From contig NZ_MUNX01000099.1 of the NCBI RefSeq assembly GCF_002001005.1, positions 1 to 64,000 on the forward strand: 64,000 bases of DNA, in the 5' to 3' direction. The position numbers were made by a program, and so were the translations under genes. Each line of letters begins with the position of its first letter. Positions within the stretch are counted from its first letter, which is position 1. The stretch comes from Flavobacterium sp. A45 (lineage in GTDB: Bacteria > Bacteroidota > Bacteroidia > Flavobacteriales > Flavobacteriaceae). The notes beneath the pieces are model-generated. The model ran no database searches. It saw only the letters and a program-made list of their open reading frames with translations, and was not told the DNA's origin. Positions 1-64,000 of the stretch are shown here, in pieces.

Positions 1-316
1 ACATTAAGGTAATATTTAAAAAGCTTCTTTTGGCAAACTGTAAAACAAACGAAAACATTTGATAGAAATTAATGCTAAAAGCGTAAAATCCGACTTAATT
101 ATCAATCAGAAGACATGAAAAATTAGTCTTAAATTGTATAAAAGATGACATCTCAAAATATACCTTTTTATATGCTGCTTTTGCAGTAATTTTGAATTCC
201 TTAAATTCAGGTTTCATCACAAATTAAATTTTATCAGATACTGCCTAAAACAAAAAATGTGTCCCGTTTTATTAAACGGGACACATTTTTTTATGTGCTG
301 TCTCTATGTCTGTTTA
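1..316. other. Non-coding left edge
   Basis: I see no convincing gene in these first 316 bases. The sequence is AT-rich and stops interrupt all frames. The only clear structure is the bidirectional terminator hairpin at 252-291, which lies just past the 3' end of the minus-strand gene that follows. Confidence 0.6.
252..291. terminator. Bidirectional intrinsic terminator
   Basis: An 18-bp perfect stem (core GTGTCCCGTTT / AAACGGGACAC) with a 4-nt loop is bordered by an A-run on the left and a T-run on the right. It can therefore work on either strand. It lies 26 bp beyond the stop codon of the DUF6686 gene and most likely ends that minus-strand transcript. Confidence 0.85.
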
Positions 317-661
317 TCAATTTGAAACAATCAGATAATTGATTTCTAACGGTTTCAGTATTCTGTCTTCGCTGACACAATCCACTAAAAATCGTAATTC
401 CTCCAGTTCTTTTCTGTTAAGCAGAATAATAAAATTAGACTGTAAAGTCGGGATTGGAATTTTCTTCTCATAAATAGAGTGTTTATATTCGGTCTCCCAA
501 TAATCAGCGTCTATTTGATCCAAGTAATTAGAAAAACTGGTCATTTCTATACTGCTCAAATCAAATGTCAAATTGTTAAACAGCAATTGATACATATCTC
601 TATGCTGGCAATATAATAGTATGCCGTTGGAAGTTCTGTTTAATACTTTTAGATTGCACAT
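317..661 (-). CDS. DUF6686 family protein
   Basis: A 114-residue soluble protein of unknown function. From memory of the family I assign it to DUF6686, small proteins found almost only in Bacteroidota; the recognisable part is the start, MCNLKVLNRTSNG, followed by a Cys/His pair (CQHRD), then a run of mixed charged and hydrophobic residues ending in a leucine-rich C-terminal third. There is no signal peptide, membrane segment or catalytic motif. The gene stands alone on the minus strand, with a strong terminator behind it and a 388-bp spacer in front separating it from divergent ffh. The ATG at 661 is the first in frame and gives the usual family length. The family assignment is moderately sure; the function is unknown. 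Confidence 0.65.
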   Translation of the reverse strand: MCNLKVLNRTSNGILLYCQHRDMYQLLFNNLTFDLSSIEMTSFSNYLDQIDADYWETEYKHSIYEKKIPIPTLQSNFIILLNRKELEELRFLVDCVSEDRILKPLEINYLIVSN

Positions 662-835
662 AAGCGTAATTCTTAATTATTTTATGAGAAATAAAATCTC
701 GACTATTACCTGTTAGACTTGTCAAAAATTAAATTTAGATAAGAATTGCTTTGACTGCCGTAGGTTGATTATTCAAGGAATATTAATTTTGGGTAAAAAT
801 AGTATTTTTATTTAGAATAAATAAAAATAAAAATA

Positions 836-843
836 TATATTTG
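836..843 (+). promoter_or_regulatory. Possible -7 box of an orphan transcript
   Basis: TATATTTG matches the Bacteroidota -7 consensus TAnnTTTG exactly. No TTTG or TTG -33 element lies at 17-23 bp upstream, so this is only a candidate. Confidence 0.35.
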
Positions 844-908
844 TTAAAAATGTCTTGATAGTAAACAACAAGCATAATCGATTTTTAGTTAGTTTTTATT
901 GTTTTTGG

Positions 909-942
909 AAAAAGGAGGCTGGGTTTATCCGGCCTCTTTTTG
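909..942. terminator. Terminator-like hairpin, orphan
   Basis: GAGGC/GCCTC extended by a T-G wobble and GG/CC makes an 8-bp stem around a short loop, with A-run and T-run flanks. No gene ends nearby on either strand: DUF6686 and ffh both point away from it. It may end a small RNA. Confidence 0.5.
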
Positions 943-1015
943 TTATTTTTAATCTTATTTAAAAAACAATTGATTTTTTATTTCTAATACTATTTAAACT
1001 TCAATATCAAATCAT

Positions 1016-1023
1016 TAAATTTG
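1016..1023 (+). promoter_or_regulatory. ffh promoter -7 box
   Basis: TAAATTTG is a perfect TAnnTTTG box 27 bp before the ffh ATG, the usual spacing for a short leader in this phylum. The -33 element is not clear. Confidence 0.55.
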
Positions 1024-1049
1024 CGCCTTAATTAAAGAGAAATACAATT

Positions 1050-2402
1050 ATGTTCGATAATTTAAGCGATAAACTAGACAAAGCCTTTCATATATTAAAG
1101 GGACACGGAAAAATCACGGAAGTAAACGTAGCCGAAACTTTGAAAGAAGTTCGTCGTGCTTTACTCGATGCCGATGTTAACTTTAAAATTGCCAAAGATT
1201 TTACTACCAAAGTAAAAGAAAAAGCAATTGGTCAAGATGTATTAACAACATTACAGCCAGGACAATTATTGGTAAAGTTAGTCAAAGATGAGCTTACTGA
1301 ATTAATGGGTGGAGATGTCGCAGGAATCAATCTTTCAGGTACACCATCTGTTATATTAATGTCAGGATTGCAAGGATCTGGAAAAACTACTTTTTCTGGA
1401 AAATTGGCTAATTATCTTCAAACAAAAAAGAATAAAAAAGTGCTTTTGGTTGCCTGTGATATTTATCGTCCGGCGGCTATTCAGCAATTGTATGTTGTAG
1501 GAGATTCTATTGCTGTTGAAGTATACTCTGAACCAGAAAATAAAAATCCAGTTGAAATTGCGCAAAATGCAATTAAACATGCGAAAGCAAATGGATTCAA
1601 TGTCGTGATTGTCGATACTGCCGGTCGTTTGGCTGTCGATAAGGAAATGATGGATGAAATTGCCAAAGTGCATAAAGCTATCCAACCACAAGAAACTTTA
1701 TTTGTTGTGGATGCTATGACAGGTCAGGATGCTGTGAATACTGCAAAAGCATTCAACGATATCTTGAATTTTGACGGGGTTATTTTAACCAAATTAGATG
1801 GTGATACACGTGGTGGAGCTGCTATTTCTATTAAATCGGTAGTAAACAAACCAATTAAGTTTGTAGGTACCGGAGAGAAAATGGATGCAATTGATGTTTT
1901 CTATCCAAATCGTATGGCAGAGCGTATCCTTGGTATGGGGGATGTTGTGTCGTTGGTGGAAAGAGCGCAAGAGCAATATGACGAAGATGAAGCCAGAAAA
2001 ATCCAAAAGAAAATTGCTAAAAACGAATTTGGTTTTGATGATTTTTTGTCACAAATTCAGCAAGTGAAGAAAATGGGTAATATGAAAGACTTGGTAGGAA
2101 TGATACCAGGTGCTTCGAAAGCGATGAAAGATATTGAAATTGAAGACGATGCTTTTAAGCATATTGAAGCCATTATCCATTCAATGACTCCAATTGAAAG
2201 AAGCAAGCCTGCAATAATTGATGTAAAAAGAAAAGCTAGAATTGCAAAAGGATCTGGGACAAAAGTGGAGCAAGTAAACCAATTGATGAAACAGTTTGAG
2301 CAAATGAGTAAAATGATGAAAATGATGCAAGGCCCAGGAGGAAAAAACCTGATGAAGATGATGGGCGGAATGAAAGGAATGCCAGGCGGAATGCCGAGAT
2401 AA
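1050..2402 (+). CDS. ffh: Signal recognition particle protein Ffh
   Basis: A 450-residue SRP54-type GTPase that binds signal sequences of nascent membrane and secreted proteins and hands the ribosome to FtsY at the inner membrane. Domains in order: N-terminal four-helix bundle (about 1-95), G domain with P-loop GLQGSGKTT (106-114), DTAGRL and TKLDGD, then the methionine-rich M domain from about residue 300, ending in repeated MKMM/GGM runs that form the signal-peptide groove and contact SRP RNA. Length is normal for bacteria. The ATG has a promoter box 27 bp upstream. It is followed 146 bp later by folD; the spacer contains repeats but no clear terminator. The identification is secure. Confidence 0.98.
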   Translation: MFDNLSDKLDKAFHILKGHGKITEVNVAETLKEVRRALLDADVNFKIAKDFTTKVKEKAIGQDVLTTLQPGQLLVKLVKDELTELMGGDVAGINLSGTPSVILMSGLQGSGKTTFSGKLANYLQTKKNKKVLLVACDIYRPAAIQQLYVVGDSIAVEVYSEPENKNPVEIAQNAIKHAKANGFNVVIVDTAGRLAVDKEMMDEIAKVHKAIQPQETLFVVDAMTGQDAVNTAKAFNDILNFDGVILTKLDGDTRGGAAISIKSVVNKPIKFVGTGEKMDAIDVFYPNRMAERILGMGDVVSLVERAQEQYDEDEARKIQKKIAKNEFGFDDFLSQIQQVKKMGNMKDLVGMIPGASKAMKDIEIEDDAFKHIEAIIHSMTPIERSKPAIIDVKRKARIAKGSGTKVEQVNQLMKQFEQMSKMMKMMQGPGGKNLMKMMGGMKGMPGGMPR

Positions 2403-2411
2403 AATAAGAAT

Positions 2412-2531
2412 GTTTAAGGTTTAAAGTTTCAAATAGATTGAAATTTTAGACCTTAAATTTTTTACATTAAACAGAGAATAATTATATAATTTGAGTTTCG
2501 CCTTTTAAACTTGAAACTTTAAACCTCAAAC
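2412..2531. repeat. Three copies of a 21-bp repeat in direct and inverted orientation
   Basis: The unit GTTTRAGGTTTAAAGTTTCAA occurs at about 2412-2432 on the plus strand and twice on the minus strand at about 2440-2460 and 2511-2531. The first two copies face each other and make an imperfect 20-bp hairpin just after ffh. The repeat does not resemble coding sequence. Confidence 0.6.
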
Positions 2532-2548
2532 ATTTAACTTTTTAAAAA

Positions 2549-3430
2549 ATGCAAATACTAGACGGAAAAAAAACATCGCAGGATATTAAAAATGAAATTG
2601 CTACTAAAGTAAAAACAATGAAAGACAATGGGGAAAAAGTACCTCATTTGGCTGCTGTAATTGTTGGAACTGATGGAGCAAGTTTAACTTATGTGGGAAG
2701 CAAAGTACGTTCTTGTGAACAGATTGGCTTCGAATCTACATTAGTAAGTTTACCTGCCGATATTACCGAAGAAGCATTACTTGCGAAGATTAAAGAATTA
2801 AACGAAGATGATAATTTGGATGGTTATATTGTTCAGTTGCCGTTACCAAAACACATCGACGAGCAAAAAATACTGATGGCTATTGATCCTGAAAAAGATG
2901 TAGATGGTTTTCATCCTGCCAATTTTGGAAAAATGGCTTTGGATATGGAAACATTTTTGCCTGCAACTCCATTTGGAATAATGGAATTGTTAGAGCGATA
3001 TAAAGTAGAAACTGCTGGTAAACACACCGTAGTTATTGGACGTAGCCATATTGTGGGAAGGCCAATGAGTATCTTGATGAGTCGCAAAGGTTATCCAGGT
3101 GATTCTACAGTTACACTTACGCATAGTAGAACCAAAAATATTGAAGAATACACTAAAAATGCCGATATTATCATCACAGCTCTTGGTGTTCCAAATTATC
3201 TAAAAGCCGATATGGTGAAAGATGGAGTTGTAGTAATCGATGTAGGTATTACAAGAGTGGAAGATGCTTCACATCCAAAAGGATATGTAATTACAGGTGA
3301 TGTTGACTTTGATGGAGTAAGCAAGAAATCTTCTTTCATCACTCCAGTCCCAGGGGGAGTAGGGCCAATGACAATTGCGATGTTGTTGAAAAATACATTA
3401 TTGGCAAGAGAAATAAGAAGCAGAAAATAA
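2549..3430 (+). CDS. folD: Bifunctional methylene-THF dehydrogenase / methenyl-THF cyclohydrolase FolD
   Basis: A 293-residue cytosolic enzyme that interconverts 5,10-methylene-, 5,10-methenyl- and 10-formyl-tetrahydrofolate, supplying formyl groups for purines and initiator tRNA (fmt is also in this window). Recognisable parts: YVGSKVRSCEQIG with the catalytic Lys of the cyclohydrolase site, the substrate motif DGYIVQLPLPKHI, PATPFGIMELL, the Rossmann segment VVIGRSHIVGRPMSILM, and the C-terminal PGGVGPMTIAMLL signature. Length is normal for the family. It follows ffh on the same strand and is closed by a strong terminator at 3451. Start ATG at 2549 matches the family N-terminus (MQILDGKK). 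Confident. Confidence 0.97.
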   Translation: MQILDGKKTSQDIKNEIATKVKTMKDNGEKVPHLAAVIVGTDGASLTYVGSKVRSCEQIGFESTLVSLPADITEEALLAKIKELNEDDNLDGYIVQLPLPKHIDEQKILMAIDPEKDVDGFHPANFGKMALDMETFLPATPFGIMELLERYKVETAGKHTVVIGRSHIVGRPMSILMSRKGYPGDSTVTLTHSRTKNIEEYTKNADIIITALGVPNYLKADMVKDGVVVIDVGITRVEDASHPKGYVITGDVDFDGVSKKSSFITPVPGGVGPMTIAMLLKNTLLAREIRSRK

Positions 3431-3450
3431 TTTTTTTAGAAATATAGCAT

Positions 3451-3481
3451 AAAACCTCAAACGAAAGTTTGAGGTTTTTTT
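3451..3481 (+). terminator. folD terminator
   Basis: A 12-bp stem (AAAACCTCAAAC / GTTTGAGGTTTT) with a GAAA loop is followed by a T-run, 20 bp after the folD stop. Confidence 0.9.
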
Positions 3482-3536
3482 ATCTTAAGACTTTCATAAT
3501 TTTCCGTACTTTTTTATTTTTTTAAAATTTAAAGAA

Positions 3537-3544
3537 TACTTTTG
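3537..3544 (+). promoter_or_regulatory. Putative corA promoter -7 box
   Basis: TACTTTTG fits TAnnTTTG. Transcription from here would give corA a leader of roughly 100 nt containing an 11-codon reading frame and a small hairpin. Confidence 0.5.
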
Positions 3545-3567
3545 CAAAACTTAAAATAAACAACCCC

Positions 3568-3603
3568 ATGGACGATTATTATTCGGAAAGATTGAAAGAA
3601 TAA
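3568..3603 (+). CDS. Possible 11-codon leader ORF upstream of corA
   Basis: ATG at 3568 opens an 11-residue frame (MDDYYSERLKE) that ends with TAA, 51 bp before the corA ATG. Directly after the stop lies a short hairpin CTTGAA/TTCAAG (3608-3624). A promoter box lies 24 bp upstream, so the frame would be in the corA leader. Enterobacterial Mg2+ transporter genes have translated leader peptides (corL, mgtL), so a regulatory role is conceivable, but the frame could equally be chance or the stub of a lost gene. No homology is recognised. Confidence 0.25.
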   Translation: MDDYYSERLKE

Positions 3604-3654
3604 AGCACTTGAAAAACATTCAAGATGCTATAACTTAACCTATAGAATTTTGAA

Positions 3655-4581
3655 ATGAAAGCTTTTTACAAAAACAATAACGGATTAATCGAATCTAAAG
3701 AGTGGACTCCAAACTGCTGGATTAATATTGAATGTCCAACAGAAGAAGAAAAAAAATACCTGCTAGAAGAACTAAAAATTCCCGAGGAATTCTACAATGA
3801 TATTGAAGATATTGATGAAAGACCCCGTATAGAAATTGAGAACGGATGGACTTTGATTATTATTAGAATCCCAGTAAGCACCAATAATGTAAAATTGCCT
3901 TTTAACACAATTCCGGTTGGAGTTGTTTTTAAAGGAGAAATTTGCGTCACCATTAGTTTTTATAAAACAGAAATGCTTTCTGATTTTGTAATCTACACTC
4001 AACGTAAAAATAAAAACATCAAAAATTATTTTGATTTGGTCTTGAAATTGCTTTTATCATCGAGTGTTTGGTATTTGAAATATTTGAAGCAAGTCAACCA
4101 AAAAATAAAATTAGCTGAAGATAATTTGGAGGAATCTATCAAAAATGAAGAATTACAAGCGTTGCTTCAAATTGAAAAGTGCTTGGTATTTTTTATGACC
4201 TCCTTGAAAGGAAATGATATTTTGCTTCATAGAATAAAGAATGTCAAATCCGAAAGAGATTCTTATGATCCGGATTTGTTGGAAGATGTTGAGATTGAGT
4301 TGCGTCAAGCGCAAGAAACAACTAATATTTATAGTGACATTTTAACAGGAATGATGGATGCTTATGCCTCGGTTATTTCTAATAATTTGAATGCTATTAT
4401 GAAGCAAATGACTTCCATTTCCATCATTTTAATGATTCCCACTGTAATTGCTAGTTTGTACGGGATGAATGTCCCGAATAACCTTGAAGGTAATAATTAT
4501 GGTATGACAATCATTATATTTGTTTCCGTTGTACTTTCTACTTTTGGGGTGTTTTTATTCAAAAGAAAACGTTGGTTTTGA
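3655..4581 (+). CDS. corA: CorA-family magnesium/divalent cation transporter
   Basis: A 308-residue inner-membrane channel subunit for Mg2+ (possibly Co2+/Ni2+). The first 230 or so residues form the cytosolic funnel rich in acidic residues and a long helix; two membrane helices close the protein (about 250-272 and 280-302), joined by the periplasmic loop that starts with the diagnostic GMN triplet (residues 270-272, context LYGMNVPNN). The C-terminus is basic (KRKRWF), as expected on the cytosolic side. Length is normal. It is a single-gene unit: folD ends at its own terminator upstream, and a bidirectional terminator separates it from the convergent pseudouridine synthase. Its leader carries a short ORF and hairpin that may regulate it. 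Confidence 0.93.
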   Translation: MKAFYKNNNGLIESKEWTPNCWINIECPTEEEKKYLLEELKIPEEFYNDIEDIDERPRIEIENGWTLIIIRIPVSTNNVKLPFNTIPVGVVFKGEICVTISFYKTEMLSDFVIYTQRKNKNIKNYFDLVLKLLLSSSVWYLKYLKQVNQKIKLAEDNLEESIKNEELQALLQIEKCLVFFMTSLKGNDILLHRIKNVKSERDSYDPDLLEDVEIELRQAQETTNIYSDILTGMMDAYASVISNNLNAIMKQMTSISIILMIPTVIASLYGMNVPNNLEGNNYGMTIIIFVSVVLSTFGVFLFKRKRWF

Positions 4582-4588
4582 TATAACG

Positions 4589-4623
4589 AAAAAGCCGTTT
4601 CTATTTGTTGAAACGGCTTTTTT
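4589..4623. terminator. Bidirectional terminator between corA and the pseudouridine synthase gene
   Basis: A 12-bp stem AAAAAGCCGTTT / AAACGGCTTTTT with a 10-nt loop sits between two convergent genes and carries an A-run on one side and a T-run on the other. Confidence 0.9.
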
Positions 4624-4628
4624 AGTAT

Positions 4629-5441
4629 TTAATAATCTCCTCTTTTTTTAAATCGTGGATCGTCTCTTTTGATGAATTCGGTTCTTCGTTTTGGAGCTTC
4701 AGTTTTGGGTAAACTGGCTTCTTCGGTTTTGCTGGAAGGCTCTATTAATTCATTGAGTTCCTTAATCTCGGCATCGGTTAAGTCACGGTAGCGACCTACA
4801 GGAACATCTAATGAAATATTGATGATTCGAATACGTTTCAAAGCAGTAACTTCGTAACCTAAATATTCACACATTCTTCGGATTTGACGATTCAATCCTT
4901 GTGTCAAAATGATTTTGAAAATGTATTTGCTTATTTGTTCTACTTTGCATTTTCGGGTGATGGTGTCCAAAATAGGTACGCCATTCCCCATTCGCTCAAT
5001 AAAACGGTCGGTAATGGGTTTGTTTACCGTTACGGTATATTCTTTTTCGTGATTGTTTCTAGCACGAAGTATTTTGTTGACGATATCGCCATCATTGGTC
5101 ATGAAAATTAGGCCTTCACTGGCTTTGTCTAATCTTCCAATAGGGAAAATACGTTTTGGGTAATTGATGTAATCTACAATGTTATTGCGAACTTCTAGAT
5201 TGGTGGTACATTCTATTCCTACGGGTTTATAGAAAGCCAAATAAACAGGTTTTTCGTTTTTCTCACGGATTAGTTTTCCGTCTATGCGTACTTCATCATC
5301 TGGTGAAACTTTTGTTCCAAGTTCTGGTACAACACCATTGATAGTTACTCGACCTTCTTCGATAAATTTATCAGCTTCACGGCGGGAACAATAGCCTGTT
5401 TCTCCTATGAATTTATTGAGGCGTTTTAGATTTTCTTCCAT
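4629..5441 (-). CDS. RluF/RluB-type 23S rRNA pseudouridine synthase
   Basis: A 270-residue RNA-modifying enzyme of the RsuA/RluB/RluE/RluF family that isomerises a uridine in rRNA. Residues 5-60 form an S4 RNA-binding domain ([20 protein letters not shown]). The catalytic core follows, with the aspartate in [16 protein letters not shown] and the closing motif [16 protein letters not shown] typical of the family. The last 45 residues are a low-complexity Lys/Glu/Arg tail ([19 protein letters not shown]) that probably contacts RNA electrostatically. The exact target position cannot be told from sequence; RluF (U2604) is the closest guess from the N-terminal style. It is convergent with corA. 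Upstream lies structured element A, not a gene. Confidence 0.9.
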
Positions 5442-5530
5442 ACTGCAAAAATAGTCTTTTTTTAGACTCTTATATTTTTAGATTATTAGAAAATGTTCGA
5501 ATGTTTCCTGAAACTAAAAAATTAAAACCC

Positions 5531-5600
5531 TTTAGCCCCGATAGAAACGGCATCCCATCTTGTTTTTTCTACGAGATGGATATAGTGGATAGCGGGAATC
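5531..5600 (+). ncRNA. Structured repeat element A (single-arm type)
   Basis: This spacer copy has the shared core: CCCTTTAGCCCCGATAGAA, a helix CATCT/AGATG closing an AT-rich loop, then GATATAGTG and GGATAGCGGGA. CCCG (5537-5540) pairs with CGGG (5593-5596), and AC pairs with GT next to the asymmetric loop. Four related copies lie elsewhere in the window (B, C, D, E). Whether it is transcribed is not known. It may belong to the Flavo-1 RNA motif described for flavobacteria, but I could not compare it with that model. Confidence 0.55.
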
Positions 5601-5617
5601 CATGTCAATAAATAAGC

Positions 5618-6475
5618 CTATTCTTCGGCTTCAAATAAAAAACGATATATTTCTTGGTACAAATCATCGTCGTGCATGGAATGTCCTAGATCTTTGGTTG
5701 TGATGAAACGTCCTTTTTTCCAACCGCTTGCGATTTTTTGCCCTTCTTCAAATGCCACTACAGTATCATCGGTGTCGTGAGCGATTATTCCTTCGATTTT
5801 AATTTCTTTGGCAAATTTACCTCCAGAGAAATCCTCTAGTTTGAAATTGAAATTCTCTAAATAACGTTTTTCCAGAAGGCTGAACATTTTGCGATTGAGG
5901 CTCAGCATTTGGATATAATTGTCGATGAGCGTTTTTAAATCGGAAGGAGCGCCTAGAATTACCATTTTTTCAATGCTGCTTTCAGGGTGTAAATATTGAT
6001 GATAAATGCAAGCTGCGCCACCTATGGAGTGACCGATAATGACGCTTGGGTTGTATTTTTTGACCGCTTTGTTGATGAACTCTGCATAGCGGGGAACATT
6101 GAATTCCTTACCGCTGCTTTTTCCGTGGGCGGGTGCATCTAAGGCGATGATGGTGCTTCCTGATTTTTGTAAATACGGAAGGGTTTTCTCCCAACGAGCC
6201 GAATTGCTTTCCCAGCCGTGTACCAAAAGGATTTTGGTATCATTCCCTTCCCAAGTGTAGGTTTGGAAATGGTGTTCATTGTGTTGGAAAGTTTCTTTAA
6301 CGGTGTTTTTTAGAATTTCAGGAAGCCTGTCTTCTGAAATTTTACCTATCCTGGGGTTTGTAAAAAGAGCATAGGATAATTGCAACGCTTTTTTTGGATG
6401 TACCAAACTGAGCAGGTTGATGTATTGACCAACGGATTTGACAAGTAGAAACCGAATGCTTTTTTTTAGGCTCAA
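5618..6475 (-). CDS. Alpha/beta-fold hydrolase
   Basis: A 285-residue cytosolic hydrolase. The fold signature is clear: oxyanion strand ILLVHGWESNSARW, nucleophile elbow GHSIGG, acidic residue region AHDTDDTVV and C-terminal catalytic His in DLGHSMHDDD. The substrate is unknown; esterase or lipase activity on a small ester is the family default. The start is a TTG at 6475 (MSLKKSIRF); no in-frame ATG exists until well inside the fold, so a non-ATG start is likely. The terminator of the next operon lies immediately upstream (6495-6516), so this gene is probably transcribed on its own. Element A lies past its 3' end. Confidence 0.8.
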   Translation of the reverse strand: MSLKKSIRFLLVKSVGQYINLLSLVHPKKALQLSYALFTNPRIGKISEDRLPEILKNTVKETFQHNEHHFQTYTWEGNDTKILLVHGWESNSARWEKTLPYLQKSGSTIIALDAPAHGKSSGKEFNVPRYAEFINKAVKKYNPSVIIGHSIGGAACIYHQYLHPESSIEKMVILGAPSDLKTLIDNYIQMLSLNRKMFSLLEKRYLENFNFKLEDFSGGKFAKEIKIEGIIAHDTDDTVVAFEEGQKIASGWKKGRFITTKDLGHSMHDDDLYQEIYRFLFEAEE

Positions 6476-6494
6476 AATAGTGGGGTATAAAAAA

Positions 6495-6524
6495 AGTCCC
6501 GATTAGATCGGGACTCAGATTTTT
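6495..6524 (-). terminator. Terminator of the nif3 / zinc-ribbon-like operon
   Basis: AGTCCCGAT / ATCGGGACT with a 3-nt loop is followed on the minus strand by a T-run. It lies just behind the stop codon of the coiled-coil gene. Confidence 0.85.
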
Positions 6525-7304
6525 TTAGAATTTAGAAAACAACTGTTCCATTTTCTCTCTTTCTTCTTCAGCCAAAACACTGTCGACTAAGATTCTTCCA
6601 GAGTGCTCATCAATTAAGATTTTCTTTCTAGAAGCAATTTCTACTTGTGTTTGAGGTGGAATTGTAAAGAATGATCCTGCTGATGCACCTCTTTCGATAG
6701 AAACAACTGCTAGTCCGTTACGAACGCTGCTTCTGATTCTTTTGTAGGCTACCAATAAACGATCTTCTATTAATGCTTCAAATTCTGCAGATTTCTCAGT
6801 TAAGAAAATTTCTTCTTTTTGAGTTTCGGCCATGATAGCATCCAATTCTGATTTTTTATGTTTCAAGTGAGATGATTTAGATTCCAATCTCTCTTTTGAA
6901 GAAGCAATTACTTCTTTTTTATGCTCGATAGAAGCTTTCATTTCTTTGATTTGCTTTTCAGCCAATTGAATTTCTAATTCTTGAAATTCGATTTCTTTAG
7001 TCAAAGAGTTGAATTCGCGGTTATTACGAACGCTTTCTTGTTGTTTAGTGTATTTTTTTACAGCTTCTTTGTGTTCGTCAATTGCATTCTTTTTTTCTTT
7101 GATAAGGTTTTCGATTACTTCTAATTCCCCTTTCAATTTTTCTGAACGAGTGCTTAAACCTGCAACTTCATCTTCCAAATCTTCAACCTCTAAAGGAAGT
7201 TCACCTCTAACGTTTCTGATTTCGTCAATTCTAGAGTCAATAAGCTGTAAATCGTAAATTGCTCTTAACTTGTCCTCAACACTTAATTCTTTCGTATTCG
7301 CCAT
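6525..7304 (-). CDS. Coiled-coil protein of the C4 zinc-ribbon (CT398-like) family, cysteines lost
   Basis: A 259-residue protein made of a long antiparallel coiled coil (about 10-195, rich in E, K and L) and a short C-terminal domain. In the usual family this domain is a zinc ribbon of the form RGACGGCF...CEHCGRILVD. Here the backbone motif is kept (RGASAGSFFTIPPQ, then DEHSGRILVDS) but all four metal-binding cysteines are replaced: S208, S211, D232 and S235. The protein therefore probably binds no zinc yet keeps the fold. Function is unknown; the family has been linked to protein trafficking or RNA-related roles without firm proof. It follows nif3 by 3 bp in one operon ended by the hairpin at 6495. 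Confidence 0.85.
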   Translation of the reverse strand: MANTKELSVEDKLRAIYDLQLIDSRIDEIRNVRGELPLEVEDLEDEVAGLSTRSEKLKGELEVIENLIKEKKNAIDEHKEAVKKYTKQQESVRNNREFNSLTKEIEFQELEIQLAEKQIKEMKASIEHKKEVIASSKERLESKSSHLKHKKSELDAIMAETQKEEIFLTEKSAEFEALIEDRLLVAYKRIRSSVRNGLAVVSIERGASAGSFFTIPPQTQVEIASRKKILIDEHSGRILVDSVLAEEEREKMEQLFSKF

Positions 7305-7307
7305 ATT

Positions 7308-8405
7308 CTATAAGTACTTAACTGGATTTGTATTTTCTTCCGATAAAATGATTGCAAAATTAAGGATTTTTTTTCTAAGATAATCAACAATATACTCTTT
7401 TGTATAGCGTTCACTTTCAAAATGTCCAATATCGGCCAATAAAAGTTGATTTTCGGCTTCATAATATTGGTGATATTTCAAATCGGCTGTCAAAAAAACA
7501 TCAGCACCGGCTTGAATGGCATTTTTTATCGCAGAACTTCCTGATCCACCCAAGACTGCCACTTTTTTTATTTTTTTTCCTGTAAAGGCGGAGTGACGAA
7601 TTCCGTTGGCTCCCATTTTATCTTTTGCATACTGAAGAAAATCCTTTTCATCCATTGGTTCTTCCAGTTCACCAATCATTCCCAGACCAATATGATTAAA
7701 GGTGTTTTTCATATTGTAGATTTCAGTAGCGACTTCTTCGTAAATATGATTTTCTCTTAATGCTTTTATGATTTTTGCTTCTAAATGCTTGGCATAAACA
7801 ACTTCTATTTTAACCTCGGTTCCTCTAGACATTACGCCTCTTTCGCCAATGGTTGGTTCGCTTTTTTCGTTACCCTGATATGTAAAAGTTCCTTCGGAGT
7901 TGAAACTACATTTGTCATAATTACCAATGCTTCCAGCTCCAGCTTCAAATAAAGCATTTCGAACTTTTTCGGCATTGTCTCTAATGGTGTAGGTAACTAA
8001 TTTTCGGATGTGGTTTTGTTTTGGGATTAAGATTTGAGTGTTTATCAATTCTAGAGTATCACAAAATATTTTATTAACTCCTTCTGGGTGATTGTCCAAT
8101 GCAGTATGGACAGCATATATAGAAATATCATTCTTTATGGCTTTGAGAATAGCGCGTTCTACATAATTTTTTCCTGTTATTTTCTTTATTCCATTGAATA
8201 AAATAGGGTGAAAACAAACAATTAAATTGCATTTTTTGGCAACGGCTTCATCAATAACATTTTCTAAAGCATCGTGACATACTAAAATACCGGTTGCTTG
8301 TGCATTTTCATCTCCTATTATTAAACCTACATTGTCAAAATCTTCGGCGTATGCCAATGGAGCCATTTCTTCAAGAACAGAAAGAATTTCTTTTATTGTA
8401 CTCAT
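7308..8405 (-). CDS. Nif3-like dinuclear metal centre hexameric protein
   Basis: A 365-residue member of the NIF3/YbgI (DUF34) family, cytosolic proteins with a two-metal site and no firmly established reaction, sometimes annotated as GTP cyclohydrolase 1 type 2 homologues. Metal-site motifs are visible: AYAEDFDNVGLIIGD near the start, IVCFHPILFNG, AVHTALDNHPEGVNK, and the C-terminal ADIGHFESERY. Between about 130 and 235 lies the PII/CutA-like inserted domain found in the longer family members (LVTYTIRDNAEKVRNALFEAG), explaining the length against about 250 for the short type. It is the first gene of an operon with the coiled-coil gene and is divergent from lpxK. Confidence 0.9.
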   Translation of the reverse strand: MSTIKEILSVLEEMAPLAYAEDFDNVGLIIGDENAQATGILVCHDALENVIDEAVAKKCNLIVCFHPILFNGIKKITGKNYVERAILKAIKNDISIYAVHTALDNHPEGVNKIFCDTLELINTQILIPKQNHIRKLVTYTIRDNAEKVRNALFEAGAGSIGNYDKCSFNSEGTFTYQGNEKSEPTIGERGVMSRGTEVKIEVVYAKHLEAKIIKALRENHIYEEVATEIYNMKNTFNHIGLGMIGELEEPMDEKDFLQYAKDKMGANGIRHSAFTGKKIKKVAVLGGSGSSAIKNAIQAGADVFLTADLKYHQYYEAENQLLLADIGHFESERYTKEYIVDYLRKKILNFAIILSEENTNPVKYL

Positions 8406-8545
8406 TTTTTTAATCTTTTCGGGGTATTTATGAATCTGTATTTTAAAAATTAATAACGTAATTTATTTGAAAATAATCTGTAAAGTTGTTATTAGTTTGT
8501 TTTTAATAATTTCCGTTCAAAGATAAAATATTATACTTTCGTAAA

Positions 8546-9571
8546 ATGAATTTACTGCGAAAAATATTGTTTCCATTTGCCATTTTGTATGGCTTTATTA
8601 CCAGTATTCGGAATTTTTTTTTCGATGTAGGGATTTTGAAATCTTATCCTTTTGATTTACCCGTTATTGCTGTGGGAAATCTAAGTGTTGGCGGAACGGG
8701 AAAAACACCTCAAATTGAGTATTTGATTCGGTTGCTTTCGGATAAATATAAAGTAGCGACTTTAAGTAGAGGCTATAAAAGACAATCAGAAGGTTTTATT
8801 TTGGCTGATGAAACTTCAAATGCACTACAGTTGGGCGATGAACCTTTTCAGTTTTATCAAAAATTCCCTAATATTAAGGTCGCAGTAGATGCCAATCGAA
8901 AGAATGGAATTGAGCAATTGCTTTCCAATTCGAATCCACCCGAAATTATTTTATTGGATGATGCTTTTCAGCACCGAAGAGTAAAAGCTGGATTTTATAT
9001 TATGCTTACTTCTTATGGAGATTTGTATTGTGATGATTTTATGTTGCCTACCGGGAATTTAAGGGAGAGTAGAAGAGGAGCTCAAAGAGCCAATATTGTT
9101 ATTGTTACAAAATGTCCTTCAAATCTTTCTTTGGACGATCAAAATGCCATAAAAAAACAACTGAATCTTTCCTCAAATCAAAGTTTGTTCTTTACCTTTA
9201 TTGACTATGATGATGTGGTTTATTCTAACGAAAAAACAATTAATGTAGCTGAAGTAAAAAGTATGAACAAGATACTTTTGGCAGGGATAGCAAAGCCAGA
9301 ATCGTTTTTTGCCCATTTGAAACAAGGGAATGACGAATGTTTGACTTTTTCAGATCATCATCATTTTAGCGAAAGCGAATTACAAGAAATTAAGAATAAA
9401 GCAAACGATAAAATTATCGTAACAACCGAAAAAGATTATGTACGATTGAAAGGAAGTATTTTAAGTGAGCAGCTATATTATTTGCCTATAAAAAGTTCAT
9501 TCCTTTCCGATGGAGATAATTTTGATAAAAATATTTTGAATTATGTGGGACAAAGTACAAGAAACCGTTAG
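8546..9571 (+). CDS. lpxK: Tetraacyldisaccharide 4'-kinase LpxK
   Basis: A 341-residue kinase that phosphorylates the 4' position of the lipid A disaccharide precursor at the inner membrane, the sixth step of lipid A synthesis. It has an N-terminal hydrophobic helix (FPFAILYGFITSIRNFFF), a P-loop GNLSVGGTGKTP near residue 48, the switch region LLDDAFQHRRV and the conserved SRGYKR segment. Length is normal. A box TACTTTCG just upstream of the ATG is a likely -7 element with a very short leader. Its last 29 bp overlap the start of the next gene in another frame, so the two are expressed together. Confidence 0.95.
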   Translation: MNLLRKILFPFAILYGFITSIRNFFFDVGILKSYPFDLPVIAVGNLSVGGTGKTPQIEYLIRLLSDKYKVATLSRGYKRQSEGFILADETSNALQLGDEPFQFYQKFPNIKVAVDANRKNGIEQLLSNSNPPEIILLDDAFQHRRVKAGFYIMLTSYGDLYCDDFMLPTGNLRESRRGAQRANIVIVTKCPSNLSLDDQNAIKKQLNLSSNQSLFFTFIDYDDVVYSNEKTINVAEVKSMNKILLAGIAKPESFFAHLKQGNDECLTFSDHHHFSESELQEIKNKANDKIIVTTEKDYVRLKGSILSEQLYYLPIKSSFLSDGDNFDKNILNYVGQSTRNR

Positions 9572-10355
9572 TTATATTAAAGAAAAAATAAATTTCGCTC
9601 CTGAATTTGGAGTGATATTAGGGTCAGGTTTGGGAGGATTTACGAATGACATTGTAATTGAGCATACATTGCCTTATGCGGAAATTCCAAATTTTCCTGT
9701 TTCTACGGTTCAAGGGCATAAAGGCGCTTTGGTTTTTGGTACTATTGGAAGTAAAAAAGTTATGGCAATGCAAGGGCGTTTTCATTTTTACGAGGGATAT
9801 TCCATGAAAGAAGTGACTTTTCCAGTTCGTGTAATGAAGTATTTAGGTGTTGAAAAATTAATAGTTTCCAATGCATCTGGAGGTGTAAATCCAAATTACA
9901 AAGTGGGTTCAATTGTAATTATCAAAGATCATATTAATTTTATGCCCGAACATCCTTTGAGAGGAAAAAATGATGAACGTTTTGGACCAAGGTTTGTGAA
10001 TATGAGCCAACCGTATTCAGTTGAAATGATTGCTAAGGCTAAGACAATAGCAAAAGAATTAAATATTGAAGTTCATGATGGAATTTATTTTGGACTGCAA
10101 GGACCAACATTTGAAACCTTGTCCGAATATAGAATGGTTAAGATTTTGGGTGCCGATTGCGTAGGTATGTCAACTGTGCCTGAGGTAATTGTAGCTCGTC
10201 ATATGGAATTGGAAACCTTTGGTGTTTCTATTATCACTGATATGGGCGATGAGGAAAGTATTCAAACCATTTCGCACGATGAGGTTTTGGAAGCTGCTAA
10301 AAATGCAGAACCCCATTTGCGTAGGCTTATCAAGGAGTTGATTGTAAGGGTTTAG
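9543..10355 (+). CDS. Purine nucleoside phosphorylase (trimeric, PNP I type)
   Basis: A 270-residue cytosolic enzyme that cleaves purine nucleosides to base and ribose-1-phosphate for salvage. Diagnostic segments: GVILGSGLGGF near the N-terminus (phosphate site), VQGHKGALVFG, MQGRFHFYEGYSMKEVTFPVRVM, the long signature VSNASGGVNPNYKVGSIV, and GADCVGMSTVPEVIVARH. The Glu in the FETLSEYRM region binds the base. Length fits the mammalian-like high-mass trimeric class. The ATG at 9543 lies inside lpxK, a 29-bp overlap, which suggests translational coupling of a lipid A gene with a purine-salvage gene. Its stop overlaps the convergent histidine kinase stop by 4 bp. Confidence 0.95.
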   Translation: MWDKVQETVSYIKEKINFAPEFGVILGSGLGGFTNDIVIEHTLPYAEIPNFPVSTVQGHKGALVFGTIGSKKVMAMQGRFHFYEGYSMKEVTFPVRVMKYLGVEKLIVSNASGGVNPNYKVGSIVIIKDHINFMPEHPLRGKNDERFGPRFVNMSQPYSVEMIAKAKTIAKELNIEVHDGIYFGLQGPTFETLSEYRMVKILGADCVGMSTVPEVIVARHMELETFGVSIITDMGDEESIQTISHDEVLEAAKNAEPHLRRLIKELIVRV

Positions 10356-12532
10356 GAATTGGTAATGTTTTGGGCAATGATGGTATAAAAATCCTCGGCT
10401 ACAAATGGTTTTGTAATTACATCTGTCATGCCAAACGAAAGTAGCATCTCCCTGTTTTCATTTAATGAAATGGCAGTAAGGGCAAGTATAGGGGTTTTGG
10501 TGTCAAACTCCCTAATTTGTTGGGTTGCGATTGTACCATTGATTCCAAGCAAATGAACATCCATTAAGACCATATCGAATGTGTTGTTTTTTAGCACTTG
10601 AATTGCTTCTTCACCATTGTCTAAAATGGTACATTTCATTGCTTTATTGGTCAGCATTTTTTGGGTAATCATTTGGTTGATTTTATTGTCTTCAACCACT
10701 AATATTTTTTTGTCTTTGAAGATTTCCGGATTATAATTTTTGATTACAACTTTATTCGGAAGGGGTCTCTTGTCCACTTTGAAATTCAATTCAAAGGAGA
10801 AAGTAGAGCCTTCTCCAACAATACTTTTTAATCGTATTCGTCCTCCTAGGATGCGAACCAGTTTTTTTACAATAGTTAATCCTAATCCTGTACCTCCAAA
10901 CTTTCTATTGATTTCTACAGAGCCTTGTGAAAAACTTTCGAAGACTGTTTTTAATTTATCTTCCGGAATTCCAATTCCTGTATCGGTAATTTGAAAAAAG
11001 ATAGTCGCATTATCATTTTGATGTGATCTCAATCGAGTAAGAACACTTACGGTTCCATTATTGGTAAATTTTAGTGCATTGTTGATTAAATTCATGAAAA
11101 TTTGAGACAGTTTTGTAGGGTCGCCTATTAAATTTTCTGGTATGGCTGGATCTATTTTGAGAATAAATTTGTTATTGTTTATGGTGGCAATTTCTTTGAG
11201 TGAGTTTTGAATATCGCCCAATAATTGTTTGAGATTAAAATTAATATACTCTATTTCTAATTTGTTGGATTCAATTTTATTTATTTCTAGGATATCATTA
11301 ATGAATGTAGTTAAGTAATTTCCTGAAAATTTTAAGGATGACAAATAGTGCATTTGCGATTTTTTTGGATTTTCTTCCAATAATAGGTGTGTAATCCCGT
11401 TAATCGCGTTTAGCGGAGTTCGAAGTTCGTGACTTACGGTCGATAAAAATTCGGATCTTGCTTTTGAAGCTTCTTCGGCTTTGTTCTTGGCTGCAATTAA
11501 TTCATTATTTTTTTCTTTCAATAATGAATTGGTTTGATTACGAATAACGTTATTCTTGTATAATGATAAACTCAATAGAGACAATATTGAAATGATCGCA
11601 ATGGCTAGAATACTGATAAGTTTAGAAAACTTATCGGCCTTTTCTTTTTCCTTGTTTTCTTTTTCTAATAATAATTCTTCTTGTTTTCGTTGGGATTCTT
11701 TAAAAGTTTCATAGTCGTTAATGCCTAGTTTTTCCTCATTTGCAAGAATAATGCTCTCTTTCAGGTTCAAATGTTTTTTTAAATAAATGTAGGCAGAAGA
11801 TTTGTCTAGTAATTTATCGTAAACAGTGCTTAATGACAATAAAATATTAGACTTTTGATTCAGGTTTTTGGTTTCTTTGTTTAATTCTAAAGCCCGGTTA
11901 AAGTAATTCAAAGCCAAATTGTATCTTTTATTGTTGGCTTCAATCGTTCCCATTTGGTAAAAGGCTTCTGCTTTTGAATTTATTAAAACAGAACTATCAG
12001 GTTTTGCAATGATATCGTTGAAAAGGATTGAGGCTAAAGCGGTGTCACCTCTAGTTTTTGATAGTACTCCTTTTTGTAGCCTGATTAAATCTGCTTTATC
12101 CTTTATTTTTAATTTTTTTTGAATTTCTTCGGTCTTGAGAATAGAGCTTTCGGCTAGGATGTAATTTTTTCTCTCTACGCAGGAAAGGCTTATGTAGTAA
12201 TAGGCTTTAGCGACTCTTTCGTTGGGCTCTTTAGAAATACTGTTATATAATACAATGCTTTTGCTTAATAATTCGATAGCATCATTGTGGAGATGTAAGT
12301 CAAAATATATTTTGCCTAATTTATATGTTTGGGCAGCTTGTGCTTCAATATTTTTGATTTTTTTGCAATAATCAATTGATTTTTGAGTGTATGATAGTGC
12401 TTCTTTATAATTATTGTTTTTGATATTCTCTGTTGCCAATTTGGAGTAATAAGTAACGCTGTCTACTTTGTTTCCAATTTGAGAATGGAGTAGTGAATGA
12501 AAAAAAACAGTAAATAATAAAAAGTATTTCAT
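10352..12532 (-). CDS. TPR-containing hybrid sensor histidine kinase/response regulator
   Basis: A 726-residue membrane sensor. Order of parts: signal peptide (1-18), tetratricopeptide repeats about 30-255 in the periplasm, a charged linker, one membrane helix (about 304-325), coiled coil, HisKA with the phospho-acceptor H368 in STVSHELRTPLN, HATPase with N-box NLINNALKF, G1 box DTGIGIP and G2 box GGTGLGLTIVKKL, and a C-terminal receiver domain with phosphoacceptor D658 (VLMDVHL) and conserved K708. No DNA-binding output domain is present, so phosphate probably moves on to another protein. It starts inside the gap stop codon (ATGA overlap), so it is translationally coupled to GAPDH. The ligand is unknown. 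Confidence 0.93.
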   Translation of the reverse strand: MKYFLLFTVFFHSLLHSQIGNKVDSVTYYSKLATENIKNNNYKEALSYTQKSIDYCKKIKNIEAQAAQTYKLGKIYFDLHLHNDAIELLSKSIVLYNSISKEPNERVAKAYYYISLSCVERKNYILAESSILKTEEIQKKLKIKDKADLIRLQKGVLSKTRGDTALASILFNDIIAKPDSSVLINSKAEAFYQMGTIEANNKRYNLALNYFNRALELNKETKNLNQKSNILLSLSTVYDKLLDKSSAYIYLKKHLNLKESIILANEEKLGINDYETFKESQRKQEELLLEKENKEKEKADKFSKLISILAIAIISILSLLSLSLYKNNVIRNQTNSLLKEKNNELIAAKNKAEEASKARSEFLSTVSHELRTPLNAINGITHLLLEENPKKSQMHYLSSLKFSGNYLTTFINDILEINKIESNKLEIEYINFNLKQLLGDIQNSLKEIATINNNKFILKIDPAIPENLIGDPTKLSQIFMNLINNALKFTNNGTVSVLTRLRSHQNDNATIFFQITDTGIGIPEDKLKTVFESFSQGSVEINRKFGGTGLGLTIVKKLVRILGGRIRLKSIVGEGSTFSFELNFKVDKRPLPNKVVIKNYNPEIFKDKKILVVEDNKINQMITQKMLTNKAMKCTILDNGEEAIQVLKNNTFDMVLMDVHLLGINGTIATQQIREFDTKTPILALTAISLNENREMLLSFGMTDVITKPFVAEDFYTIIAQNITNS

Positions 12533-13545
12533 GTTTGATGGTGTTTTTTACTATTGTTTAGTAATAAAATCAAATCTATGATTCTGGACGAATACCCAAT
12601 TTCATTATCATACCAGCCTACCACTTTTACCATTTTATCGATTACCGAGGTAAGTTGGGAATCAAATATACATGAATTTTTATTGCCAATTACATCTACA
12701 GAGACAATAGGGTCGTCTGTGTACTCTAAAATCCCCTTCAGATTGGTCTGTGAGGCCAACATAAAAGCGTTGTTTATCTCTTGTATGGTGACAGTTTGCT
12801 TTACATTAAAAGTAATATCTGTCAAAGAACCGTCAGGAACTGGTACCCGAATTCCGCAACCACCCATTTTGCCGTCCAAAGATGTAAAAATTTTAGTCAA
12901 TGCTTTTGCAGCTCCTGTTGTTGTAGGAACAATGGATTGGCTTGCACCTCTTGCCCTACGCAAATCTTTATGGGGTTGATCGTGCAAGCTTTGATCGGTT
13001 GTAAAGGAATGTATAGTAGTGATGTAGGCTTGTTCAATTCCGCAAAGCTCTTCAATTACTTTAATCATCGGAGCTGCATTATTGGTGGTGCAGCTGGCAT
13101 TGGATATAATGGTTTCTGTCCCGTCAAGAATGGATTCATTAACCCCTAAGACCACAGTTTTTATATTATCCACTTCAGATGGCGCTGATAGAATTACTCT
13201 TTTGGCACCAGCCAAAACATGGGCATTTATTTCTTCAAAAGTTTTGTATTTACCAGTAGACTCTACAACAAAATCAATGTCAATGCTTTTCCAGTCTAGG
13301 TTTGGAATACTTTTTTCGTGGAAAAATAAAAAGTGTTTTCCATCAACCATAATTCCTTTTTCATCATGGCTTACTGGGACGGGTAAAACACCGTGAATGC
13401 TGTCGTATTTAACCAAATGGGCCATTGTTTTTTTATCTGCAATGTCATTTATGGCAACTACTTCTATAGTGGGATGGTTTAAAAGCAAACGAAATAAATT
13501 TCGCCCAATTCTTCCAAAACCATTAATCGCAATTCTTGTTTTCAA
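12529..13545 (-). CDS. gap: Type I glyceraldehyde-3-phosphate dehydrogenase
   Basis: A 338-residue NAD(P)-dependent glycolytic/gluconeogenic enzyme oxidising and phosphorylating glyceraldehyde-3-phosphate. It has the Rossmann start INGFGRIGRNLFR, the catalytic Cys152 in SNASCTTNN, His179 in TTIHSFT, the RRARGASQSIVPT loop and the end motif WYDNEIGYSSR. D35 in AINDIAD may favour NAD. The start is a TTG at 13545; the family N-terminus (MKTRIAINGFG) begins there and no closer ATG exists. It overlaps the downstream histidine kinase by 4 nt. Flavobacteria usually carry more than one gap gene; this one, paired with a sensor, may be the non-housekeeping copy, which is inference. Confidence 0.95.
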   Translation of the reverse strand: MKTRIAINGFGRIGRNLFRLLLNHPTIEVVAINDIADKKTMAHLVKYDSIHGVLPVPVSHDEKGIMVDGKHFLFFHEKSIPNLDWKSIDIDFVVESTGKYKTFEEINAHVLAGAKRVILSAPSEVDNIKTVVLGVNESILDGTETIISNASCTTNNAAPMIKVIEELCGIEQAYITTIHSFTTDQSLHDQPHKDLRRARGASQSIVPTTTGAAKALTKIFTSLDGKMGGCGIRVPVPDGSLTDITFNVKQTVTIQEINNAFMLASQTNLKGILEYTDDPIVSVDVIGNKNSCIFDSQLTSVIDKMVKVVGWYDNEIGYSSRIIDLILLLNNSKKHHQT

Positions 13546-13559
13546 TTTTTTGTTGATTT

Positions 13560-13606
13560 GTTTAACCGTTTAATCGTTTAACCAGTTCGACACTTAAACG
13601 AATAAA
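13560..13606. repeat. 8-bp-period repeat with inverted part
   Basis: Three tandem units GTTTAACC, GTTTAATC, GTTTAACC (13560-13583) are followed by an inverted relative (TTAAACG, about 13593-13599) in the spacer between lipA and gap. The pattern resembles the other 8-9 bp-period repeats in spacers of this window. Confidence 0.45.
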
Positions 13607-13611
13607 CTTTT

Positions 13612-14481
13612 TTATAAAATATGCTTTTGTGCTTTGTATGAAGATCGAACCAATGGACCACTTTCTACATGGCGGAAACCTAATTCCAAACCGTATTTTT
13701 CATATCGCTCGAATTGCTCGGGTGTTATGAATTCTTTTACGGGAAGGTGTTTTTTACTTGGTTGTAAATATTGACCGATAGTTACGATGTCAACATTCGC
13801 AGCACGTAAATCACGCATGGTTTGAAAAACTTCTTCTTCTTGTTCGCCAAGACCCAGCATAATTCCAGATTTGGTTCTGTTAATGCCTTTTTCTTTTAGG
13901 TATCTCAAAACTTCTAGGCTTCGGTCGTATTTGGCCTGTATACGTACTTCACGAGTCAATCTTCTAACAGTTTCCATATTGTGTGAAACTACCTCAGGAT
14001 TGGCTTCTACGATGCGGTCAATGTTTCTTTCGATGCCTTGAAAATCGGGAATCAGGGTTTCTAGAGTTGTGTTTGGATTCATTCTTCGAATGGCTTTTAC
14101 GGTTTCGATCCATATAATTGATCCGCCATCTTTCAAATCATCTCTATCAACACTAGTAATTACAGCATGTTTAATGTTCATGATTTTTATAGAGCGAGCC
14201 ACTTTTTCAGGTTCATCCCAATCCACAGTTTCGGGTCTTCCAGTTTTTACACCACAAAAACCGCAGGAACGGGTACAGACATTTCCTAAAATCATAAATG
14301 TTGCCGTCCCTTCTCCCCAGCATTCTCCCATATTTGGGCAACTTCCGGAGGTACAAATGGTATTTAAGCTATATTTATCTACCAAACCACGAAGTTCAGT
14401 ATATTTTTGTCCTATTGGGAGTTTTACCTTCAACCATTTTGGCTTTCCAACAGGTAATGTGTTATCTAAAACAGTTTCCAT
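13612..14481 (-). CDS. lipA: Lipoyl synthase
   Basis: A 289-residue radical-SAM enzyme that inserts two sulfurs into protein-bound octanoyl groups, completing the lipoyl cofactor of pyruvate and 2-oxoglutarate dehydrogenases and the glycine cleavage system. Both iron-sulfur clusters are supported: the auxiliary-cluster motif with C43, C48 and C54 ([12 protein letters not shown]) and the radical-SAM CxxxCxxC with C69, C73, C76 (CTRSCGFC). The C-terminal [11 protein letters not shown] motif with the cluster-ligating Ser is present. Length is normal. The ATG at 14481 is standard. The divergent M48 protease gene is 234 bp upstream, and gap lies upstream on the other side after a repeat-rich spacer. 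Confident. Confidence 0.97.
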
Positions 14482-14664
14482 ATTTCAATTTTCAGAGTAC
14501 AAAGATAAGCAATGTAGTTTTAGAATTTGAGTTACCTATTTATGAATTTTGACAAAACTTGTTTGGTTATCAAGTCATTTTTTATGTTTTCGTATTAAAA
14601 AATAGTTTTTTTGCTAAATTAATTAGGTATTAAATTTTAATGATTAAAATAAAACGAAATTCGG

Positions 14665-14690
14665 TTGTTTTTAAAGTTGTAGTATATTTG
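14665..14690 (+). promoter_or_regulatory. Promoter of the M48 protease gene
   Basis: TTG at 14665-14667 and TATATTTG at 14683-14690 match the Bacteroidota -33/-7 pattern with a 15-bp spacer, slightly short. The box lies 25 bp before the ATG. Confidence 0.6.
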
Positions 14691-14715
14691 CCCTTTAAAA
14701 TAAATAAAATTAAAG

Positions 14716-15573
14716 ATGAATACAAAATCATTATTATTAGGTGCTTTTTCAATATTGTTTGGGGTTTATACATCTCAGGCACAAATTAATTTTGGTGAAA
14801 GAGCCTTGGGAGCTGTTCAAAAAGGAATGACAGGATTTACCTTTAGCGATGCCGATGCTGCTGCTTTATCCAAACCGGCAGTTGATAAAATGGATGCCGA
14901 AAATAAAGTGGCAGGTCCAACAGATCCTTACGCTATTCGTTTGGCAAAAGTTTTTGGAAAATATACGAAAGGAGAATTTTATACCTTGAATTACAAAGTG
15001 TATCTAACCAAAGATGTTAATGCATTTGCAACAGCCGATGGAAGTGTGCGTGTTTATTCAGGTTTGATGGATATAATGGATGACAATGAATTGATAGCGG
15101 TTATTGGTCACGAGATAGGTCACGTTCACAATCATGATTCCAGAGATGCGATGAAAGCTTTGTATCAAAAAGAAGCTTTGATTGATGCTGCAGCTTCACA
15201 ATCTAATAAAGTTGCTGCTGTTACCGACAGTCAATTGGCTAAAATAGGCAGCGCAATGATTGATAGTAAATACAGTCGTAAACAGGAATCAGAAGCTGAT
15301 TTATTTGCTTATGAGTTTATGAAAAAAAATGGGTATGATGTTAATGCAGAAGAATCTGCTTTTAGAATATTGGCCAAAATGAGCGAGGGTACTCAAAGTT
15401 CATTTATAGATCAAATGATGAGTTCACATCCTGATTCCAAGCTAAGAGCCGATGAAGCTAAAGCAAGAGCTGAAAAAGACGGTTTGTATAAACCTTATGT
15501 GAAGAAAGTGGCTGTAAAAGCTCCGGTAAAGAAAGCGACTACAGCCAAAAAAACTACTGCTAAAAAGAAATAA
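14716..15573 (+). CDS. M48-family metalloprotease, exported
   Basis: A 285-residue secreted zinc protease of the BepA/LoiP-like group, probably acting in the periplasm in envelope protein quality control. A signal peptide ends near QAQ (about residue 23). The zinc motif HEIGH is at 132-136 and the third ligand comes from ESEADLFAYEFM. The core ends near residue 255 (SSHPDSKLRADEAKARAE, a typical M48 closing helix). The last 25 residues are a Lys/Ala/Thr low-complexity tail (KKATTAKKTTAKKK) resembling a histone H1-like tail, which is unusual for this family. There are no TPRs and no lipobox. It is a single gene, with its own promoter and a strong bidirectional terminator. Confidence 0.9.
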   Translation: MNTKSLLLGAFSILFGVYTSQAQINFGERALGAVQKGMTGFTFSDADAAALSKPAVDKMDAENKVAGPTDPYAIRLAKVFGKYTKGEFYTLNYKVYLTKDVNAFATADGSVRVYSGLMDIMDDNELIAVIGHEIGHVHNHDSRDAMKALYQKEALIDAAASQSNKVAAVTDSQLAKIGSAMIDSKYSRKQESEADLFAYEFMKKNGYDVNAEESAFRILAKMSEGTQSSFIDQMMSSHPDSKLRADEAKARAEKDGLYKPYVKKVAVKAPVKKATTAKKTTAKKK

Positions 15574-15589
15574 TCATTATCATTGTCTG

Positions 15590-15636
15590 ATAAAAAGAGA
15601 AAGCTGAACTTTAAAAGTTCAGCTTTCTCTTTTTAT
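15590..15636. terminator. Bidirectional terminator between the M48 protease gene and tonB-like gene
   Basis: A stem of more than 20 bp with AAGCTGAAC / GTTCAGCTT at its heart and A/T-rich ends sits between two convergent genes. Confidence 0.9.
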
Positions 15637-15652
15637 ACTATAAAAATTCTAT

Positions 15653-16480
15653 CTAATTCGGTTGTATTGTAATTGGTAAATTATAGGAAGTTCGAACCGC
15701 TTTGCCTTCAAACATACCCGGAGACCACTTGGTTTTTAAGGATTTCAAAACACGAATGGCTTCAGCTCCTAGACCATAACCAGGGTCTTTTAAAACTTTT
15801 ATATCGGTCATGCTTCCGTCTTTTTCAATAACAAAAGAAACGCTTACACGAATTGCATTCTCGGTTTCCAAATCCGAACTATCAAAATTATTACCAACAT
15901 AAGTGTAGAATTTTTTGATTCCACCTGGGAATTCAGGCATTTTGTCGACTGCATTGCTAGGTAAAATAGTGTTCTCAGTAATTCCTGAAGTACTCGTAAC
16001 AGTTGTGCCGGTTGAAGGAGTTGTACCAACTCCTGTGCCGCCTGTACTTGCTGTACTGGAATCAGTAGTGCTTTTGAGTTCAGTATTAGTAGCGATTTTT
16101 TCTGTTGTTGCCAATGCGGCTTGAACGATTACTGGATTTATAAGTTGTGCATTGGTGTTAATGTCTGCAGTAATTGGACTTTTAACTTCAGGCATTGGAG
16201 ATTCTTCTGTTTTTGTTGGCGGTACGTAAGGTTCGAATTTAGTAACCACTAACGTCTCTTCGGGGATTAATGGCTCAATCATAGTTTCTGAATTGGGATT
16301 GAGGTGGTTGTAAATCGTAGGAATGCTAATGGCAGCAGTCAAAAGTGATACCCCCATAAAGAGCGCAAAAAAGGATGTCTTGGTGTTTTCCTGACGTAAA
16401 TGATACGCGCCGTATTCTTTGTTTCTGTTTTCGAATACAATGTTAATCCAACTGGTTTCGAAGAGGTTTAGTTTAGACAT
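15653..16480 (-). CDS. TonB-family energy transducer
   Basis: A 275-residue inner-membrane protein that would couple the proton-motive force to TonB-dependent outer-membrane receptors. It has a cytosolic N-terminus (LFETSWINIVFENRNKEYGAYHLR, the usual Bacteroidota start), a membrane helix at about 37-57, a periplasmic Pro/Thr/Ser-rich stretch at about 75-175 and a C-terminal TonB domain (about 185-275) with MPEFPGGIKKFYTYVGNNF and VSFVIEKDGSMTDIKVLKDPGYGLG. The final strand ends SYNLPITIQPN. ExbB/ExbD genes are not adjacent. It stands alone, so its receptor cannot be inferred. The identification is secure at the family level. Confidence 0.93.
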   Translation of the reverse strand: MSKLNLFETSWINIVFENRNKEYGAYHLRQENTKTSFFALFMGVSLLTAAISIPTIYNHLNPNSETMIEPLIPEETLVVTKFEPYVPPTKTEESPMPEVKSPITADINTNAQLINPVIVQAALATTEKIATNTELKSTTDSSTASTGGTGVGTTPSTGTTVTSTSGITENTILPSNAVDKMPEFPGGIKKFYTYVGNNFDSSDLETENAIRVSVSFVIEKDGSMTDIKVLKDPGYGLGAEAIRVLKSLKTKWSPGMFEGKAVRTSYNLPITIQPN

Positions 16481-16757
16481 AATTTATGGATTTAATGGTT
16501 AAGTAGTGATTAAATCATAAGCCAAAGTAATTTAAGTTTCTAACGCAAATAACAGGAATTTTAGTATGTGTAAATATGGTTTATTTTCAACAAAAAAGTT
16601 AAATAGATGTTGTTATAAGTAAATGTAAGAATATTTATTAAATAAAACTATAATTATTTAACAAATTAAATTCTGTTAATGTAATTTGATTTTGGCGACT
16701 ATGATAGTGCCTTGAAGTTTGTTTTTTGGACTATTGTTCAGTAAATTTTTATTGAAA

Positions 16758-17309
16758 TTATCGTCTGTTTTGGATAATTTCAGAAAGCAATTTTTTGGCA
16801 CGAAGTAATTTAATCTTGACATTACTCAAGGGTTCGTCTATTTTATTGGCGATTTCCTGATAACTCATTTCCTGAAAATAACGTAGCTGAATCACTTCTT
16901 GATAATGAGGTTTCAATTCCTTGATGAATTGTAATAATTGGGAAAGATTTTGCTCAGTAATTAAAACGTCTTCAGCCGATGGAGTGGTATCAGCAACATT
17001 GTAGGCAGTTTGGTCTTCTTCGTCTGTGATTTCAATAAAAAGACTCGATTTTTTTTTGCGGATCAAATCGATATGCACATTCTTGGCAATAGAGATTAAC
17101 CAGGTGTTGAATTGGAATTCAGGATTGTATGTGGCTATTTTGTCAAACGCTTTGGAGAATGTTTCAATGGTAATGTCTTCGGCTGTGGTTTCGTTTTCGG
17201 TGCGTTTTAGCATAAAACCATAGACTTCATTCCAATAGTAATCCAATAGAAAAGTAAAGGCAACTTGATTTCCTTTTTTTGCTTTTTCTATTTGTTTGCT
17301 TATTTCCAA
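16758..17309 (-). CDS. ECF-type RNA polymerase sigma factor
   Basis: A 183-residue sigma-70 family protein with only regions 2 and 4, the extracytoplasmic-function type. Region 2 is visible in VYGFMLKRTENETTAEDITIETFSKAFDKI and WLISIAKNVHIDLIRKKK, region 4 in LQFIKELKPHYQEVIQLRYFQEMSYQEIANKIDEPLSNVKIKLLRAKKLL (read in parts). It has no adjacent FecR or other anti-sigma gene, unlike the SusCD-linked sigma factors of the phylum. The start appears to be a TTG at 17309, inside the last codons of the upstream glycosyltransferase (10-bp overlap), and no in-frame ATG exists near the family start. The two genes are therefore probably co-transcribed and translationally coupled. Confidence 0.92.
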   Translation of the reverse strand: MEISKQIEKAKKGNQVAFTFLLDYYWNEVYGFMLKRTENETTAEDITIETFSKAFDKIATYNPEFQFNTWLISIAKNVHIDLIRKKKSSLFIEITDEEDQTAYNVADTTPSAEDVLITEQNLSQLLQFIKELKPHYQEVIQLRYFQEMSYQEIANKIDEPLSNVKIKLLRAKKLLSEIIQNRR

Positions 17310-18409
17310 TGCGCAGGTTTTGAAAAAATGTTGGTTACAAAGACATTAATTTGAGTGAATATAAGTATAATTTCTATAATAGGATACCAATACATCACAT
17401 CTTTTTCTTTTAATTTTCCGGCGGCAAATCCGATTACAATCCAAGTAACCAAATATCGGAAACCAATGAGGCTTAAAACCAAGATCCATTGAAATTGAAA
17501 AATCAATAATACGATTGGAGTCAATAAGAACAATAATTGCGAACTAAAGAAAAGTCCTAGTTGTATTTTGTCAAAGGCTTTATAATGTTTCGCAGTGGCA
17601 ACGTGTCTTCTTTTTTGGGTGAACCAATCTTTAAAAGTTGTTTTTGGAGCCGAGTAAGTAAAACTTTCTGGAGAATAGCAAATTGTGGTATTGTCCGAAT
17701 CGGCAGCTTGATTAATGAATAAATCATCGTCACCGGAACGAATTTGGATATGATCGATAAAACCGTTTACATTGAAAAATTCTTCTTTTTTGTATGCCAA
17801 ATTACGACCGACACCCATATAAGGTTTACCTATTTTAGCCCACGAAAAATATTGAACAGCCGTAAGCAAAGTTTCATATCGGATGATTTTATTCAAAAAG
17901 GAATTGGCGATTTTTTCGTAGCCTCCATAACCCAAAACAATAGTCCTTTGTTTTGTAAACTGAGAGCTCATCGCAGTAATCCAATCTTTCGAAGTTGGAT
18001 AACAGTCGGCATCAGTAAACAATAAATGTTCTTTTTTGGCTGCTTTTATTCCTAGGGTCAAAGCATATTTTTTGTTTCCCCAAAAAGCTTCGTTGTTTTT
18101 TACTTTAACTAATTTTATGTTCGGATATGTTTTTTCAAACTCTTCAAATATATCCAAAGTGTTGTCACTCGAAGCATCGTCAATAAGGACGATTTCGAAG
18201 TCGGGATAATTTTGTTCGACCAATAAAGGAATGTATTTAGCAACGTTTTCTTCTTCATTTTTGGCACATACAATAACTGAAACCGGAATGTTTTTAGCCT
18301 CAATTTCCTGTGCTCTGGCAAAAGAAAATTTTCCAAAAACAATGAGATAATAAAAAAGTTGAATGACAACTATTGCAATAAAAAAGTATAAAGTAAAGGT
18401 TAGCATCAT
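17300..18409 (-). CDS. Family 2 glycosyltransferase, membrane-bound
   Basis: An inner-membrane glycosyltransferase of about 369 residues. A first membrane helix (LTFTLYFFIAIVVIQLFYYLIVFG) is followed by the GT-A domain: VSVIVCAKNEEENVAKYIP, LIDDASSDNT, DXD-type TDADCYP and the acceptor-side RRH in FTQKRRHVATAKH. Three or so C-terminal hydrophobic helices follow. The sugar and acceptor are unknown; processive enzymes of this layout make polysaccharides or glycolipids. I place the start at the ATG pair at 18409; a longer frame to 18454 only adds 15 residues without family support. It overlaps the sigma factor gene. Confidence 0.88.
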   Translation of the reverse strand: MMLTFTLYFFIAIVVIQLFYYLIVFGKFSFARAQEIEAKNIPVSVIVCAKNEEENVAKYIPLLVEQNYPDFEIVLIDDASSDNTLDIFEEFEKTYPNIKLVKVKNNEAFWGNKKYALTLGIKAAKKEHLLFTDADCYPTSKDWITAMSSQFTKQRTIVLGYGGYEKIANSFLNKIIRYETLLTAVQYFSWAKIGKPYMGVGRNLAYKKEEFFNVNGFIDHIQIRSGDDDLFINQAADSDNTTICYSPESFTYSAPKTTFKDWFTQKRRHVATAKHYKAFDKIQLGLFFSSQLLFLLTPIVLLIFQFQWILVLSLIGFRYLVTWIVIGFAAGKLKEKDVMYWYPIIEIILIFTQINVFVTNIFSKPAHWK

Positions 18410-18482
18410 TGTATTTTTTTGGCTTTTAAAAACGATTGCAAAGGTAATTAGCAATTGTCAATTATCAATATAAAATCAGTAA

Positions 18483-19097
18483 TTACTTTCTGTTTTTAGC
18501 CATTTCTTTCGCGACAGCCATAGATTGGGGGTTTTTTGTTTTTTCTAATTCGGAAATAATATTCGAATAATTTTTGTCATCACGGTTTTGTGACATTTTG
18601 GTTTGCGCTTGTATTTCTTCTATTTTAATTTCAAAAGCAACAATTCCTCGGGTTTGCATCATTGTTTTCTTTGATAATTCTGCTACTCGAACCGGACATT
18701 TGGAATTTTGCTCATATTTGTCTACCAGTTTAGTTAAGGAATCAATTACGGCATCTCCTTCAATGATTTTTATCTTTCCGTAAATATGAACCGCTGTGTA
18801 ATTCCAAGTCGGTACATTTTCGTGGTCATACCAAGAGGGAGATATATAAGCATGGGATCCTGTAAATACTGCCAAAACTTGATCATTTGATTCAAAAGCT
18901 GTCCATTGCGGATTTTCTTTTGAGATATGTCCCAGCAAAATTTCTTCTCCTTCTTTATTGGTTTCTAGTTCCAATGGAATGTGGGTTGCCCATAATTTTC
19001 CATTGGTTTGATTGATGAGAATACCAAAAGCATTTGCTTTTAGAAAGGTTCTGATGGCTTCCTTATCTTCGTTTTTATATAAATCGGGAATGTACAT
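18483..19097 (-). CDS. FMN-binding PaiB-like negative transcriptional regulator family protein
   Basis: A 204-residue protein of the PaiB family, split-barrel flavin-binding proteins. In Bacillus subtilis PaiB is linked to repression of sporulation and degradative-enzyme genes, but the wider family is poorly understood. Recognisable stretches: MYIPDLYKNEDKEAIRTFL, ATHIPLEL, LLGHISKENPQW, VFTGSHAYISPSWYDHE (family signature), and VPTWNYTAVHIYGKIKII. The C-terminus after residue 150 is a charged helix. No helix-turn-helix is apparent, so direct DNA binding is doubtful. It sits 39 bp after the monooxygenase-like gene on the same strand and may be co-transcribed with it. Confidence 0.88.
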   Translation of the reverse strand: MYIPDLYKNEDKEAIRTFLKANAFGILINQTNGKLWATHIPLELETNKEGEEILLGHISKENPQWTAFESNDQVLAVFTGSHAYISPSWYDHENVPTWNYTAVHIYGKIKIIEGDAVIDSLTKLVDKYEQNSKCPVRVAELSKKTMMQTRGIVAFEIKIEEIQAQTKMSQNRDDKNYSNIISELEKTKNPQSMAVAKEMAKNRK

Positions 19098-19135
19098 TTT
19101 GAAATTTTAGATTTATTGGTTATGGATGCCAGCTT

Positions 19136-19531
19136 CTATTTTATTTTCATTTCAGGGATTAAAGGATCAGTCTCAATTAGTTCTAAGGACTTTACCATAT
19201 CTTTTGTATAGTCTTTGTACTTTATAAAATGAGGCGTTTTTATGTGTAAATTGTATGAATCCCTGTCTTTGTAGATTTCAAGAATTGTTATATGATTTGG
19301 ATTGTCTCTTTCTGAAACTGCATACAGAGTTAATACTCCAGGTTCAATTTTAATTGATGTTTCAATTTCTTCTTTCAATGCGATTTGATAATTTTTCAAA
19401 TCTTCGGGATTAATTACAAGTTTGGCTAATCTTACTATTTGATTTTTATTTTGAGAATATGAAGCTTCAAAAAAAACTAAAGCAAGAAATGTAAACGTAA
19501 ATTTTATAAAGTCAATATTCCTTATTTTCAT
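19136..19531 (-). CDS. Exported antibiotic-biosynthesis-monooxygenase (ABM) domain protein
   Basis: A 131-residue protein with an N-terminal signal peptide (MKIRNIDFIKFTFTFLALVFFEASYSQ) and one ABM/YgiN-type ferredoxin-like domain: VRLAKLVINPEDLKNYQIALKEEIETSI, GVLTLYAVSERDNPNHITILEIYKDRDSYNLHIKTPHFIKYKD (read in parts). Such small domains include quinol monooxygenases and heme-degrading enzymes, but many have no known reaction. I chose the ATG at 19531 because the signal peptide begins there; the frame is open to 19585 without support. It lies just 61 bp after murB's stop on the same strand. Confidence 0.8.
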   Translation of the reverse strand: MKIRNIDFIKFTFTFLALVFFEASYSQNKNQIVRLAKLVINPEDLKNYQIALKEEIETSIKIEPGVLTLYAVSERDNPNHITILEIYKDRDSYNLHIKTPHFIKYKDYTKDMVKSLELIETDPLIPEMKIK

Positions 19532-19592
19532 AATGACTGTTTTTAATTTATATATTCCGGTTTGGTAGTTGCATTCCCTATTCAATCTACAT

Positions 19593-20606
19593 CTATATTA
19601 TATTTACTTCAGCTTCAATATGAATACCAAAAGTATTGAAAACAGTATCTTGGACGGTTTTGGAAACATCTAAAATTTCTTGTCCTGTCGCATTTCCATA
19701 ATTCACCAAAACCAAAGCTTGATTTTTGTGTACTCCGGCATCTCCAAAACGTTTTCCTTTCAAACCGGCTTGTTCAATCAGCCAACCTGCAGGAACTTTA
19801 ACTTCGGTTTCCGAAATGTCAAAGAATCTCATTTCAGGGAATTTTTGGTGGATTGGCTCAAAATCAGATTTTAAAAGAATTGGATTTTTGAAAAAACTAC
19901 CGCTGTTTCCTAGTTCGGCTGGATCGGGTAACTTACTTTTTCTAATAGCTATTACCGCATTGCTAACGTCTTTTAAGCCAGGAACAGTAATGTTGTTTTT
20001 GGCTAACTCGGCGGTGATATCTCCGTATGAAGTGTTTATTTTATGATTTTGTTTTGTTAGTTTGAAAACTACTGAGGTTATAATGTATTGATCTTTTACC
20101 TCGTGTTTGAAAATGCTTTCTCGGTAGCCAAAATTACATTCTTCTTTGGTAAAAGTTCTCATTTCCTGATTTTCGATATTTATCGCGTCGCAAGAGATAA
20201 AAAAATCTTTGATTTCGGCACCATAAGCGCCAATGTTTTGTACTGGAGTTGTACCAACATTACCTGGGATAAGCGACATATTTTCGAGTCCTCCAAAGTT
20301 TTGATCTATTGCCCAAAGCACAAATTGATGCCAATTTTCGCCTGCTTGACTTTCGACCCAAACAAAATCAGCATCTTCTTTAAGTATTTTTTTTCCTTTT
20401 AAATCGATGTGGATTACCAGAGCTTCGATGTTTTTTGTTAAAAGCATATTGCTTCCGCCGCCAAGGACAAACTTCTTTTGGTTTTTGTTTTGTTCCAAAA
20501 TGCTTTTCAATTCAGAAACACTGTGAACGGCAACAAATTGTTCAGCTTTGGCTTCAATGCCAAATGTATTGTAGTTTTTTAAAGAAAAATTATTTAAAAT
20601 CTCCAT
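19593..20606 (-). CDS. murB: UDP-N-acetylmuramate dehydrogenase (type I)
   Basis: A 337-residue cytosolic FAD enzyme that reduces UDP-GlcNAc-enolpyruvate to UDP-MurNAc in peptidoglycan precursor synthesis. FAD-binding parts: NTFGIEAKAEQFVAV, VLGGGSNML and the long motif SLIPGNVGTTPVQNIGAYGAE. The proton-donating Ser is in ELGNSGSFFKNP and the C-terminal Glu in GIHIEAEVNII, both as in E. coli-type MurB. The Tyr-containing YRESIFK loop is present. Length is normal for the type I class. It follows DUF2461 by 35 bp on the same strand. Confidence 0.97.
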   Translation of the reverse strand: MEILNNFSLKNYNTFGIEAKAEQFVAVHSVSELKSILEQNKNQKKFVLGGGSNMLLTKNIEALVIHIDLKGKKILKEDADFVWVESQAGENWHQFVLWAIDQNFGGLENMSLIPGNVGTTPVQNIGAYGAEIKDFFISCDAINIENQEMRTFTKEECNFGYRESIFKHEVKDQYIITSVVFKLTKQNHKINTSYGDITAELAKNNITVPGLKDVSNAVIAIRKSKLPDPAELGNSGSFFKNPILLKSDFEPIHQKFPEMRFFDISETEVKVPAGWLIEQAGLKGKRFGDAGVHKNQALVLVNYGNATGQEILDVSKTVQDTVFNTFGIHIEAEVNII

Positions 20607-20641
20607 AAAGAATTGTAATTAAAAGTGTTTTGCTTTTGGAT

Positions 20642-21313
20642 TTATTCCGAATATAAAGCTCTGTCGATAAAATTATTAAAAGGTTTTAATACCATCATTT
20701 TTTCTGCCATTATGGACACGAAATCTTTTTGAGTCACCAATTTAGTGTCGAAAGGTTGAGTAGCCGTAAAGCTTTTCAGTTTCAGAAATTCAATGGCTGG
20801 ATCTTCTTTATCGTAGCCTTTTGGCGGGTTTTTCAAAGTGGAATTCTCGTCCCTGTTTAAATTTTGATAAATGGATTGAAATTTTTTGTCATTTAAAATC
20901 TCCTGTAAATCATCATAGAAAAAGTGAATTTCTTTTCTAATTTTTTGAAGTTGGTCGGGCTGTGGGCAATATAATCCACCGCCAACAAAACATTTTCCAT
21001 TTTCTATATGAAGGTAATAACCTGAAGCTTCTGCGTTTTTTGCTCCTGCAGATATCCAAACGCCTAAATTCGTTTTGTAAGGTGATTTGTCTTTGGCAAA
21101 TCGAACGTCACGATTGATTCTAAAAACGCAATTTTTAACTTCCAACATCTCTAATGAGGGATCAAGAGGTTTAAGTGCATCAAGAAAAGAAGCGACCAAT
21201 TGATGGTAATCTTTCTTTACGGTTTCGTAGCGTTTTTTGTTTTCAAGAAACCAATCACGATTGTTGTTGGCTTTTAAATCTTCGAGGAATTGTAAGGTAT
21301 CTTTTGAGAGCAT
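20642..21313 (-). CDS. DUF2461 domain-containing protein
   Basis: A 223-residue soluble protein of the TIGR02453/DUF2461 family, widespread and of unknown function. Diagnostic segments: TLQFLEDLKANNNRDWFLENKKRYE at the N-terminus (read in parts), VFRINRDVRFAKDKSPYKTNLG with its run of basic residues, and SGYYLHIENGKCFVGGGLY. The spacing of aromatic and basic residues is as in the family, and the length is full. It lies between murB (35 bp downstream) and the rhodanese-thioredoxin gene (8 bp upstream), so these three minus-strand genes may be one transcript. I know of no functional link to cell-wall or redox chemistry. Confidence 0.9.
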   Translation of the reverse strand: MLSKDTLQFLEDLKANNNRDWFLENKKRYETVKKDYHQLVASFLDALKPLDPSLEMLEVKNCVFRINRDVRFAKDKSPYKTNLGVWISAGAKNAEASGYYLHIENGKCFVGGGLYCPQPDQLQKIRKEIHFFYDDLQEILNDKKFQSIYQNLNRDENSTLKNPPKGYDKEDPAIEFLKLKSFTATQPFDTKLVTQKDFVSIMAEKMMVLKPFNNFIDRALYSE

Positions 21314-21321
21314 AGACCAGA

Positions 21322-22020
21322 TTATTGTAATTGGGTTTTTAAATCTTCTTCACTGACGAATCCTGATTTTTGCCATTTGACGGCTTTGTTTTCGTACAAC
21401 ACTAAAGTAGGAAGTTCACTGATTTTCAATTCCTGCATAATGGTTTTATTCTCGTCAGCATTCAATCGGATGATGACTACTTTGTCTGCCATTTCTTTTT
21501 GCATTTTTAGGATATAAGGCTCCATTTTTTTGCAGGGGGCACACCAAGGGGCATAAAAACTGACTAATACTTTCTTATCAGATTTTAATAATTCGGCGTA
21601 TTCCTGACTGCAAATGCCAATGATTTTAGTGTCAGGTTTTGCCAATCCTGCTGCTTCCCATTTGAGCATTCCACCATCAAGATTATAGATAGTTGTAAAA
21701 CCCAATTCGGCTAATTTGTCTGCTGCTTTGGCGCTTCTTCCTCCACTTTTGCAATACACAAAAACGGGTTTTGTTTTGTCGTACTTGTCTGTTCTTAAAA
21801 CAAAACTGTTGCTCAGCCAATTTACATTATCTGAGTTTTCGATATGGCCCGTTGCATATTCCTCGGGTGTACGAACATCTAGGATTTGGGCATTATGAGT
21901 CGCTTTTATTTTCTTGGAATACGAAGTAACATCAATGGTTTTAACGGTTGGTGATGTTTGTCCGTTGCATGAGGATACAATAAAACAAGTAATAAATAAA
22001 TATAGGTGACTAATTTTCAT
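21322..22020 (-). CDS. Lipoprotein with fused rhodanese and thioredoxin domains
   Basis: A 232-residue exported lipoprotein. The signal peptide ends in a lipobox with C18 (FIVSSC). Residues 28-125 are a rhodanese domain with active-site C90 in VYCKSGGRSA and the Asp-containing ILDVRTPEEYATGHI. Residues 133-232 are a thioredoxin fold with a WCAPC active site (C160, C163) in FYAPWCAPCKKMEP. Thus one periplasm-facing lipoprotein could accept sulfane sulfur and exchange disulfides. The precise substrate is unknown; roles in thiosulfate/persulfide handling or cytochrome/disulfide reduction are possibilities. No CcdA or DsbD partner is adjacent. Confidence 0.92.
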   Translation of the reverse strand: MKISHLYLFITCFIVSSCNGQTSPTVKTIDVTSYSKKIKATHNAQILDVRTPEEYATGHIENSDNVNWLSNSFVLRTDKYDKTKPVFVYCKSGGRSAKAADKLAELGFTTIYNLDGGMLKWEAAGLAKPDTKIIGICSQEYAELLKSDKKVLVSFYAPWCAPCKKMEPYILKMQKEMADKVVIIRLNADENKTIMQELKISELPTLVLYENKAVKWQKSGFVSEEDLKTQLQ

Positions 22021-22098
22021 CGGGGTGTAAGTGTTATAATTTGTGTAAAATTAAGCATTTTTTGCTTTTTTGAATCTTTAAGTAATCTTAAATAAAAG

Positions 22099-23178
22099 TT
22101 ACAGATTGAAAATAGTGTAACTCTGGAGTGTTGATTTTACGATTGCTTCCGTGCGTTCGGGATGTGTGTCTGATATAAAAAGTTGTCCAAAGGTATCGTT
22201 GTTGACCATTTCGATGATTTTAGACACTCGATTTTCGTCTAATTTATCGAAGATATCATCAAAAAGCAGAATGGGTTTTACGCCACTTTGTTTTTTTAGA
22301 AATTCAAACTGTGCTAGTTTCAATGCTATCAAAAATGATTTTTGCTGTCCCTGTGAACCAAATTTCTTGATTGGGTAATTGTCGATTTCAAAAGAGAGGT
22401 CGTCTTTATGAATACCCATGCTGGTGTATTGCAGCATTCTGTCTTTGTTGATGCTTTGTTGCAAGAGCGTCAATAAATCATTTTCGAATAAATGGCTTTC
22501 ATAAATCAGCTGAACGGATTCCTGAGAACCAGTTATGTTGTGGTGATGAAAGTTGAAAATAGGAATGAACTCGGTAACAAAAGCTTTTCTTTTTTCGAAA
22601 ATGGATTGCCCAAATTCGGTTAGCTGTTCATTATATATAGATAAGGTATCATTATCATACGTATGGTTCAGTGCAAAATACTTCAGCAAAGCATTGCGCT
22701 GACTCATTACTTTTTGATATTGGATGAGTTGTTGTAGATAGTGCGGATCCAATTGGGAAATCACGCTGTCCATAAATTTTCTTCGGGTTTCGCTTCCTTC
22801 TACGATTAAATCTCTGTCGGCTGGAGAAATAATGACCAAAGGAATAAACCCAATATGGTCTGAGAATTTATCGTAAGCTTTTCCGTTGCGTTTGAGTATT
22901 TTTTTTTGGCCTTTTTTGAGACTGCAGACAATTTGTTCGGTTCTTTCGTTCTTTTCAAATTCGGCGTCAATTACAAAAAACTCTTCTCCGTGTTTGATGT
23001 TTTGAACAGCGAGTGGATTGAAATAACTTTTTCCATACGACAAATGATAAATGGCATCCAATACATTGGTTTTTCCGATGCCGTTTTTGCCTACAAAACA
23101 ATTGATTTTGCTGTCAAATTCGAAATTGGCTTCGGAAAAGTTTTTGTAATTGAATAAGGATATTTTTTTTAAATACAT
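22099..23178 (-). CDS. recF: DNA replication/repair protein RecF
   Basis: A 359-residue SMC-like ATPase that loads RecA at single-strand gaps together with RecO and RecR. Walker A is [18 protein letters not shown] near residue 30; the ABC signature is in [18 protein letters not shown], and Walker B with D-loop is [12 protein letters not shown]. The N-terminal strand [14 protein letters not shown] is typical. Length is normal. It is divergent from the TPR membrane protein gene, separated by 390 bp that hold structured element B. In this window recF is far from dnaA (about 19 kb), unlike the dnaA-dnaN-recF order of many bacteria. Confidence 0.97.
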
Positions 23179-23311
23179 CTGAAGTTCTTGCTGGAATTGT
23201 TGCCTTTGAAGCCTTTTTTTGGATGGTTTCTAAGAGGGTGCAAATTATTGAAAAATATCGATATAAAAGATGGGAAATTGCGTTTTCGTTTTTTTACTAC
23301 GTCCGTTCGCT

Positions 23312-23424
23312 CGCGTGAGGGATAGAAGCTAGCTACCGAAGTAGCGCGGATGGCCCGACACCAGCTAGGAAAAAGGGCCCTGAAGACAAAGTGAATAGCC
23401 CTTTTTTCTAGCTGGTGGCACGCC
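23312..23424 (+). ncRNA. Structured repeat element B (three-way junction type)
   Basis: The outer helix is GCGTG (23313-23317) with CACGC (23419-23423). Arm 1: GGG (23319-23321) with CCC (23354-23356), internal loop ATAGAA opposite GGATGG, GC/GC, then GCTAC-CGAA-GTAGC. Arm 2: ACCAGCTAG/CTAGCTGGT, an A-run/T-run and GGGC/GCCC around a 19-nt loop; the GCCC plus T-run resembles an intrinsic terminator. Copy C has the same layout with different stem bases, so structure rather than sequence is kept. Direction of transcription is inferred only from the shared orientation. Confidence 0.65.
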
Positions 23425-23537
23425 CTAATTATTCGGATATTTGGAGGTGTTTTTTCAGTGAAAATAAGGGATTAAAAATATTTTTCTAAAATTTAATATA
23501 AAATTCATTTTTTTTACGTGCATTAGAATAAAAATTT

Positions 23538-23545
23538 TATTTTTG
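23538..23545 (+). promoter_or_regulatory. -7 box of the TPR protein gene
   Basis: TATTTTTG matches TAnnTTTG and lies 23 bp before the ATG. A -33 TTG is not evident. Confidence 0.5.
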
Positions 23546-23568
23546 CCGTTCACTAAATTAAATTTTAA

Positions 23569-24348
23569 ATGGCTACTTACAGTAAAAGAGGATATAAAAC
23601 ACCAAAAGAAAAGGAAGTTAAAGACGATGCAGTTGAAAATGTAATGATTGACGAAAAAGACAGTGCTACGGCTGAGGTTTTTTCGAAATTAGACGAAACA
23701 GCTTCTAAAACAGAAGACTGGGTTGCTAAAAATCAAAAAATTATTATTGGGGTTGTTGGTGCTATTACATTGGTAACTGTTGGTTATTTTGCTTATCAAA
23801 AATTTATCGCTAATCCTAAAGAAGATGATGCTGCTAACGAAATGTTTGTTGCGCAATCTAACTTTGAGAAAGCGACTAACGGTGTTGCAAGTGATTCATT
23901 GTACAAATTGGCATTGAATGGATCTGAAGGTAAATTTGGATTTGTAAAAATCGCTGATGAATATTCTGGTACAGCTGCAGGAAACTTGGCTAACTATTAT
24001 GCTGGAATCGCTTACTTGAATACAGGTAAATATGATGAAGCAATTACTTATTTAGGTAAATTCAGTTCAACGGATGTGATGTTGAGCGCTTTGGCAAAAG
24101 GAGCTATTGGGGATGCTTATTCTCAAAAAAATCAACCAAAAGAAGCTTTGGAAAATTATATTAAAGCAGCTGAAGCTAGCAAAAATGATTTCACAACTCC
24201 ACGTTTCTTGATGAAAGCAGGTAAAGTTGCTTTGGCTTTAGGAAATAAAGCGGATGCTTTGAAATATTTCACAGATATTAAAGAAAATTATGAAAACGCT
24301 CCAGAAGCTGCTACAGTGGATGGTTTGATAGGTTTGTCACAAGAATAG
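23569..24348 (+). CDS. Membrane-anchored tetratricopeptide repeat protein
   Basis: A 259-residue protein with a charged N-terminal cytosolic part (about 1-55), one membrane helix (about 57-76, IIIGVVGAITLVTVGYFAY) and a C-terminal TPR region facing the periplasm (from about 85; YAGIAYLNTGKYDEAITYLGKF is a clear unit). The layout resembles YfgM, the SecYEG- and PpiD-associated chaperone partner of proteobacteria, but homology is not certain. It is followed at 101 bp by ribH on the same strand. It is divergent from recF. Function is inferred only as a protein-protein interaction scaffold at the inner membrane. Confidence 0.85.
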   Translation: MATYSKRGYKTPKEKEVKDDAVENVMIDEKDSATAEVFSKLDETASKTEDWVAKNQKIIIGVVGAITLVTVGYFAYQKFIANPKEDDAANEMFVAQSNFEKATNGVASDSLYKLALNGSEGKFGFVKIADEYSGTAAGNLANYYAGIAYLNTGKYDEAITYLGKFSSTDVMLSALAKGAIGDAYSQKNQPKEALENYIKAAEASKNDFTTPRFLMKAGKVALALGNKADALKYFTDIKENYENAPEAATVDGLIGLSQE

Positions 24349-24449
24349 AAAGATTTAAGATTGTTGATTTAAGATTATTGATTTTTGATTTCAAAACTCT
24401 ATCTTTAATATCTGAAATCTAAGTTCTAAATTCTAAAATCTAAAATTAA

Positions 24450-25025
24450 ATGGCTACCGTAAATAAAAATTTATCGGATTACGATAAAAACACAGTCCCA
24501 AACGCGAAAGACTTTCGCTTTGGGATTGTTGTTTCTGAATGGAATGATAACATCACCGAAGGGCTTTATAATGGAGCACTTACTGCTTTATTGGAAAATG
24601 AAGTTCCTCCTCATCACATTATCCGTTGGAATGTTCCCGGGAGTTTTGAGTTGATATATGGTTCTAAAAAAATGTTGCAAACTCAAAATGTAGATGCTGT
24701 AATTGCCATTGGTTGTGTAATTCAAGGGCAAACAAAACACTTTGATTTTGTGTGTGAAGGAGTAACTCAAGGAATCAAAGATTTGAATGTTCAAACGGAT
24801 ATTCCGGTTATTTTCTGTGTATTGACAGATGATACTATGCAACAATCTATTGACAGGAGTGGTGGTATTCACGGAAACAAAGGAACTGAAGCGGCTATTG
24901 CAGCCATAAAAATGGCTTATATTCGTCAACAAGCTTCATTGACTCATCGTGCGGTTGACGACCAACATTTATTGTCACCCGGAGCTTTGAGAATTGAAAA
25001 TTTACCTTTGCAAATAGAAGAATAG
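24450..25025 (+). CDS. ribH: 6,7-dimethyl-8-ribityllumazine synthase
   Basis: A 191-residue subunit of the capsid-like riboflavin-pathway enzyme that joins 5-amino-6-ribitylamino-uracil with 3,4-dihydroxybutanone phosphate. Motifs: FGIVVSEWNDNITEGLYNGAL (substrate Trp), VPGSFELIYGSK, AIGCVIQGQTKHFDFVCEGV with the catalytic His, and the phosphate-binding IPVIFCVLTDDTMQQSIDR. The final 20 residues extend beyond the usual core and look like a flexible tail. It is preceded by a spacer of 7-bp-period AT repeats (CTAAAAT). ribD lies 20 kb away, so riboflavin genes are dispersed. Confidence 0.97.
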   Translation: MATVNKNLSDYDKNTVPNAKDFRFGIVVSEWNDNITEGLYNGALTALLENEVPPHHIIRWNVPGSFELIYGSKKMLQTQNVDAVIAIGCVIQGQTKHFDFVCEGVTQGIKDLNVQTDIPVIFCVLTDDTMQQSIDRSGGIHGNKGTEAAIAAIKMAYIRQQASLTHRAVDDQHLLSPGALRIENLPLQIEE

Positions 25026-25049
25026 AAAAATAGCTTCAAAATTTTAAAG

Positions 25050-25085
25050 ACCTATACCGTTTACTGAATGGTATAGGTTTTTTTT
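25050..25085 (+). terminator. ribH terminator
   Basis: ACCTATACC / GGTATAGGT with an 11-nt loop is followed by a long T-run, 24 bp past the ribH stop. Confidence 0.88.
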
Positions 25086-25157
25086 ATGACTATATGAGAC
25101 TGTCACTATTTCTATTCAAATCTGTTGCTGATTTTTTTATAAATTGTATCCTTACCG

Positions 25158-25219
25158 TTCTTTGCGTCTCTGCGTCTTTGCGTGAAATTGGGCTCGCAAA
25201 GACGCAGAGACGCAAAGAA
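25158..25219. repeat. Perfect 25-bp inverted repeat built of 8-bp units
   Basis: The arms at 25158-25182 and 25195-25219 are exact reverse complements around a 12-nt loop. Each arm is a tandem of 8-bp units (GCAAAGAC, GCAGAGAC, GCAAAG). No T-run follows, so it does not look like an ordinary terminator. Confidence 0.9.
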
Positions 25220-25314
25220 TATCTCAATATTAAAACACATTTTTTGAGAGATGAGGAGATATTTTTTATGCTTTTTTTGTGATTCACGGGATTTTATAAA
25301 ACCTTCTTAATTGT

Positions 25315-25322
25315 TATATTTG
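25315..25322 (+). promoter_or_regulatory. -7 box of the DUF6624 gene
   Basis: TATATTTG is a perfect TAnnTTTG box, 26 bp before the ATG. Confidence 0.55.
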
Positions 25323-25348
25323 AAGCTAAACGTTTAATAAAATAGTTG

Positions 25349-26053
25349 ATGATAGTTTCGAATATAAAAAAATATGCATTTTTTCTGTTGTTGTTTGTGT
25401 TTGGATTCAGTCAGGCGCAAGAAACAATTGATGAAACCTTGAAAAAGGAATTAGACGGAATTTACAAATCTGACCAAATTCTCAGGGAATATATCGATTC
25501 AGAAACTACCGACAGTAGGAAGTTGCAGATTCTTAACGAAACTGGTTACTCCAATGACGATTTGGCAAATGGCAAGGTATATAAAATAATGAATAAGCGA
25601 GATTCTATTAATCTTATACGGATTGAGGAAATTATCGCAAAATATGGTTATCCTGGAAAAACATTGGTTGGAGAACCAACAAATGAAGCAGCTTGGTATG
25701 TGATTCAGCACAGTAAAAAAATAGCGGACTATTTTCCGATGATTCAGGAAGCCGGTGCGAGCAACGAAATACCTTTTACAAAAGTCGCCATGATGCACGA
25801 TAGAATGTTGATGCAGGAGGGAAAAGAGCAACTTTATGGGACGCAAGTGTCGGGGGAGAATGTTCTAAATGTAACCACTGGGCAGAAAGAATTTTGGTAT
25901 TATGTTTGGCCTGTTCAGCATCCCGAATCTGTAAATGAACTGAGGAAGGAAGCGGGGTTTACCACTACGGTTGAAGAGAATGCAAAAAGGTTGGGAGTAG
26001 AATATAAACATTATACACTAGCTGAAATTAAGAAAATAACTGGTAAAGAATAG
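25349..26053 (+). CDS. DUF6624 family exported protein
   Basis: A 234-residue protein with a signal peptide (KKYAFFLLLFVFGFSQAQ). The body carries the pattern I recall for DUF6624: an acidic helix, KYGYPGKTLVGEPTNEAAWYVIQHS, AMMHDRMLMQEGKEQLYGTQ and FWYYVWPVQHPESVNELRKEAGF (read in parts). No enzymatic residue set is obvious and no function is known. I place the start at the ATG at 25349; a TTG one codon upstream also opens the frame. It appears to be an isolated gene between ribH and mutL with its own promoter box. Confidence 0.75.
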   Translation: MIVSNIKKYAFFLLLFVFGFSQAQETIDETLKKELDGIYKSDQILREYIDSETTDSRKLQILNETGYSNDDLANGKVYKIMNKRDSINLIRIEEIIAKYGYPGKTLVGEPTNEAAWYVIQHSKKIADYFPMIQEAGASNEIPFTKVAMMHDRMLMQEGKEQLYGTQVSGENVLNVTTGQKEFWYYVWPVQHPESVNELRKEAGFTTTVEENAKRLGVEYKHYTLAEIKKITGKE

Positions 26054-26146
26054 TAGTATTGTTATTGGTTTTAAAAGTGTTAGCTGTTCTAGTAAATTTG
26101 GTTTTTTTTATGAGTGGCAAAGAGGTAAAACCCAAGAGAAATTCCT

Positions 26147-26154
26147 TAAATTTG
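26147..26154 (+). promoter_or_regulatory. mutL operon -7 box
   Basis: TAAATTTG matches TAnnTTTG, 64 bp before the mutL ATG, placing a short AT-rich leader between them. Confidence 0.5.
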
Positions 26155-26218
26155 TCGTCCTTGATTTTAATTATTATTTAAAATCTGAAATTTAAAATCC
26201 TAAATCTAAAATTTTTCA

Positions 26219-28114
26219 ATGTCGAGTATAATTCAATTGCTTCCTGATCATGTTGCCAACCAAATTGCCGCTGGAGAAGTGGTGCAAAGACCTGCTTCAG
26301 TAGTAAAAGAACTATTGGAAAATGCGGTTGACGCAAAGGCAACGGACATTAAGTTGATTATTAAAGATGCTGGGAAATCATTGGTACAAGTTATTGATAA
26401 TGGTTCGGGAATGAATGTTACCGATGCACGTATGTGTTTTGAGCGTCATGCCACATCAAAGATTCGCCAAGCAGAAGATTTATTTTCATTGCATACCAAA
26501 GGTTTTCGAGGAGAAGCTTTGGCCTCTATTGCGGCGATTGCCCATATGGAAATGAAAACCAAATTGGAGCAGGAGGAATTGGGAACTCACATCGTTATTG
26601 AAGGGAGTAAATTCATGTCCCAAGATGTGGCGGTTTTGCCAAAAGGAACTTCATTTGCAGTCAAAAATTTATTTTTTAATATTCCTGCACGTCGCAATTT
26701 CCTTAAATCGGATACTGTGGAATACCGCCATATTATTGATGAATTTCAACGCGTGGCTTTGGCGCATCCCAAAATTCATTTCACGTTTTACCATAATGGT
26801 AGCGATATGTATAATTTGCCTCCGTCTAGTTTAAGACAGCGAATTGTTAATTTTTTTGGTGGAAAAACCAATGAGAAACTGGTTCCTGTTGTTGAAGATA
26901 CAGAGATGATGAATATTCAGGGTTTTGTGAGCAAACCTGAATTTGCCAAAAAAAATAGGGGAGAGCAGTTTTTCTTTGTCAATGACCGTTTTATAAAAAG
27001 CCCTTATTTGCATCATGCTGTTATGGCCGCTTATGAAGGGATTTTGAAAGATGGTTCGCAACCGAGTTATTATTTGTATTTAACAGTGCCACCAAATACA
27101 ATCGATATCAATATACATCCGACAAAAACAGAAATCAAGTTTGATAATGAAAGTGCAATGTATGCTATTTTGAGAGCGTCAATAAAGCACAGTTTGGGGC
27201 AGTTTAACGTGGCTCCTGTTTTGGATTTTGAAAGGGATGCCAATTTGGACACACCTTATCATTATAAAAACTTGGATGCAGAAGTGCCAACGATTCAAAT
27301 TGACAGAAGTTTTAACCCTTTTTCGGAAGAAAAGCCTAATAAATCCCATTCTTCCTCCTATAAAAAAACGGAATCAACGGCAAGTTGGGAAAGTTTATAC
27401 GTGGGAGTTAAGCAAGATACGGAAGTTCTTTTTGGAGGCGATTCGTTTGCTTCCAGTAACAATGATTCCAGTTTTGAGAGCAATGGGTTTACTTTTGAAA
27501 ACGAAGAGGTAACTTCATCGTTATTTGATGATGCGGAAGTGGAACAAACCGTTCATAAAACGTATCAAATTCATAAAAAATATATTGTTTCGCCGATAAA
27601 ATCAGGAATGGTAATTGTCGATCAAAGCAGAGCTCACCAACGTGTTTTGTACGAACAATTTCTAGTGAATATGACAGTTCAGCATGCATCAAGTCAGCAA
27701 TTGTTGTTTCCTATCAACTTGTTTTATTCTGCAACCGAAATGGAACTTATTGCGGAGCTGCAACAATCATTAGTCAATACTGGCTTTGTTTTTGAGGAGT
27801 CTAATCCCGATCATATCGTGATTTCGGGCATTCCGGTAAATATTACCGAGAGCGAAGTGGCGGCCGTTTTAGATCAGTTATTGAGTGATCTGCATAACGG
27901 AATTCCAGAGAATAGTTTCAGTCAGAATGATACTATCGCCAAATCGATGGCCAAAAGTCTGGCTGTCAAAACAGGTGCGTATTTAACCGAAAAAGAGCAG
28001 GAAAATTTAGTAAATGGACTTTTCGCCTGCAAGGACCCAAATGTTTCCCCATTTCAAAAACCAACTTTCATCACCATGCGTGTGGAAGATTTAGATAAAA
28101 AATTTGCATTATGA
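26219..28114 (+). CDS. mutL: DNA mismatch repair protein MutL
   Basis: A 631-residue GHKL ATPase that links MutS-recognised mismatches to strand excision. The N-terminal ATPase has ELLENAVDAKATDI, DNGSGM and GFRGEALASIAAI; the transducer domain runs to about residue 330. A Ser/Asn-rich linker (about 365-440) leads to the C-terminal dimerisation domain. In that domain I do not see the DQHAxxER endonuclease motif; the equivalent reads DQSRAHQRVLYEQ, so the DQHA metal site is altered. Whether this copy nicks DNA is uncertain. The stop overlaps the next gene's ATG by 4 nt (ATGA), so it is coupled to the rhomboid gene. Confidence 0.97.
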   Translation: MSSIIQLLPDHVANQIAAGEVVQRPASVVKELLENAVDAKATDIKLIIKDAGKSLVQVIDNGSGMNVTDARMCFERHATSKIRQAEDLFSLHTKGFRGEALASIAAIAHMEMKTKLEQEELGTHIVIEGSKFMSQDVAVLPKGTSFAVKNLFFNIPARRNFLKSDTVEYRHIIDEFQRVALAHPKIHFTFYHNGSDMYNLPPSSLRQRIVNFFGGKTNEKLVPVVEDTEMMNIQGFVSKPEFAKKNRGEQFFFVNDRFIKSPYLHHAVMAAYEGILKDGSQPSYYLYLTVPPNTIDINIHPTKTEIKFDNESAMYAILRASIKHSLGQFNVAPVLDFERDANLDTPYHYKNLDAEVPTIQIDRSFNPFSEEKPNKSHSSSYKKTESTASWESLYVGVKQDTEVLFGGDSFASSNNDSSFESNGFTFENEEVTSSLFDDAEVEQTVHKTYQIHKKYIVSPIKSGMVIVDQSRAHQRVLYEQFLVNMTVQHASSQQLLFPINLFYSATEMELIAELQQSLVNTGFVFEESNPDHIVISGIPVNITESEVAAVLDQLLSDLHNGIPENSFSQNDTIAKSMAKSLAVKTGAYLTEKEQENLVNGLFACKDPNVSPFQKPTFITMRVEDLDKKFAL

Positions 28115-28869
28115 TGAATATTACACCTACAGTAAAACAGTTGTTAATTATAAATGTGCTGTTTTATATTGGCTCAATGATTGTCGGCGAACCTGCCTAT
28201 AAATTGCTTTCGATGTATTTTTTTGAAAGTCCAGACTTTCATTTTTGGCAAATTTTCACCCACATGTTTATGCATGCGCCATTACCTAATATCATGCATA
28301 TTGCTTTCAATATGTTTGCTTTGTACTCTTTTGGCTCGGCACTGGAACATTTTTGGGGAGGTAGAAAGTTTGTGTTTTTTTATATTTCCTGTGGTTTGGG
28401 AGCTGCTTTATTGCATACTGGAGTAAATTATTATTTTTTTGAAAATGGGATCAATCTCTTAGTTGAGAATGGTTACCAAAAAGTTGAAATATTAAAAATT
28501 TTAAGTGAAGGGAAATTTGATACCAAGTGGCAGGAATTGTTAACTCCATCCGATTTTCAAGCATTTATGGGGGCTTATTTAGGAAATGTTGTCGGGGCTT
28601 CAGGAGCTATTTACGGCTTATTGGTGGCTTTTGCTTTTATGTTTCCCAATGCTGAATTAGCTTTGATGTTTATCCCAATTCCAATTAAAGCAAAGTATTT
28701 TGTTCCAGGGTTGCTGTTAATTGATTTATATTTGGGTGTTTCTGGAGGGTCATTGTTTGGAGGGTCTAGTGGAATAGCTCATTTTGCTCATTTGGGTGGC
28801 GCATTGATTGGTTATTTGATGATGTGGTACTGGAAGAAAAATCAATTTGACAACCACCGTTGGAATTAA
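28111..28869 (+). CDS. Rhomboid-family intramembrane serine protease (first of two)
   Basis: A 252-residue multi-pass membrane protease. Six or so hydrophobic segments are visible. The catalytic Ser is in VVGASGAIYGLLVA and the catalytic His in FAHLGGALIGYLM; the supporting HxxxN pattern appears in HIAFNMFALYSFG. Between the second and third helices lies a charged loop of about 45 residues (ENGINLLVENGYQKVEILKIL), longer than usual. Substrates are unknown. It overlaps mutL by 4 nt and is followed 73 bp later by a second rhomboid, so both belong to one plus-strand run. Confidence 0.92.
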   Translation: MMNITPTVKQLLIINVLFYIGSMIVGEPAYKLLSMYFFESPDFHFWQIFTHMFMHAPLPNIMHIAFNMFALYSFGSALEHFWGGRKFVFFYISCGLGAALLHTGVNYYFFENGINLLVENGYQKVEILKILSEGKFDTKWQELLTPSDFQAFMGAYLGNVVGASGAIYGLLVAFAFMFPNAELALMFIPIPIKAKYFVPGLLLIDLYLGVSGGSLFGGSSGIAHFAHLGGALIGYLMMWYWKKNQFDNHRWN

Positions 28870-28942
28870 TCCCTAACCCCTAAGGGGATTATGGTATTGA
28901 ATAGAACTCATGATTGACAACTCATAACTCATAACTTGGAAC

Positions 28943-29803
28943 ATGAACATCTTAGACGATTTGAAAATGCAATATAAGTTAGGTGGCATCGCCTTAAAAA
29001 TGATCTATTGGAATGTAGGTTGTTTTTTGGTCTCACTAGTTTTTTTCTATCAATTTAAGATTGGGACTTTTGACTTTCCCAATTGGATTGCTTTATTGTC
29101 AGAACCATCTGTTTTTGTGTTAAAGCCTTGGACTTTTTTGACGTATGCTTTTTTTCATGATAGCTTCTTGCATTTATTTTTTAATATGATTGTGCTGAAT
29201 TTTTCCAGCTACTTGTTTTTGACTTTTTTCTCATCCAAACAGTATTTGGGGCTGTATATTTTAAGCGCAATTTTTTCGGGATTCATTTTTGCTCTGGGTT
29301 TTAATCTAATGCATTACAGCGGAGCCATAGTAGGAGCTTCGGCAGCCATAATGGCAATTTTGGTCGCAGTGACAATTTATAGTCCTTTGATGAATGTGCG
29401 ATTGTTGCTCATTGGGAATGTGAAATTATGGCATATTACAACTGTTATCCTTGTTTTGGACTTAATGCAATTCCGATTGGAAAATTCTGGCGGACATATT
29501 TCTCACTTGGCAGGAGCTTTTTTTGGTTTTGCCTATATTAAATTACTTCAAAACGGAATTGACTTGAGTAAGGGAGTGAGTGCTGTTTTGGATTTCTTTA
29601 TCAATTTGTTTAAAAAACCTTCGACACCTTTCAAAAAAGTACATAAAAATTATAGAAAACCAATCGAAAAACCGATTTCAAAAATAGTCGTAAAAGATAA
29701 AAAGCAACAGCAAATAGACGAGATTTTGGATAAAATCAGTCAGTCGGGTTATGAAAGTTTGAGTCAAGAAGAAAAAGAATTCTTGTTTCAAGCAGGAAAA
29801 TAA
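28943..29803 (+). CDS. Rhomboid-family intramembrane protease with C-terminal cytosolic extension (second of two)
   Basis: A 286-residue membrane protein with the rhomboid fold. The likely catalytic Ser is in VGASAAIMAI (GASAA instead of the usual GxSGA) and the His is in SHLAGAFFGFAY; the FFNMIVLNF segment supplies the Asn. After the last helix (about residue 205) comes a basic cytosolic region of about 75 residues ending in a small helical motif (QQIDEILDKISQSGYESLSQ EEKEFL in two parts) that I recall as the DUF6576 domain of flavobacterial rhomboids. It is paralogous to, but clearly different from, the preceding rhomboid. Confidence 0.9.
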   Translation: MNILDDLKMQYKLGGIALKMIYWNVGCFLVSLVFFYQFKIGTFDFPNWIALLSEPSVFVLKPWTFLTYAFFHDSFLHLFFNMIVLNFSSYLFLTFFSSKQYLGLYILSAIFSGFIFALGFNLMHYSGAIVGASAAIMAILVAVTIYSPLMNVRLLLIGNVKLWHITTVILVLDLMQFRLENSGGHISHLAGAFFGFAYIKLLQNGIDLSKGVSAVLDFFINLFKKPSTPFKKVHKNYRKPIEKPISKIVVKDKKQQQIDEILDKISQSGYESLSQEEKEFLFQAGK

Positions 29804-29873
29804 CCTATTTTTATCTAATTATTGAAGTGAAAAACGTTAACTTTTAGTTTGTAAAGTTTAAAACGCATTAAAT

Positions 29874-30920
29874 ATGAAGAACCTTTCATGGTTTAATAAA
29901 GGAATGTTTTTTTTGAATTTAGTACTTATTGGGCTAACATTCATTGCCTATTTACTCCCTTTTTTGGCGCCAAAAATCTTTCCGTTTGCATCGGTTTTCA
30001 CTTTATTTATGCCTTTGTTTTTTTTGGCTAATGGATTGTTCTTTGTCTATTGGGCGATTCAATTCAAAAAACGAATGATTTTGTCGGGCATAGTGCTTTT
30101 GGTTGGAATTACTTTTTTTAATAAGTTTTATAAGTTCTCTGCCAAAGAATTCGAGGAAAGCGATAAAGATTTTACTGTTATGAGTTATAACGTAAGGTTA
30201 TTTAATGTCTTTAAATGGTTGGATCGCGACGATATTCCGGACATGATTTTAGAATTTATCAATACCGAAAATCCAGACATATTATGCATTCAGGAATTTT
30301 CTAATTCGGCAGATATTGATCTCAAAGTATATCCCCATAAATTTGTTTTGATGGAGGGGAACCAAATTAAAACGGGTCAAGCAATATTTTCAAAATTCCC
30401 TATCATAGAAGAGGGAAATATTGTGTTTCCAGATTCAAATAACAATGTTGTTTATGCTGATATAAAAAAAGGAAAAGATATCATTAGAGTTTATAATATG
30501 CATTTGCAGTCCATAAAAATTTCTCCTGATGTCAATGAAATTTCCGAAAATATTGATGTAATTGACCAACAGAAATCCAAGTTTCTTTTTATTCGTATCA
30601 GTAAAGCGTTTAAGCAACAACAAGAGCAAGCTGCTATTTTTAAGGAGCATGTAAAGAATTGCAAATACCCAATTATTATCTGCGGAGATATGAATAACAG
30701 TGCTTTTTCCTATGTGTATCGAAATATAAAGGGTAAATTGAAAGATAGTTTTGAAGAAGCTGGAGTAGGATTTGGAGCTACCTATAAGTTTAAATATTAT
30801 CCGGCTCGTATTGATTATATTTTTGCTGACGAAATGATGGAGGTAAAACAATTTAAGAGTTTTTCTGAATTTCAAAATTCAGATCATTACCCTATTATGG
30901 CAAAGTTATCTATGAAGTAG
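29874..30920 (+). CDS. Endonuclease/exonuclease/phosphatase family protein, membrane-anchored
   Basis: A 348-residue protein whose first 85 residues form three hydrophobic helices, followed by an EEP (exonuclease III-like) domain. Metal and catalytic motifs: FTVMSYNVRLFN, DILCIQEFSN with the metal-binding Glu, IIICGDMNNSAFSYVYR, and a closing SDHYPIMAKL with the catalytic Asp-His pair. Substrates in this family range from nucleic acids to phosphoinositides and sphingolipids; the membrane anchor suggests a lipid or envelope substrate but this is inference. It follows the two rhomboids on the same strand (70 bp) and is convergent with wbqC. Confidence 0.88.
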   Translation: MKNLSWFNKGMFFLNLVLIGLTFIAYLLPFLAPKIFPFASVFTLFMPLFFLANGLFFVYWAIQFKKRMILSGIVLLVGITFFNKFYKFSAKEFEESDKDFTVMSYNVRLFNVFKWLDRDDIPDMILEFINTENPDILCIQEFSNSADIDLKVYPHKFVLMEGNQIKTGQAIFSKFPIIEEGNIVFPDSNNNVVYADIKKGKDIIRVYNMHLQSIKISPDVNEISENIDVIDQQKSKFLFIRISKAFKQQQEQAAIFKEHVKNCKYPIIICGDMNNSAFSYVYRNIKGKLKDSFEEAGVGFGATYKFKYYPARIDYIFADEMMEVKQFKSFSEFQNSDHYPIMAKLSMK

Positions 30921-30950
30921 ATTTTTAGTTTTGCAAAAAAATATAAACCA

Positions 30951-31012
30951 TTAAGAAATTAAATTCTAAATGAATCTTAATTTCTTAATAGTTTAAAATT
31001 TTAAAACTATTG
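30951..31012. terminator. Two consecutive hairpins between convergent genes
   Basis: TTAAGAAATTAA / TTAATTTCTTAA (30951-30988) is followed by a second AT-rich hairpin around ATAGTTT / AAACTAT (about 30988-31012). Both lie between the EEP gene and wbqC stops and probably terminate in both directions, though GC content is low. Confidence 0.5.
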
Positions 31013-31013
31013 G

Positions 31014-31637
31014 TTATCGAATAAGTACTTGATTTTTCAAATAATCCATAGCGTATCTTCCTTCGTTGAATAACAAATCTAGAACGCTCAAATTGTTCAA
31101 AAATCCGTGTTTGTCGTCAAAAACCTGAGTATAAGGCTCAAAAACGGAATGGTCTTTTTTTCCGTTTACCAAATATCGAAAATCAGTGATTTGTGGATTT
31201 TCGATTTCATGAAAATATTCTGTTGTGGTGTCAAATTCCAATTTCATTCGCAAACACTTACATGTTATTTCCAATGCCTCAAAATTGAGATCCATCAAAA
31301 AAGTGTGCTTTTTTTGAAAAAAAGGAAGTAAATCATCTTCAAAATATTCAAAGAAAGGAGAACTTCTATAAGCAGCTTCCAATGATTTGAAATGCTGTTT
31401 TTGCCAATCAAACTCTGGTTCTATTTTTATGTCTTTGGTCTTCTGATGGTTTAAATTGGAATGCTTTATGGGGATATTCAATAACTGAATTCCGTTTGGA
31501 CTGTAAATGTAAGTTCTGTTGCGATTGGTTTGCTTCTGAAAATTATCCTCCATTTCAAAGGTAATGTTATCCGATTGAGCCATGGCAACAAAATGACTTA
31601 CGGATGGGAAATAGGAGGGATGTATTAAAATATTCAT
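31014..31637 (-). CDS. WbqC family protein
   Basis: A 207-residue protein of the WbqC (YP_2364-like) family, common in Bacteroidota and in some O-antigen clusters, with no established reaction. Signature parts are the N-terminal IHPSYFPSVSHFVAMAQ, the QTNRNRTYIYSPNGIQLLNIP stretch (in parts) and the central FDWQKQHFKSLEAAYRSSPFF. The C-terminus ends in LLFNEGRYAMDYL, also typical. No signal peptide or membrane helix. It is the last gene of the minus-strand parA-parB-DUF5683-dapB-lepB-lepB-wbqC group, 68 bp after the second lepB gene. Confidence 0.9.
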   Translation of the reverse strand: MNILIHPSYFPSVSHFVAMAQSDNITFEMEDNFQKQTNRNRTYIYSPNGIQLLNIPIKHSNLNHQKTKDIKIEPEFDWQKQHFKSLEAAYRSSPFFEYFEDDLLPFFQKKHTFLMDLNFEALEITCKCLRMKLEFDTTTEYFHEIENPQITDFRYLVNGKKDHSVFEPYTQVFDDKHGFLNNLSVLDLLFNEGRYAMDYLKNQVLIR

Positions 31638-31705
31638 TGTTTTAACGGTTTTGAAGTTTAGCAGGTTTAAATGTAAAATCTAAATTTGCTAAACAATATA
31701 TGCTT

Positions 31706-33313
31706 CTAAACTTTTTTTTCTTTTCTTTTTTTCCAAAAATACTCACCAACAAAAAAGGCTGCTAGAGTAATTAAGAAATGAATTAAATAAGATTTAGGTT
31801 CCCCATCATTTACAAAAGAGAAAACTCGATTCCATCTTATTTTATGTATTCCTTTGCCATCTTTATCCCAACTAAACCAAATGAATACAGGTTTACCAAC
31901 GACATGGTCAAAAGGAACACAGCCCCAAAATCTTGCGTCTAAAGAGTTTTGGCGATTATCTCCCATCATCCAATAATAATCTTGCTTAAAAGTATAGCTA
32001 TTTACAGATTTTCCGTTTATTATAATTTTATCACCGTTAATCTGCAATGTGTTTTTTTCGTATTCCTGTATAATGCGTTTATAAAATGGAAGTGTCTTTT
32101 TATCTAATTTAATTGTCACTCCTTTTTTTGGAATATAAATAGGTCCAAAATTGTCAATGTTCCATCCTAACGAATGAATATGAGGAAATACATCTCCATC
32201 TTCGTCCTTTGGGAGTAAATACTTTTTAACGCTTTTGACTACTGGATTGTTCGCTATTCTGACTGCTTCGTTATCGGTTAAAGTCAATACATATTCCCCA
32301 TTATTGGTCAATGCAAAATCTCCATTCCCATCCTTCAAACCATCTCTAGCACCATACATTTTTACTAAGGAATTTTGATCCATACTTGTCCCTTGAGTAT
32401 TTACAAAAAAGTTATATTGGAGTTTTGCACTTTCGGGTAATTTGCTTGGTTTTCCATTGATGTAAACATCCCCTTGACGAATCTCCAAAGAATCTCCAGG
32501 TACAGCAACACAGCGTTTTACTAAATTTGTTTTTTTGTCAATTGGTTTGTAATAATTTCTTGCAGGTTTAAAATTATTCATATCCAATAAAGTATCTGCT
32601 GGCTGATTAAACACGACAATGTCATTGCGTTTAATCGTTTCAATTGCAGGAAACCTAAAATAGGGTAATTGAAACTTGTTCAAAATTGAAGTTTCCTTTT
32701 TGGTAATATCATCATTAAACAGGTATGATTTAATACCTAAAAATGGGATTGAATCATGCACCATAGGTAATGCAACAGTAGTCATTGGTGCTCTTGCTCC
32801 AAAATTTAATTTACTTACAAATAAAAAATCGCCAACATAGAATGTTTTTTCTAATGAAGAAGATGGAATAGTAAATGGTTGTATAAAATAGGTGTGAACT
32901 AAAGTAGCTACAATGATTGCAAAAAGTAATGAACTAATGGTGTCAGAATTTTTATTCTCCGGGTTTAAGTTTCTCTCTGCTTTATAATTTAATTTTTGTG
33001 TATAACAGATGTAATAAATGTAAAAGCCTAGAGTAACAATTGCTAAAAAGGTGTCCAACTTTGAATTCCTTCCAAAACTGCGTAATGTTTCTACCCAAAT
33101 AACGGGAAACATAATTAGGTTAATGATTGGAATAAATAGAAGTATAGTCCACCAGGTGGGTCTGCCAATGATTTTCATCAAAATGATTGCATTGTAAACT
33201 GGAATTAAAGCTTCCCAGCGTTTTCTTCCTGCAATTTCATATAGTTTCCATGTTCCTAAAAAATGGACTAATTGTAAGAACAGAAAAAAAAGTAACCATT
33301 GGTATATTGACAT
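31706..33313 (-). CDS. lepB: Signal peptidase I, divergent tandem copy
   Basis: A 535-residue membrane protease removing signal peptides. It has an N-terminal membrane module of three helices (1-105, DUF5684-like), a fourth helix near 127-147, then the peptidase core: catalytic Ser in IPSSSLEKTFYVGD, catalytic Lys in LVKRCVAVPGDSLEI, and box E as GDNRQNSLDARFWG. A large insertion (about 290-400) separates the boxes, the Bacteroidota long form; a C-terminal helix ends the protein. Compared with its neighbour, box E is off consensus (SLDARFWG against SEDSRYWG) and the insertion differs. The two genes are 12 bp apart and clearly duplicates. Active residues are kept, so it is probably functional with altered preference. 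Confidence 0.93.
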   Translation of the reverse strand: MSIYQWLLFFLFLQLVHFLGTWKLYEIAGRKRWEALIPVYNAIILMKIIGRPTWWTILLFIPIINLIMFPVIWVETLRSFGRNSKLDTFLAIVTLGFYIYYICYTQKLNYKAERNLNPENKNSDTISSLLFAIIVATLVHTYFIQPFTIPSSSLEKTFYVGDFLFVSKLNFGARAPMTTVALPMVHDSIPFLGIKSYLFNDDITKKETSILNKFQLPYFRFPAIETIKRNDIVVFNQPADTLLDMNNFKPARNYYKPIDKKTNLVKRCVAVPGDSLEIRQGDVYINGKPSKLPESAKLQYNFFVNTQGTSMDQNSLVKMYGARDGLKDGNGDFALTNNGEYVLTLTDNEAVRIANNPVVKSVKKYLLPKDEDGDVFPHIHSLGWNIDNFGPIYIPKKGVTIKLDKKTLPFYKRIIQEYEKNTLQINGDKIIINGKSVNSYTFKQDYYWMMGDNRQNSLDARFWGCVPFDHVVGKPVFIWFSWDKDGKGIHKIRWNRVFSFVNDGEPKSYLIHFLITLAAFFVGEYFWKKRKEKKV

Positions 33314-33325
33314 ATTAGCCTTATT

Positions 33326-34879
33326 TTATAATTCTTTTTTCGCCTTTCTTTTGTTCCAAAAATACTCACCAACAAAAAAGGCAGCAAGCGCAATGAGGAA
33401 GTATTTAAAATACGATTGTGGCTGTCCTTCACCATCAACGGTAGTGAATACTCTTTCCCAACGGATTTTGTTTAAGCCTTTTCCATTAGTGTCCCAGCTC
33501 AACCAAATAAAAATTGGTTTTCCTACGATGTGATTTTCGGGAACGTAACCCCAATAACGACTGTCTTCAGAGTTGTGGCGGTTGTCTCCCATCATCCAAT
33601 AGTAGTTTTGGTCAAAAGTATAGGTTGTGGCCACTTTACCATCAATTCTGATCTCATTACCATTTACTTTCAAATCCTTTTTCTCGTAATCGGTGATTAT
33701 GGTTTTGTAGAAAGGTAAAGTTTCTAGGTTTAAGGCAACCGTTTTTCCTTGTTGTGGAATGTAAATTGGGCCAAAATTATCACGATTCCATTTGTTGATA
33801 TGAGGGAAAATACCGTCTTCTACATTTTTGGAAATAATTCTGTTTACAGCTGTTATTCCTGGAACGTGCTGCAATCTTTCAGCTCCTGCGGCTGTTAATG
33901 CACTAATAAAAAGGGTGTCTCTGGATTCATTAATGAATCCTGCGCCGTCTGTCACATCCATTTCTCTCAAAAGATTTTCAAAATCTATCGGAGTTTTACC
34001 GTCTAAAGCAACATTGTATGAGAATTGTGGTTTTGCACGCTCAGGCAAAATCAATTCTTTCCCATTAATATATACTAATCCGTCTTTAAGTGATAAACTA
34101 TCTCCAGGAATACCAACGCAACGTTTTACATAATTTGATTTTTTGTCAATTGGTTTATCAACTCTTAGCCCAGATCTGTCTCTGAATTTATATACAGTAT
34201 CCGCTGGCCAGTTGAAAACAACAATATCGGTACGATTGATAGTTTGAAAGCCAGGAATTCTTAAATAAGGTAATTGAGGCCAAGTTAAATAAGATTTTCG
34301 TTTGGTCAATGGGATAGTGTCATGAACCATAGGCATCGCTACTGTAGTCATTGGAACTCTCGCTCCATAATTCATTTTACTCACAAACAAAAAGTCACCA
34401 ACCAATAAGGATTTCTCTAATGAAGAAGTAGGAATGGTATAAGGCTGGATGAAATAAGTGTGAACAATAGTGGCTACAATAACAGCAAAAAGCAATGAAC
34501 TAATAGTGTCGGCTGCTTTATGGTCTGGACTTAAGTTTCTGTCCGGTTCATAAGCTAAAGTCTGAGTGTAATTAAGATAAAAGATATAAAATCCTAAAGT
34601 TCCAATTACAAGTACTGTGTCTAAAAAAGATTTTTTTCCAAAACTACGAATAGTCTCTACCCAAATAACTGGAAACATAATCAGGTTGATAATTGGGATA
34701 AAAAGTAAAAGTGTCCACCAAGTTGGTCGACCAATTATTTTCATTAAAACAATTGCATTGTAAACTGGAATTGCAGCTTCCCAACGTTTTCTTCCTGCAC
34801 TTTCGTATATTTTCCAAGTTCCTAAGAAATGAATAGCCTGAACAGCCAAAAAGAATACAAACCAGAGATATAGTGTCAT
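33326..34879 (-). CDS. lepB: Signal peptidase I, canonical copy
   Basis: A 517-residue long-form type I signal peptidase of the inner membrane. Layout: three-helix N-terminal module ([35 protein letters not shown] and a third), a helix at about 125-145, catalytic Ser in [14 protein letters not shown], catalytic Lys in [15 protein letters not shown], and box [18 protein letters not shown], which is fully canonical. A roughly 110-residue insertion lies between the Lys and box E regions. A C-terminal helix ([15 protein letters not shown]) follows. It lies 75 bp after dapB and 12 bp before the divergent copy. I take it as the housekeeping enzyme. Confidence 0.96.
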
Positions 34880-34887
34880 AATTTGAA

Positions 34888-34914
34888 AATTAGAAGTTAG
34901 AAATTAGAAGTTAG
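34888..34914. repeat. Short tandem repeat in the dapB-lepB spacer
   Basis: Two near-identical units of TTAGAAGTTAGAA lie in tandem. The motif is a period of about 7 bp, as seen in other spacers here. Confidence 0.4.
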
Positions 34915-34954
34915 ATTTTATCTATTTCCTAATTGGTATTTGGGATTTTATTTT

Positions 34955-35662
34955 TTATTTAGAATTTAGATTCAATACATCTTTCATAGTAAAAACGCCG
35001 TGTTTTCCGGCAAGCCATTCGGCAGCTATTACAGCTCCAAGAGCAAAACCCTCACGATTATGAGCGGTGTGTTTTATTTCGATGGAATCCACCTCAGAGT
35101 TGTAAGTTACAGTATGGGTTCCAGGAACTGTACCCACCCTTACAGCTTCGATATGAATCTCTTTCTCTTTTGGGGTATCCAATGTCCAATTGGTGTAGTT
35201 GCTATTTTCAATAACGCCTTTGGCCAATGAAATAGCGGTTCCGCTTGGTGCATCTAATTTTTGATCATGATGGATTTCTTCCATATCCACTTTGTAATGA
35301 TCAAATTGAGACATGATTTTGGCTAAATATTCGTTGAATTCAAAAAATAAATTCACGCCAAGACTAAAGTTGGAACTAGAGATAAACCCTCCGTTTTTTT
35401 CTTTGCAAAGAGCAATCATTTCATCATAGTGCTCCAACCAACCGGTTGTTCCGGAAACGACAGGAACATTGGCATGAAAACAGCTGGAAATGTTATTTAC
35501 TGCGGCTGATGGAACACTGAAGTCGATAGCAACATCAGCAGCAGAAAGCCCATCATAGGTATTAAATTCGTCTTTTCTCAAAACAATTTCATGTCCTCTT
35601 TCTAAAGCAATTCTTTCGATTACATGCCCCATTTTTCCGTATCCTAAAAGCGCAATTTTCAT
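34955..35662 (-). CDS. dapB: 4-hydroxy-tetrahydrodipicolinate reductase
   Basis: A 235-residue cytosolic reductase of the diaminopimelate/lysine pathway, needed for peptidoglycan and lysine. It has the Rossmann start KIALLGYGKMGHVIER, the SGTTGW stretch, and the catalytic signature EIHHDQKLDAPSGTAISLA with His-His and Lys. The protein is shorter than the enterobacterial enzyme (about 273) because of a reduced central domain, as usual in Bacteroidota. It sits 46 bp after DUF5683 and ahead of the lepB pair in the minus-strand group that begins with parA. Confidence 0.96.
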   Translation of the reverse strand: MKIALLGYGKMGHVIERIALERGHEIVLRKDEFNTYDGLSAADVAIDFSVPSAAVNNISSCFHANVPVVSGTTGWLEHYDEMIALCKEKNGGFISSSNFSLGVNLFFEFNEYLAKIMSQFDHYKVDMEEIHHDQKLDAPSGTAISLAKGVIENSNYTNWTLDTPKEKEIHIEAVRVGTVPGTHTVTYNSEVDSIEIKHTAHNREGFALGAVIAAEWLAGKHGVFTMKDVLNLNSK

Positions 35663-35708
35663 TTGTGAGTATTTTTGATTTTTAATAAGAAACGAACTGT
35701 ATTCGAAT

Positions 35709-36269
35709 CTAAAAACGATAATTAAGGGTTAGTCCCAAATTTGATTTTAATGTTACAGCATCAGGAGTGATTTCTGGTTTAACAGATAAGCTTTGATTTA
35801 CATTAAATTGTATTAAGGCAGCGTCAACATTAGCATCTATAATGTTTAGTACATAAAAGCCAATTACAAAAAGGCCTGATAGCGAAGCATTTCTTTGGTA
35901 AAACTCTTGAGCTGATATTAGTTGAGTATCCGAAAGATAGTCGTAATTGGGGTCTGGATTGCCCGCCAAACGGCTTTTGTAAGCATCTCTATATTCGTTG
36001 TATTGTTTTTTATTGTCAATATATAGATACAAACTGGTCCCCATAGCTCCGTAAACTATTGGAATTTTCCAATATTTTTTATTGTATGCTTGGCCTAAAC
36101 CCGGTAATATAGCCGAATAGAAGGCGGCTTTTGCAGGTGTCAAAGGATCTATGTCTATTGATTTTAAAGTGTCTTTTGGCTTTAAAACAGTTTCGGTTTT
36201 TGCTTGTGCAAAAACCGAAGCGTTTCCTATAAGAAAAAGCAATAGCCCTATGGAAATGATTTTATTCAC
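35709..36269 (-). CDS. DUF5683 domain-containing protein
   Basis: A 186-residue exported or membrane protein of unknown function. An N-terminal signal peptide (IISIGLLLFLIGNASVFAQ) precedes the conserved segment AAFYSAILPGLGQAYNKKYWKIPIVY (in parts), which marks the DUF5683 family, and a second hydrophobic stretch (LSGLFVIGFYVLNIIDANVDA). The end NLGLTLNYRF resembles an outer-membrane strand with C-terminal Phe. The start is a GTG at 36269 overlapping the parB stop by one base (TAGTG). The position between parB and dapB is, as far as I recall, conserved in flavobacteria. Confidence 0.85.
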   Translation of the reverse strand: MNKIISIGLLLFLIGNASVFAQAKTETVLKPKDTLKSIDIDPLTPAKAAFYSAILPGLGQAYNKKYWKIPIVYGAMGTSLYLYIDNKKQYNEYRDAYKSRLAGNPDPNYDYLSDTQLISAQEFYQRNASLSGLFVIGFYVLNIIDANVDAALIQFNVNQSLSVKPEITPDAVTLKSNLGLTLNYRF

Positions 36270-37168
36270 TACCCTTCTATTAATTTTATAATTCTGTTGA
36301 AGTCTTCTTCAGAATGAAAAGGAATTGTAATTTTTCCTTTTCCATTTCCAGCCACTTTTACGTCAATTTTTGTTCCAAAATACTTATTGAAAGTACTCAC
36401 ATCTTCGTCATTAATTTCAAAAGAAGATGCTTTTGTTGGAATAGCTGGTTTTGGTTTTAGACTTTCGTGGTAGTTTTTTACCAAAGTCTCCGTCTCTCTA
36501 ACCGAAAGATTTTGACTTACTATTTTTTGGTAAATATCGGTCTGAACATCATGATCTTCGATGTTGATGATTGCACGACCGTGACCCATACTGATAAAAC
36601 CATCACGAATTCCAGTTTGAATGATTGGGTCTAATTTTAAAAGTCTTAAATAATTGGCAATAGTAGAGCGTTTTTTACCAACTCTTTCACTCATTTGCTC
36701 TTGAGTCAATTGAATTTCATCAATCAAACGTTGGTAAGAAAGCGCAATCTCTATTGGATCCAAGTCATGACGTTGGATGTTTTCAACCAAAGCCATTACT
36801 AGAGACTCGTTGTCGTTTGCAATACGAATGTAGGCAGGGACAGTTGTAAGTCCAATTAATGTGGAAGCACGCAAACGACGTTCCCCAGAAATTAATTGGT
36901 ATTTATTGAAATCTAATTTACGAACAGTTATAGGCTGAATTACGCCTAACTCCTTGATAGAAGTGGCTAATTCACGTAATGACTCTTCGTTGAAATTACT
37001 TCGGGGCTGAAATGGATTTATTTCTATAGCATCAATTTCAAGCTCTATAATATTTCCTACTACTTTATCTGCATTTTTATCTTCAACCGATTGAATATCG
37101 TTTTCAGGATCTTTTAATAATGCCGATAAACCTCTACCTAAGGCTTGTTTTTTTATTGCTTTTGACAT
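36269..37168 (-). CDS. parB: Chromosome-partitioning protein ParB
   Basis: A 299-residue CTP-dependent DNA clamp that loads at parS and drives chromosome segregation with ParA. It has the ParB/Spo0J N-terminal domain with the CTP-binding motifs (IQPITVRKLDFNKYQLISGERRLRAS, in parts, and ENIQRHDLDPIEIALSYQRL), a helix-turn-helix (EQMSERVGKKRSTIANYLRLL), and a C-terminal dimerisation domain. The leading KKQALGRGLSALLKD is the ParA-interacting segment. It starts 4 bp after parA's stop on the same strand. No parS palindrome (TGTTTCACGTGAAACA or close) was seen in the window by eye. Confidence 0.96.
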   Translation of the reverse strand: MSKAIKKQALGRGLSALLKDPENDIQSVEDKNADKVVGNIIELEIDAIEINPFQPRSNFNEESLRELATSIKELGVIQPITVRKLDFNKYQLISGERRLRASTLIGLTTVPAYIRIANDNESLVMALVENIQRHDLDPIEIALSYQRLIDEIQLTQEQMSERVGKKRSTIANYLRLLKLDPIIQTGIRDGFISMGHGRAIINIEDHDVQTDIYQKIVSQNLSVRETETLVKNYHESLKPKPAIPTKASSFEINDEDVSTFNKYFGTKIDVKVAGNGKGKITIPFHSEEDFNRIIKLIEG

Positions 37169-37172
37169 ACAA

Positions 37173-37940
37173 CTATTTACTGTTTTTCTTTATAATTTCT
37201 TGAGCTAAATGAATATAATTTACTGCTCCTTTGCTGGTTGCATCATAGTTGATAATGCTTTCTCCAAAACTAGGTGCCTCGCTCAATTTTACATTTCTTT
37301 GTATCACAGTTTCAAAAACCATATCATTAAAGTGTTTTTGAACTTCTTCCACTACTTGGTTTGATAAACGCAATCTAGAATCAAACATTGTCAATAACAA
37401 ACCTTCAATGTCTAAATCAGGATTGTGGATTTTTTGGATACTTTTTATGGTATTCAATAATTTACCCAAACCTTCTAATGCAAAATACTCACACTGAATT
37501 GGAATTACTACAGAATCTGCCGCAGTTAAAGCATTTAGCGTCAAAAGACCAAGAGATGGTGCGCAATCAATTAAGATATAATCGTATTGATCTTTTACAC
37601 TTTCTAATGCTTTTTTAAGCATGTATTCTCTGTTTTCTTTATCAACCAGTTCGATTTCAATCGCAACAAGATCGATATGCGCGGGAATTACATCAACATT
37701 TGGGGAGGAACATTTTATGATGGCCTCCGATGGAGTATGGCTATGTTCGAGAATTTGATAGGTTCCTATTTCAACTGTTTCTACATCGATTCCTAAACCT
37801 GAAGTGGCATTAGCCTGAGGATCAGCATCAATTAGTAATACTTTTTTTTCTAAAACACCCAATGAAGCAGCTAGGTTAATAGAAGTTGTTGTCTTTCCAA
37901 CTCCACCTTTCTGGTTCGCAATCGCTATGATTTTGCCCAT
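37173..37940 (-). CDS. parA: Chromosome-partitioning ATPase ParA (Soj)
   Basis: A 255-residue Walker-type ATPase that forms a nucleoid-bound gradient moving ParB-parS complexes. The deviant Walker A is KGGVGKTTTSINLAASL near residue 10, A' is LLIDADPQANATSGLG and Walker B is ILIDCAPSLGLLTLNAL. The short N-terminus, with no extra helix-turn-helix, marks the chromosomal Soj type rather than the plasmid type. It is the first gene of a minus-strand group of seven; the upstream spacer of 256 bp contains the terminator of the SDR gene that follows in the map and a plausible AT-rich promoter region. Confidence 0.97.
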   Translation of the reverse strand: MGKIIAIANQKGGVGKTTTSINLAASLGVLEKKVLLIDADPQANATSGLGIDVETVEIGTYQILEHSHTPSEAIIKCSSPNVDVIPAHIDLVAIEIELVDKENREYMLKKALESVKDQYDYILIDCAPSLGLLTLNALTAADSVVIPIQCEYFALEGLGKLLNTIKSIQKIHNPDLDIEGLLLTMFDSRLRLSNQVVEEVQKHFNDMVFETVIQRNVKLSEAPSFGESIINYDATSKGAVNYIHLAQEIIKKNSK

Positions 37941-38088
37941 TTATTTTCTAAATTTTGAACGGTAAAAATACAATTATTTATGGGTTTTGAAAATCTATTT
38001 TGTTAACAAAAACAAATAGTTTTCACAGTCCCCAATTTATGTTAGCAATAATGTATATTCTTTGCTTTTTTGGTAATTATTGTAACTG

Positions 38089-38122
38089 AAAAAAGAGAAC
38101 TGTATAAATAGTTCTCTTTTTT
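38089..38122 (-). terminator. Terminator of the SDR gene
   Basis: AAAAAAGAGAACT / AGTTCTCTTTTTT around an 8-nt loop, symmetric in A and T. It lies about 75 bp past the stop of the minus-strand SDR gene and ahead of parA. Confidence 0.8.
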
Positions 38123-38196
38123 TGTTTTATTATTTATCCGTTATTTCTGATTTTTTTTAATAGTTGTTGATGTTAATCGGTAAATAACGCAAGCGG

Positions 38197-39078
38197 TTAA
38201 TTTTTTTTCTTTGCTTTAATCATCATTTCCAATTGATCCCATAATTCTTCAGGAATAGCTTCTAGTAAATTGAATTGTCCAGCACCTTTCAGCCATTCTC
38301 CTCCATCAATAACAATTACTTCTCCATTGACATAGGCAGAAAAGTCAGAAACTAAATAAGCCGCTAAATTGGCCAATTCTTGGTGGTCACCCACTCGTTT
38401 CAAAGGGACTTTTTTGGCTAAATCAAATTTTTCCGCTAGATCTCCCGGCAATAATCTGTCCCAGGCGCCTTTGGTTGGGAAAGGCCCAGGGGCAATTGCA
38501 TTGGTACGAATACCATATTTTGCCCATTCTACTGCTAAGCTTCTTGTCATGGCAAGAACTCCAGCTTTGGCAGTAGCACTCGGAACCACATAAGCCGAAC
38601 CTGTCCATGCGTAAGTCGTAACTATATTCAATACGCTAGCCGATGTTTGTTTAGTGTCTATCCAATGCTTTCCAAAAGCAAGTGTGCAGTTTTTAGATCC
38701 TTTTAAGACGATATCAATTACCGTGTCAAAAGCATTGGCTGATAAACGTTCTGTTGGTGAAATAAAATTTCCTGCTGCATTATTCAATAATACATCAACT
38801 TTACCAAAAGCTTTTAGTACTGCTTGAAGCATGTTTTCTACTTCTTCATAATGACGAACATCACATTGTAATGGTAAACATGTGCCTCCTGTTTCTGTTT
38901 CCAGTTCTTGAGCAGTATTTTTTAGCTTTTCTAAATCTCTTGAAGTAATAGCTACTTGAGCTCCTAATTCTAAGAAATATTTGGTCATCGCTTTTCCTAA
39001 GCCACTTCCGCCTCCAGTAACTACTATTACTTTGCCTTTTAAAGCATCGTCTCTCAACATTTTATCGGTATAACTCAT
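38197..39078 (-). CDS. SDR oxidoreductase, 2,4-dienoyl-CoA reductase-like
   Basis: A 293-residue short-chain dehydrogenase. The NADP(H) site is VVTGGGSGLGKAM and the NAAGNF motif follows. The usual catalytic YxxxK is replaced: the Lys is kept (SATAKAGVLAMTRSLAVEWAKYG, in parts) but the Tyr position four residues before it is Ser, exactly as in mitochondrial-type 2,4-dienoyl-CoA reductases. The stretch APGPFPTKGAWDRL and the long C-terminal GGEWL region also match that group. I infer reduction of 2,4-dienoyl-CoA intermediates in beta-oxidation of unsaturated fatty acids. It is a single gene with its own terminator and a repeat-rich upstream spacer. Confidence 0.9.
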   Translation of the reverse strand: MSYTDKMLRDDALKGKVIVVTGGGSGLGKAMTKYFLELGAQVAITSRDLEKLKNTAQELETETGGTCLPLQCDVRHYEEVENMLQAVLKAFGKVDVLLNNAAGNFISPTERLSANAFDTVIDIVLKGSKNCTLAFGKHWIDTKQTSASVLNIVTTYAWTGSAYVVPSATAKAGVLAMTRSLAVEWAKYGIRTNAIAPGPFPTKGAWDRLLPGDLAEKFDLAKKVPLKRVGDHQELANLAAYLVSDFSAYVNGEVIVIDGGEWLKGAGQFNLLEAIPEELWDQLEMMIKAKKKN

Positions 39079-39160
39079 AATTTATATTTTTTTTTTGGAT
39101 TGTAAATGTAATAAAATAAAATAGTATGCATGCATAATAAATTAAATTTTGTTTAAAGTT

Positions 39161-39276
39161 TCTGAGATGCTAAGTTTCTAAGGTACTAAGATTTAAATAA
39201 ACAATTCTATAATGAGATAAAAAAGAGATTAACCATTTTCTGAACTTAGAGTCTTAGTGTTTTAATAACTTAAAAG
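39161..39276. repeat. Imperfect inverted repeat of CTAAG units (8-bp period)
   Basis: The left arm (39161-39197) carries GATGCTAAG, TTTCTAAG and GTACTAAG in tandem; the right arm (39240-39276) carries the complementary CTTAG units at the same 8-bp spacing. About 40 bp of AT-rich DNA separates them. It fills the spacer between the aminotransferase and SDR genes. Confidence 0.6.
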
Positions 39277-39281
39277 TTGTC

Positions 39282-40409
39282 TTAAATTGCACACAATCTT
39301 TTTGCAGCTGCTTCTAAAGTATGATTGTCTTTGGCAAAGCAAAAGCGTATTAATTTTAAATCTTTTCCATCGGCATAAAAAGTTGATATAGGAATTGCAG
39401 CAACACCATAATCCGTAATTAGACGTTTGCAAAAATCAACATCATTTTCGTTTGAAATGTTGGCATAGGAAACGACTTGAAAATAAGTTCCTTCACAGGC
39501 CATTAATTCGAATCGACTGTTTTTTAATAGTGATCTGAAATAATCACGCTTTTCTTGGTAGAATGAACTAATTTCATTTACATCGACTAAATCCAAATAT
39601 TCTGAAACTGCCACTTGGCAAATGCTGTTTACGCTAAAAACCAAAAATTGATGCACTTTTTTGATTTCTTTCATCAAATACTCAGAAGCTACAAGGTAAC
39701 CTATTTTCCAACCTGTTACATGAAATGATTTTCCAAATGAGGAAACCGTAATACAGCGGTCTAGTAGTTTTGTTCGAGTATGAGTAGAAATATGTTTTTG
39801 TTCAAAGGTGATGTATTCGTACACTTCATCTGAAAGTAACAGCACATTGGGGTGTTTTTCTAAAAGTGCTTCCAGATTCTCTAAATCGGATTCATCTAGA
39901 ATTTTCCCTGTTGGATTGTGTGGGTTATTGATGATGATCATTTTGGTTTTCTCCGAAAATGCATTGGTAATAGTTTTCCAGTTTGGAGTGTAATCATCAT
40001 TGAGTGATACCCGTATTGGTTTTGCTTGGCTTAATAATATTGGCGCTTCATAGCAATCGTAACTTGGGTCGAGAATAATTACTTCGTCATTTGGTTTTAG
40101 CAAAGCCAGCAATGTGGTGAAAATGGCTTGAGTTGCACCGGCTGTAACGAGTATTTCGGTTTCGGGAAGGATGTTTCGGTTGTAGGATGATTTTACTAAT
40201 GTAGCAATTTTTGCCAACAATGGAGGGTAACCCGACATAGGTGTGTATTGGTGAACGTCTTCAAGTGCCAATCTAGAAACAATTTCGGTTAATCTTTCGT
40301 CAACAGGGAAGTTTGGAAAACCTTGGGAAAGATTGATTGCATTGTGTTCTGCTGCCATTTTGGACATTATCGTAAAAATACTAGTCGTTACATTTGGTAG
40401 TTTACTCAT
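39282..40409 (-). CDS. PLP-dependent methionine aminotransferase (YbdL/KAT-like)
   Basis: A 375-residue class I/II aminotransferase. Recognisable parts: SQGFPNFPVDERL near the start, ITAGATQAIFTTL-type sequence (VTAGATQAIFTTLLALL), IILDPSYDCYE, NNPHNPTGK, LLSDEVYEYITF and the PLP-binding lysine in SSFGKSFHVTGWKIGYLV. The N-terminus NLSQGFPNF is the hallmark of the YbdL/kynurenine-aminotransferase group, which prefers methionine, phenylalanine or glutamine with 2-oxo acids; a role in methionine salvage is the likeliest. Single gene, minus strand, with a terminator hairpin of the next small gene just upstream. Confidence 0.93.
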   Translation of the reverse strand: MSKLPNVTTSIFTIMSKMAAEHNAINLSQGFPNFPVDERLTEIVSRLALEDVHQYTPMSGYPPLLAKIATLVKSSYNRNILPETEILVTAGATQAIFTTLLALLKPNDEVIILDPSYDCYEAPILLSQAKPIRVSLNDDYTPNWKTITNAFSEKTKMIIINNPHNPTGKILDESDLENLEALLEKHPNVLLLSDEVYEYITFEQKHISTHTRTKLLDRCITVSSFGKSFHVTGWKIGYLVASEYLMKEIKKVHQFLVFSVNSICQVAVSEYLDLVDVNEISSFYQEKRDYFRSLLKNSRFELMACEGTYFQVVSYANISNENDVDFCKRLITDYGVAAIPISTFYADGKDLKLIRFCFAKDNHTLEAAAKRLCAI

Positions 40410-40530
40410 GTAATAAATGAATTTATTTAGGAGTATAAAAGTAGTTTTTTTAAGCCAATTTTTTTCTTTTTTAGTCGAACGATGTTAGGGCGAAATTAAT
40501 GACATTAGCATACCCAAAAATATAGTTTAA

Positions 40531-40567
40531 AAAAAATCCTGTAAAAAAATATTTTACAGGATTTTGA
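40531..40567 (-). terminator. Terminator behind the 42-residue gene
   Basis: AAATCCTGTAAAA / TTTTACAGGATTT form a 13-bp stem; on the minus strand it is followed by a T-run. It lies 25-60 bp past the stop of the small gene, which supports that gene being real. Confidence 0.8.
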
Positions 40568-40589
40568 TTGTCTTATTGTGTTTGGTTTT

Positions 40590-40718
40590 TTAACGTACTG
40601 AATTCCATCCGTCTTTGAAGCTTTTCAAACAGTATTTCCAGTTATAAACACCTTCAATGATGAAAAATGTAAGAAAGCCTAAGCCAATCATTTTTAAATC
40701 TCTTTTTGTAATATTCAT
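40590..40718 (-). CDS. Small 42-residue predicted membrane protein
   Basis: A short frame from ATG 40718 to TAA 40592-40590. The peptide starts MNITKRDLKMIGLGFLTFF, continues with IIEGVYNWKYC and ends in DGWNSVR. Residues 10-25 form one hydrophobic helix preceded by positive charges (N-in) and followed by an amphipathic tail rich in W, K and Y. The frame is followed at once by a terminator and is separated from the rsmI-like gene by 56 bp. Codon choice is normal for the window. I recognise no family. Evidence for a real gene is the terminator, the isolated position and the plausible topology; expression is not shown. Confidence 0.55.
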   Translation of the reverse strand: MNITKRDLKMIGLGFLTFFIIEGVYNWKYCLKSFKDGWNSVR

Positions 40719-40774
40719 TTTATTATTTTTAGATTTTATAGCAAAACAAATATAAGAAAAAGGTATTAATTTTT

Positions 40775-41497
40775 TTACATTTTATGAATGATAAAAATGG
40801 TGGGGCGTTTGTGTAAATCGATGGTTTCTTTTTTCCATTCCGAAATTTTCTTTGTTTTGATGTATTCCGTAGGTAAGGTGATATCGGTGGCTATGCATAA
40901 ATGTGTTTCAGGATGCAAGGTTTGGATTAAATCTTCCAATAATTTATTGTTACGGTACGGTGTTTCGATGAAAATCTGAGACTGATTTTTTTCAAAAGAT
41001 ATGCGTTCCAGGCTCTTGAAACTGGCTTTTTTTTCGTCTTTTTCAATGGGTAAATAACCATGAAAAGTAAAACTTTGACCGTTCATTCCAGATGCCATCA
41101 TGGCCAATAATATTGAGGATGGACCAACAAGCGGAACAACTTGAATTCCTTTTTCGTGGGCCAATTTTACTATTACTGCGCCTGGATCGGCTACACCTGG
41201 ACATCCTGCTTCGCTCATAAGTCCCATGTCTTTACCTTCCAAAAGCGGTTTGATAAACTCCTGATGTTCTTTAGTTTCAGTATGTTTATTGAGTATAAAA
41301 AGCTTTAATTCGGATTGTTTTTTCTCTGGATTGGTCAGTTTGATGGATTTTCGAGCTGTTTTGTCATTTTCAACCACATAGTAATCAATGAGCTCTACGC
41401 ATCTTTTTATGGTTTGCGGTAATACGTCCATTGGGTCGCAATCGCCCATAGTGGTTGGGATTAAATATAATTTTCCAAGAAGAGGTGTTGATTTCAT
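40775..41497 (-). CDS. RsmI-like SAM-dependent tetrapyrrole-fold methyltransferase
   Basis: A protein of about 240 residues in the tetrapyrrole methylase fold, related to RsmI, which 2'-O-methylates C1402 of 16S rRNA. Visible parts: GKLYLIPTTMGDCDPMDVLP, YYVVENDKTARKSI, MGLMSEAGCPGVADPGAVIVKLA (in parts), VPLVGPSSILLAMMASGMNGQ and FIETPYRNNKLLEDLI. It is shorter than E. coli RsmI (286) and lacks its C-terminal domain; many Bacteroidota carry both a full RsmI and this short form, so the target is uncertain. I set the start at ATG 41497, where the family begins; the frame is open further upstream. Confidence 0.85.
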   Translation of the reverse strand: MKSTPLLGKLYLIPTTMGDCDPMDVLPQTIKRCVELIDYYVVENDKTARKSIKLTNPEKKQSELKLFILNKHTETKEHQEFIKPLLEGKDMGLMSEAGCPGVADPGAVIVKLAHEKGIQVVPLVGPSSILLAMMASGMNGQSFTFHGYLPIEKDEKKASFKSLERISFEKNQSQIFIETPYRNNKLLEDLIQTLHPETHLCIATDITLPTEYIKTKKISEWKKETIDLHKRPTIFIIHKM

Positions 41498-41594
41498 TTG
41501 ATTGTTTTCAATTTTTGAAATAAGATTTTTTTGCCGTCTTTGAATGACATTGGAGGGAAAAGTCATCCAAAGATAAAAAACTTATTTAGTTTTC

Positions 41595-42062
41595 TTAGGA
41601 ATGTTTGGCAATCAGTCTTTGGGCAATTACTTCGCATGCTTCGTCGAGCATTTGATAAACCATGTCAAAACCATTTGCAACTCCATAGTATGGGTCTGGG
41701 ACATCAACATTTTCATTTGGGAAGATAGCGTCTAAAACAAGTTGGACTTTTTCTTTTTGTTTTTCGTTTTGAGCAAGGTGAATCACATCATTGTAATTGT
41801 GGTTGTCCATTACAAAAATGTAGTCAAAAGCATCGAAATCGGATCTTTGAAATTGTCTTCCTTGTTGATTGGCAATATTTAAGCCATTTTTTTTGGCAGT
41901 GGCTATAGAGCGATTGTCTGGAGCACGACCAATATGCCAAGAACCTGTTCCTGCGGAATCTACATGGAATTTATCACTGGGAAGTTTTGAGGCTAATATG
42001 CCTTCTGCCAATGGAGAACGGCAGATATTGCCCAAACAAACCATTAAAATTTTAACAGGCAT
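41595..42062 (-). CDS. Low-molecular-weight protein tyrosine phosphatase
   Basis: A 155-residue phosphatase. The P-loop CLGNICRSP (CX5R-S) is at residues 9-17, and the general acid Asp is in VPDPYYG near residue 122. Length is full for the family. In Gram-negative bacteria such enzymes often control polysaccharide export kinases, but no kinase gene is adjacent here. Its start lies 8 bp after the dnaA stop on the same strand, so it is probably co-transcribed with dnaA, an arrangement I also recall in other flavobacteria. Confidence 0.94.
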   Translation of the reverse strand: MPVKILMVCLGNICRSPLAEGILASKLPSDKFHVDSAGTGSWHIGRAPDNRSIATAKKNGLNIANQQGRQFQRSDFDAFDYIFVMDNHNYNDVIHLAQNEKQKEKVQLVLDAIFPNENVDVPDPYYGVANGFDMVYQMLDEACEVIAQRLIAKHS

Positions 42063-42070
42063 ATTGCTTT

Positions 42071-43498
42071 TTATAGCGTTAATTTTGAATTAATATCCTC
42101 GACATACTTTTTGAATTGTTTGTCGGTGGCTACCAAATTGTCGACTGTTTTACAGGCATGAAGTACAGTGGCGTGATCACGATCCCCTATTTGGGATCCG
42201 ATATTGGCCAATGAAGCTTTGGTGAATTTTTTGGCAAAAAACATTGCCAGTTGTCTCGCTTGTACCACGTGCCTTTTTCTGGTTTTGGACTGTAGAGTCT
42301 CTATATCCAATTGAAAATAATCGGAAACAATTTTTTGAATGTAATCGATTGATATTTCTCTCTTTACATTTTTTACAAATTTTTCGACAACGCTTTTGGC
42401 AAGCTCAATGGTTACTTCTTTTTTGTTGAAAGAAGATTGTGCAATCAGTGAAATGATAGCGCCTTCTAATTCACGTACATTTGATTTAATGTTGCGAGCG
42501 ACATATTCTATAATATCGTCTGGCATTTCAACGCCATCACGATATAGGATGTTTTTTAGGATTGAAATTCTAGTTTCATAATCCGGTTGGTGTAACTCGG
42601 CAGATAATCCCCATTTGAAACGGGATAATAAACGTTGCTCAATATCTTGCATGTCAACTGGAGCCTTGTCTGAAGTCAAGATAACCTGTTTTCCGTTTTG
42701 GTGCAAGTAATTGAAAATATGGAAAAATACATCTTGTGTTCCTGATTTTCCAGAAAGGAATTGAACATCGTCAATGATTAAAACGTCGATTAATTGATAG
42801 AAATGAATGAAATCGTTTCTGTTGTTTTTCTTTACCGAATCAATATATTGTTGGGTAAAAATTTCAGCAGAAATATATAAAACTGTTTTTTCTGGATATT
42901 TGTCTTTGATTTCAACGCCGATAGCATGAGCTAAGTGTGTTTTTCCCAATCCAACACCACCAAAAATAAGTAATGGGTTGAAAGATGTTCCACCTGGCTT
43001 ATTGGCAACAGCCATACCTGCAGAACGGGCTAACCTATTAGAATCCCCTTCAAGGAAATTGTCAAAACTATAATTCGGATTCAGTTGTGATTCGATTTTT
43101 AAATTACGAATACCAGGAATAACAAATGGGTTTTTTAATTCTGGATTTAAGTTTTTGAATGGAGCATCTACTTCTTGGGCTTTCATCGGAGCTCTATTGG
43201 CACTAGGCAACTGTTCCGTAAACGGTTGTTTGTTACCATAAGTGTTTTCCATTTTGATTTTATAGAGTAACTTTGCGTTTTTTCCAAGTTCTTTGGTCAA
43301 GGCCACTTTTAATAATTTCACATAGTGTTCTTCTAGCCATTCGTAGAAAAATTTACTTGGTACTTGAATATATAATGCATTATCGGTAAGTTCAACTGAT
43401 TTAATTGGTTCGAACCAAGTTTTATAAGCTTGATCCTGAATGTTGTCCTTTATGAAGGACAAACAGTTTTCCCATACTGATTGTGCAGTCTTGTTCAT
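42071..43498 (-). CDS. dnaA: Chromosomal replication initiator DnaA
   Basis: A 475-residue AAA+ initiator that binds DnaA boxes and melts oriC. Domain I (1-85, AQSVWENCLSFIKDNIQDQAYKTWFEPIKS, in parts) interacts with DnaB-type helicase; a linker (85-140) follows; domain III has Walker A GGVGLGKTHLAHAIG and Walker B VLIIDDVQFLSG; domain IV ends with the DNA-binding signature GDRDHATVLHACKTVDNL. Length and motifs are normal. The gene is followed by the LMW phosphatase. The 183-bp upstream spacer has only weak DnaA-box-like matches, so the origin is not clearly here. Confidence 0.98.
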   Translation of the reverse strand: MNKTAQSVWENCLSFIKDNIQDQAYKTWFEPIKSVELTDNALYIQVPSKFFYEWLEEHYVKLLKVALTKELGKNAKLLYKIKMENTYGNKQPFTEQLPSANRAPMKAQEVDAPFKNLNPELKNPFVIPGIRNLKIESQLNPNYSFDNFLEGDSNRLARSAGMAVANKPGGTSFNPLLIFGGVGLGKTHLAHAIGVEIKDKYPEKTVLYISAEIFTQQYIDSVKKNNRNDFIHFYQLIDVLIIDDVQFLSGKSGTQDVFFHIFNYLHQNGKQVILTSDKAPVDMQDIEQRLLSRFKWGLSAELHQPDYETRISILKNILYRDGVEMPDDIIEYVARNIKSNVRELEGAIISLIAQSSFNKKEVTIELAKSVVEKFVKNVKREISIDYIQKIVSDYFQLDIETLQSKTRKRHVVQARQLAMFFAKKFTKASLANIGSQIGDRDHATVLHACKTVDNLVATDKQFKKYVEDINSKLTL

Positions 43499-43681
43499 AT
43501 ATCTAGTTAAATTTTTTTATTTGGGTACTTATTATCTTACAAAAAGAATGTGAAATAGATTCTTTTTTCGGGATAACAAATATGTGAACAATTATCTGTA
43601 AAAAAAAATATTTTAGGGTATAATTTTTAAAAATATTGTTGTAAGGGACTTTTTTAAATTAAAAATTTTAATACAAAATTA

Positions 43682-44086
43682 ATGAAAGATCATCAGATTC
43701 AAGTTCGTGTTCGTTATTCAGAAACTGACCAAATGGGGGTTGTTTATCACGGAAATTACATACCCTATTTTGAGATAGGAAGGGTCGAATGGCTTAGAAA
43801 TAAAGGGATTTCATATAAAGTGATGGAAGAAAGTGGTATCGGTCTACCTATAGTGAATATGAATATCAATTATAAAAAATCAGCAAGATATGATGAGTTG
43901 TTGACGGTGCATACGGTTTTCAAAAGTCAGACGTCCGTGAAGATAGAATTTGATTGCGCGATATACAATGAAGCTAAAGAGTTATTAACAACCGCCCAAT
44001 TTATGTTGGTTTTTGTGTCTCTAAAAACTGGCAAACCAACGGCACCGCCAGATTACATTTTGGAACTACTAAAAACTTTTGAATAA
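43682..44086 (+). CDS. Acyl-CoA thioesterase, YbgC/4HBT hotdog family
   Basis: A 134-residue hotdog-fold thioesterase. The family signature is near the start: RVRYSETDQMGVVYHGNYIPYFE (in parts) with the catalytic Asp and the GNY motif; the helix VEWLRNKGISY follows. The substrate is probably a short-chain or aromatic acyl-CoA; the YbgC subtype of E. coli works with the Tol-Pal system, but no tol genes are seen here. It is divergent from dnaA, 183 bp away, and convergent with the YigZ gene. Length is normal. Confidence 0.92.
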   Translation: MKDHQIQVRVRYSETDQMGVVYHGNYIPYFEIGRVEWLRNKGISYKVMEESGIGLPIVNMNINYKKSARYDELLTVHTVFKSQTSVKIEFDCAIYNEAKELLTTAQFMLVFVSLKTGKPTAPPDYILELLKTFE

Positions 44087-44116
44087 TAATCAAAATGAGT
44101 TCTTTTTGATGAGAAT

Positions 44117-44746
44117 TTATAGTTTTTTTATGTCAATTTCAAACAAAGAGTTAAAAGTGTCGAATACCATTTCGGCATTTTTTTTTCTGGTTTTTATTAC
44201 AATTTTTCCAATTGGTAAATTTGTTTCTTCATTTATCTCCATTTCTTGAGAAGCAATATCTAATTTTTTTTCTTTGATCACACGCATCACTTTATTCATG
44301 TTTTTATAGTCAAATGAAATTTGAAAAGGAACGTCAATTGTTTTTTCGATAATTTCACAAGATTCCAATGTGATTTGTGCCGAAGTTTTGTATGCCGAAA
44401 TTAATCCGCCCACTCCTAATTTAATTCCGCCATAAATTCGAACTACAACAACAAGTACATTCGTAAGTCCGAAAGATTGTATTTGGCCATAAATAGGAGT
44501 ACCTGCCGTATTGCTTGGTTCTCCATCATCGTTGGCTCTGTATTGAATGTTTTCGGTTCCTATTTGATAGGCGTAGCAATAGTGGACAGCGTGTGGATGT
44601 TGCTTTTTTAATATCTCTATAATGGGTTTCACTTCGTCCTCTGACTCTATCGGAAAAGCATAACCGAAGAATTTGCTGCTTTTTTCCTTGAATAGTGATT
44701 CTTCACAGGGAAATGCAATGGTATTGTAGGTGTCTTTAATTTCCAA
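44117..44746 (-). CDS. YigZ/IMPACT family protein
   Basis: A 209-residue protein with the IMPACT/UPF0029 N-terminal domain (KEKSSKFFGYAFPIESEDEV, HPHAVHYCYAYQIG, YRANDDGEPSNTAGTPIYGQI, VVVVRIYGGIKLGVGGLISAYK in parts) and the shorter C-terminal DUF1949 domain. Its cellular role is unresolved; eukaryotic IMPACT regulates the Gcn2 kinase and bacterial YigZ has been linked to translation or peptidase-like functions without agreement. The start is a TTG at 44746; the family sequence begins MEIKDTYNTI here and there is no in-frame ATG upstream. It lies 11 bp after the HAD gene's stop on the same strand. Confidence 0.9.
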   Translation of the reverse strand: MEIKDTYNTIAFPCEESLFKEKSSKFFGYAFPIESEDEVKPIIEILKKQHPHAVHYCYAYQIGTENIQYRANDDGEPSNTAGTPIYGQIQSFGLTNVLVVVVRIYGGIKLGVGGLISAYKTSAQITLESCEIIEKTIDVPFQISFDYKNMNKVMRVIKEKKLDIASQEMEINEETNLPIGKIVIKTRKKNAEMVFDTFNSLFEIDIKKL

Positions 44747-44757
44747 AAGGGATTCTT

Positions 44758-45360
44758 CTAAATTATTTTTTTATCAAATAGATCAACTACATCCTCTTCG
44801 CCCACCTGTAAATTCCAAACGGGAAGTCCAAGTGCCAATGCGGCATCGGTATTTTCTTTTTTGTCATCAATGAATAACGTATGTTTGGCTTGAAGTCCGT
44901 TTTGATCCAGGACAAAGTTGTAAACTTCCGGATTGGGTTTTCTCATACCAATTTCAAATGAAAAATATATTTTTTCAAAACATTGATAAAAATCGCTATA
45001 AAATGAGGTTCCTGTTTTTTGTTCAAAAGTGTCGATGTGAATCGCATCGGTATTGCTTAACAAAAATAAACGGTACTTGCTGGAAAGCATTTGAAGAAAT
45101 TCCAATCGATACAACGGAAAGTCTGCTAAGATAGAATTCCAAGCTTCCCGAATGTCTTCAATTGAAGCATTGTCGGTGTGTTTTTGAATTCCATTCAAGA
45201 AATCATCTCCCGAAATAGCTCCTATTTCATATTGTATGTTCAATTGGTCTAAATCTTCATTCCAATGGGAAATGCCAAGATCTTTCAAACCATCCATAGT
45301 CGCTTGTTTATCTAAATTGATAAACACATCTCCAAAATCAAAAATAATAGCATTAATCAT
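44758..45360 (-). CDS. HAD-family (subfamily IA) phosphatase
   Basis: A 200-residue haloacid-dehalogenase-type hydrolase. Motif I is IIFDFGDVFINLD with the nucleophile Asp (DFGDV as in the IA3 group), motif II is FLLSNTDAIH, motif III a Lys in GMRKPNPEVYNFVL, and motif IV FIDDKKENTDAALALG. It lacks a separate membrane segment. The substrate is unknown; sugar or nucleotide phosphates are typical. It overlaps ribD by 8 bp and yigZ follows within 11 bp, so ribD-HAD-yigZ look like one transcript. A HAD phosphatase dephosphorylating the ribD product is the missing step of riboflavin synthesis in many bacteria, so involvement there is conceivable but inferred. Confidence 0.9.
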   Translation of the reverse strand: MINAIIFDFGDVFINLDKQATMDGLKDLGISHWNEDLDQLNIQYEIGAISGDDFLNGIQKHTDNASIEDIREAWNSILADFPLYRLEFLQMLSSKYRLFLLSNTDAIHIDTFEQKTGTSFYSDFYQCFEKIYFSFEIGMRKPNPEVYNFVLDQNGLQAKHTLFIDDKKENTDAALALGLPVWNLQVGEEDVVDLFDKKII

Positions 45361-46396
45361 GGTTTCTGATTATTAAAAATTCATCGGTGTCAATTATGTG
45401 CTTTTCGGAATTTGTTTTTGGTATAAAAGGGGCTTTGATTCCTTTTTCCAAATTTGTTTTTCCTGTAAAAACTCGAGCTTCGTCCCAAAGATTTGCATCG
45501 ATAAAGGTTTGTAAGGTTTGGAGCCCACCTTCAATTATAACCGATTGAATGTTGTGTTTGTAAAGCGAATCAACAATTTGCTGGGCTATATTTTGTTTAA
45601 AATCAATTACTTCAAAGATAGTGTTTTCTTCGGAAATAGTGTTTTTAGAATTGCTAAAGACAATCGTATTAGTTTGATTATCAAAAACAGCATTATCTTT
45701 TGGGATGCGATTGTTTTGATCCAATACTATTCGGACTGGATTATTTCCGTACCAATCTCTCGCATTTAGTTTGGGGTTGTCGTCAATAACGGTTTGAGTT
45801 CCCACTAGAATAGCCTGTTCCTCGGTTCTCCATTTGTGAACCAATTGTCTGGAATAGGTATTGGTAATCCAAACTGGTTTTTTTTCCAATTTTTCAAGAG
45901 GGGCAATAAATCCATCTTGACTTTGAGCCCATTTCAATATAATGTAAGGTCTTTTCTTTTGATGAAAAGTAAAAAAACGCTTGTTGAGTTCGTTGCATTC
46001 GTCTTCAAGTATCCCAATAGTGACATGAACACCCGCTTCGATTAATTTTTTGATTCCGTTTCCGGCGACCATGATATTTGGATCTACAGTGCCAATAACG
46101 ACATTGGGAATCTTATTTTTAATAATCAAATCGCAGCACGGAGGTGTTTTTCCAAAATGACTGCAAGGTTCCAAACTCACGTAGATAGTTGCTTTTTTTA
46201 GCAACGATTTATCGTGTACCGAATTTACTGCATTGACCTCGGCATGGGGTTCGCCTGCTTTTTTGTGCCAACCTTCGCCTATGATTTTGCCTTCATAAAC
46301 AATGACGCTTCCAACCATAGGATTGGGATAGGTTGTTCCTAGTCCGTTTTGGGCTAGGGCTATACAACGGCTCATGTATTTTTCATGTATCTTCAC
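45353..46396 (-). CDS. ribD: Bifunctional riboflavin deaminase/reductase RibD
   Basis: A 347-residue enzyme carrying out the second and third steps of riboflavin synthesis. N-terminal zinc deaminase: HAEVNAV with the catalytic Glu and SLEPCSHFGKTPPCCDLI with the zinc Cys ligands. C-terminal NADPH reductase (from about 150): RPYIILKWAQSQDGFIA, AILVGTQTVIDDNP and VIIEGGLQTLQTFI. The start is GTG at 46396; the first residues (KIHEKYMSRCIALAQNG) align with the family N-terminus (EYYMARAL in E. coli), supporting this over the internal ATG at 46375. The stop overlaps the downstream HAD gene by 8 bp. Confidence 0.95.
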   Translation of the reverse strand: MKIHEKYMSRCIALAQNGLGTTYPNPMVGSVIVYEGKIIGEGWHKKAGEPHAEVNAVNSVHDKSLLKKATIYVSLEPCSHFGKTPPCCDLIIKNKIPNVVIGTVDPNIMVAGNGIKKLIEAGVHVTIGILEDECNELNKRFFTFHQKKRPYIILKWAQSQDGFIAPLEKLEKKPVWITNTYSRQLVHKWRTEEQAILVGTQTVIDDNPKLNARDWYGNNPVRIVLDQNNRIPKDNAVFDNQTNTIVFSNSKNTISEENTIFEVIDFKQNIAQQIVDSLYKHNIQSVIIEGGLQTLQTFIDANLWDEARVFTGKTNLEKGIKAPFIPKTNSEKHIIDTDEFLIIRNHD

Positions 46397-46508
46397 TTTG
46401 CAAAAATACTAATTTTGGAATTAGGAATTTGCTTTGACATATATGATGTGGTGTATTCGTTTGAAAAATATAGATATTAATCATATTTGGTTTTTTTAGA
46501 ATCTGTGT

Positions 46509-46558
46509 AAATCTGCCAAATCTGCGGGCTAATTTTTTCACGCAGATTTGGCAGATTT
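46509..46558. repeat. Perfect 18-bp inverted repeat of 9-bp units
   Basis: The arms at 46509-46526 and 46541-46558 are exact complements; each is a tandem of two 9-bp units (AAATCTGCC, AAATCTGCG). The loop is 14 nt. It lies in the 294-bp spacer between divergent ribD and the GNAT gene. Confidence 0.85.
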
Positions 46559-46628
46559 GTAAGAGGGAATTTTGAATTATATAACTGTCAGTCTTGAATG
46601 AATATTTTTTAGAAGTGAATGTATTGCT

Positions 46629-46662
46629 TTTGATGTTTTCCCATTTACAATGGTTATTTTTG
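46629..46662 (+). promoter_or_regulatory. Promoter of the GNAT-prmC pair
   Basis: TTTG at 46629-46632 and TATTTTTG at 46655-46662, spacer 22 bp, match the Bacteroidota promoter. The -7 box is 28 bp before the ATG. Confidence 0.65.
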
Positions 46663-46690
46663 TGTGCGGAATTAATAATTAGAACATTTT

Positions 46691-47182
46691 ATGGACAATT
46701 GGATTATTAGAAAAATACAAAAAGAAGACAATCAGGCGGTTGCTCAATTGATAAGAGATGTTTTTGACGAATTGAATATCCCGAAAGTAGGAACGGCTTA
46801 TGAAGATCCATATCTTGATTTGATGTTTGAAGAATACAATAAGCCAAGATCGGTTTATTATGTAGTAGAAAATGATGGACGAATCGTTGGTTGTGCAGGA
46901 GTGGCGCCACTGGCAAACGAAGCGGCCATTTATTGTGAATTGCAAAAAATGTATTTTCTGCCAGAAACTCGCGGAAAAGGAATTGGAAGCCAAATGATGG
47001 AGCAATGTTTACAAAGCGCTCGTGAATTTGGTTTCGAAAAATGTTATCTGGAAACAATGCCTTTTATGTTGGATGCCCAAAAGTTGTATAAAAAAGTAGG
47101 TTTCGAAAATATTTGTTCTCCTATGGGAAGTACTGGTCATACGAGTTGTCCGGTTTGGATGCTTAAAGATTTGACAGTCTAA
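46691..47182 (+). CDS. GNAT-family N-acetyltransferase
   Basis: A 163-residue acetyltransferase of the GCN5-related superfamily. The acetyl-CoA site motif A is MYFLPETRGKGIGSQMMEQCL (split: the core is RGKGIGSQMM near 97-106). N-terminal strand WIIRKIQKEDNQAVAQLIRDVFDE is standard. Near the end is CYLETMPFMLDAQKLYKKVGF, the usual motif B. The substrate is unknown; small-molecule amines or peptide N-termini are typical. It has a good promoter and is followed 28 bp later by prmC, so they are probably one transcript. The spacer in front contains a perfect palindrome. Confidence 0.92.
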   Translation: MDNWIIRKIQKEDNQAVAQLIRDVFDELNIPKVGTAYEDPYLDLMFEEYNKPRSVYYVVENDGRIVGCAGVAPLANEAAIYCELQKMYFLPETRGKGIGSQMMEQCLQSAREFGFEKCYLETMPFMLDAQKLYKKVGFENICSPMGSTGHTSCPVWMLKDLTV

Positions 47183-47210
47183 CCACGAAAAGGAACCGAA
47201 AAAAATAAAG

Positions 47211-48065
47211 ATGAAAATAAAAGAATACAGAAATCAATTTATTCAAGCGCTTACTTCGATGTATGGAGAAGGCGAAGCAGAAAGTTTTTTCTATTTGATA
47301 TTGGAAGAAAAGCAAAAATTGAAAAGAATCGATTTGGCTTTACGTCCCGATATAGAAATTTCGGGGGAGGAAATTATGATTTGGAATTCAATTTTGGAAC
47401 AATTAAAGTTGGAAATTCCGATTCAGTATTTGTTAGGGAAAACAAGTTTTTATGGATTGGATTTTGAAGTCAATGCCAATGTTTTGATTCCGAGGCCGGA
47501 GACGGAGGAATTAGTGGATTGGATTTTAGAAAGTCAAAAGTCAAAAGTCGAAAGTCAAAAGGTGAAAATCCTCGACATTGGTACAGGAAGCGGATGTATC
47601 GCAGTTTCGCTAGCTAAAAATCTCCCGAATGCAGAAGTTTTTGCAATTGATGTTTCTGAGAAAGCTTTGGAAACTGCCAAGAAAAATGCCAAGCTGAATG
47701 AAGTGGAAGTTACTTTTATTGAGCAAAATATTCTTGAAACGCTAGATTTAGGACAAGAGTTTGATATTATTGTTTCGAATCCGCCGTATGTACGGAATTT
47801 GGAAAAAGAAGAAATCAAGAAAAATGTTTTGGACAATGAACCTCATTTGGCTCTTTTTGTGGAAGATAACGATGCCTTGATTTTTTATAGAAAAATAGCC
47901 GAATTGGCTCAAAGAAACCTTTCGGATTCAGGACAACTTTATTTTGAAATCAATCAATATTTAGGAAAAGAAATGATTGATTTACTTGAAGAAATGAGTT
48001 TCAAAAACATAGAACTTCGTAAGGATATTTACGAGAATGATAGGATGATGAGAGGAGCAGTGTAG
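47211..48065 (+). CDS. prmC: Release factor glutamine methyltransferase PrmC
   Basis: A 284-residue SAM methyltransferase that methylates the GGQ glutamine of release factors RF1 and RF2. The C-terminal domain has DIGTGSGCIAVSLA and the catalytic NPPY (SNPPYVRN). The N-terminal helical domain binds the release factor. Between them (about residues 107-116, QKSKVESQKVK) is a short Ser/Gln/Lys insertion coded by a tandem 7-bp repeat (AAAAGTC, AAAAGTC, GAAAGTC, AAAAGGT) that also looks like a spacer repeat of this genome; the frame is kept because three units make 21 bp. Length is normal otherwise. Confidence 0.95.
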   Translation: MKIKEYRNQFIQALTSMYGEGEAESFFYLILEEKQKLKRIDLALRPDIEISGEEIMIWNSILEQLKLEIPIQYLLGKTSFYGLDFEVNANVLIPRPETEELVDWILESQKSKVESQKVKILDIGTGSGCIAVSLAKNLPNAEVFAIDVSEKALETAKKNAKLNEVEVTFIEQNILETLDLGQEFDIIVSNPPYVRNLEKEEIKKNVLDNEPHLALFVEDNDALIFYRKIAELAQRNLSDSGQLYFEINQYLGKEMIDLLEEMSFKNIELRKDIYENDRMMRGAV

Positions 48066-48231
48066 CTTTTTATTATGTTGTTGGAATGACTTGACTTATG
48101 TAGTGTACACGAGTCAAATGTATCGGTTTCGAGAAACGCGCTAAAACTTCTTCAAGCTGATTGGCGGTCTTTTCAATAAATAAATTATTCCGTTGTAATA
48201 GAAGCTTTATTTGCAACTTCCATTTTGTAAA

Positions 48232-48618
48232 TTATAGATTCAATTGAATATTCGTATACTTGAGATTTTCTTTATCAACTGACCAACTGTTATTTATTTT
48301 TTTAAATTCTAATTCTGCCTCTAATTGGATCATTTCTAAAACACTCTTAAATGAATATTTATAAATTGCTTCTTGTAATTTTTTATAATACAATAGCAAT
48401 ATGGCATATTTTGTTTCGTCTTTGGTTCTAGGAATTCTTTCTGTAGCAATTATAAGAATGGTAAAAGTCAGAAGTCTATCTATACAGTTAGTTTTTTTGT
48501 CATATTTTGCTAAAATTTCATCAAAATTATAATCACCTGTAAATAAATCGGATGATATTTTTTTTAATGTTGAGGCGATATATTTATCTCGGAAGTAATC
48601 TTGTATTTTTTCGAACAT
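48232..48618 (-). CDS. Hypothetical protein
   Basis: A 128-residue mostly helical protein without signal peptide or membrane helix. It is rich in Lys, Ile and Leu, with paired segments such as LLTFTILIIATERIPRTKDE and YAILLLYYKKLQEAIYKY. I recognise no family and no motif. The ATG at 48618 gives the only open frame, preceded by a spacer that includes structured element C. The frame is long for AT-rich noise and codon use looks normal, so I take it as a gene. It may belong to a lineage-specific family or be newly acquired. Confidence 0.55.
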   Translation of the reverse strand: MFEKIQDYFRDKYIASTLKKISSDLFTGDYNFDEILAKYDKKTNCIDRLLTFTILIIATERIPRTKDETKYAILLLYYKKLQEAIYKYSFKSVLEMIQLEAELEFKKINNSWSVDKENLKYTNIQLNL

Positions 48619-48941
48619 ATTTTCTCTTATTTATTTTTTATTGATTTAGTGTTTTTTTGATAAGTACCAGACTTTACAAAAAACATGCCATATCGATTTA
48701 AGATAAATAAAATCAGTTGTTTATGGTTCTTATTCTAACCCGAAAAATGTTTCAATTTGTTCTTAAAACTAAATTTCTCATTAACCGTAATCCGCGTGAG
48801 GGGTAGGAGCAAGTTACCGAAGTAACGCGGATGACCCGACCGCATTAAAAAAAGGGGCGACTAGCACGTATGCTGAGTTGCCCCTTTTTTTAATGTGATC
48901 ACGCCCAAATTATTTTGAAATATATTTATTAAAACAGAAAT
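48619..48941. other. Spacer with structured element C
   Basis: No protein gene is supported. It holds element C (48793-48905) between the hypothetical protein gene and the permease gene, both on the minus strand. Confidence 0.7.
48793..48905 (+). ncRNA. Structured repeat element C (three-way junction type)
   Basis: Same plan as element B. Outer helix GCGTG (48794-48798) with CACGC (48900-48904). Arm 1: GGG with CCC, loop GTAGGA opposite GGATGA, GC/GC, and the hairpin GTTAC-CGAA-GTAAC. Arm 2 is a perfect 16-bp stem: CATT/AATG, seven A-T pairs, GGGGC/GCCCC, around a 21-nt loop. The GCCCC plus T-run is terminator-like. Stem bases differ from copy B at many paired sites while pairing is preserved. 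Confidence 0.65.
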
Positions 48942-50186
48942 CTATTCATAACGAAGTGCCTCAATAGGATCCAGATTTGCTGATTTTATAGCAGGATACA
49001 ATCCAGAAACGAGCGCCACGATAAAACTTACGATAAATGCCGCTATCATTGCTCCCCACGGAATTACAAAAACAAAGTCCATCGCTGTAGAAAGCCCAAA
49101 CCCGATTAATATTCCAAAAATAATTCCGACCAAACCACCTATTTGCCCAATCAGCAATGTTTCTATAAAAAACTGAAAGGCAATGGTAGTTTTTTTGGCT
49201 CCTAAAGCTTTTCGAACCCCAATTTCACGGGTACGCTCGGTAACCGAAACAATCATGATATTCATTAAGGCAATAGAGGATCCCAATATGGTAATAATCC
49301 CAATGAGCCACGATGCAAGTCCAAGATATTTGGTGATGCTCAGGATTCGGTTAATCAAATCATCGCTTCGAACGATTGCAAAATTATTGTCTTTTATAGG
49401 ACTCAATTTTCGAACTCTGCGCATCGTGCTGTTCGCATTGTCAATAGCTTGATCCAATAATTCTTTTTTGCCAACCATAACACTCAAAGTATAGTTGATA
49501 TTCGGAGCCGTAAATAAGGAACGTGCCACTTGTATAGGGATTAATACTCTTAAATCCTGGCTGTTCCCAAAGGTCGAGCCTTTCTCTTTTAATACGCCAA
49601 TGACTTTAAATTTAGCACCTCTTATCGAAAGTATTTTGCCAATAGGGTTTATGTCTTTTAGAATTCCTTTTTTAAAATCGGAACCTACCACACAGGTATA
49701 GGTATTGTTGGAAATGTCAAAATTGGTGAAATTTCGTCCTAAATCGGTTTCGAGTCCTGAATTAGTCAAAAAATGCTCGTCAACGCCAAGGACCCTTATT
49801 TCGGGATCCGTTTTCAAGGCTTCGTATTTTACTTCGGCAGTCGCTGTCGCAGTAAAAGACAAAGAAGTTTCGGTCAATGGGTAATTGTATTTATTCTTGA
49901 AAGCCACCGCTTCAGGATAGGAAATGATAGGATTTATGATTTCTCGTTCCCCACCACCTCGTCTTCTGGAATTGCTTTCGTATTGGTTAATGTTGAAAGT
50001 GTTAGCTCCCATCGAGGCAAAATCGGAGGATAAAGTGTTCTCCAGCGCCGCAACAACTGTTAATATTCCAACCAAGGCAGTTATACCAATGGCAATAATC
50101 ATTACCGTCAAAATGGTTCGTAGCAATTGAGTTCGAATGGAACCAAAAGCGATTCGGATATTTTCTTTGAATAATTTTAGCATCAT
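48942..50186 (-). CDS. MacB-type ABC transporter permease
   Basis: A 414-residue inner-membrane permease of the MacB/FtsX superfamily: one N-terminal helix (LRTILTVMIIAIGITALVGILT), a large periplasmic MacB_PCD domain (about 45-265), and three C-terminal helices with the hinge segment IMIVSVTERTREIGVRKALGA. The end NLDPIEALRYE is typical of the family. No ATPase gene lies next to it, so its partner must be coded elsewhere. Substrates of such mechanotransmission complexes include lipoproteins, toxins and peptides. Either of two adjacent ATGs (50186 or 50183) can start it. Element E lies upstream. Confidence 0.9.
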   Translation of the reverse strand: MMLKLFKENIRIAFGSIRTQLLRTILTVMIIAIGITALVGILTVVAALENTLSSDFASMGANTFNINQYESNSRRRGGGEREIINPIISYPEAVAFKNKYNYPLTETSLSFTATATAEVKYEALKTDPEIRVLGVDEHFLTNSGLETDLGRNFTNFDISNNTYTCVVGSDFKKGILKDINPIGKILSIRGAKFKVIGVLKEKGSTFGNSQDLRVLIPIQVARSLFTAPNINYTLSVMVGKKELLDQAIDNANSTMRRVRKLSPIKDNNFAIVRSDDLINRILSITKYLGLASWLIGIITILGSSIALMNIMIVSVTERTREIGVRKALGAKKTTIAFQFFIETLLIGQIGGLVGIIFGILIGFGLSTAMDFVFVIPWGAMIAAFIVSFIVALVSGLYPAIKSANLDPIEALRYE

Positions 50187-50255
50187 ACACGTTTGACACG
50201 AAAATACAATTTTTGTTACAAATACCGTTTGAAAAATTATCCTAAATAGTTGTAA

Positions 50256-50335
50256 GGAGCTATTTCCAGCTGTACACTATATCTGTTGTCCCGAACCCCG
50301 GGACAACAGGATGCCGTTTCCATCTGGGCTAGGGC
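50256..50335 (-). ncRNA. Structured repeat element E (single-arm type, minus strand)
   Basis: Read on the minus strand: AGCCCAGATGGAAACGG, then CATCC, a perfect 10-bp hairpin TGTTGTCCCG/CGGGACAACA, then GATATAGTG and ACAGCTGGA. CCAG pairs with CTGG where copy A has CCCG/CGGG, a compensatory change. The 3' loop side deviates from other copies (GTACAG for GGATAG). It lies upstream of the permease gene in that gene's orientation. Confidence 0.5.
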
Positions 50336-50360
50336 ATTCCGTTATTGAAACCAAATTATC

Positions 50361-50495
50361 CAATGGCACACGGATGACACAGATATAACGGATTTGCACA
50401 GATTGAAATCTGTTAATTTATATTCTAACTTTTTAGTTTTTACCCAAAGAATCAGTGTCGATCTGTTTAATCCGTGTCATCTGTGGCCCATTATG
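50361..50495. repeat. Imperfect inverted repeat of 9-bp units
   Basis: The left side carries CACGGATGA, CACAGATAT, AACGGATTT and GCACAGATT in tandem (about 50368-50405); the right side, read on the other strand, carries CACAGATGA, CACGGATTA and AACAGATCG (about 50457-50486). The 9-bp period is shared with other hairpins in the window. Confidence 0.6.
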
Positions 50496-50686
50496 ACGTA
50501 TATTTTGTAACGACAAGGCATTTTGTTGTTAAATCAGCTTTAAAATTAAATCACAAATTTTTCAAAAGGAATTATTTTAAAAGTAAGATATTTGCAGAGT
50601 GATATAGAGGATTTCGTTTTCAATTAAAAAAGTTTTACTTGAATCTAATAATCTATAAATCCAAAAATCTGCAATCTAAAAAAAAA

Positions 50687-52057
50687 ATGGCATCAAAACC
50701 GAGTATTCCAAAAGGAACCAGAGATTTTTCACCTGCTGAGGTGGCAAAAAGACAATACATTATCCAAATCATAAAAAGCAATTTCGAGAAATTTGGATTC
50801 CAACCTATAGAAACGCCTTCATTCGAAAATTCTGAAACCTTAATGGGGAAATACGGAGAAGAAGGCGACCGATTAATTTTTAAGATATTAAACTCGGGAG
50901 ATTTTTTGGCAAAAGCCAATGAAACTCACCTGGAAGCCAAAGATAGCACACGATTAACATCAAGTATTTCAGAGAAAGCCTTGCGTTATGACTTGACTGT
51001 TCCGTTTGCGCGTTATGTGGTTCAACACCAAAACGAAATTGAATTCCCGTTCAAAAGATATCAAATCCAACCTGTTTGGCGCGCCGATCGTCCTCAAAAA
51101 GGACGTTTCAGAGAATTTTTTCAATGTGATGCAGATGTGGTGGGATCTAAATCCCTTTGGCAGGAAGTGGAGTTGGTACAATTGTACGATTCTGTTTTTA
51201 CTGCTTTAGGACTTGAAGGTGTTACCATCAAAATCAATAACCGAAAAATACTTTCTGGAATTGCCGAAGTAATCGGTGCATCGGATAAGTTGATTGATTT
51301 TACGGTAGCCTTGGACAAATTGGACAAAATAGGTGAGGACGGCGTAAAGAAAGAAATGATCGAAAAAGGAATTGCCGAAGAAGCGATTACCAAAGTACAG
51401 CCGTTATTCAATTTCACGGGAACAATCTCTGAGAAAATAGAAAAGCTGTCTGTTTTACTTTCTGCATCTACCGAGGGAATGAGAGGAGTTGAAGAACTGC
51501 GTTTCATTTGTGACAATGTGATCAATTTAGGATTGTCAACGGCAAGTTTGGATTTGGATGTAACATTGGCAAGAGGACTGAATTATTATACAGGCGCTAT
51601 TTTTGAAGTGGCTGCTCCAAAAACCGTTGCTATGGGTTCCATCGGTGGTGGTGGACGCTATGATGATTTGACCGGTATTTTTGGATTGAAAAATATGAGT
51701 GGAGTAGGTATATCTTTTGGACTTGACCGAATCTATTTGGTGGTTGAAGAGTTAGGATTGTTCCCGGAAGCGGTAACTTCGACTTCAAGAGCATTGTTTA
51801 TCAATTACGGAGAGAAAGAAGCTTTCTATTCGATGAAAGCGATCAAAGAATTGCGCGCATCAGGAATAAAAGTTGAATTATATCCAGATAATGCCAAAGT
51901 GGCCAAACAATTCCAACACGCCGATAAACGATTCATCCCTTATGCGGTAATCGTGGGCGAAGAGGAAATGAATGACAATCAATATAGTTTAAAAGACTTA
52001 GTTTCTGGAGAACAGAAAAAAGTAAGCTTGGAAGAGTTGAATGAAATTTTAAAATAA
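50687..52057 (+). CDS. hisS: Histidyl-tRNA synthetase
   Basis: A class II synthetase of 456 residues charging tRNA-His. Motif 2 is visible in [29 protein letters not shown] (read in parts), the HisA-specific segment is [19 protein letters not shown], motif 3 is [14 protein letters not shown] with [13 protein letters not shown], and the anticodon-binding domain ends [11 protein letters not shown] set the start at ATG 50687 ([16 protein letters not shown]), the family N-terminus; the open frame extends 16 codons upstream through spacer-like sequence. A strong terminator follows. Confidence 0.97.
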
Positions 52058-52060
52058 CTG

Positions 52061-52086
52061 AAAAGGCTGCAATTGCAGCCTTTTTT
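52061..52086. terminator. Terminator between hisS and the esterase gene
   Basis: A 20-bp palindrome with AAAAGGCTGC / GCAGCCTTTT and a T-run ends hisS; the esterase stop codon overlaps its end, so it may serve both convergent genes. Confidence 0.88.
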
Positions 52087-52778
52087 TATGGAATAAATTT
52101 AGCCTGATTCAACATCCAGATATAAATTTTATCTTCTCTAAAATAGCGCTCGACACTGCCGTGATCTCCACCTTTATCAATGGTAAAAGTTAGATTGGCA
52201 TTGGGATTGCAGGTTTTAATGGCTTTGACCATTTTTCTGGATTCTGATAATGGAACTATATAATCTCTGTTTCCGTGAATAACCCACAAAGGAACTGTTG
52301 CCAAGTTGCAGGCATCTTTTGTGTTTCCGCCTCCACAAATGGCGACTGCCGCGGTGACTTTATCGGGATATTTGCCCGCAAAATCAAAAGTACCGTATCC
52401 GCCTAAGCTCATTCCGCATACATAAACTCTCGATAAATCAGTGTTGTAATTGTTTTGCACATATTCCAAAAGTTTTAAGAGCTTGTCTGGATCCCAAGCA
52501 CCGTTAGCTACCTGAGGAGCAATAACGATTGCTGGTATTTCTTTTCCTCTCTCGATGGCTCGAATTACGCCGTAACGTTTTACTCGATCCAAATTAGTGC
52601 CTGAGAGGCTCTTCCCGTGAAGGAATAAAATGATAGGCGCTTTTTTGTCCAATACGTCCTGACTAGGCAAATTAATCCAGAAAGGGTATTCGGTTTGGTC
52701 TGTAATTGCTTTTAGTTGCGCTTGTGCAGTAGGAATGCCACAAAGCATAAGTAGGTAAAGTAAAATGTAAAATCGCAT
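52086..52778 (-). CDS. Exported alpha/beta hydrolase (esterase, feruloyl-esterase/PHB-depolymerase-like)
   Basis: A 230-residue secreted hydrolase. A signal peptide (MRFYILLYLLMLCGIPTAQAQ) precedes the fold: ILFLHGKSLSGTN (oxyanion), VYVCGMSLGGYGTFDFAGKYP with the GxSxG nucleophile, WVIHGNRDYIVP with the acidic residue and a catalytic His in KGGDHGSVERYF. The AICGGG loop is typical of prolyl-oligopeptidase-like esterases. The substrate may be a polysaccharide ester or polyester; neighbours give no clue. It is a single minus-strand gene convergent with hisS, with a long repeat-rich spacer upstream. Confidence 0.88.
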   Translation of the reverse strand: MRFYILLYLLMLCGIPTAQAQLKAITDQTEYPFWINLPSQDVLDKKAPIILFLHGKSLSGTNLDRVKRYGVIRAIERGKEIPAIVIAPQVANGAWDPDKLLKLLEYVQNNYNTDLSRVYVCGMSLGGYGTFDFAGKYPDKVTAAVAICGGGNTKDACNLATVPLWVIHGNRDYIVPLSESRKMVKAIKTCNPNANLTFTIDKGGDHGSVERYFREDKIYIWMLNQAKFIP

Positions 52779-52846
52779 TAGTTTGGGGGTAATGTTTTGA
52801 AATGGGTTCGCAAAATACCTTTTTATAATTAAAAGGGGAAACTTTT

Positions 52847-53149
52847 TTTAGCCCAATATCATTAATTTAAGGATTTCTCTCTAAATTTTTTAAAATCTAG
52901 CTCTCGCAAAGACGCGAAGACGCAAAGAAATCGGTTCTGAATTTTGCGCCTTTGTGAGAACAATTAAAGCTTAACTTAATGATATTGTCCTTTAGCCCAA
53001 TGTCATTAAGTTTAAGGATTACTATTTTTATTTTCACGCAGATTTCGCAGATTTACGCAGAAAAAAAAGTAAAAAATCTGCCGAATCTGCTGAATCTGCG
53101 TGCTGTTTTTTTTTAATTTTTCCCTTAACTTAATGATATTGCCCTTTAG
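52847..53149. repeat. Compound pair of TIR-bounded hairpin elements
   Basis: Four copies of a terminal motif (CAATRTCATTAAGTTTAAGG, read inward) lie at 52852-52872, 52970-52987 (minus), 52996-53017 and 53122-53142 (minus). They bound two short units, each enclosing one imperfect hairpin: the first of 8-bp units, the second of 9-bp units. The layout resembles miniature inverted-repeat elements. No transposase is present and target duplications were not evident. Confidence 0.55.
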
Positions 53150-53216
53150 CCCCGGTAGAAGTGAAAATCCTTCTAAGCTGGTGTTCAGCTTAGAAGATTG
53201 CAACGGATGGCGGGAC
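53147..53216 (+). ncRNA. Structured repeat element D (single-arm type)
   Basis: CCCTTTAGCCCCGGTAGAAG starts the copy, then GTGAAAATCC, a perfect 10-bp hairpin TTCTAAGCTG/CAGCTTAGAA, GATTGCAAC, and GGATGGCGGGA. CCCG (53151-53154) pairs with CGGG (53211-53214). GT pairs with AC beside the loop where copy A has AC with GT. It abuts the compound repeat and shares its first bases (TTTAGCCC) with it. Confidence 0.55.
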
Positions 53217-53453
53217 AAATGTCTCTTAAAAATTCCAAATCTTTCTGCTCCAAAAAAATATTATCGAATGTAACTGGCGTGAACTACGGATAGTCCTATT
53301 GCCTTAAAACGTTGTTGATAAGTCATTTATTTGGTTTTAAAAAGCGAAATAGTGTGAATAATACAATACTTGATGAGAATTGTATAATATTTCTTGAGGA
53401 TAATAAAATCACCTTTGTTGAATGAAATCATATAATTCCTAAAACAAAATAAA

Positions 53454-55217
53454 ATGAAAGCTAAAATTTTACTATTCACCTTTGCGATACTATGTATTGC
53501 ATTAATTACCGGATGCGAAAATGACGATTTTAAAGAAGTCGTTGGAGTATGTCCGATAGTGGAATCTACAACTCCTTTGAGCAACGCATTAGATGTTCCG
53601 TTAGGACAAGTTATTACCGTTACGTTCAACGAGGAAATGGATCCAAGTTCGATTACTTCAACCTCATTTACGGTAGTTGGAGCTGCACCCATAGCGGGAA
53701 CGGTTACTTATGCAGACAGGACTGCCTCATTCACGCCAACACTTCCACTAGCGGAAAATACCACTTATACTGCTAGAGTTACTACAAAAGTAAAAGACTT
53801 AGTGGGTAATTTTTTGCAGGTTGAGCATGTATGGGCATTTTCAACAGGTACGCTTTTGAGACCTGTAGTGCTTACAACGGATCCAATTAATAATGCCATA
53901 GCTGTGAAGTTTGATAAAACAATATCGGCGACATTCAATATGGTAATGAATCCATCAACATTAAACGGCAGCACTTTTAAAGTGAATCAAGGGGTTGACG
54001 TTGTGGCGGGAACAATTTCCTACACGGGTTCAACAGTATCTTTTGTTCCAACAAATCCTTTAGTAGCCAATAAAATCTATACGGTAACTATAACTACTGG
54101 TGCTAAGAATTCACTGAATACTGCAATGGTTGCAGATTATGTATGGAATTTCACAACAGATATTGTGCCAACAGTAGCTGTAACAGATCCACTTAATAAT
54201 GCCATTAATGTTGCCTTAAATCAAACAGTAACTGCTGATTTTAGTACTATAATGGATGCTTCTACAATCAATGCGACCACATTTACTTTGAAACAGGGGA
54301 CAACAACAATTACAGGAACGGTTTCTTATTCAGGTACTACAGCTTCCTTTAATCCAACAAATTCATTGGTGATTGGGAAAGTTTATACAGCAACAATTAC
54401 AAATGGAGCAAAAAACGCAGTTGGGACAGCATTGGCTAGTGACTATGTTTGGGAATTTACAACTATACTGGCTCCTCCTGCAGCAATAATTATTGATCTT
54501 GGTACTGCAGCTATGTTTGGTACTTTTGGTGGAAATGCCGGGGTAACAAACCAAGGGTTAAACACAGTGATAAACAATGGAAGCATCGGGACGACTGCAG
54601 CTTCTACCCTTATTACAGGATTTCATGATGGTCTAGTAATTTACACTGAAACTCCTCTAAATGTAGGGAACGTGACAGGTGATATATTTACTGCACCTCC
54701 TGCTCCAGGGACAGCCACTTCATTTGCTGTAGCACAACAAGCATTGCTTGATGCTAATGCAGCCTATTTAAGTATTTCACCTGCATCAAAACCAGGTGGT
54801 TCAGATCCGAATGCTGGAGAATTAGGAGGATTGACATTAGCTCCGGGAGTTTATAAATCAGCAAGCGGTACTTTCAAAATCAGCAATGGTGATCTGACGC
54901 TTGATGCGCAAGGTGACCCAAATGCTACTTGGATTTTCCAAACTGCTTCAGGACTTACGGTTGGAATTGCAGGTCCTACAGGTGCCAAAAGTGTAATATT
55001 GATAAACGGCGGATTAGCTAATAATGTGTTTTGGTATGTAGGTAGTGCAGCTACTATCAACAGTGCTGGTGGCGGAACGATGGTCGGAAATATTATTGCC
55101 AATTCGGGTGTTACTTTTTCTACCGCCGGAAATGCAGCCCAAACGGTACTCAACGGAAGAGCAATATCTTTAGTCTCCTCTGTGACCATGGTAAATACAA
55201 CCATTAATGTACCATAA
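53454..55217 (+). CDS. Ice-binding-like (DUF3494) lipoprotein with three Ig-like repeats
   Basis: A 587-residue exported lipoprotein (lipobox ITGC, C21). After the anchor come three bacterial Ig-like domains of the SbsA/Big_5 type (about 35-130, 137-233, 235-330), each with the pattern STTPLSNALDVPLGQVITVTF / MDPSSI / YTATITNGAK / DYVWEFTT. The C-terminal 240 residues are a DUF3494 ice-binding beta-helix: LGTAAMFGTFGGNAGVTNQG, the TGDIFTAPPAPGTATSFAVAQ segment and LTLDAQGDPNATWIFQTASGLTVG (in parts), ending with repeated GGTMVGNIIANSGVTF. Such proteins bind ice surfaces or act as adhesins in cold-adapted microbes. It is followed 78 bp later by an OmpA-family gene, likely one transcript. Confidence 0.92.
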   Translation: MKAKILLFTFAILCIALITGCENDDFKEVVGVCPIVESTTPLSNALDVPLGQVITVTFNEEMDPSSITSTSFTVVGAAPIAGTVTYADRTASFTPTLPLAENTTYTARVTTKVKDLVGNFLQVEHVWAFSTGTLLRPVVLTTDPINNAIAVKFDKTISATFNMVMNPSTLNGSTFKVNQGVDVVAGTISYTGSTVSFVPTNPLVANKIYTVTITTGAKNSLNTAMVADYVWNFTTDIVPTVAVTDPLNNAINVALNQTVTADFSTIMDASTINATTFTLKQGTTTITGTVSYSGTTASFNPTNSLVIGKVYTATITNGAKNAVGTALASDYVWEFTTILAPPAAIIIDLGTAAMFGTFGGNAGVTNQGLNTVINNGSIGTTAASTLITGFHDGLVIYTETPLNVGNVTGDIFTAPPAPGTATSFAVAQQALLDANAAYLSISPASKPGGSDPNAGELGGLTLAPGVYKSASGTFKISNGDLTLDAQGDPNATWIFQTASGLTVGIAGPTGAKSVILINGGLANNVFWYVGSAATINSAGGGTMVGNIIANSGVTFSTAGNAAQTVLNGRAISLVSSVTMVNTTINVP

Positions 55218-55295
55218 AACAACACTGCTAAATAGTATATCCCGTTTTCGGACGGGATTCTTCTCAATAAAAAATAACATCTAAATAGAAAAAAA

Positions 55296-57317
55296 ATGAA
55301 AACTAAAATTAGTTTTAAAACGGAATCATATACAACGTGGATTTCAGAGAATTTTCTCTTAAACACCCTTTTCTTATTGACTTTGTTGTGCTTAAGTGCT
55401 CAAACAAAGCTTCAGGCGCAAGAGGTTAATTACACAAAACCTACTTGGTATTTTGGTGTTGCAGCAGCCACCAACTATAGTTTTTACCGTGGCTCAACAC
55501 ATCAGCTTAATTCGAGTTTAACTCCTCCGGTTACTTTTCATAATGGAGAAGGAGCAGGGCTTTATTTGGCACCGGTTATTGAATATTATAAACCGAATAC
55601 AATATTGGGATTTATGTTTCAGGCAGGTTATGACAGCAGAAAAGGATCGTTTGATCAGAAAACCACTCCTTGTAATTGCCCCGCAGATTTATCTACAGAA
55701 TTAAGTTATATTACGGTAGAGCCTAGTATTCGTATTGCACCATTTAAATCTAATTTTTATATATACGGAGGTCCACGTTTGGCTTTCAATGTGGATAAAT
55801 CATTTAAATATCAGTTAGGAATTAATCCTGCTTATCCCAATCAAGAGGCAACGCCTGAGGTAAGAGGTGATTTTGACAATGTTGACCAAACGCTTATTTC
55901 TATGCAAGTTGGAGCAGGGTTTGATATTCCGTTATCCTCGCAAAAACATAAAACACAATTTCTTTTGTCTCCGTTTGTGAATTTTCAACCTTATTTTGGA
56001 CAACATCCCCGCTCAACCGAGACTTGGAGTTTAAGCACTCTTAGAGTTGGTATGGCACTTAAATTTGGACAAGGAAGTAAAACGGAAACTCCGGAAGTGG
56101 AAACATCTCAAGTTCAGTTTTCGGTATATGCACCTAAGAATATTCCGGGAGAACGTAACGTAAGAGAGGTATTTCCATTACGGAATTATGTTTTTTATGA
56201 TCTTGAATCGAATAAAATACCAAGTCGTTACAAATTATTACAAAAAGAGAATGTAAAAGATTTCAATGAAGATCAGATAGGAGGAGTTACGGCTTCTGTG
56301 AATCCTTCAGGTCGTTCCACACGACAAATGACGGTTTATTATAATGTAATCAATATTCTTGGGAATCGAATGGTAAAAAATCCTTCAGCGACTATTACGC
56401 TTGTTGGTTCTTCAGAAAAAGGATCAGAAGATGGTGTTGTGATGGCTGAATCTATCAAAACTTATTTGGTTGATGTATTCGGAATAAAATCGGCAAGAAT
56501 AACTACGAAAGGGCAGTTAAAACCCAATATTCCATCTGAACAAGCTGGAGGGACAAAAGAATTGGAATTACTTCGCGAGGGGGATCGTAGAGTTTCCATC
56601 GAAAGTAATTCACCTGAATTATTGATGGAATTTCAAAGCGGTCCAGATGCTCCATTAAAACCATTAGAGTTTGTGACTGTTCAGGAAGCGCCTATAGACA
56701 GTTATGTTACTATTGATGCGACAGGTGCAGGACAAGCGTATTCTTCATGGTCTTTGGAAACTACTGATCCAGACGGACAAATGAAAACTTTTGGCCCTTA
56801 TACTCAAGAAAAAGTAAGCATTCCTGGTAAAAGTATTATGGGAACTCGTGCTGAAGGAGATTATAAAGTAAAAATGATTGGAAAAACAAAAAGCGGCAAA
56901 ATTGAAGAAAAAGTAACCACTACTCACATGGTGCTTTGGACACCGTCTAAAACAGAAGAAGGACTTAGGTATAGCATAATTTTTGAATTTAATAAATCAA
57001 AAGCAATTGCTATGTATGAAAAATATTTGAGAGAAGTCGTTACGCCTAAAATACCTAAAAACGGTGTAGTTATCATTCATGGTCATACCGACATCATTGG
57101 TGAAGAGTCTTATAATTTGAATTTATCTTTGGACAGAGCCAATGAAGTAAAGAACATTATGGAAAAGGCATTGTCTGATTCAGGCAGAAGAGATGTGAAA
57201 TTTGAAGTTCATGGTTTTGGTGAAGACGAAAGTACGTCCCCTTTTGAAAATAAACTTCCTGAAGAGCGTTTTTACAACCGTACCGTGATAATCGACATTA
57301 TTCCTGCTGCTAAATAA
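55296..57317 (+). CDS. OmpA-family outer-membrane protein
   Basis: A 673-residue outer-membrane protein. After a long N-terminal signal (cleavage near QAQ at about 42) comes an N-terminal barrel-like region (about 45-260) with strands such as PTWYFGVAAATNYSFYRG and VEPSIRIAPFKSNFYIYGGPRLAFNV. A long middle part of unclear fold follows. The C-terminal OmpA peptidoglycan-binding domain (about 560-670) has the motif GVVIIHGHTDIIGEESYNLNLSLDRANEVKNIM (in parts) and NRTVIIDIIP. It follows the ice-binding lipoprotein and may help hold or present it at the cell surface. A terminator lies downstream at 57356. Confidence 0.85.
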   Translation: MKTKISFKTESYTTWISENFLLNTLFLLTLLCLSAQTKLQAQEVNYTKPTWYFGVAAATNYSFYRGSTHQLNSSLTPPVTFHNGEGAGLYLAPVIEYYKPNTILGFMFQAGYDSRKGSFDQKTTPCNCPADLSTELSYITVEPSIRIAPFKSNFYIYGGPRLAFNVDKSFKYQLGINPAYPNQEATPEVRGDFDNVDQTLISMQVGAGFDIPLSSQKHKTQFLLSPFVNFQPYFGQHPRSTETWSLSTLRVGMALKFGQGSKTETPEVETSQVQFSVYAPKNIPGERNVREVFPLRNYVFYDLESNKIPSRYKLLQKENVKDFNEDQIGGVTASVNPSGRSTRQMTVYYNVINILGNRMVKNPSATITLVGSSEKGSEDGVVMAESIKTYLVDVFGIKSARITTKGQLKPNIPSEQAGGTKELELLREGDRRVSIESNSPELLMEFQSGPDAPLKPLEFVTVQEAPIDSYVTIDATGAGQAYSSWSLETTDPDGQMKTFGPYTQEKVSIPGKSIMGTRAEGDYKVKMIGKTKSGKIEEKVTTTHMVLWTPSKTEEGLRYSIIFEFNKSKAIAMYEKYLREVVTPKIPKNGVVIIHGHTDIIGEESYNLNLSLDRANEVKNIMEKALSDSGRRDVKFEVHGFGEDESTSPFENKLPEERFYNRTVIIDIIPAAK

Positions 57318-57355
57318 AAAGTGTAATTTGGTTGTGATCTCTTTTAGAGTATGAG

Positions 57356-57385
57356 AAGACAGGAACTTAAAGGCCTGTCTTTTTG
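57356..57385 (+). terminator. Terminator of the OmpA-family gene
   Basis: AAGACAGG / CCTGTCTT around a 10-nt loop is followed by a T-run, 39 bp after the stop. Confidence 0.85.
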
Positions 57386-57401
57386 TTTAGAAGTAATAAA
57401 C

Positions 57402-57483
57402 AAACCCTTAAATAATTGATGTTTAAGGGTTTGTTTTTTGTAGCGAAGAATGGAGTTGAACCCGTGACCTCAGGGTTATGAAT
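57402..57483 (-). repeat. Left end of tRNA-flanked island: truncated tRNA-Met 3' portion plus terminator
   Basis: This stretch repeats 60106-60186 with about five differences over 82 bp: terminator hairpin AAACCCTTAAA.../...TTTAAGGGTTT, then the 3' half of tRNA-Met up to the anticodon loop (GGAGTTGAACCC onward, ending TTATGAAT). The last 32 bp (57452-57483) are identical to the intact gene. Beyond, similarity stops abruptly. It is an attachment-site duplicate, not a functional tRNA. Confidence 0.88.
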
Positions 57484-57640
57484 ATCTAATTCAGATTTTT
57501 TTTTTATTTTTTGAGGTATTGATTTATAAATGTTTTTTGTGAAAATTGGCTTTTCGATATTTTTTGACTTTTTCTCACTCTCCTTTTGTAGATGATTAAT
57601 CTAAATTCAGTTTGAAAATAGCTATATTAAAATGTCTTGT

Positions 57641-57739
57641 TTAACATGATATTTATAACGTGTTAACTTTTTTTACTTTTTCTAACATGAGAATTTTAAC
57701 ATGTTAAGTTTTTTTAGTTTTTTTTACATGATACTAACA
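57641..57739. repeat. Iterated TAACATG motifs near the left island end
   Basis: TTAACATG (57641), CGTGTTAAC (57659), CTAACATG (57682), the palindrome TTAACATGTTAA (57696), and an ACATG/CTAACAT pair (57726-57739) recur at 14-25 bp spacing in both orientations within 100 bp. They lie between the truncated tRNA copy and the Fic gene 3' end. Confidence 0.45.
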
Positions 57740-57760
57740 TCTTGTTGATTTTTTTTTTAA

Positions 57761-58855
57761 TTATTTGAACTTAAACTGCTGCGGAGCATTGTGCAGAAAG
57801 TCATATAAGGCTGTATTAATATAGAAATTTTCTTTTCCTATTTTATGTAATGTTACTAATTCTAGTTGTATAAGTTGTTCTAGATATTTTGAAGCTGTTT
57901 GTCTTGTAATATCCAAATCGTGCACTAGAAAATCAATCTTAGTATAAGGATGTTTAAATAAATTATTAATTAAATCTTGAGAATATATTTTTGGTAAATT
58001 GGTTCGAATTTTTTGTTTGTAATCCATCATTAGCTTTTTAATTCCCCTGATTATACCAGTAGTTTGATTAGATGTTTGTTCTACAGCTTCAAGCATAAAT
58101 AAAATCCATGGCTCCCAATTTTGAGTAATTCTGGTTTCTTGTAATAAGTGATAATAACTTCCTTTGTTTTGATTTATATATCTGCTTAAATAAAGGATAG
58201 GTAAGTGTAATAGATCTTCTTTTACTAGATATAAAATATTAATTATTCTTCCAGTTCTACCGTTTCCATCATAGAATGGGTGAATACTTTCAAACTGATG
58301 ATGTATAATTGCCATTTTCACTAATGGATCAATATCAGTTAAACTATCATCATTCATAAAGTTTTCTAAATTACTCATCAACGAAACAATTTCATTATGG
58401 CTTTGTGGTGGAGTATAAACAGTTTCGCCAGTTTCACCGTTTTTAAGTGCAGTACCCGGAAGTTTTCTAAAACCTGATTTGGTTTCTTCAAGTATACTTT
58501 GTATCTCTATAATTTGATTGCAAGTAATAAGTCGTTTTTCACGTACAATACTAAATCCTTCCTTTAAAGCTGAAGCATAATTATAAACTTCTTTGGCTGC
58601 TGAACTAGCAAATTGCTGTGCTATATTGTCACTACTGAATAATTCATCGTGTGTTGTAATGATATTTTCAATAGCCGAACTATCCTTTGCTTCTTGTAGA
58701 GAAAGTGTATTTAAGACAATAACTTCATTTGGAATAGTTTCAGCAACTCCGTTAAGTTCAGCAAGTGCTTTGTGTGCCAATGCTAATTTTTTAAGCACTA
58801 CCTTACTTTCTACTTCGTGTTGTAAAGGCAATGATGGAAGGGAATATTGGCTCAT
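57761..58855 (-). CDS. Fic-domain protein with N-terminal inhibitory motif
   Basis: A 364-residue Fic AMP-transferase, which would AMPylate or otherwise modify target proteins. The inhibitory helix motif SxxxEN is at 59-64 (SSAIEN) before the Fic core, so it is a class II self-inhibited Fic. The catalytic motif is HPFYDGNGRTGR (192-203), fully consensus. A C-terminal winged-helix (about 300-345; IDFLVHDLDITRQTASKYLEQL) would bind DNA, so it could also regulate transcription. Targets are unknown. It sits alone on the minus strand within the tRNA-Met island, divergent from the Mrr-like nuclease gene. It may have been acquired horizontally; its AT content looks higher than in core genes. Confidence 0.95.
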   Translation of the reverse strand: MSQYSLPSLPLQHEVESKVVLKKLALAHKALAELNGVAETIPNEVIVLNTLSLQEAKDSSAIENIITTHDELFSSDNIAQQFASSAAKEVYNYASALKEGFSIVREKRLITCNQIIEIQSILEETKSGFRKLPGTALKNGETGETVYTPPQSHNEIVSLMSNLENFMNDDSLTDIDPLVKMAIIHHQFESIHPFYDGNGRTGRIINILYLVKEDLLHLPILYLSRYINQNKGSYYHLLQETRITQNWEPWILFMLEAVEQTSNQTTGIIRGIKKLMMDYKQKIRTNLPKIYSQDLINNLFKHPYTKIDFLVHDLDITRQTASKYLEQLIQLELVTLHKIGKENFYINTALYDFLHNAPQQFKFK

Positions 58856-59170
58856 TTGTTTTAATTTTATATTATGGATTTTAAGCTTGATTGATTTGTT
58901 AATATTGTTATAATCAACTTTTAAAACATATTTATTTAGAGTTGTAAATCTAAGTAATTTTTATAATATCGGTTTTACCATAGAAGTTCTTCCATTAGAA
59001 ATAATGAAATTTTATTATTTTGTTTTGAAATAAAAAAGAATGAGATAAATATTTTCAAAATAGAAGCTATTCGTAATCATAATACAAATTAAATAGTACC
59101 TACTATTACAATTGCATTGTGTTTTACATTGTAAATTTAATAACTCTTAAGTTTTAAATCTGTAAGTATT
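58856..59170. other. Divergent spacer between the Fic and Mrr-like genes
   Basis: I see no gene here. It is very AT-rich and contains no clear TAnnTTTG box; both promoters must lie in it. No repeat is obvious. Confidence 0.6.
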
Positions 59171-60013
59171 ATGTATCCCGATTCAATAAATCCGAAATAC
59201 ACATTTGATAATGCGCATAATAGTAAATGTGTTTATTGCAATGAGCAACTTTCTATTCAAAAAATTGATAAGATTTTAAATGTTTCTTTAGCTGATATTG
59301 AAAGACGTTTCTATGGACATAGAATAAAAATGGAGAATATTCATGGTGATTTTACTAAGAATTACTTTAAGATTATTTCCGAATTAATGTATGAGAGTAC
59401 TATTCTAGGAATTTGTTTGACTTGTGGATGGTGGAAAATTTCAGAAAAGTACTGGATAGGAGCAGAGTACCAAATGTGGGATGTTTTTTTTAGTTTAAAT
59501 GGAACGTTGAGAAATCTGGATTTAAATAAATCTGATTTACCCTTATCTGAAATAAGGTCTTATTTGGTTAGGAATTATGAAAAAAGATATAATATTAATC
59601 CCAGACTTTTTGAAGAATTAGTAGCTGATGTATATAGTGATTTTGGTTATCAAAGTATTTGCACTGGATACACAAATGATGGAGGGATTGATGTAATTCT
59701 ATTAAAAAAGAATTCAGTAATCGGTGTGCAAGTTAAAAGATCAAAGAATAAAATTAAAGTGGAGCAGATACGATCTTTACTAGGCTCAATGATAATTAAT
59801 CAATACAAAGCAGGTATGTTTGTTTGTACTTCCGATTTCCAAAAAGGTGCATACTCTATAGCCAAGCGATTTTCTATAGAACTTATAAATGGAAATAAAT
59901 TTTACGATCAGTTAAGAGATGCTCAGGTGATACGGAATCAATTATCTACAATTGATTTGACTAGCGTTAAAAATTTGTATTATGAAGATTGTTATCCAAT
60001 GAATAGTTTGTAG
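59171..60013 (+). CDS. Mrr-type restriction endonuclease with N-terminal zinc-ribbon cysteines
   Basis: A 280-residue protein whose C-terminal third has the Mrr_cat PD-(D/E)xK nuclease pattern: FEELVADVYSDFGYQS, then GGIDVILLKK with D174, and GVQVKRSKNKI with Q187 and K189. The N-terminal 110 residues carry two CxxC pairs (C20/C23 in CVYC and C82/C85 in CLTC), likely a zinc-binding treble. Mrr-type enzymes cut methylated or foreign DNA, or act in other defence roles. No adjacent methyltransferase exists, so a modification-dependent or otherwise targeted activity is likelier than a classical pair. Island context and the divergent Fic gene support an accessory or defence role. Confidence 0.9.
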   Translation: MYPDSINPKYTFDNAHNSKCVYCNEQLSIQKIDKILNVSLADIERRFYGHRIKMENIHGDFTKNYFKIISELMYESTILGICLTCGWWKISEKYWIGAEYQMWDVFFSLNGTLRNLDLNKSDLPLSEIRSYLVRNYEKRYNINPRLFEELVADVYSDFGYQSICTGYTNDGGIDVILLKKNSVIGVQVKRSKNKIKVEQIRSLLGSMIINQYKAGMFVCTSDFQKGAYSIAKRFSIELINGNKFYDQLRDAQVIRNQLSTIDLTSVKNLYYEDCYPMNSL

Positions 60014-60105
60014 ATTATTGCAAATGCTTAATGTGTGATAAGTCACTCCTTTTCGTGACTCCTGTGAGTGGTAGTTAGATGTTTCTGAAACATAATTTCA
60101 ATAAA

Positions 60106-60136
60106 AAACCCTTAAACAATTGATGTTTAAGGGTTT
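60106..60136 (-). terminator. tRNA-Met terminator
   Basis: AAACCCTTAAAC / GTTTAAGGGTTT around a short loop lies just past the tRNA 3' end. The same hairpin is duplicated at the left island end. Confidence 0.85.
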
Positions 60137-60143
60137 GTTCTTG

Positions 60144-60217
60144 TAGCGAAGACGGGAGTTGAACCCGTGACCTCAGGGTTATGAATCCTGCGCTCTAACC
60201 GACTGAGCTACCTCGCC
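60144..60217 (-). tRNA. tRNA-Met (anticodon CAT)
   Basis: A 74-nt tRNA: acceptor GGCGAGG / CTTCGCT (one G-U pair at each end region), D-arm GCTC-AGTCGGTTAGA-GAGC style, anticodon arm CAGGA-TTCATAA-CCCTG with CAT anticodon and an A-C mismatch at the last pair, variable loop AGGTC, T-arm with GGGTTCAACTCCC. CCA is not encoded. The anticodon CAT could be initiator, elongator or tRNA-Ile2; lack of the initiator G-rich stem (GGG/CCC) argues for elongator Met. It is the intact right end of the island. Confidence 0.95.
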
Positions 60218-60252
60218 ATATTTGGGATATATCCTATCCCTGAATGCGGGTG

Positions 60253-60282
60253 CAAATATAAAACAATAATTAGAGTTTGCAA
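60253..60282 (-). promoter_or_regulatory. tRNA-Met promoter
   Basis: On the minus strand TTG (60282-60280) and TATATTTG (60260-60253) with a 19-bp spacer make a textbook Bacteroidota promoter. Confidence 0.8.
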
Positions 60283-60370
60283 GTAAAAAACAACAAAAAA
60301 AAATTTTTTTTGAAAACGTTTTTTTTTGAAAGTAATAATCTATATATTTCGCAAAAATTAGACAAAATTC

Positions 60371-60763
60371 ATGGATTTAAAAGTGCGTTACGAAATCGAA
60401 TTCCCCATAAATTCCTCTCCTCAATTGTTGTACCAATATATTTCGACACCTTCGGGTCTGTCCGAGTGGTTTGCAGATAATGTAAATTCTCGTGGTGAGT
60501 TTTTTACTTTTATCTGGAATGATTCCCAAGAGAAAGCAAGGTTAGCTTCCAAAAAATCAGGGGAGAAAGTGAAATTTAGATGGGTTGATGATAATAATAA
60601 GGATACGGAATATTTTTTCGAATTGAATATTTTGGTTGATGAATTGACAAAAGATGTGTCTTTAATGGTAGTTGACTTTGCTCGAAAAGAGGAAGTTGAA
60701 GAGGCAACGCAGCTTTGGGAAAACCAAATTTCGGACTTGAAACATGTTATTGGATCCGTATAG
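60371..60763 (+). CDS. START-like domain protein (AHSA1-related)
   Basis: A 130-residue single-domain protein of the START/Bet v 1-like fold, the START_2 group of Bacteroidota. The start reads VRYEIEFPINSSPQLLYQYI, with GLSEWFADNV (the typical substrate-loop WFADNV) and FRWVDDNNKDTEYFFEL. The fold makes a ligand-binding cavity, but the ligand is unknown; a chaperone or lipid/hydrophobic ligand role is generic. Length is full. It is upstream of the class IV aminotransferase gene, separated by a terminator, so it is probably a single-gene unit. Confidence 0.85.
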   Translation: MDLKVRYEIEFPINSSPQLLYQYISTPSGLSEWFADNVNSRGEFFTFIWNDSQEKARLASKKSGEKVKFRWVDDNNKDTEYFFELNILVDELTKDVSLMVVDFARKEEVEEATQLWENQISDLKHVIGSV

Positions 60764-60790
60764 AAGAATTGCATATTATAGCTTATATTT

Positions 60791-60818
60791 GTCACGCTTT
60801 TTAGCGTGACTTTTTTTT
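60791..60818 (+). terminator. Terminator of the START-like gene
   Basis: GTCACGCT / AGCGTGAC with a 4-nt loop and a following T-run. Confidence 0.9.
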
Positions 60819-60827
60819 AAATATAGT

Positions 60828-61667
60828 ATGATAAATTTTAATGGTGCGATAGTATCTGAAGATACAAATATTTTAGTTCAAAACAGAGGCTTTTTGTATG
60901 GTGATGCCGTTTTTGAGACTGTGAAAATTGTAAATGGAAAAATACTGTTTTTAGAAGATCATTACTTCAGGTTAATGTCTTCCATGCGTGTGGTTCGAAT
61001 GGAGATTCCAATGAATTTTACTATGGAATATTTGGAAGAACAAATTCTTTCATTGGTTAAAAACAACGATATAGCATCTTCTTCAAGGGCTAGAATTACA
61101 GTTTATAGAAATGATGGCGGGTATTATTTGCCACAAAACAATACTGTTTCTTTTTTGATACAAGCTGTTGCGATTGATAACACATCGTATTTACTTAGTG
61201 AAAGTGAATATGAAGTAGATTTATACAAGGATTTTTATGTTACTAAGCAATTATTGTCTTCGATTAAAACGACAAACCGATTGATAAATTTGACAGGAAG
61301 TATTTATGCTAATGAAAATGGATTGGATAATTGTATTCTAATTAACGATGCCAAAAATGTTGTTGAGGCTTTACAGGGTAATGTTTTTATGCTAAAAGGC
61401 AATCGATTAATCACTCCTCCAGTTTCAGAAGGCTGTTTGAATGGAGTTATGAGAAAGCAAATTTTAGAACTGTCCAAAAAAATAAATGGTATTGAAGTAA
61501 CTGAGGAAATTATTTCTCCTTTTGATCTTCAAAAGGCGGATGAATTGTTTATAACCAATGTTATTAAGGGGGTACAACCGATAACAAAATATAGAAAAAA
61601 GGAATTTTCGATTGAATTTTCAAAAATTTTAGTTGCAAAACTGAATGAGACTTTAAACTTGGTTTAG
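60828..61667 (+). CDS. Class IV PLP-dependent aminotransferase (PabC/IlvE/D-amino-acid-aminotransferase-like)
   Basis: A 279-residue class IV aminotransferase or lyase. Typical segments: FLYGDAVFETVKIVNGKI near the N-terminus, the PLP lysine in SSIKTTNRLINL, and the closing PPVSEGCLNGVMRKQILEL and DELFITNVIKGVQPI. The subgroup cannot be settled: 4-amino-4-deoxychorismate lyase (PabC) is plausible because of the KTTNR environment, but branched-chain or D-amino-acid activity is also possible. It follows a terminator, so it probably has its own promoter; its stop overlaps that of convergent yqgE by 4 bp. Confidence 0.88.
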   Translation: MINFNGAIVSEDTNILVQNRGFLYGDAVFETVKIVNGKILFLEDHYFRLMSSMRVVRMEIPMNFTMEYLEEQILSLVKNNDIASSSRARITVYRNDGGYYLPQNNTVSFLIQAVAIDNTSYLLSESEYEVDLYKDFYVTKQLLSSIKTTNRLINLTGSIYANENGLDNCILINDAKNVVEALQGNVFMLKGNRLITPPVSEGCLNGVMRKQILELSKKINGIEVTEEIISPFDLQKADELFITNVIKGVQPITKYRKKEFSIEFSKILVAKLNETLNLV

Positions 61668-62224
61668 TTTAAGTAAGGATTTTCGGGAGCGTTGGACCAG
61701 ATTAGGTACTCGCCTCCCAATTCTATGATTTGCTCTTTCCAAAAATGAGCAGTTGATTTTCCAATTATTTTATTCTCGTAATTATTCTTGGTAATAATCC
61801 ACGAATTGGCTTCCATTTCTTTTTCAAGTTGGTGTTCTTCCCATCCGGTATAGCCCAAAAAGAAACGAATATTTTCTTTTTTTATTTTGCCATTATTGAT
61901 GAGTTCTTTTGTCGATTCAAAATCACCTCCCCAATAAATTCCGTTTGATATTTCAATACTGTTTGGAATTAATTCCGGAATGTTGTGAATAAAATAAAGA
62001 TTATCCTGCTCTACTGGCCCACCATTAAAAATCTTGAAATTGGCGTTTATTTCGGGAATCAAATCATTGATGGTATATTTCAAGGGTTTGTTCATAATAA
62101 ATCCTACCGAGCCATCTTCGTTATGATCTGCCAAGAGGATTACTGATCGATTAAATGATAAGTCCCCAATTATAGATGGTTCAGCTATAAGTAAATATCC
62201 TTTTTTTAATTTTTCTGAAATCAT
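61664..62224 (-). CDS. YqgE/AlgH family protein
   Basis: A 186-residue protein of the YqgE/AlgH (UPF0301) family, of unresolved function; in Pseudomonas AlgH was first linked to alginate regulation and other members have been linked to cysteine sensing. It begins KKGYLLIAEPSIIGDLSFNRSVILLADHNEDGSVGFIMNKPL (in parts), then IFNGGPVEQDNLYFIH and FLGYTGWEEHQLEKEM, all hallmarks. Length is normal. It is convergent with the aminotransferase (4-bp overlap) and lies upstream of nothing on its own strand except hup's end, so it is probably a single gene. Confidence 0.93.
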   Translation of the reverse strand: MISEKLKKGYLLIAEPSIIGDLSFNRSVILLADHNEDGSVGFIMNKPLKYTINDLIPEINANFKIFNGGPVEQDNLYFIHNIPELIPNSIEISNGIYWGGDFESTKELINNGKIKKENIRFFLGYTGWEEHQLEKEMEANSWIITKNNYENKIIGKSTAHFWKEQIIELGGEYLIWSNAPENPYLN

Positions 62225-62307
62225 AAGGCTATATTTTTAATTAAATTTAAGAAAATTTAAATTGAATAACCAAATAATTTCGTTTTTAATCGTTTAAAAG
62301 CAAAAAA

Positions 62308-62330
62308 AAACCTTCCAATCGGAAGGTTTA
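62308..62330 (-). terminator. HU gene terminator
   Basis: AACCTTCC / GGAAGGTT around AATC; on the minus strand it is followed by a T-run, about 22 bp past the HU stop. Confidence 0.88.
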
Positions 62331-62351
62331 ATTATATAAGATAAACTATGA

Positions 62352-62624
62352 TTAGTTTACTGCTCCTTCTAAATCAGCTCCAGCTTTGAATTTTACAACA
62401 TTTTTTGCAGCGATTTGAATAGTTTTTCCAGTTTGAGGATTTCTTCCGTCTCTTGCAGCTCTTGAAGATACTGACCATGATCCGAATCCTACTAAAGATA
62501 CTTTACCACCTTTTTTCAAAGTTCCACCTACATTTCCTAAAAATGATTCTAATGCCAATTTTGCAGCAGCTTTAGTGATTCCTGCATCAGCAGCGATAGC
62601 GTCGATTAATTCTGATTTGTTCAT
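62352..62624 (-). CDS. HU-family DNA-binding protein
   Basis: A 90-residue histone-like protein that bends and compacts DNA as a dimer. It begins MNKSELIDAIAADAGITKAAAKLALESFL and has the signature GFGSWSVSSRAARDGRNPQTGK (in parts) with the DNA-arm region RNPQTGKTIQIAAKNVVKFK. Length and residues are typical of the HU alpha/beta type. It has a clear promoter (62669-62698) and its own terminator, so it is a single-gene unit, as expected for a highly expressed nucleoid protein. Confidence 0.96.
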   Translation of the reverse strand: MNKSELIDAIAADAGITKAAAKLALESFLGNVGGTLKKGGKVSLVGFGSWSVSSRAARDGRNPQTGKTIQIAAKNVVKFKAGADLEGAVN

Positions 62625-62668
62625 AATAATTTGATGTTAATTGTTGGTTAAAATAATTGTTAATAGAA

Positions 62669-62698
62669 CAAAATTAGCAGGAAATACGGTCTGTGCAA
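62669..62698 (-). promoter_or_regulatory. HU gene promoter
   Basis: TTG (62698-62696) and TAATTTTG (62676-62669) on the minus strand with a 19-bp spacer fit the Bacteroidota consensus; the leader is about 40 nt. Confidence 0.75.
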
Positions 62699-62805
62699 GT
62701 GTTTTATACATTTTTAGCGTATTTTGTTAATAACTTACAATCTTTGTTCATAAAGTGGGTTAAAATTCTGAAAAAAACACTGCTTAACTCCTGTTTTTAT
62801 TGACC

Positions 62806-63753
62806 TTAATGGACTTTTGCGTTTTCTGAAAAAGTAATTCCATTTAATAATTCGGAAGCAATCATTTTCTTTTTTCCTGGAAATTGAAGGGATAGTATTT
62901 GAATATATCCTTCTTTTACTGCAACTTTCATTTCTTTTTTGGTACAAATTAAACTACCGATAGTTTGAGTGTGTTCTTCTAAAATAGCTTTGGCCTCATA
63001 GATTTTTACATTCCACTCTTCATCTTTGTCTGAAAAAAAGCACCAAGCAGCTGGATAAGGACTTAGGCCTCGAATTAAATTGTAAATTTCAGTAATAGAT
63101 TTTGACCAATCAATTTTGCAATTTTCTTTATTTAGCTTGTATGCTGTTTTGATATCAGATGAATCATTCTGAATCGTGGTTGTTGCATTTCCACTTTCAA
63201 TCACTTTTAAAGTCTCTATTACGGTATCGCATCCTAAATGCATTAATCTATCATGCAATTGTCCCGCATTTTCGGTGTCATCGATTGCTGTTTCAGCACT
63301 CAAAATCATCGCTCCGGTGTCTATTTTGTCATCAATAAAAAAAGTAGTCACACCAGTTTTGGTTTCTCCGTTGATAATTGCCCAGTTAATAGGTGCCGCT
63401 CCTCTATAGTTAGGGAGGAGGGAAGCGTGTAGGTTAAATGTTCCCAATGATGGCATTTCCCATACTACTTTTGGCAACATTCGGAAAGCAACAACGATTT
63501 GTAGATTTGCGTTCAATGATTTTAATTCTTCAAGAAAGCTCTCGTCTTTTAGATTGGTTGGTTGTAATAGGTTTAAATTGTTTTCCAGTGCATATTCTTT
63601 TACTGCCGAATATTTCAGCTTTTGTCCTCGACCTGCAGGTTTGTCCGCTGCGGTGATTACACCAACCACTTCATAGTTGTTTTTGATTATGGTGTCCAGA
63701 ATACCAACGGCAAATTCTGGAGTTCCCATAAATATAATTCTTAATTTTTCCAT
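62806..63753 (-). CDS. fmt: Methionyl-tRNA formyltransferase
   Basis: A 315-residue enzyme formylating initiator Met-tRNA with 10-formyl-THF. Catalytic signatures: GTPEFAVGIL at the start, NLHASLLPNYRGAAPINWAIINGE (the Asn-His catalytic loop, in parts), and FIDDKIDTGAMILSAET. The C-terminal tRNA-binding domain includes the NRPQ-type region as KKEMKVAVKEGYIQIL. Length is normal. Its ATG overlaps the recQ stop by one base (TAATG), so the two are one operon on the minus strand. folD, which makes formyl-THF, is at the other end of the window. Confidence 0.97.
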   Translation of the reverse strand: MEKLRIIFMGTPEFAVGILDTIIKNNYEVVGVITAADKPAGRGQKLKYSAVKEYALENNLNLLQPTNLKDESFLEELKSLNANLQIVVAFRMLPKVVWEMPSLGTFNLHASLLPNYRGAAPINWAIINGETKTGVTTFFIDDKIDTGAMILSAETAIDDTENAGQLHDRLMHLGCDTVIETLKVIESGNATTTIQNDSSDIKTAYKLNKENCKIDWSKSITEIYNLIRGLSPYPAAWCFFSDKDEEWNVKIYEAKAILEEHTQTIGSLICTKKEMKVAVKEGYIQILSLQFPGKKKMIASELLNGITFSENAKVH

Positions 63754-64000
63754 TAGGCTTTTAAAGTGTATTTATTGTTTTTTTTAATTATTAAAAGGTC
63801 GCCTTCCAATAATTGTTGTAATACAAAGATAACATCGTCTGCAGTATTTTTTGTTTTCTCTTGGATTTCTCTTGAATTTAAATCTTCACTTTGCAATAAA
63901 GTGATGATTTTTTTTGAAAGGGCATTGTAGTCTTTTTTAGGTTTGGTCAGTGTTATGCAATAGGAACAAATACCACAATTGGAAGTTGCTTTTTCTCCAA
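63753..64000 (-). CDS. recQ: RecQ-family ATP-dependent DNA helicase, C-terminal part
   Basis: Only the 3' end (82 codons) is inside the window. It reads in frame through CGICSYCI, the end of the RecQ zinc-binding domain with its Cys pattern, followed by a wing-helix-like tail (KKDYNALSKKIITLLQSEDL, then IFVLQQLLEGDLLIIKKNNKYTLKA) and a TAA at 63755-63753. The zinc motif plus the fmt neighbour, a pairing I recall in other flavobacteria, make RecQ the best call; the helicase core itself lies beyond the window edge. The stop overlaps the fmt ATG by one base. Confidence 0.85.
   Translation of the reverse strand, partial: GEKATSNCGICSYCITLTKPKKDYNALSKKIITLLQSEDLNSREIQEKTKNTADDVIFVLQQLLEGDLLIIKKNNKYTLKA

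Follow-up and report, generated by a model that had tools for sequence, protein, structure and literature searches.

The window, by which we mean the whole 64,000-nucleotide stretch of Flavobacterium sp. A45 DNA that was analyzed, contains a single tRNA gene as called by ARAGORN, tRNA-Met(CAT) at 60143-60217 on the minus strand (68.4 bits to the Rfam tRNA model). This intact gene is followed by its terminator (60106-60142, inverted repeat I7) and has a START_2 protein gene on its right (60371-60763, plus strand; Pfam). The left flank of the locus is formed by a gene for an OmpA-family outer-membrane protein (55296-57317, plus strand; Pfam OmpA and OMP_b-brl_2), beyond which the terminator and the 3' half of the tRNA (60106-60186) are repeated directly at 57402-57483. 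The displaced terminator occupies 57402-57438 (direct repeat D3, 93%) and the displaced tRNA half, on the minus strand, 57440-57483. Forty-two of the 44 bases in this tRNA part match the intact gene, including all 32 at the 3' end, and the homology stops at 57483 in the displaced copy and at 60186/60187 in the intact tRNA, that is, at the anticodon loop. The near-copy, its 32 identical base pairs and the break at the anticodon loop had all been described in the earlier note and were borne out by the repeat alignment, and the E-value of the second copy (1.8e-29, BLAST within the one genome) excludes a chance repeat. An intact tRNA at one end and a directly repeated 3' fragment at the other is the arrangement of a tRNA-gene island, and we refer to the intact and displaced copies as the near and far att sites, respectively, of a mini-island of 2.7 kb.

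The DNA between the copies (57484-60102) has a G+C content of 27.8%, versus 34.3% for the whole window. Its ORFs of at least 50 aa are those of a Fic protein and an Mrr_cat protein, plus one at 58593-58913. Since this last ORF overlaps the Fic gene on the opposite strand, the insert has no integrase ORF (ORFs of at least 50 aa in 57484-60142, from the ORF list and Pfam). No relaxase was recognized in the same interval either, and the sole recognized genes are those for Fic and Mrr, so that the cargo is the one read from the letters by the earlier note. The missing integrase gene implies that the island is not autonomous.

The Fic gene (57761-58855, minus strand) encodes a SoFic-type protein of 364 aa with the Pfam domains Fic_N, Fic and SoFic-like_C and the motifs HPFYDGNGRTGR at residue 192 and SSAIEN at residue 59. 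Like the SoFic anti-phage system, it matches the PADLOC SoFic model over nearly its full length (E 3e-117) as well as SoFic chains in the PDB. Its assignment as SoFic is based on this architecture and the intact catalytic motif, while its score against the NCBIfam SoFic equivalog (398 bits) is below the cut-off of 550. The second gene (59171-60013, plus strand) encodes an Mrr-type nuclease of 280 aa (Pfam Mrr_cat, E 4e-24; PADLOC PDC-S02) with two CxxC pairs and a D...QxK motif, for which we found no solved structure that resembles it by sequence. Matches to this nuclease at E<=1e-10 were present in 5 of 199 genomes and, outside the window's own genome (G000) and G065, reached only 36-38% identity across some 120 residues. 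Genes closely related to Fic were also found at places other than tRNA-Met: G298 and G197 have theirs near tRNA-Ser, and G144 has one with no tRNA within the 20 kb examined. We infer phage defence as the most likely function of the pair formed by a SoFic-type Fic and an Mrr-type nuclease.

At the 3' end of the Fic gene lies an array of two 25-bp units, TTAACAYGTTA-N6-TCATGTTA, 41 bp apart (57642-57707, minus strand). An exact match to the unit was present in 10 of 398 genomes of the genus, in eight of them with a Fic gene or Fic fragment alongside, and the array accompanies Fic to other genomic places. This behavior contradicts an assignment of the TAACATG array as integrase arm sites, as does the finding of at most one half-motif in the integrase-bearing loci that were scanned. 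The array presumably resembles a XerD arm; an identification with the chromosomal dif site was rejected because 388 of the 398 genomes are without the exact unit and, with two mismatches allowed, 6 of the 14 genomes searched are still without it. Nor is a structured RNA indicated, as folding was unremarkable (z -0.8 to -1.5 in two genomes, both strands) and the only Rfam match was to tRNA. The SoFic antitoxin AS1 is given as 47 aa in PMC12249575, whereas the window has a repeated DNA array behind Fic and no ORF there above 24 aa. Look-alike ORFs behind Fic were seen in G100 (43 aa) and G334 (32 aa), and were absent from the other genomes compared, so that, judging from these ORFs, a variable small gene may lie in this place.

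Comparison with other Flavobacterium genomes showed that G117, G190 and G079 have no Fic, no Mrr and no displaced copy at the tRNA-Met locus, where an orthologue of the OmpA gene adjoins the cargo-free site. The earlier note had taken the locus as site-specific integration into a tRNA gene and had named two contrary outcomes, the same two genes without an empty site in all close relatives or an ancestral tRNA duplication; neither was encountered, given these three genomes. The sites that it proposed to look for are empty as regards the cargo and the second copy, but they are not pristine. In all three, the spacer between OmpA and the tRNA contains a small ORF as well as repeats resembling integrase arm sites, a form that the window is without, and we therefore dropped them as pristine empty sites; an attB in pristine form was not observed, and the integration reading requires one more deletion or exchange. 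Other cargo between repeats of the same kind, which the note had likewise proposed to look for, was found. G100 and G334 have the displaced tRNA copy, a Fic gene (94.5% amino acid identity) and, in place of Mrr, a TOTE-type protein (997 and 1000 aa, respectively) in the same arrangement, and their element-side sequence is homologous to that of the window's genome from the displaced copy on into Fic. In G065 the same tRNA-Met is accompanied by Fic and by an Mrr gene with a frameshift, but no displaced copy lies within the 20 kb examined, which implies that this cargo can occupy tRNA-Met without the repeat. In G030 the OmpA gene is also followed by a tRNA remnant.

The window's Fic gene is more similar to its counterparts than are the genes around it. 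Identity at fourfold sites was 79/107 for Fic versus 81/229 for the four flanking genes in the comparison with G100 (Fisher p 5.3e-11), 70/104 versus 84/229 with G334 (p 2.6e-7) and 66/103 versus 83/231 with G065 (p 2.7e-6). The Mrr gene had no clear excess relative to G065 (27/54, p 0.06).

The START_2 protein was used to retrieve 80 named loci, these being its best matches. The tRNA-Met gene was present in 79, and a second copy ending at position 81-86 lay within the flank retrieved in five. Counting that of the window, there were 25 distinct displaced copies. The ends of 23 fall within a span of nine bases at the anticodon loop, and two (L137 and L167) stop earlier, at position 67; many of these loci were chosen for an already seen second tRNA copy, so that the counts are not frequencies. 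They derive from a rule admitting matches that reach position 50, which gave 28 matches: 23 ending at 80-88, the two at 67, two other tRNA-Met genes and one match cut off by a contig end. A narrower first rule (copies ending at positions 70-99) had given 26, from which three were removed as other tRNA-Met genes identified by ARAGORN. Terminator-only copies (e.g., L160 and L186) were left out, and two full copies of tRNA-Met were found in no locus examined. The cargo-free relatives, the other cargo and the common end point all support the integration reading.

A tyrosine integrase of about 420 aa adjoins tRNA-Met in seven other Flavobacterium genomes. Matches of this type, whose scores are close to or under the PF00589 cut-off, have tRNA-Met or a displaced copy within 1.5 kb in 15 of 18 cases; G232, with a full-length integrase, has no tRNA-Met within that distance. 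G202 has a complete element of 14.8 kb with 45-bp identical repeats, an integrase of the ~420-aa type and a type I restriction system, and no relaxase was recognized in it when scanned. Of the three stretches examined, the other two (G304 and G140) have a relaxase gene close to the integrase, and some elements with this integrase thus look like integrative and mobilizable elements (IMEs). All three carry restriction or other defence genes (the type I genes of G140 being read from ORFs), and no phage structural gene was found beside the integrase among the ORFs listed, part of which were profile-scanned.

Beside six of the seven full-length integrases a repeat pair with 13-bp spacing lies 60-103 bp outside the tRNA, the exception being G116. 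With up to two mismatches, such arm-like pairs occurred at 26 of 117 tRNA-proximal ends versus 9 of 3996 random segments. The probable near-end pair of the mini-island, the direct repeats AAGTCACT and TCGTGACT (60040-60060, plus strand; 13 bp apart and 103 nt from the tRNA 3' end), matches the pairs beside most integrase genes in position and spacing, and has three mismatches, a fit equalled by 24 of 3996 random segments and 7 of 3000 letter shuffles. An exact arm-type site lies 72-107 nt from the junction at 10 of 23 far ends. The window has a possible far-end site there, TTCTCACT, with one mismatch (57572-57579, plus strand, 89 nt from the junction), which is marginally better than chance. 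The integrase for this tRNA-Met that the earlier note suggested seeking elsewhere in the genome did not turn up: a search of the window's genome (an assembly of 158 contigs) with a full-length tRNA-Met integrase at E<=1 gave only a 25%-identical stretch of a XerD-like gene. Of the five PF00589 genes in this genome, we read three as XerC/XerD-like from score and length, and the two others matched no retrieved locus but their own. No helper integrase for the mini-island was found among them, nor did we find an intermediate carrying Fic-Mrr together with an integrase, although integrase elements at the same tRNA do exist.

We consider it likely that 57484-60142 is a small genomic island put into tRNA-Met(CAT) by a tyrosine integrase. 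The crossover would have taken place in the anticodon loop, a recognized crossover subsite in tRNA-gene islands as described in PMC4383910, and the enzyme would probably have been of the ~420-aa type. The working gene at 60143-60217 would now be completed by the tRNA 3' half and terminator that came with the element, while the original 3' half and terminator would have been displaced outward to 57402-57483. The mini-island still has its two core att sites and one or more sets of degenerate arm-like repeats. With integrase and relaxase absent, it would move only with the integrase of another element, supplied in trans, or in cis once an element of that sort has inserted next to it, as described for the cis-mobilizable elements (CIMEs) of streptococci. 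Both options named in the earlier note, a decayed island and a satellite mobilized in trans, would fit the sequence. The best reading is therefore of an integrase-less, CIME-like unit derived from, or dependent on, the integrase elements at tRNA-Met.

Entry of Fic-Mrr by homologous recombination at tRNA-START_2, or by tandem att exchange in an older island, with no integration of its own, is in our judgment improbable but deserves more weight than the other alternatives. It accommodates the Fic-Mrr pair of G065, which is without a displaced copy, and the presence of Fic and its 3' array at other genomic places, and the tRNA remnant after OmpA in G030 means that the displaced copy could be older than the cargo. 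It does not account well for the homology on the element side, which in the window's genome, G100 and G334 runs on from the displaced copy into Fic, or for the anticodon-loop end common to 23 of 25 displaced copies. That common end, the lack of two full tRNA-Met genes at any examined locus and the variation in cargo from genome to genome make it highly implausible that tRNA-Met was duplicated in tandem, that one copy then decayed and that two genes came in by chance, even though the terminator is doubled together with the tRNA half.

Prophages commonly use tyrosine integrases at tRNA genes, and the complete G202 element is without a recognized relaxase, as might be expected if the mini-island were the remnant of a prophage that used tRNA-Met and not of a conjugation-moved element. 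The relaxases encoded next to the ~420-aa integrase in G304 and G140, and the defence genes without listed phage structural genes in all three stretches, make this origin very unlikely.

The preferred reading, of an integrase-less island, has close counterparts. Like the streptococcal CIMEs of PMC7563491, the mini-island is att-flanked (with a 32-bp identical core at both ends) and cargo-bearing, has no integrase or mobilization genes and occupies a site that elements with an integrase also use, and its size falls in the range of 1.2-13 kb given there for classical CIMEs. Unlike them, it belongs to another phylum and uses another target gene, has no integrase element in tandem, and shares its Fic end with other species in which the second gene is different. 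It is not an IME, which requires an integrase and a relaxase of its own. The integrase elements of G140, G304 and G202 use the same tRNA-Met and have the same class of tRNA-side arm-like repeats, but encode an integrase and larger restriction or SIR2-HerA cargo, whereas the mini-island has no recombinase. The class A islands of Islander, with anticodon-centred attachment, likewise have ends marked by a regenerated tRNA and a displaced 3' fragment; the Islander filters as described include an integrase-gene test, which the mini-island would fail (PMC4383910). In the open-licence literature searched we found no work on Flavobacterium tRNA-Met islands, on TOTE with Fic or on Flavobacterium IMEs. 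With the landing marks of the mobile elements found at this gene in related species, and no integrase, the mini-island is best seen as a reduced passenger element of an already known type.

As a tentative proposal, doubtful when all its parts are taken jointly, Flavobacterium tRNA-Met may host a lasting family of integrase-less satellites (2-5 kb) of defence-carrying integrase elements. Each satellite would retain, at either end, core and arm sites of the helper and would pass from species to species by means of the helper integrase. Such satellites would swap toxin or defence cargo (SoFic with Mrr, SoFic with TOTE, HipBA or another Fic). The SoFic module, found also near tRNA-Ser and at a tRNA-free place, would have in its array a further, independent site for recombination or control.

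The mini-island offers a testable system in which the tRNA and the crossover point are specified and candidates exist for the helper integrase and its arm sites. Mobility in trans, if such units have it, would make them satellites of integrative elements and not of phages. They are compact and carry little besides conflict genes, and since island finders that test for an integrase would miss them, the defence genes that they carry may be undercounted.

The mini-island occupies 57484-60142 in contig C103 of the A45 assembly (G000; 4.35 Mb in 158 contigs), between an OmpA gene on its left (55296-57317, plus strand) and, on its right, a START_2 gene (60371-60763, plus strand) whose protein has its close relatives in Flavobacterium. 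Its target, tRNA-Met(CAT) (60143-60217, minus strand), is the sole tRNA gene in the window. The direct repeat of the terminator and 3' half of this tRNA, claimed in the earlier note, is present at 57402-57483, and its identical 32-bp end was confirmed: 42 of the 44 bases in the tRNA part agree, the final 32 are identical, and the endpoints are 57483 and 60186. Between the tRNA copies lie a Fic gene (57761-58855, minus strand) and an Mrr-type nuclease gene (59171-60013, plus strand), and the G+C content of the insert is 27.8% vs. 34.3% for the window. An ice-binding-like protein with Big_5 domains is encoded a short way beyond the left side of the island (53454-55217).

The comparison with related strains that the earlier note had proposed did reveal sites without this cargo. 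G117, G190, and G079, with OmpA proteins 97, 95, and 79% identical to that of the window, lack Fic, Mrr and a second tRNA copy, and in each a spacer of about 680-730 bp separates OmpA from the tRNA terminator. This spacer contains a small ORF (86 aa in G065; also L098 14601-14852 and L277 9698-9949) for which a Pfam search gave no match. It was present in 32 of the 80 named relatives whose flank was examined, and many Flavobacterium genomes have it close to tRNA-Met. It is absent between OmpA and the tRNA in the window, and the only copy detected in G000 (69%) adjoins a tRNA-Val on contig C115; possibly, it is another tRNA-associated mobile gene. In G030, one contig has OmpA beside a decayed tRNA remnant, and another has the tRNA beside the small ORF. 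We infer that older and newer inserts piled up at tRNA-Met and that recombination between repeats deleted parts of them.

Among the loci examined, 28 distinct matches, excluding full copies, extend into tRNA-Met. Two of them belong to other tRNA-Met genes, a contig end truncates one, and two (L137 and L167) stop early; the other 23, including that of the window, stop 80-88 positions into the query. The endpoint is 80 or 81, just beyond the anticodon, in 15 of these 23, and no locus examined had two full tRNA-Met copies. Anticodon-centred attachment is a recognised subsite in tRNA genes (PMC4383910).

An 83-aa ORF adjoining tRNA-Met in F. frigoris, which gave nothing in a Pfam search, was read as the C-terminus of an integrase. 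Used as a lead, it gave 18 matches, spread over 17 of the 299 genomes and none of them in G000; 15 of the 18 are within 1.5 kb of tRNA-Met or a displaced copy (the exceptions being L232, L233, and L239). In seven genomes (G140, G304, G097, G116, G094, G220, and G202), a reading frame of 423-435 aa adjoins the intact tRNA, and the four proteins tested matched PF00589 weakly (24-35 bits vs. a cut-off of 27.1). With a full-length query of this type, the only hit in G000 at E ≤ 1 was a 25% match to a XerD-like gene. Of the two other integrase genes of G000, one (L096 6461-7681, contig C114) has two additional tRNA-Met genes about 300 bp away. The complete element of G202, bounded by 45-bp identical repeats 14.8 kb apart, carries, besides the integrase adjoining the tRNA, type I restriction genes and a gene of the resolvase type; since no relaxase was recognised in it, the terms set out in PMC7563491 would class it as a mobile genomic island and not as an integrative and mobilizable element. 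Relaxases (PF03432) were found in the stretches adjoining the integrase in G304 (E 3e-28; resembling MobB at 294 bits, cut-off 400) and G140 (E 7e-28), with SIR2 and HerA genes also in G304. We infer that both relaxases are inside the integrase elements, whose far ends are outside the stretches seen.

Candidate integrase sites (arm-type repeats) accompany some of the element ends at tRNA-Met. At 10 of the 23 far ends the motif TCSTYACT, often doubled at 13-bp spacing, lies 72-107 nt from the junction on its inner side; it was defined on the same loci, which inflates the counts given here. On the tRNA side, a pair spaced by 13 bp and with two mismatches or fewer is 60-114 nt from the tRNA in 26 of 117 distinct ends (random control, 9 of 3996 segments). 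Because these 26 include every full-length integrase locus but one (six of seven: L224, L225, L226, L230, L231, and L236, but not L229), the repeats are tied by association to the integrase type of the ~420-aa class. In the window, the near end carries AAGTCACT and TCGTGACT, spaced by 13 bp and 103 nt from the tRNA, with three mismatches; random segments did as well in 24 of 3996 cases and letter shuffles in 7 of 3000. The far end has one single-mismatch site at 89 nt, for which the corresponding rates are 3.7% among random segments and 5.3% among shuffles. Based on these rates, the near site is a probable arm site and the far site an uncertain candidate.

At E ≤ 1e-120, Fic was detected in 23 of the 398 genomes of the genus; G000 aside, six of these have it at 84-95% identity. 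G100 and G334 share the order small ORF, displaced tRNA 3' half, Fic, a large protein (997 and 1000 aa, respectively) with TOTE primase and helicase domains, and tRNA-Met, and their sequence from displaced copy to Fic aligns with that of the window. In G065, Fic and a frameshifted Mrr adjoin the same tRNA-Met, with no displaced tRNA copy within the 20 kb examined; its Fic is intact and its Mrr (L094 6930-7771) is split by the frameshift. Agreement with the window at fourfold-degenerate sites of Fic was 66/103 (G065), 79/107 (G100), and 70/104 (G334), and 83/231, 81/229, and 84/229, respectively, in the pooled START_2, aminotransferase, AlgH, and fmt genes (HU, which is short and conserved, at 51-68%, was kept out of the pool). 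Movement of Fic between these lineages is therefore very probable. For the G065 Mrr, its two pieces pooled, the excess was not clear (27/54, p 0.06). G144 (L216 10463-15498) has Fic, a protein reading like the TOTE type and an XRE-type HTH regulator, with no tRNA within the 20 kb examined.

Directly behind the Fic stop is a palindrome-like array of two units 41 bp apart (57642-57707; TTAACAYGTTA-N6-TCATGTTA). Exact copies of the unit are present in 10 of the 398 genomes of the genus, eight with Fic or a Fic fragment (seven with Fic of at least 84% identity). In G068 it is beside a Fic fragment at tRNA-Ser, and in G345 and G416 it is at the tRNA-Met locus without Fic; in G345 a HicAB-like pair, read from ORFs, adjoins it. 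The arms are nearly invariant and the six spacer bases vary, which suggests a protein-binding site; RNA folding was unremarkable. Besides tRNA-Met, the Fic module is also associated with tRNA-Ser(GGA): related Fic genes, one a fragment, with the same array are beside or near it (L217 5179-6615, L218 2346-6523, and L265 9161-9661).

The window Fic contains HPFYDGNGRTGR and an SSAIEN stretch, which we take to fit the autoinhibitory motif. Its match to PADLOC SoFic (E 3e-117) spans almost the entire protein, and it also matches SoFic structures; SoFic is reported to protect against phage via AMPylation and abortive infection (PMC12249575). The Mrr protein has two CxxC pairs and a D...QxK motif, and matches PADLOC candidate PDC-S02. 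Judged from sequence, the likeliest predicted role of this cargo is defence. Look-alike short ORFs behind Fic in G100 (43 aa, L214 3196-3327) and G334 (32 aa, L215 4086-4184), absent from the window, may be a small antitoxin gene like the one reported behind another SoFic.

Other compact units with no recognised tyrosine integrase ORF are present at tRNA-Met: HipA and HipB-like genes in G014 (~1.9 kb) and a 512-aa Fic protein in F. segetis (~3.3 kb). The unit in F. sp. KJJ (~9 kb) contains AbiH, a Schlafen-type gene and a partial serine-resolvase gene. The mini-island resembles a cis-mobilizable element (CIME), as defined in PMC7563491, in that it keeps att sites, lacks recombination and transfer genes and lies at a site that integrase elements occupy in relatives. 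By this analogy it would work like a CIME; we call it CIME-like, rather than a CIME, because its origin by deletion and its mobilisation are putative, and it thus belongs to an already known class of elements.
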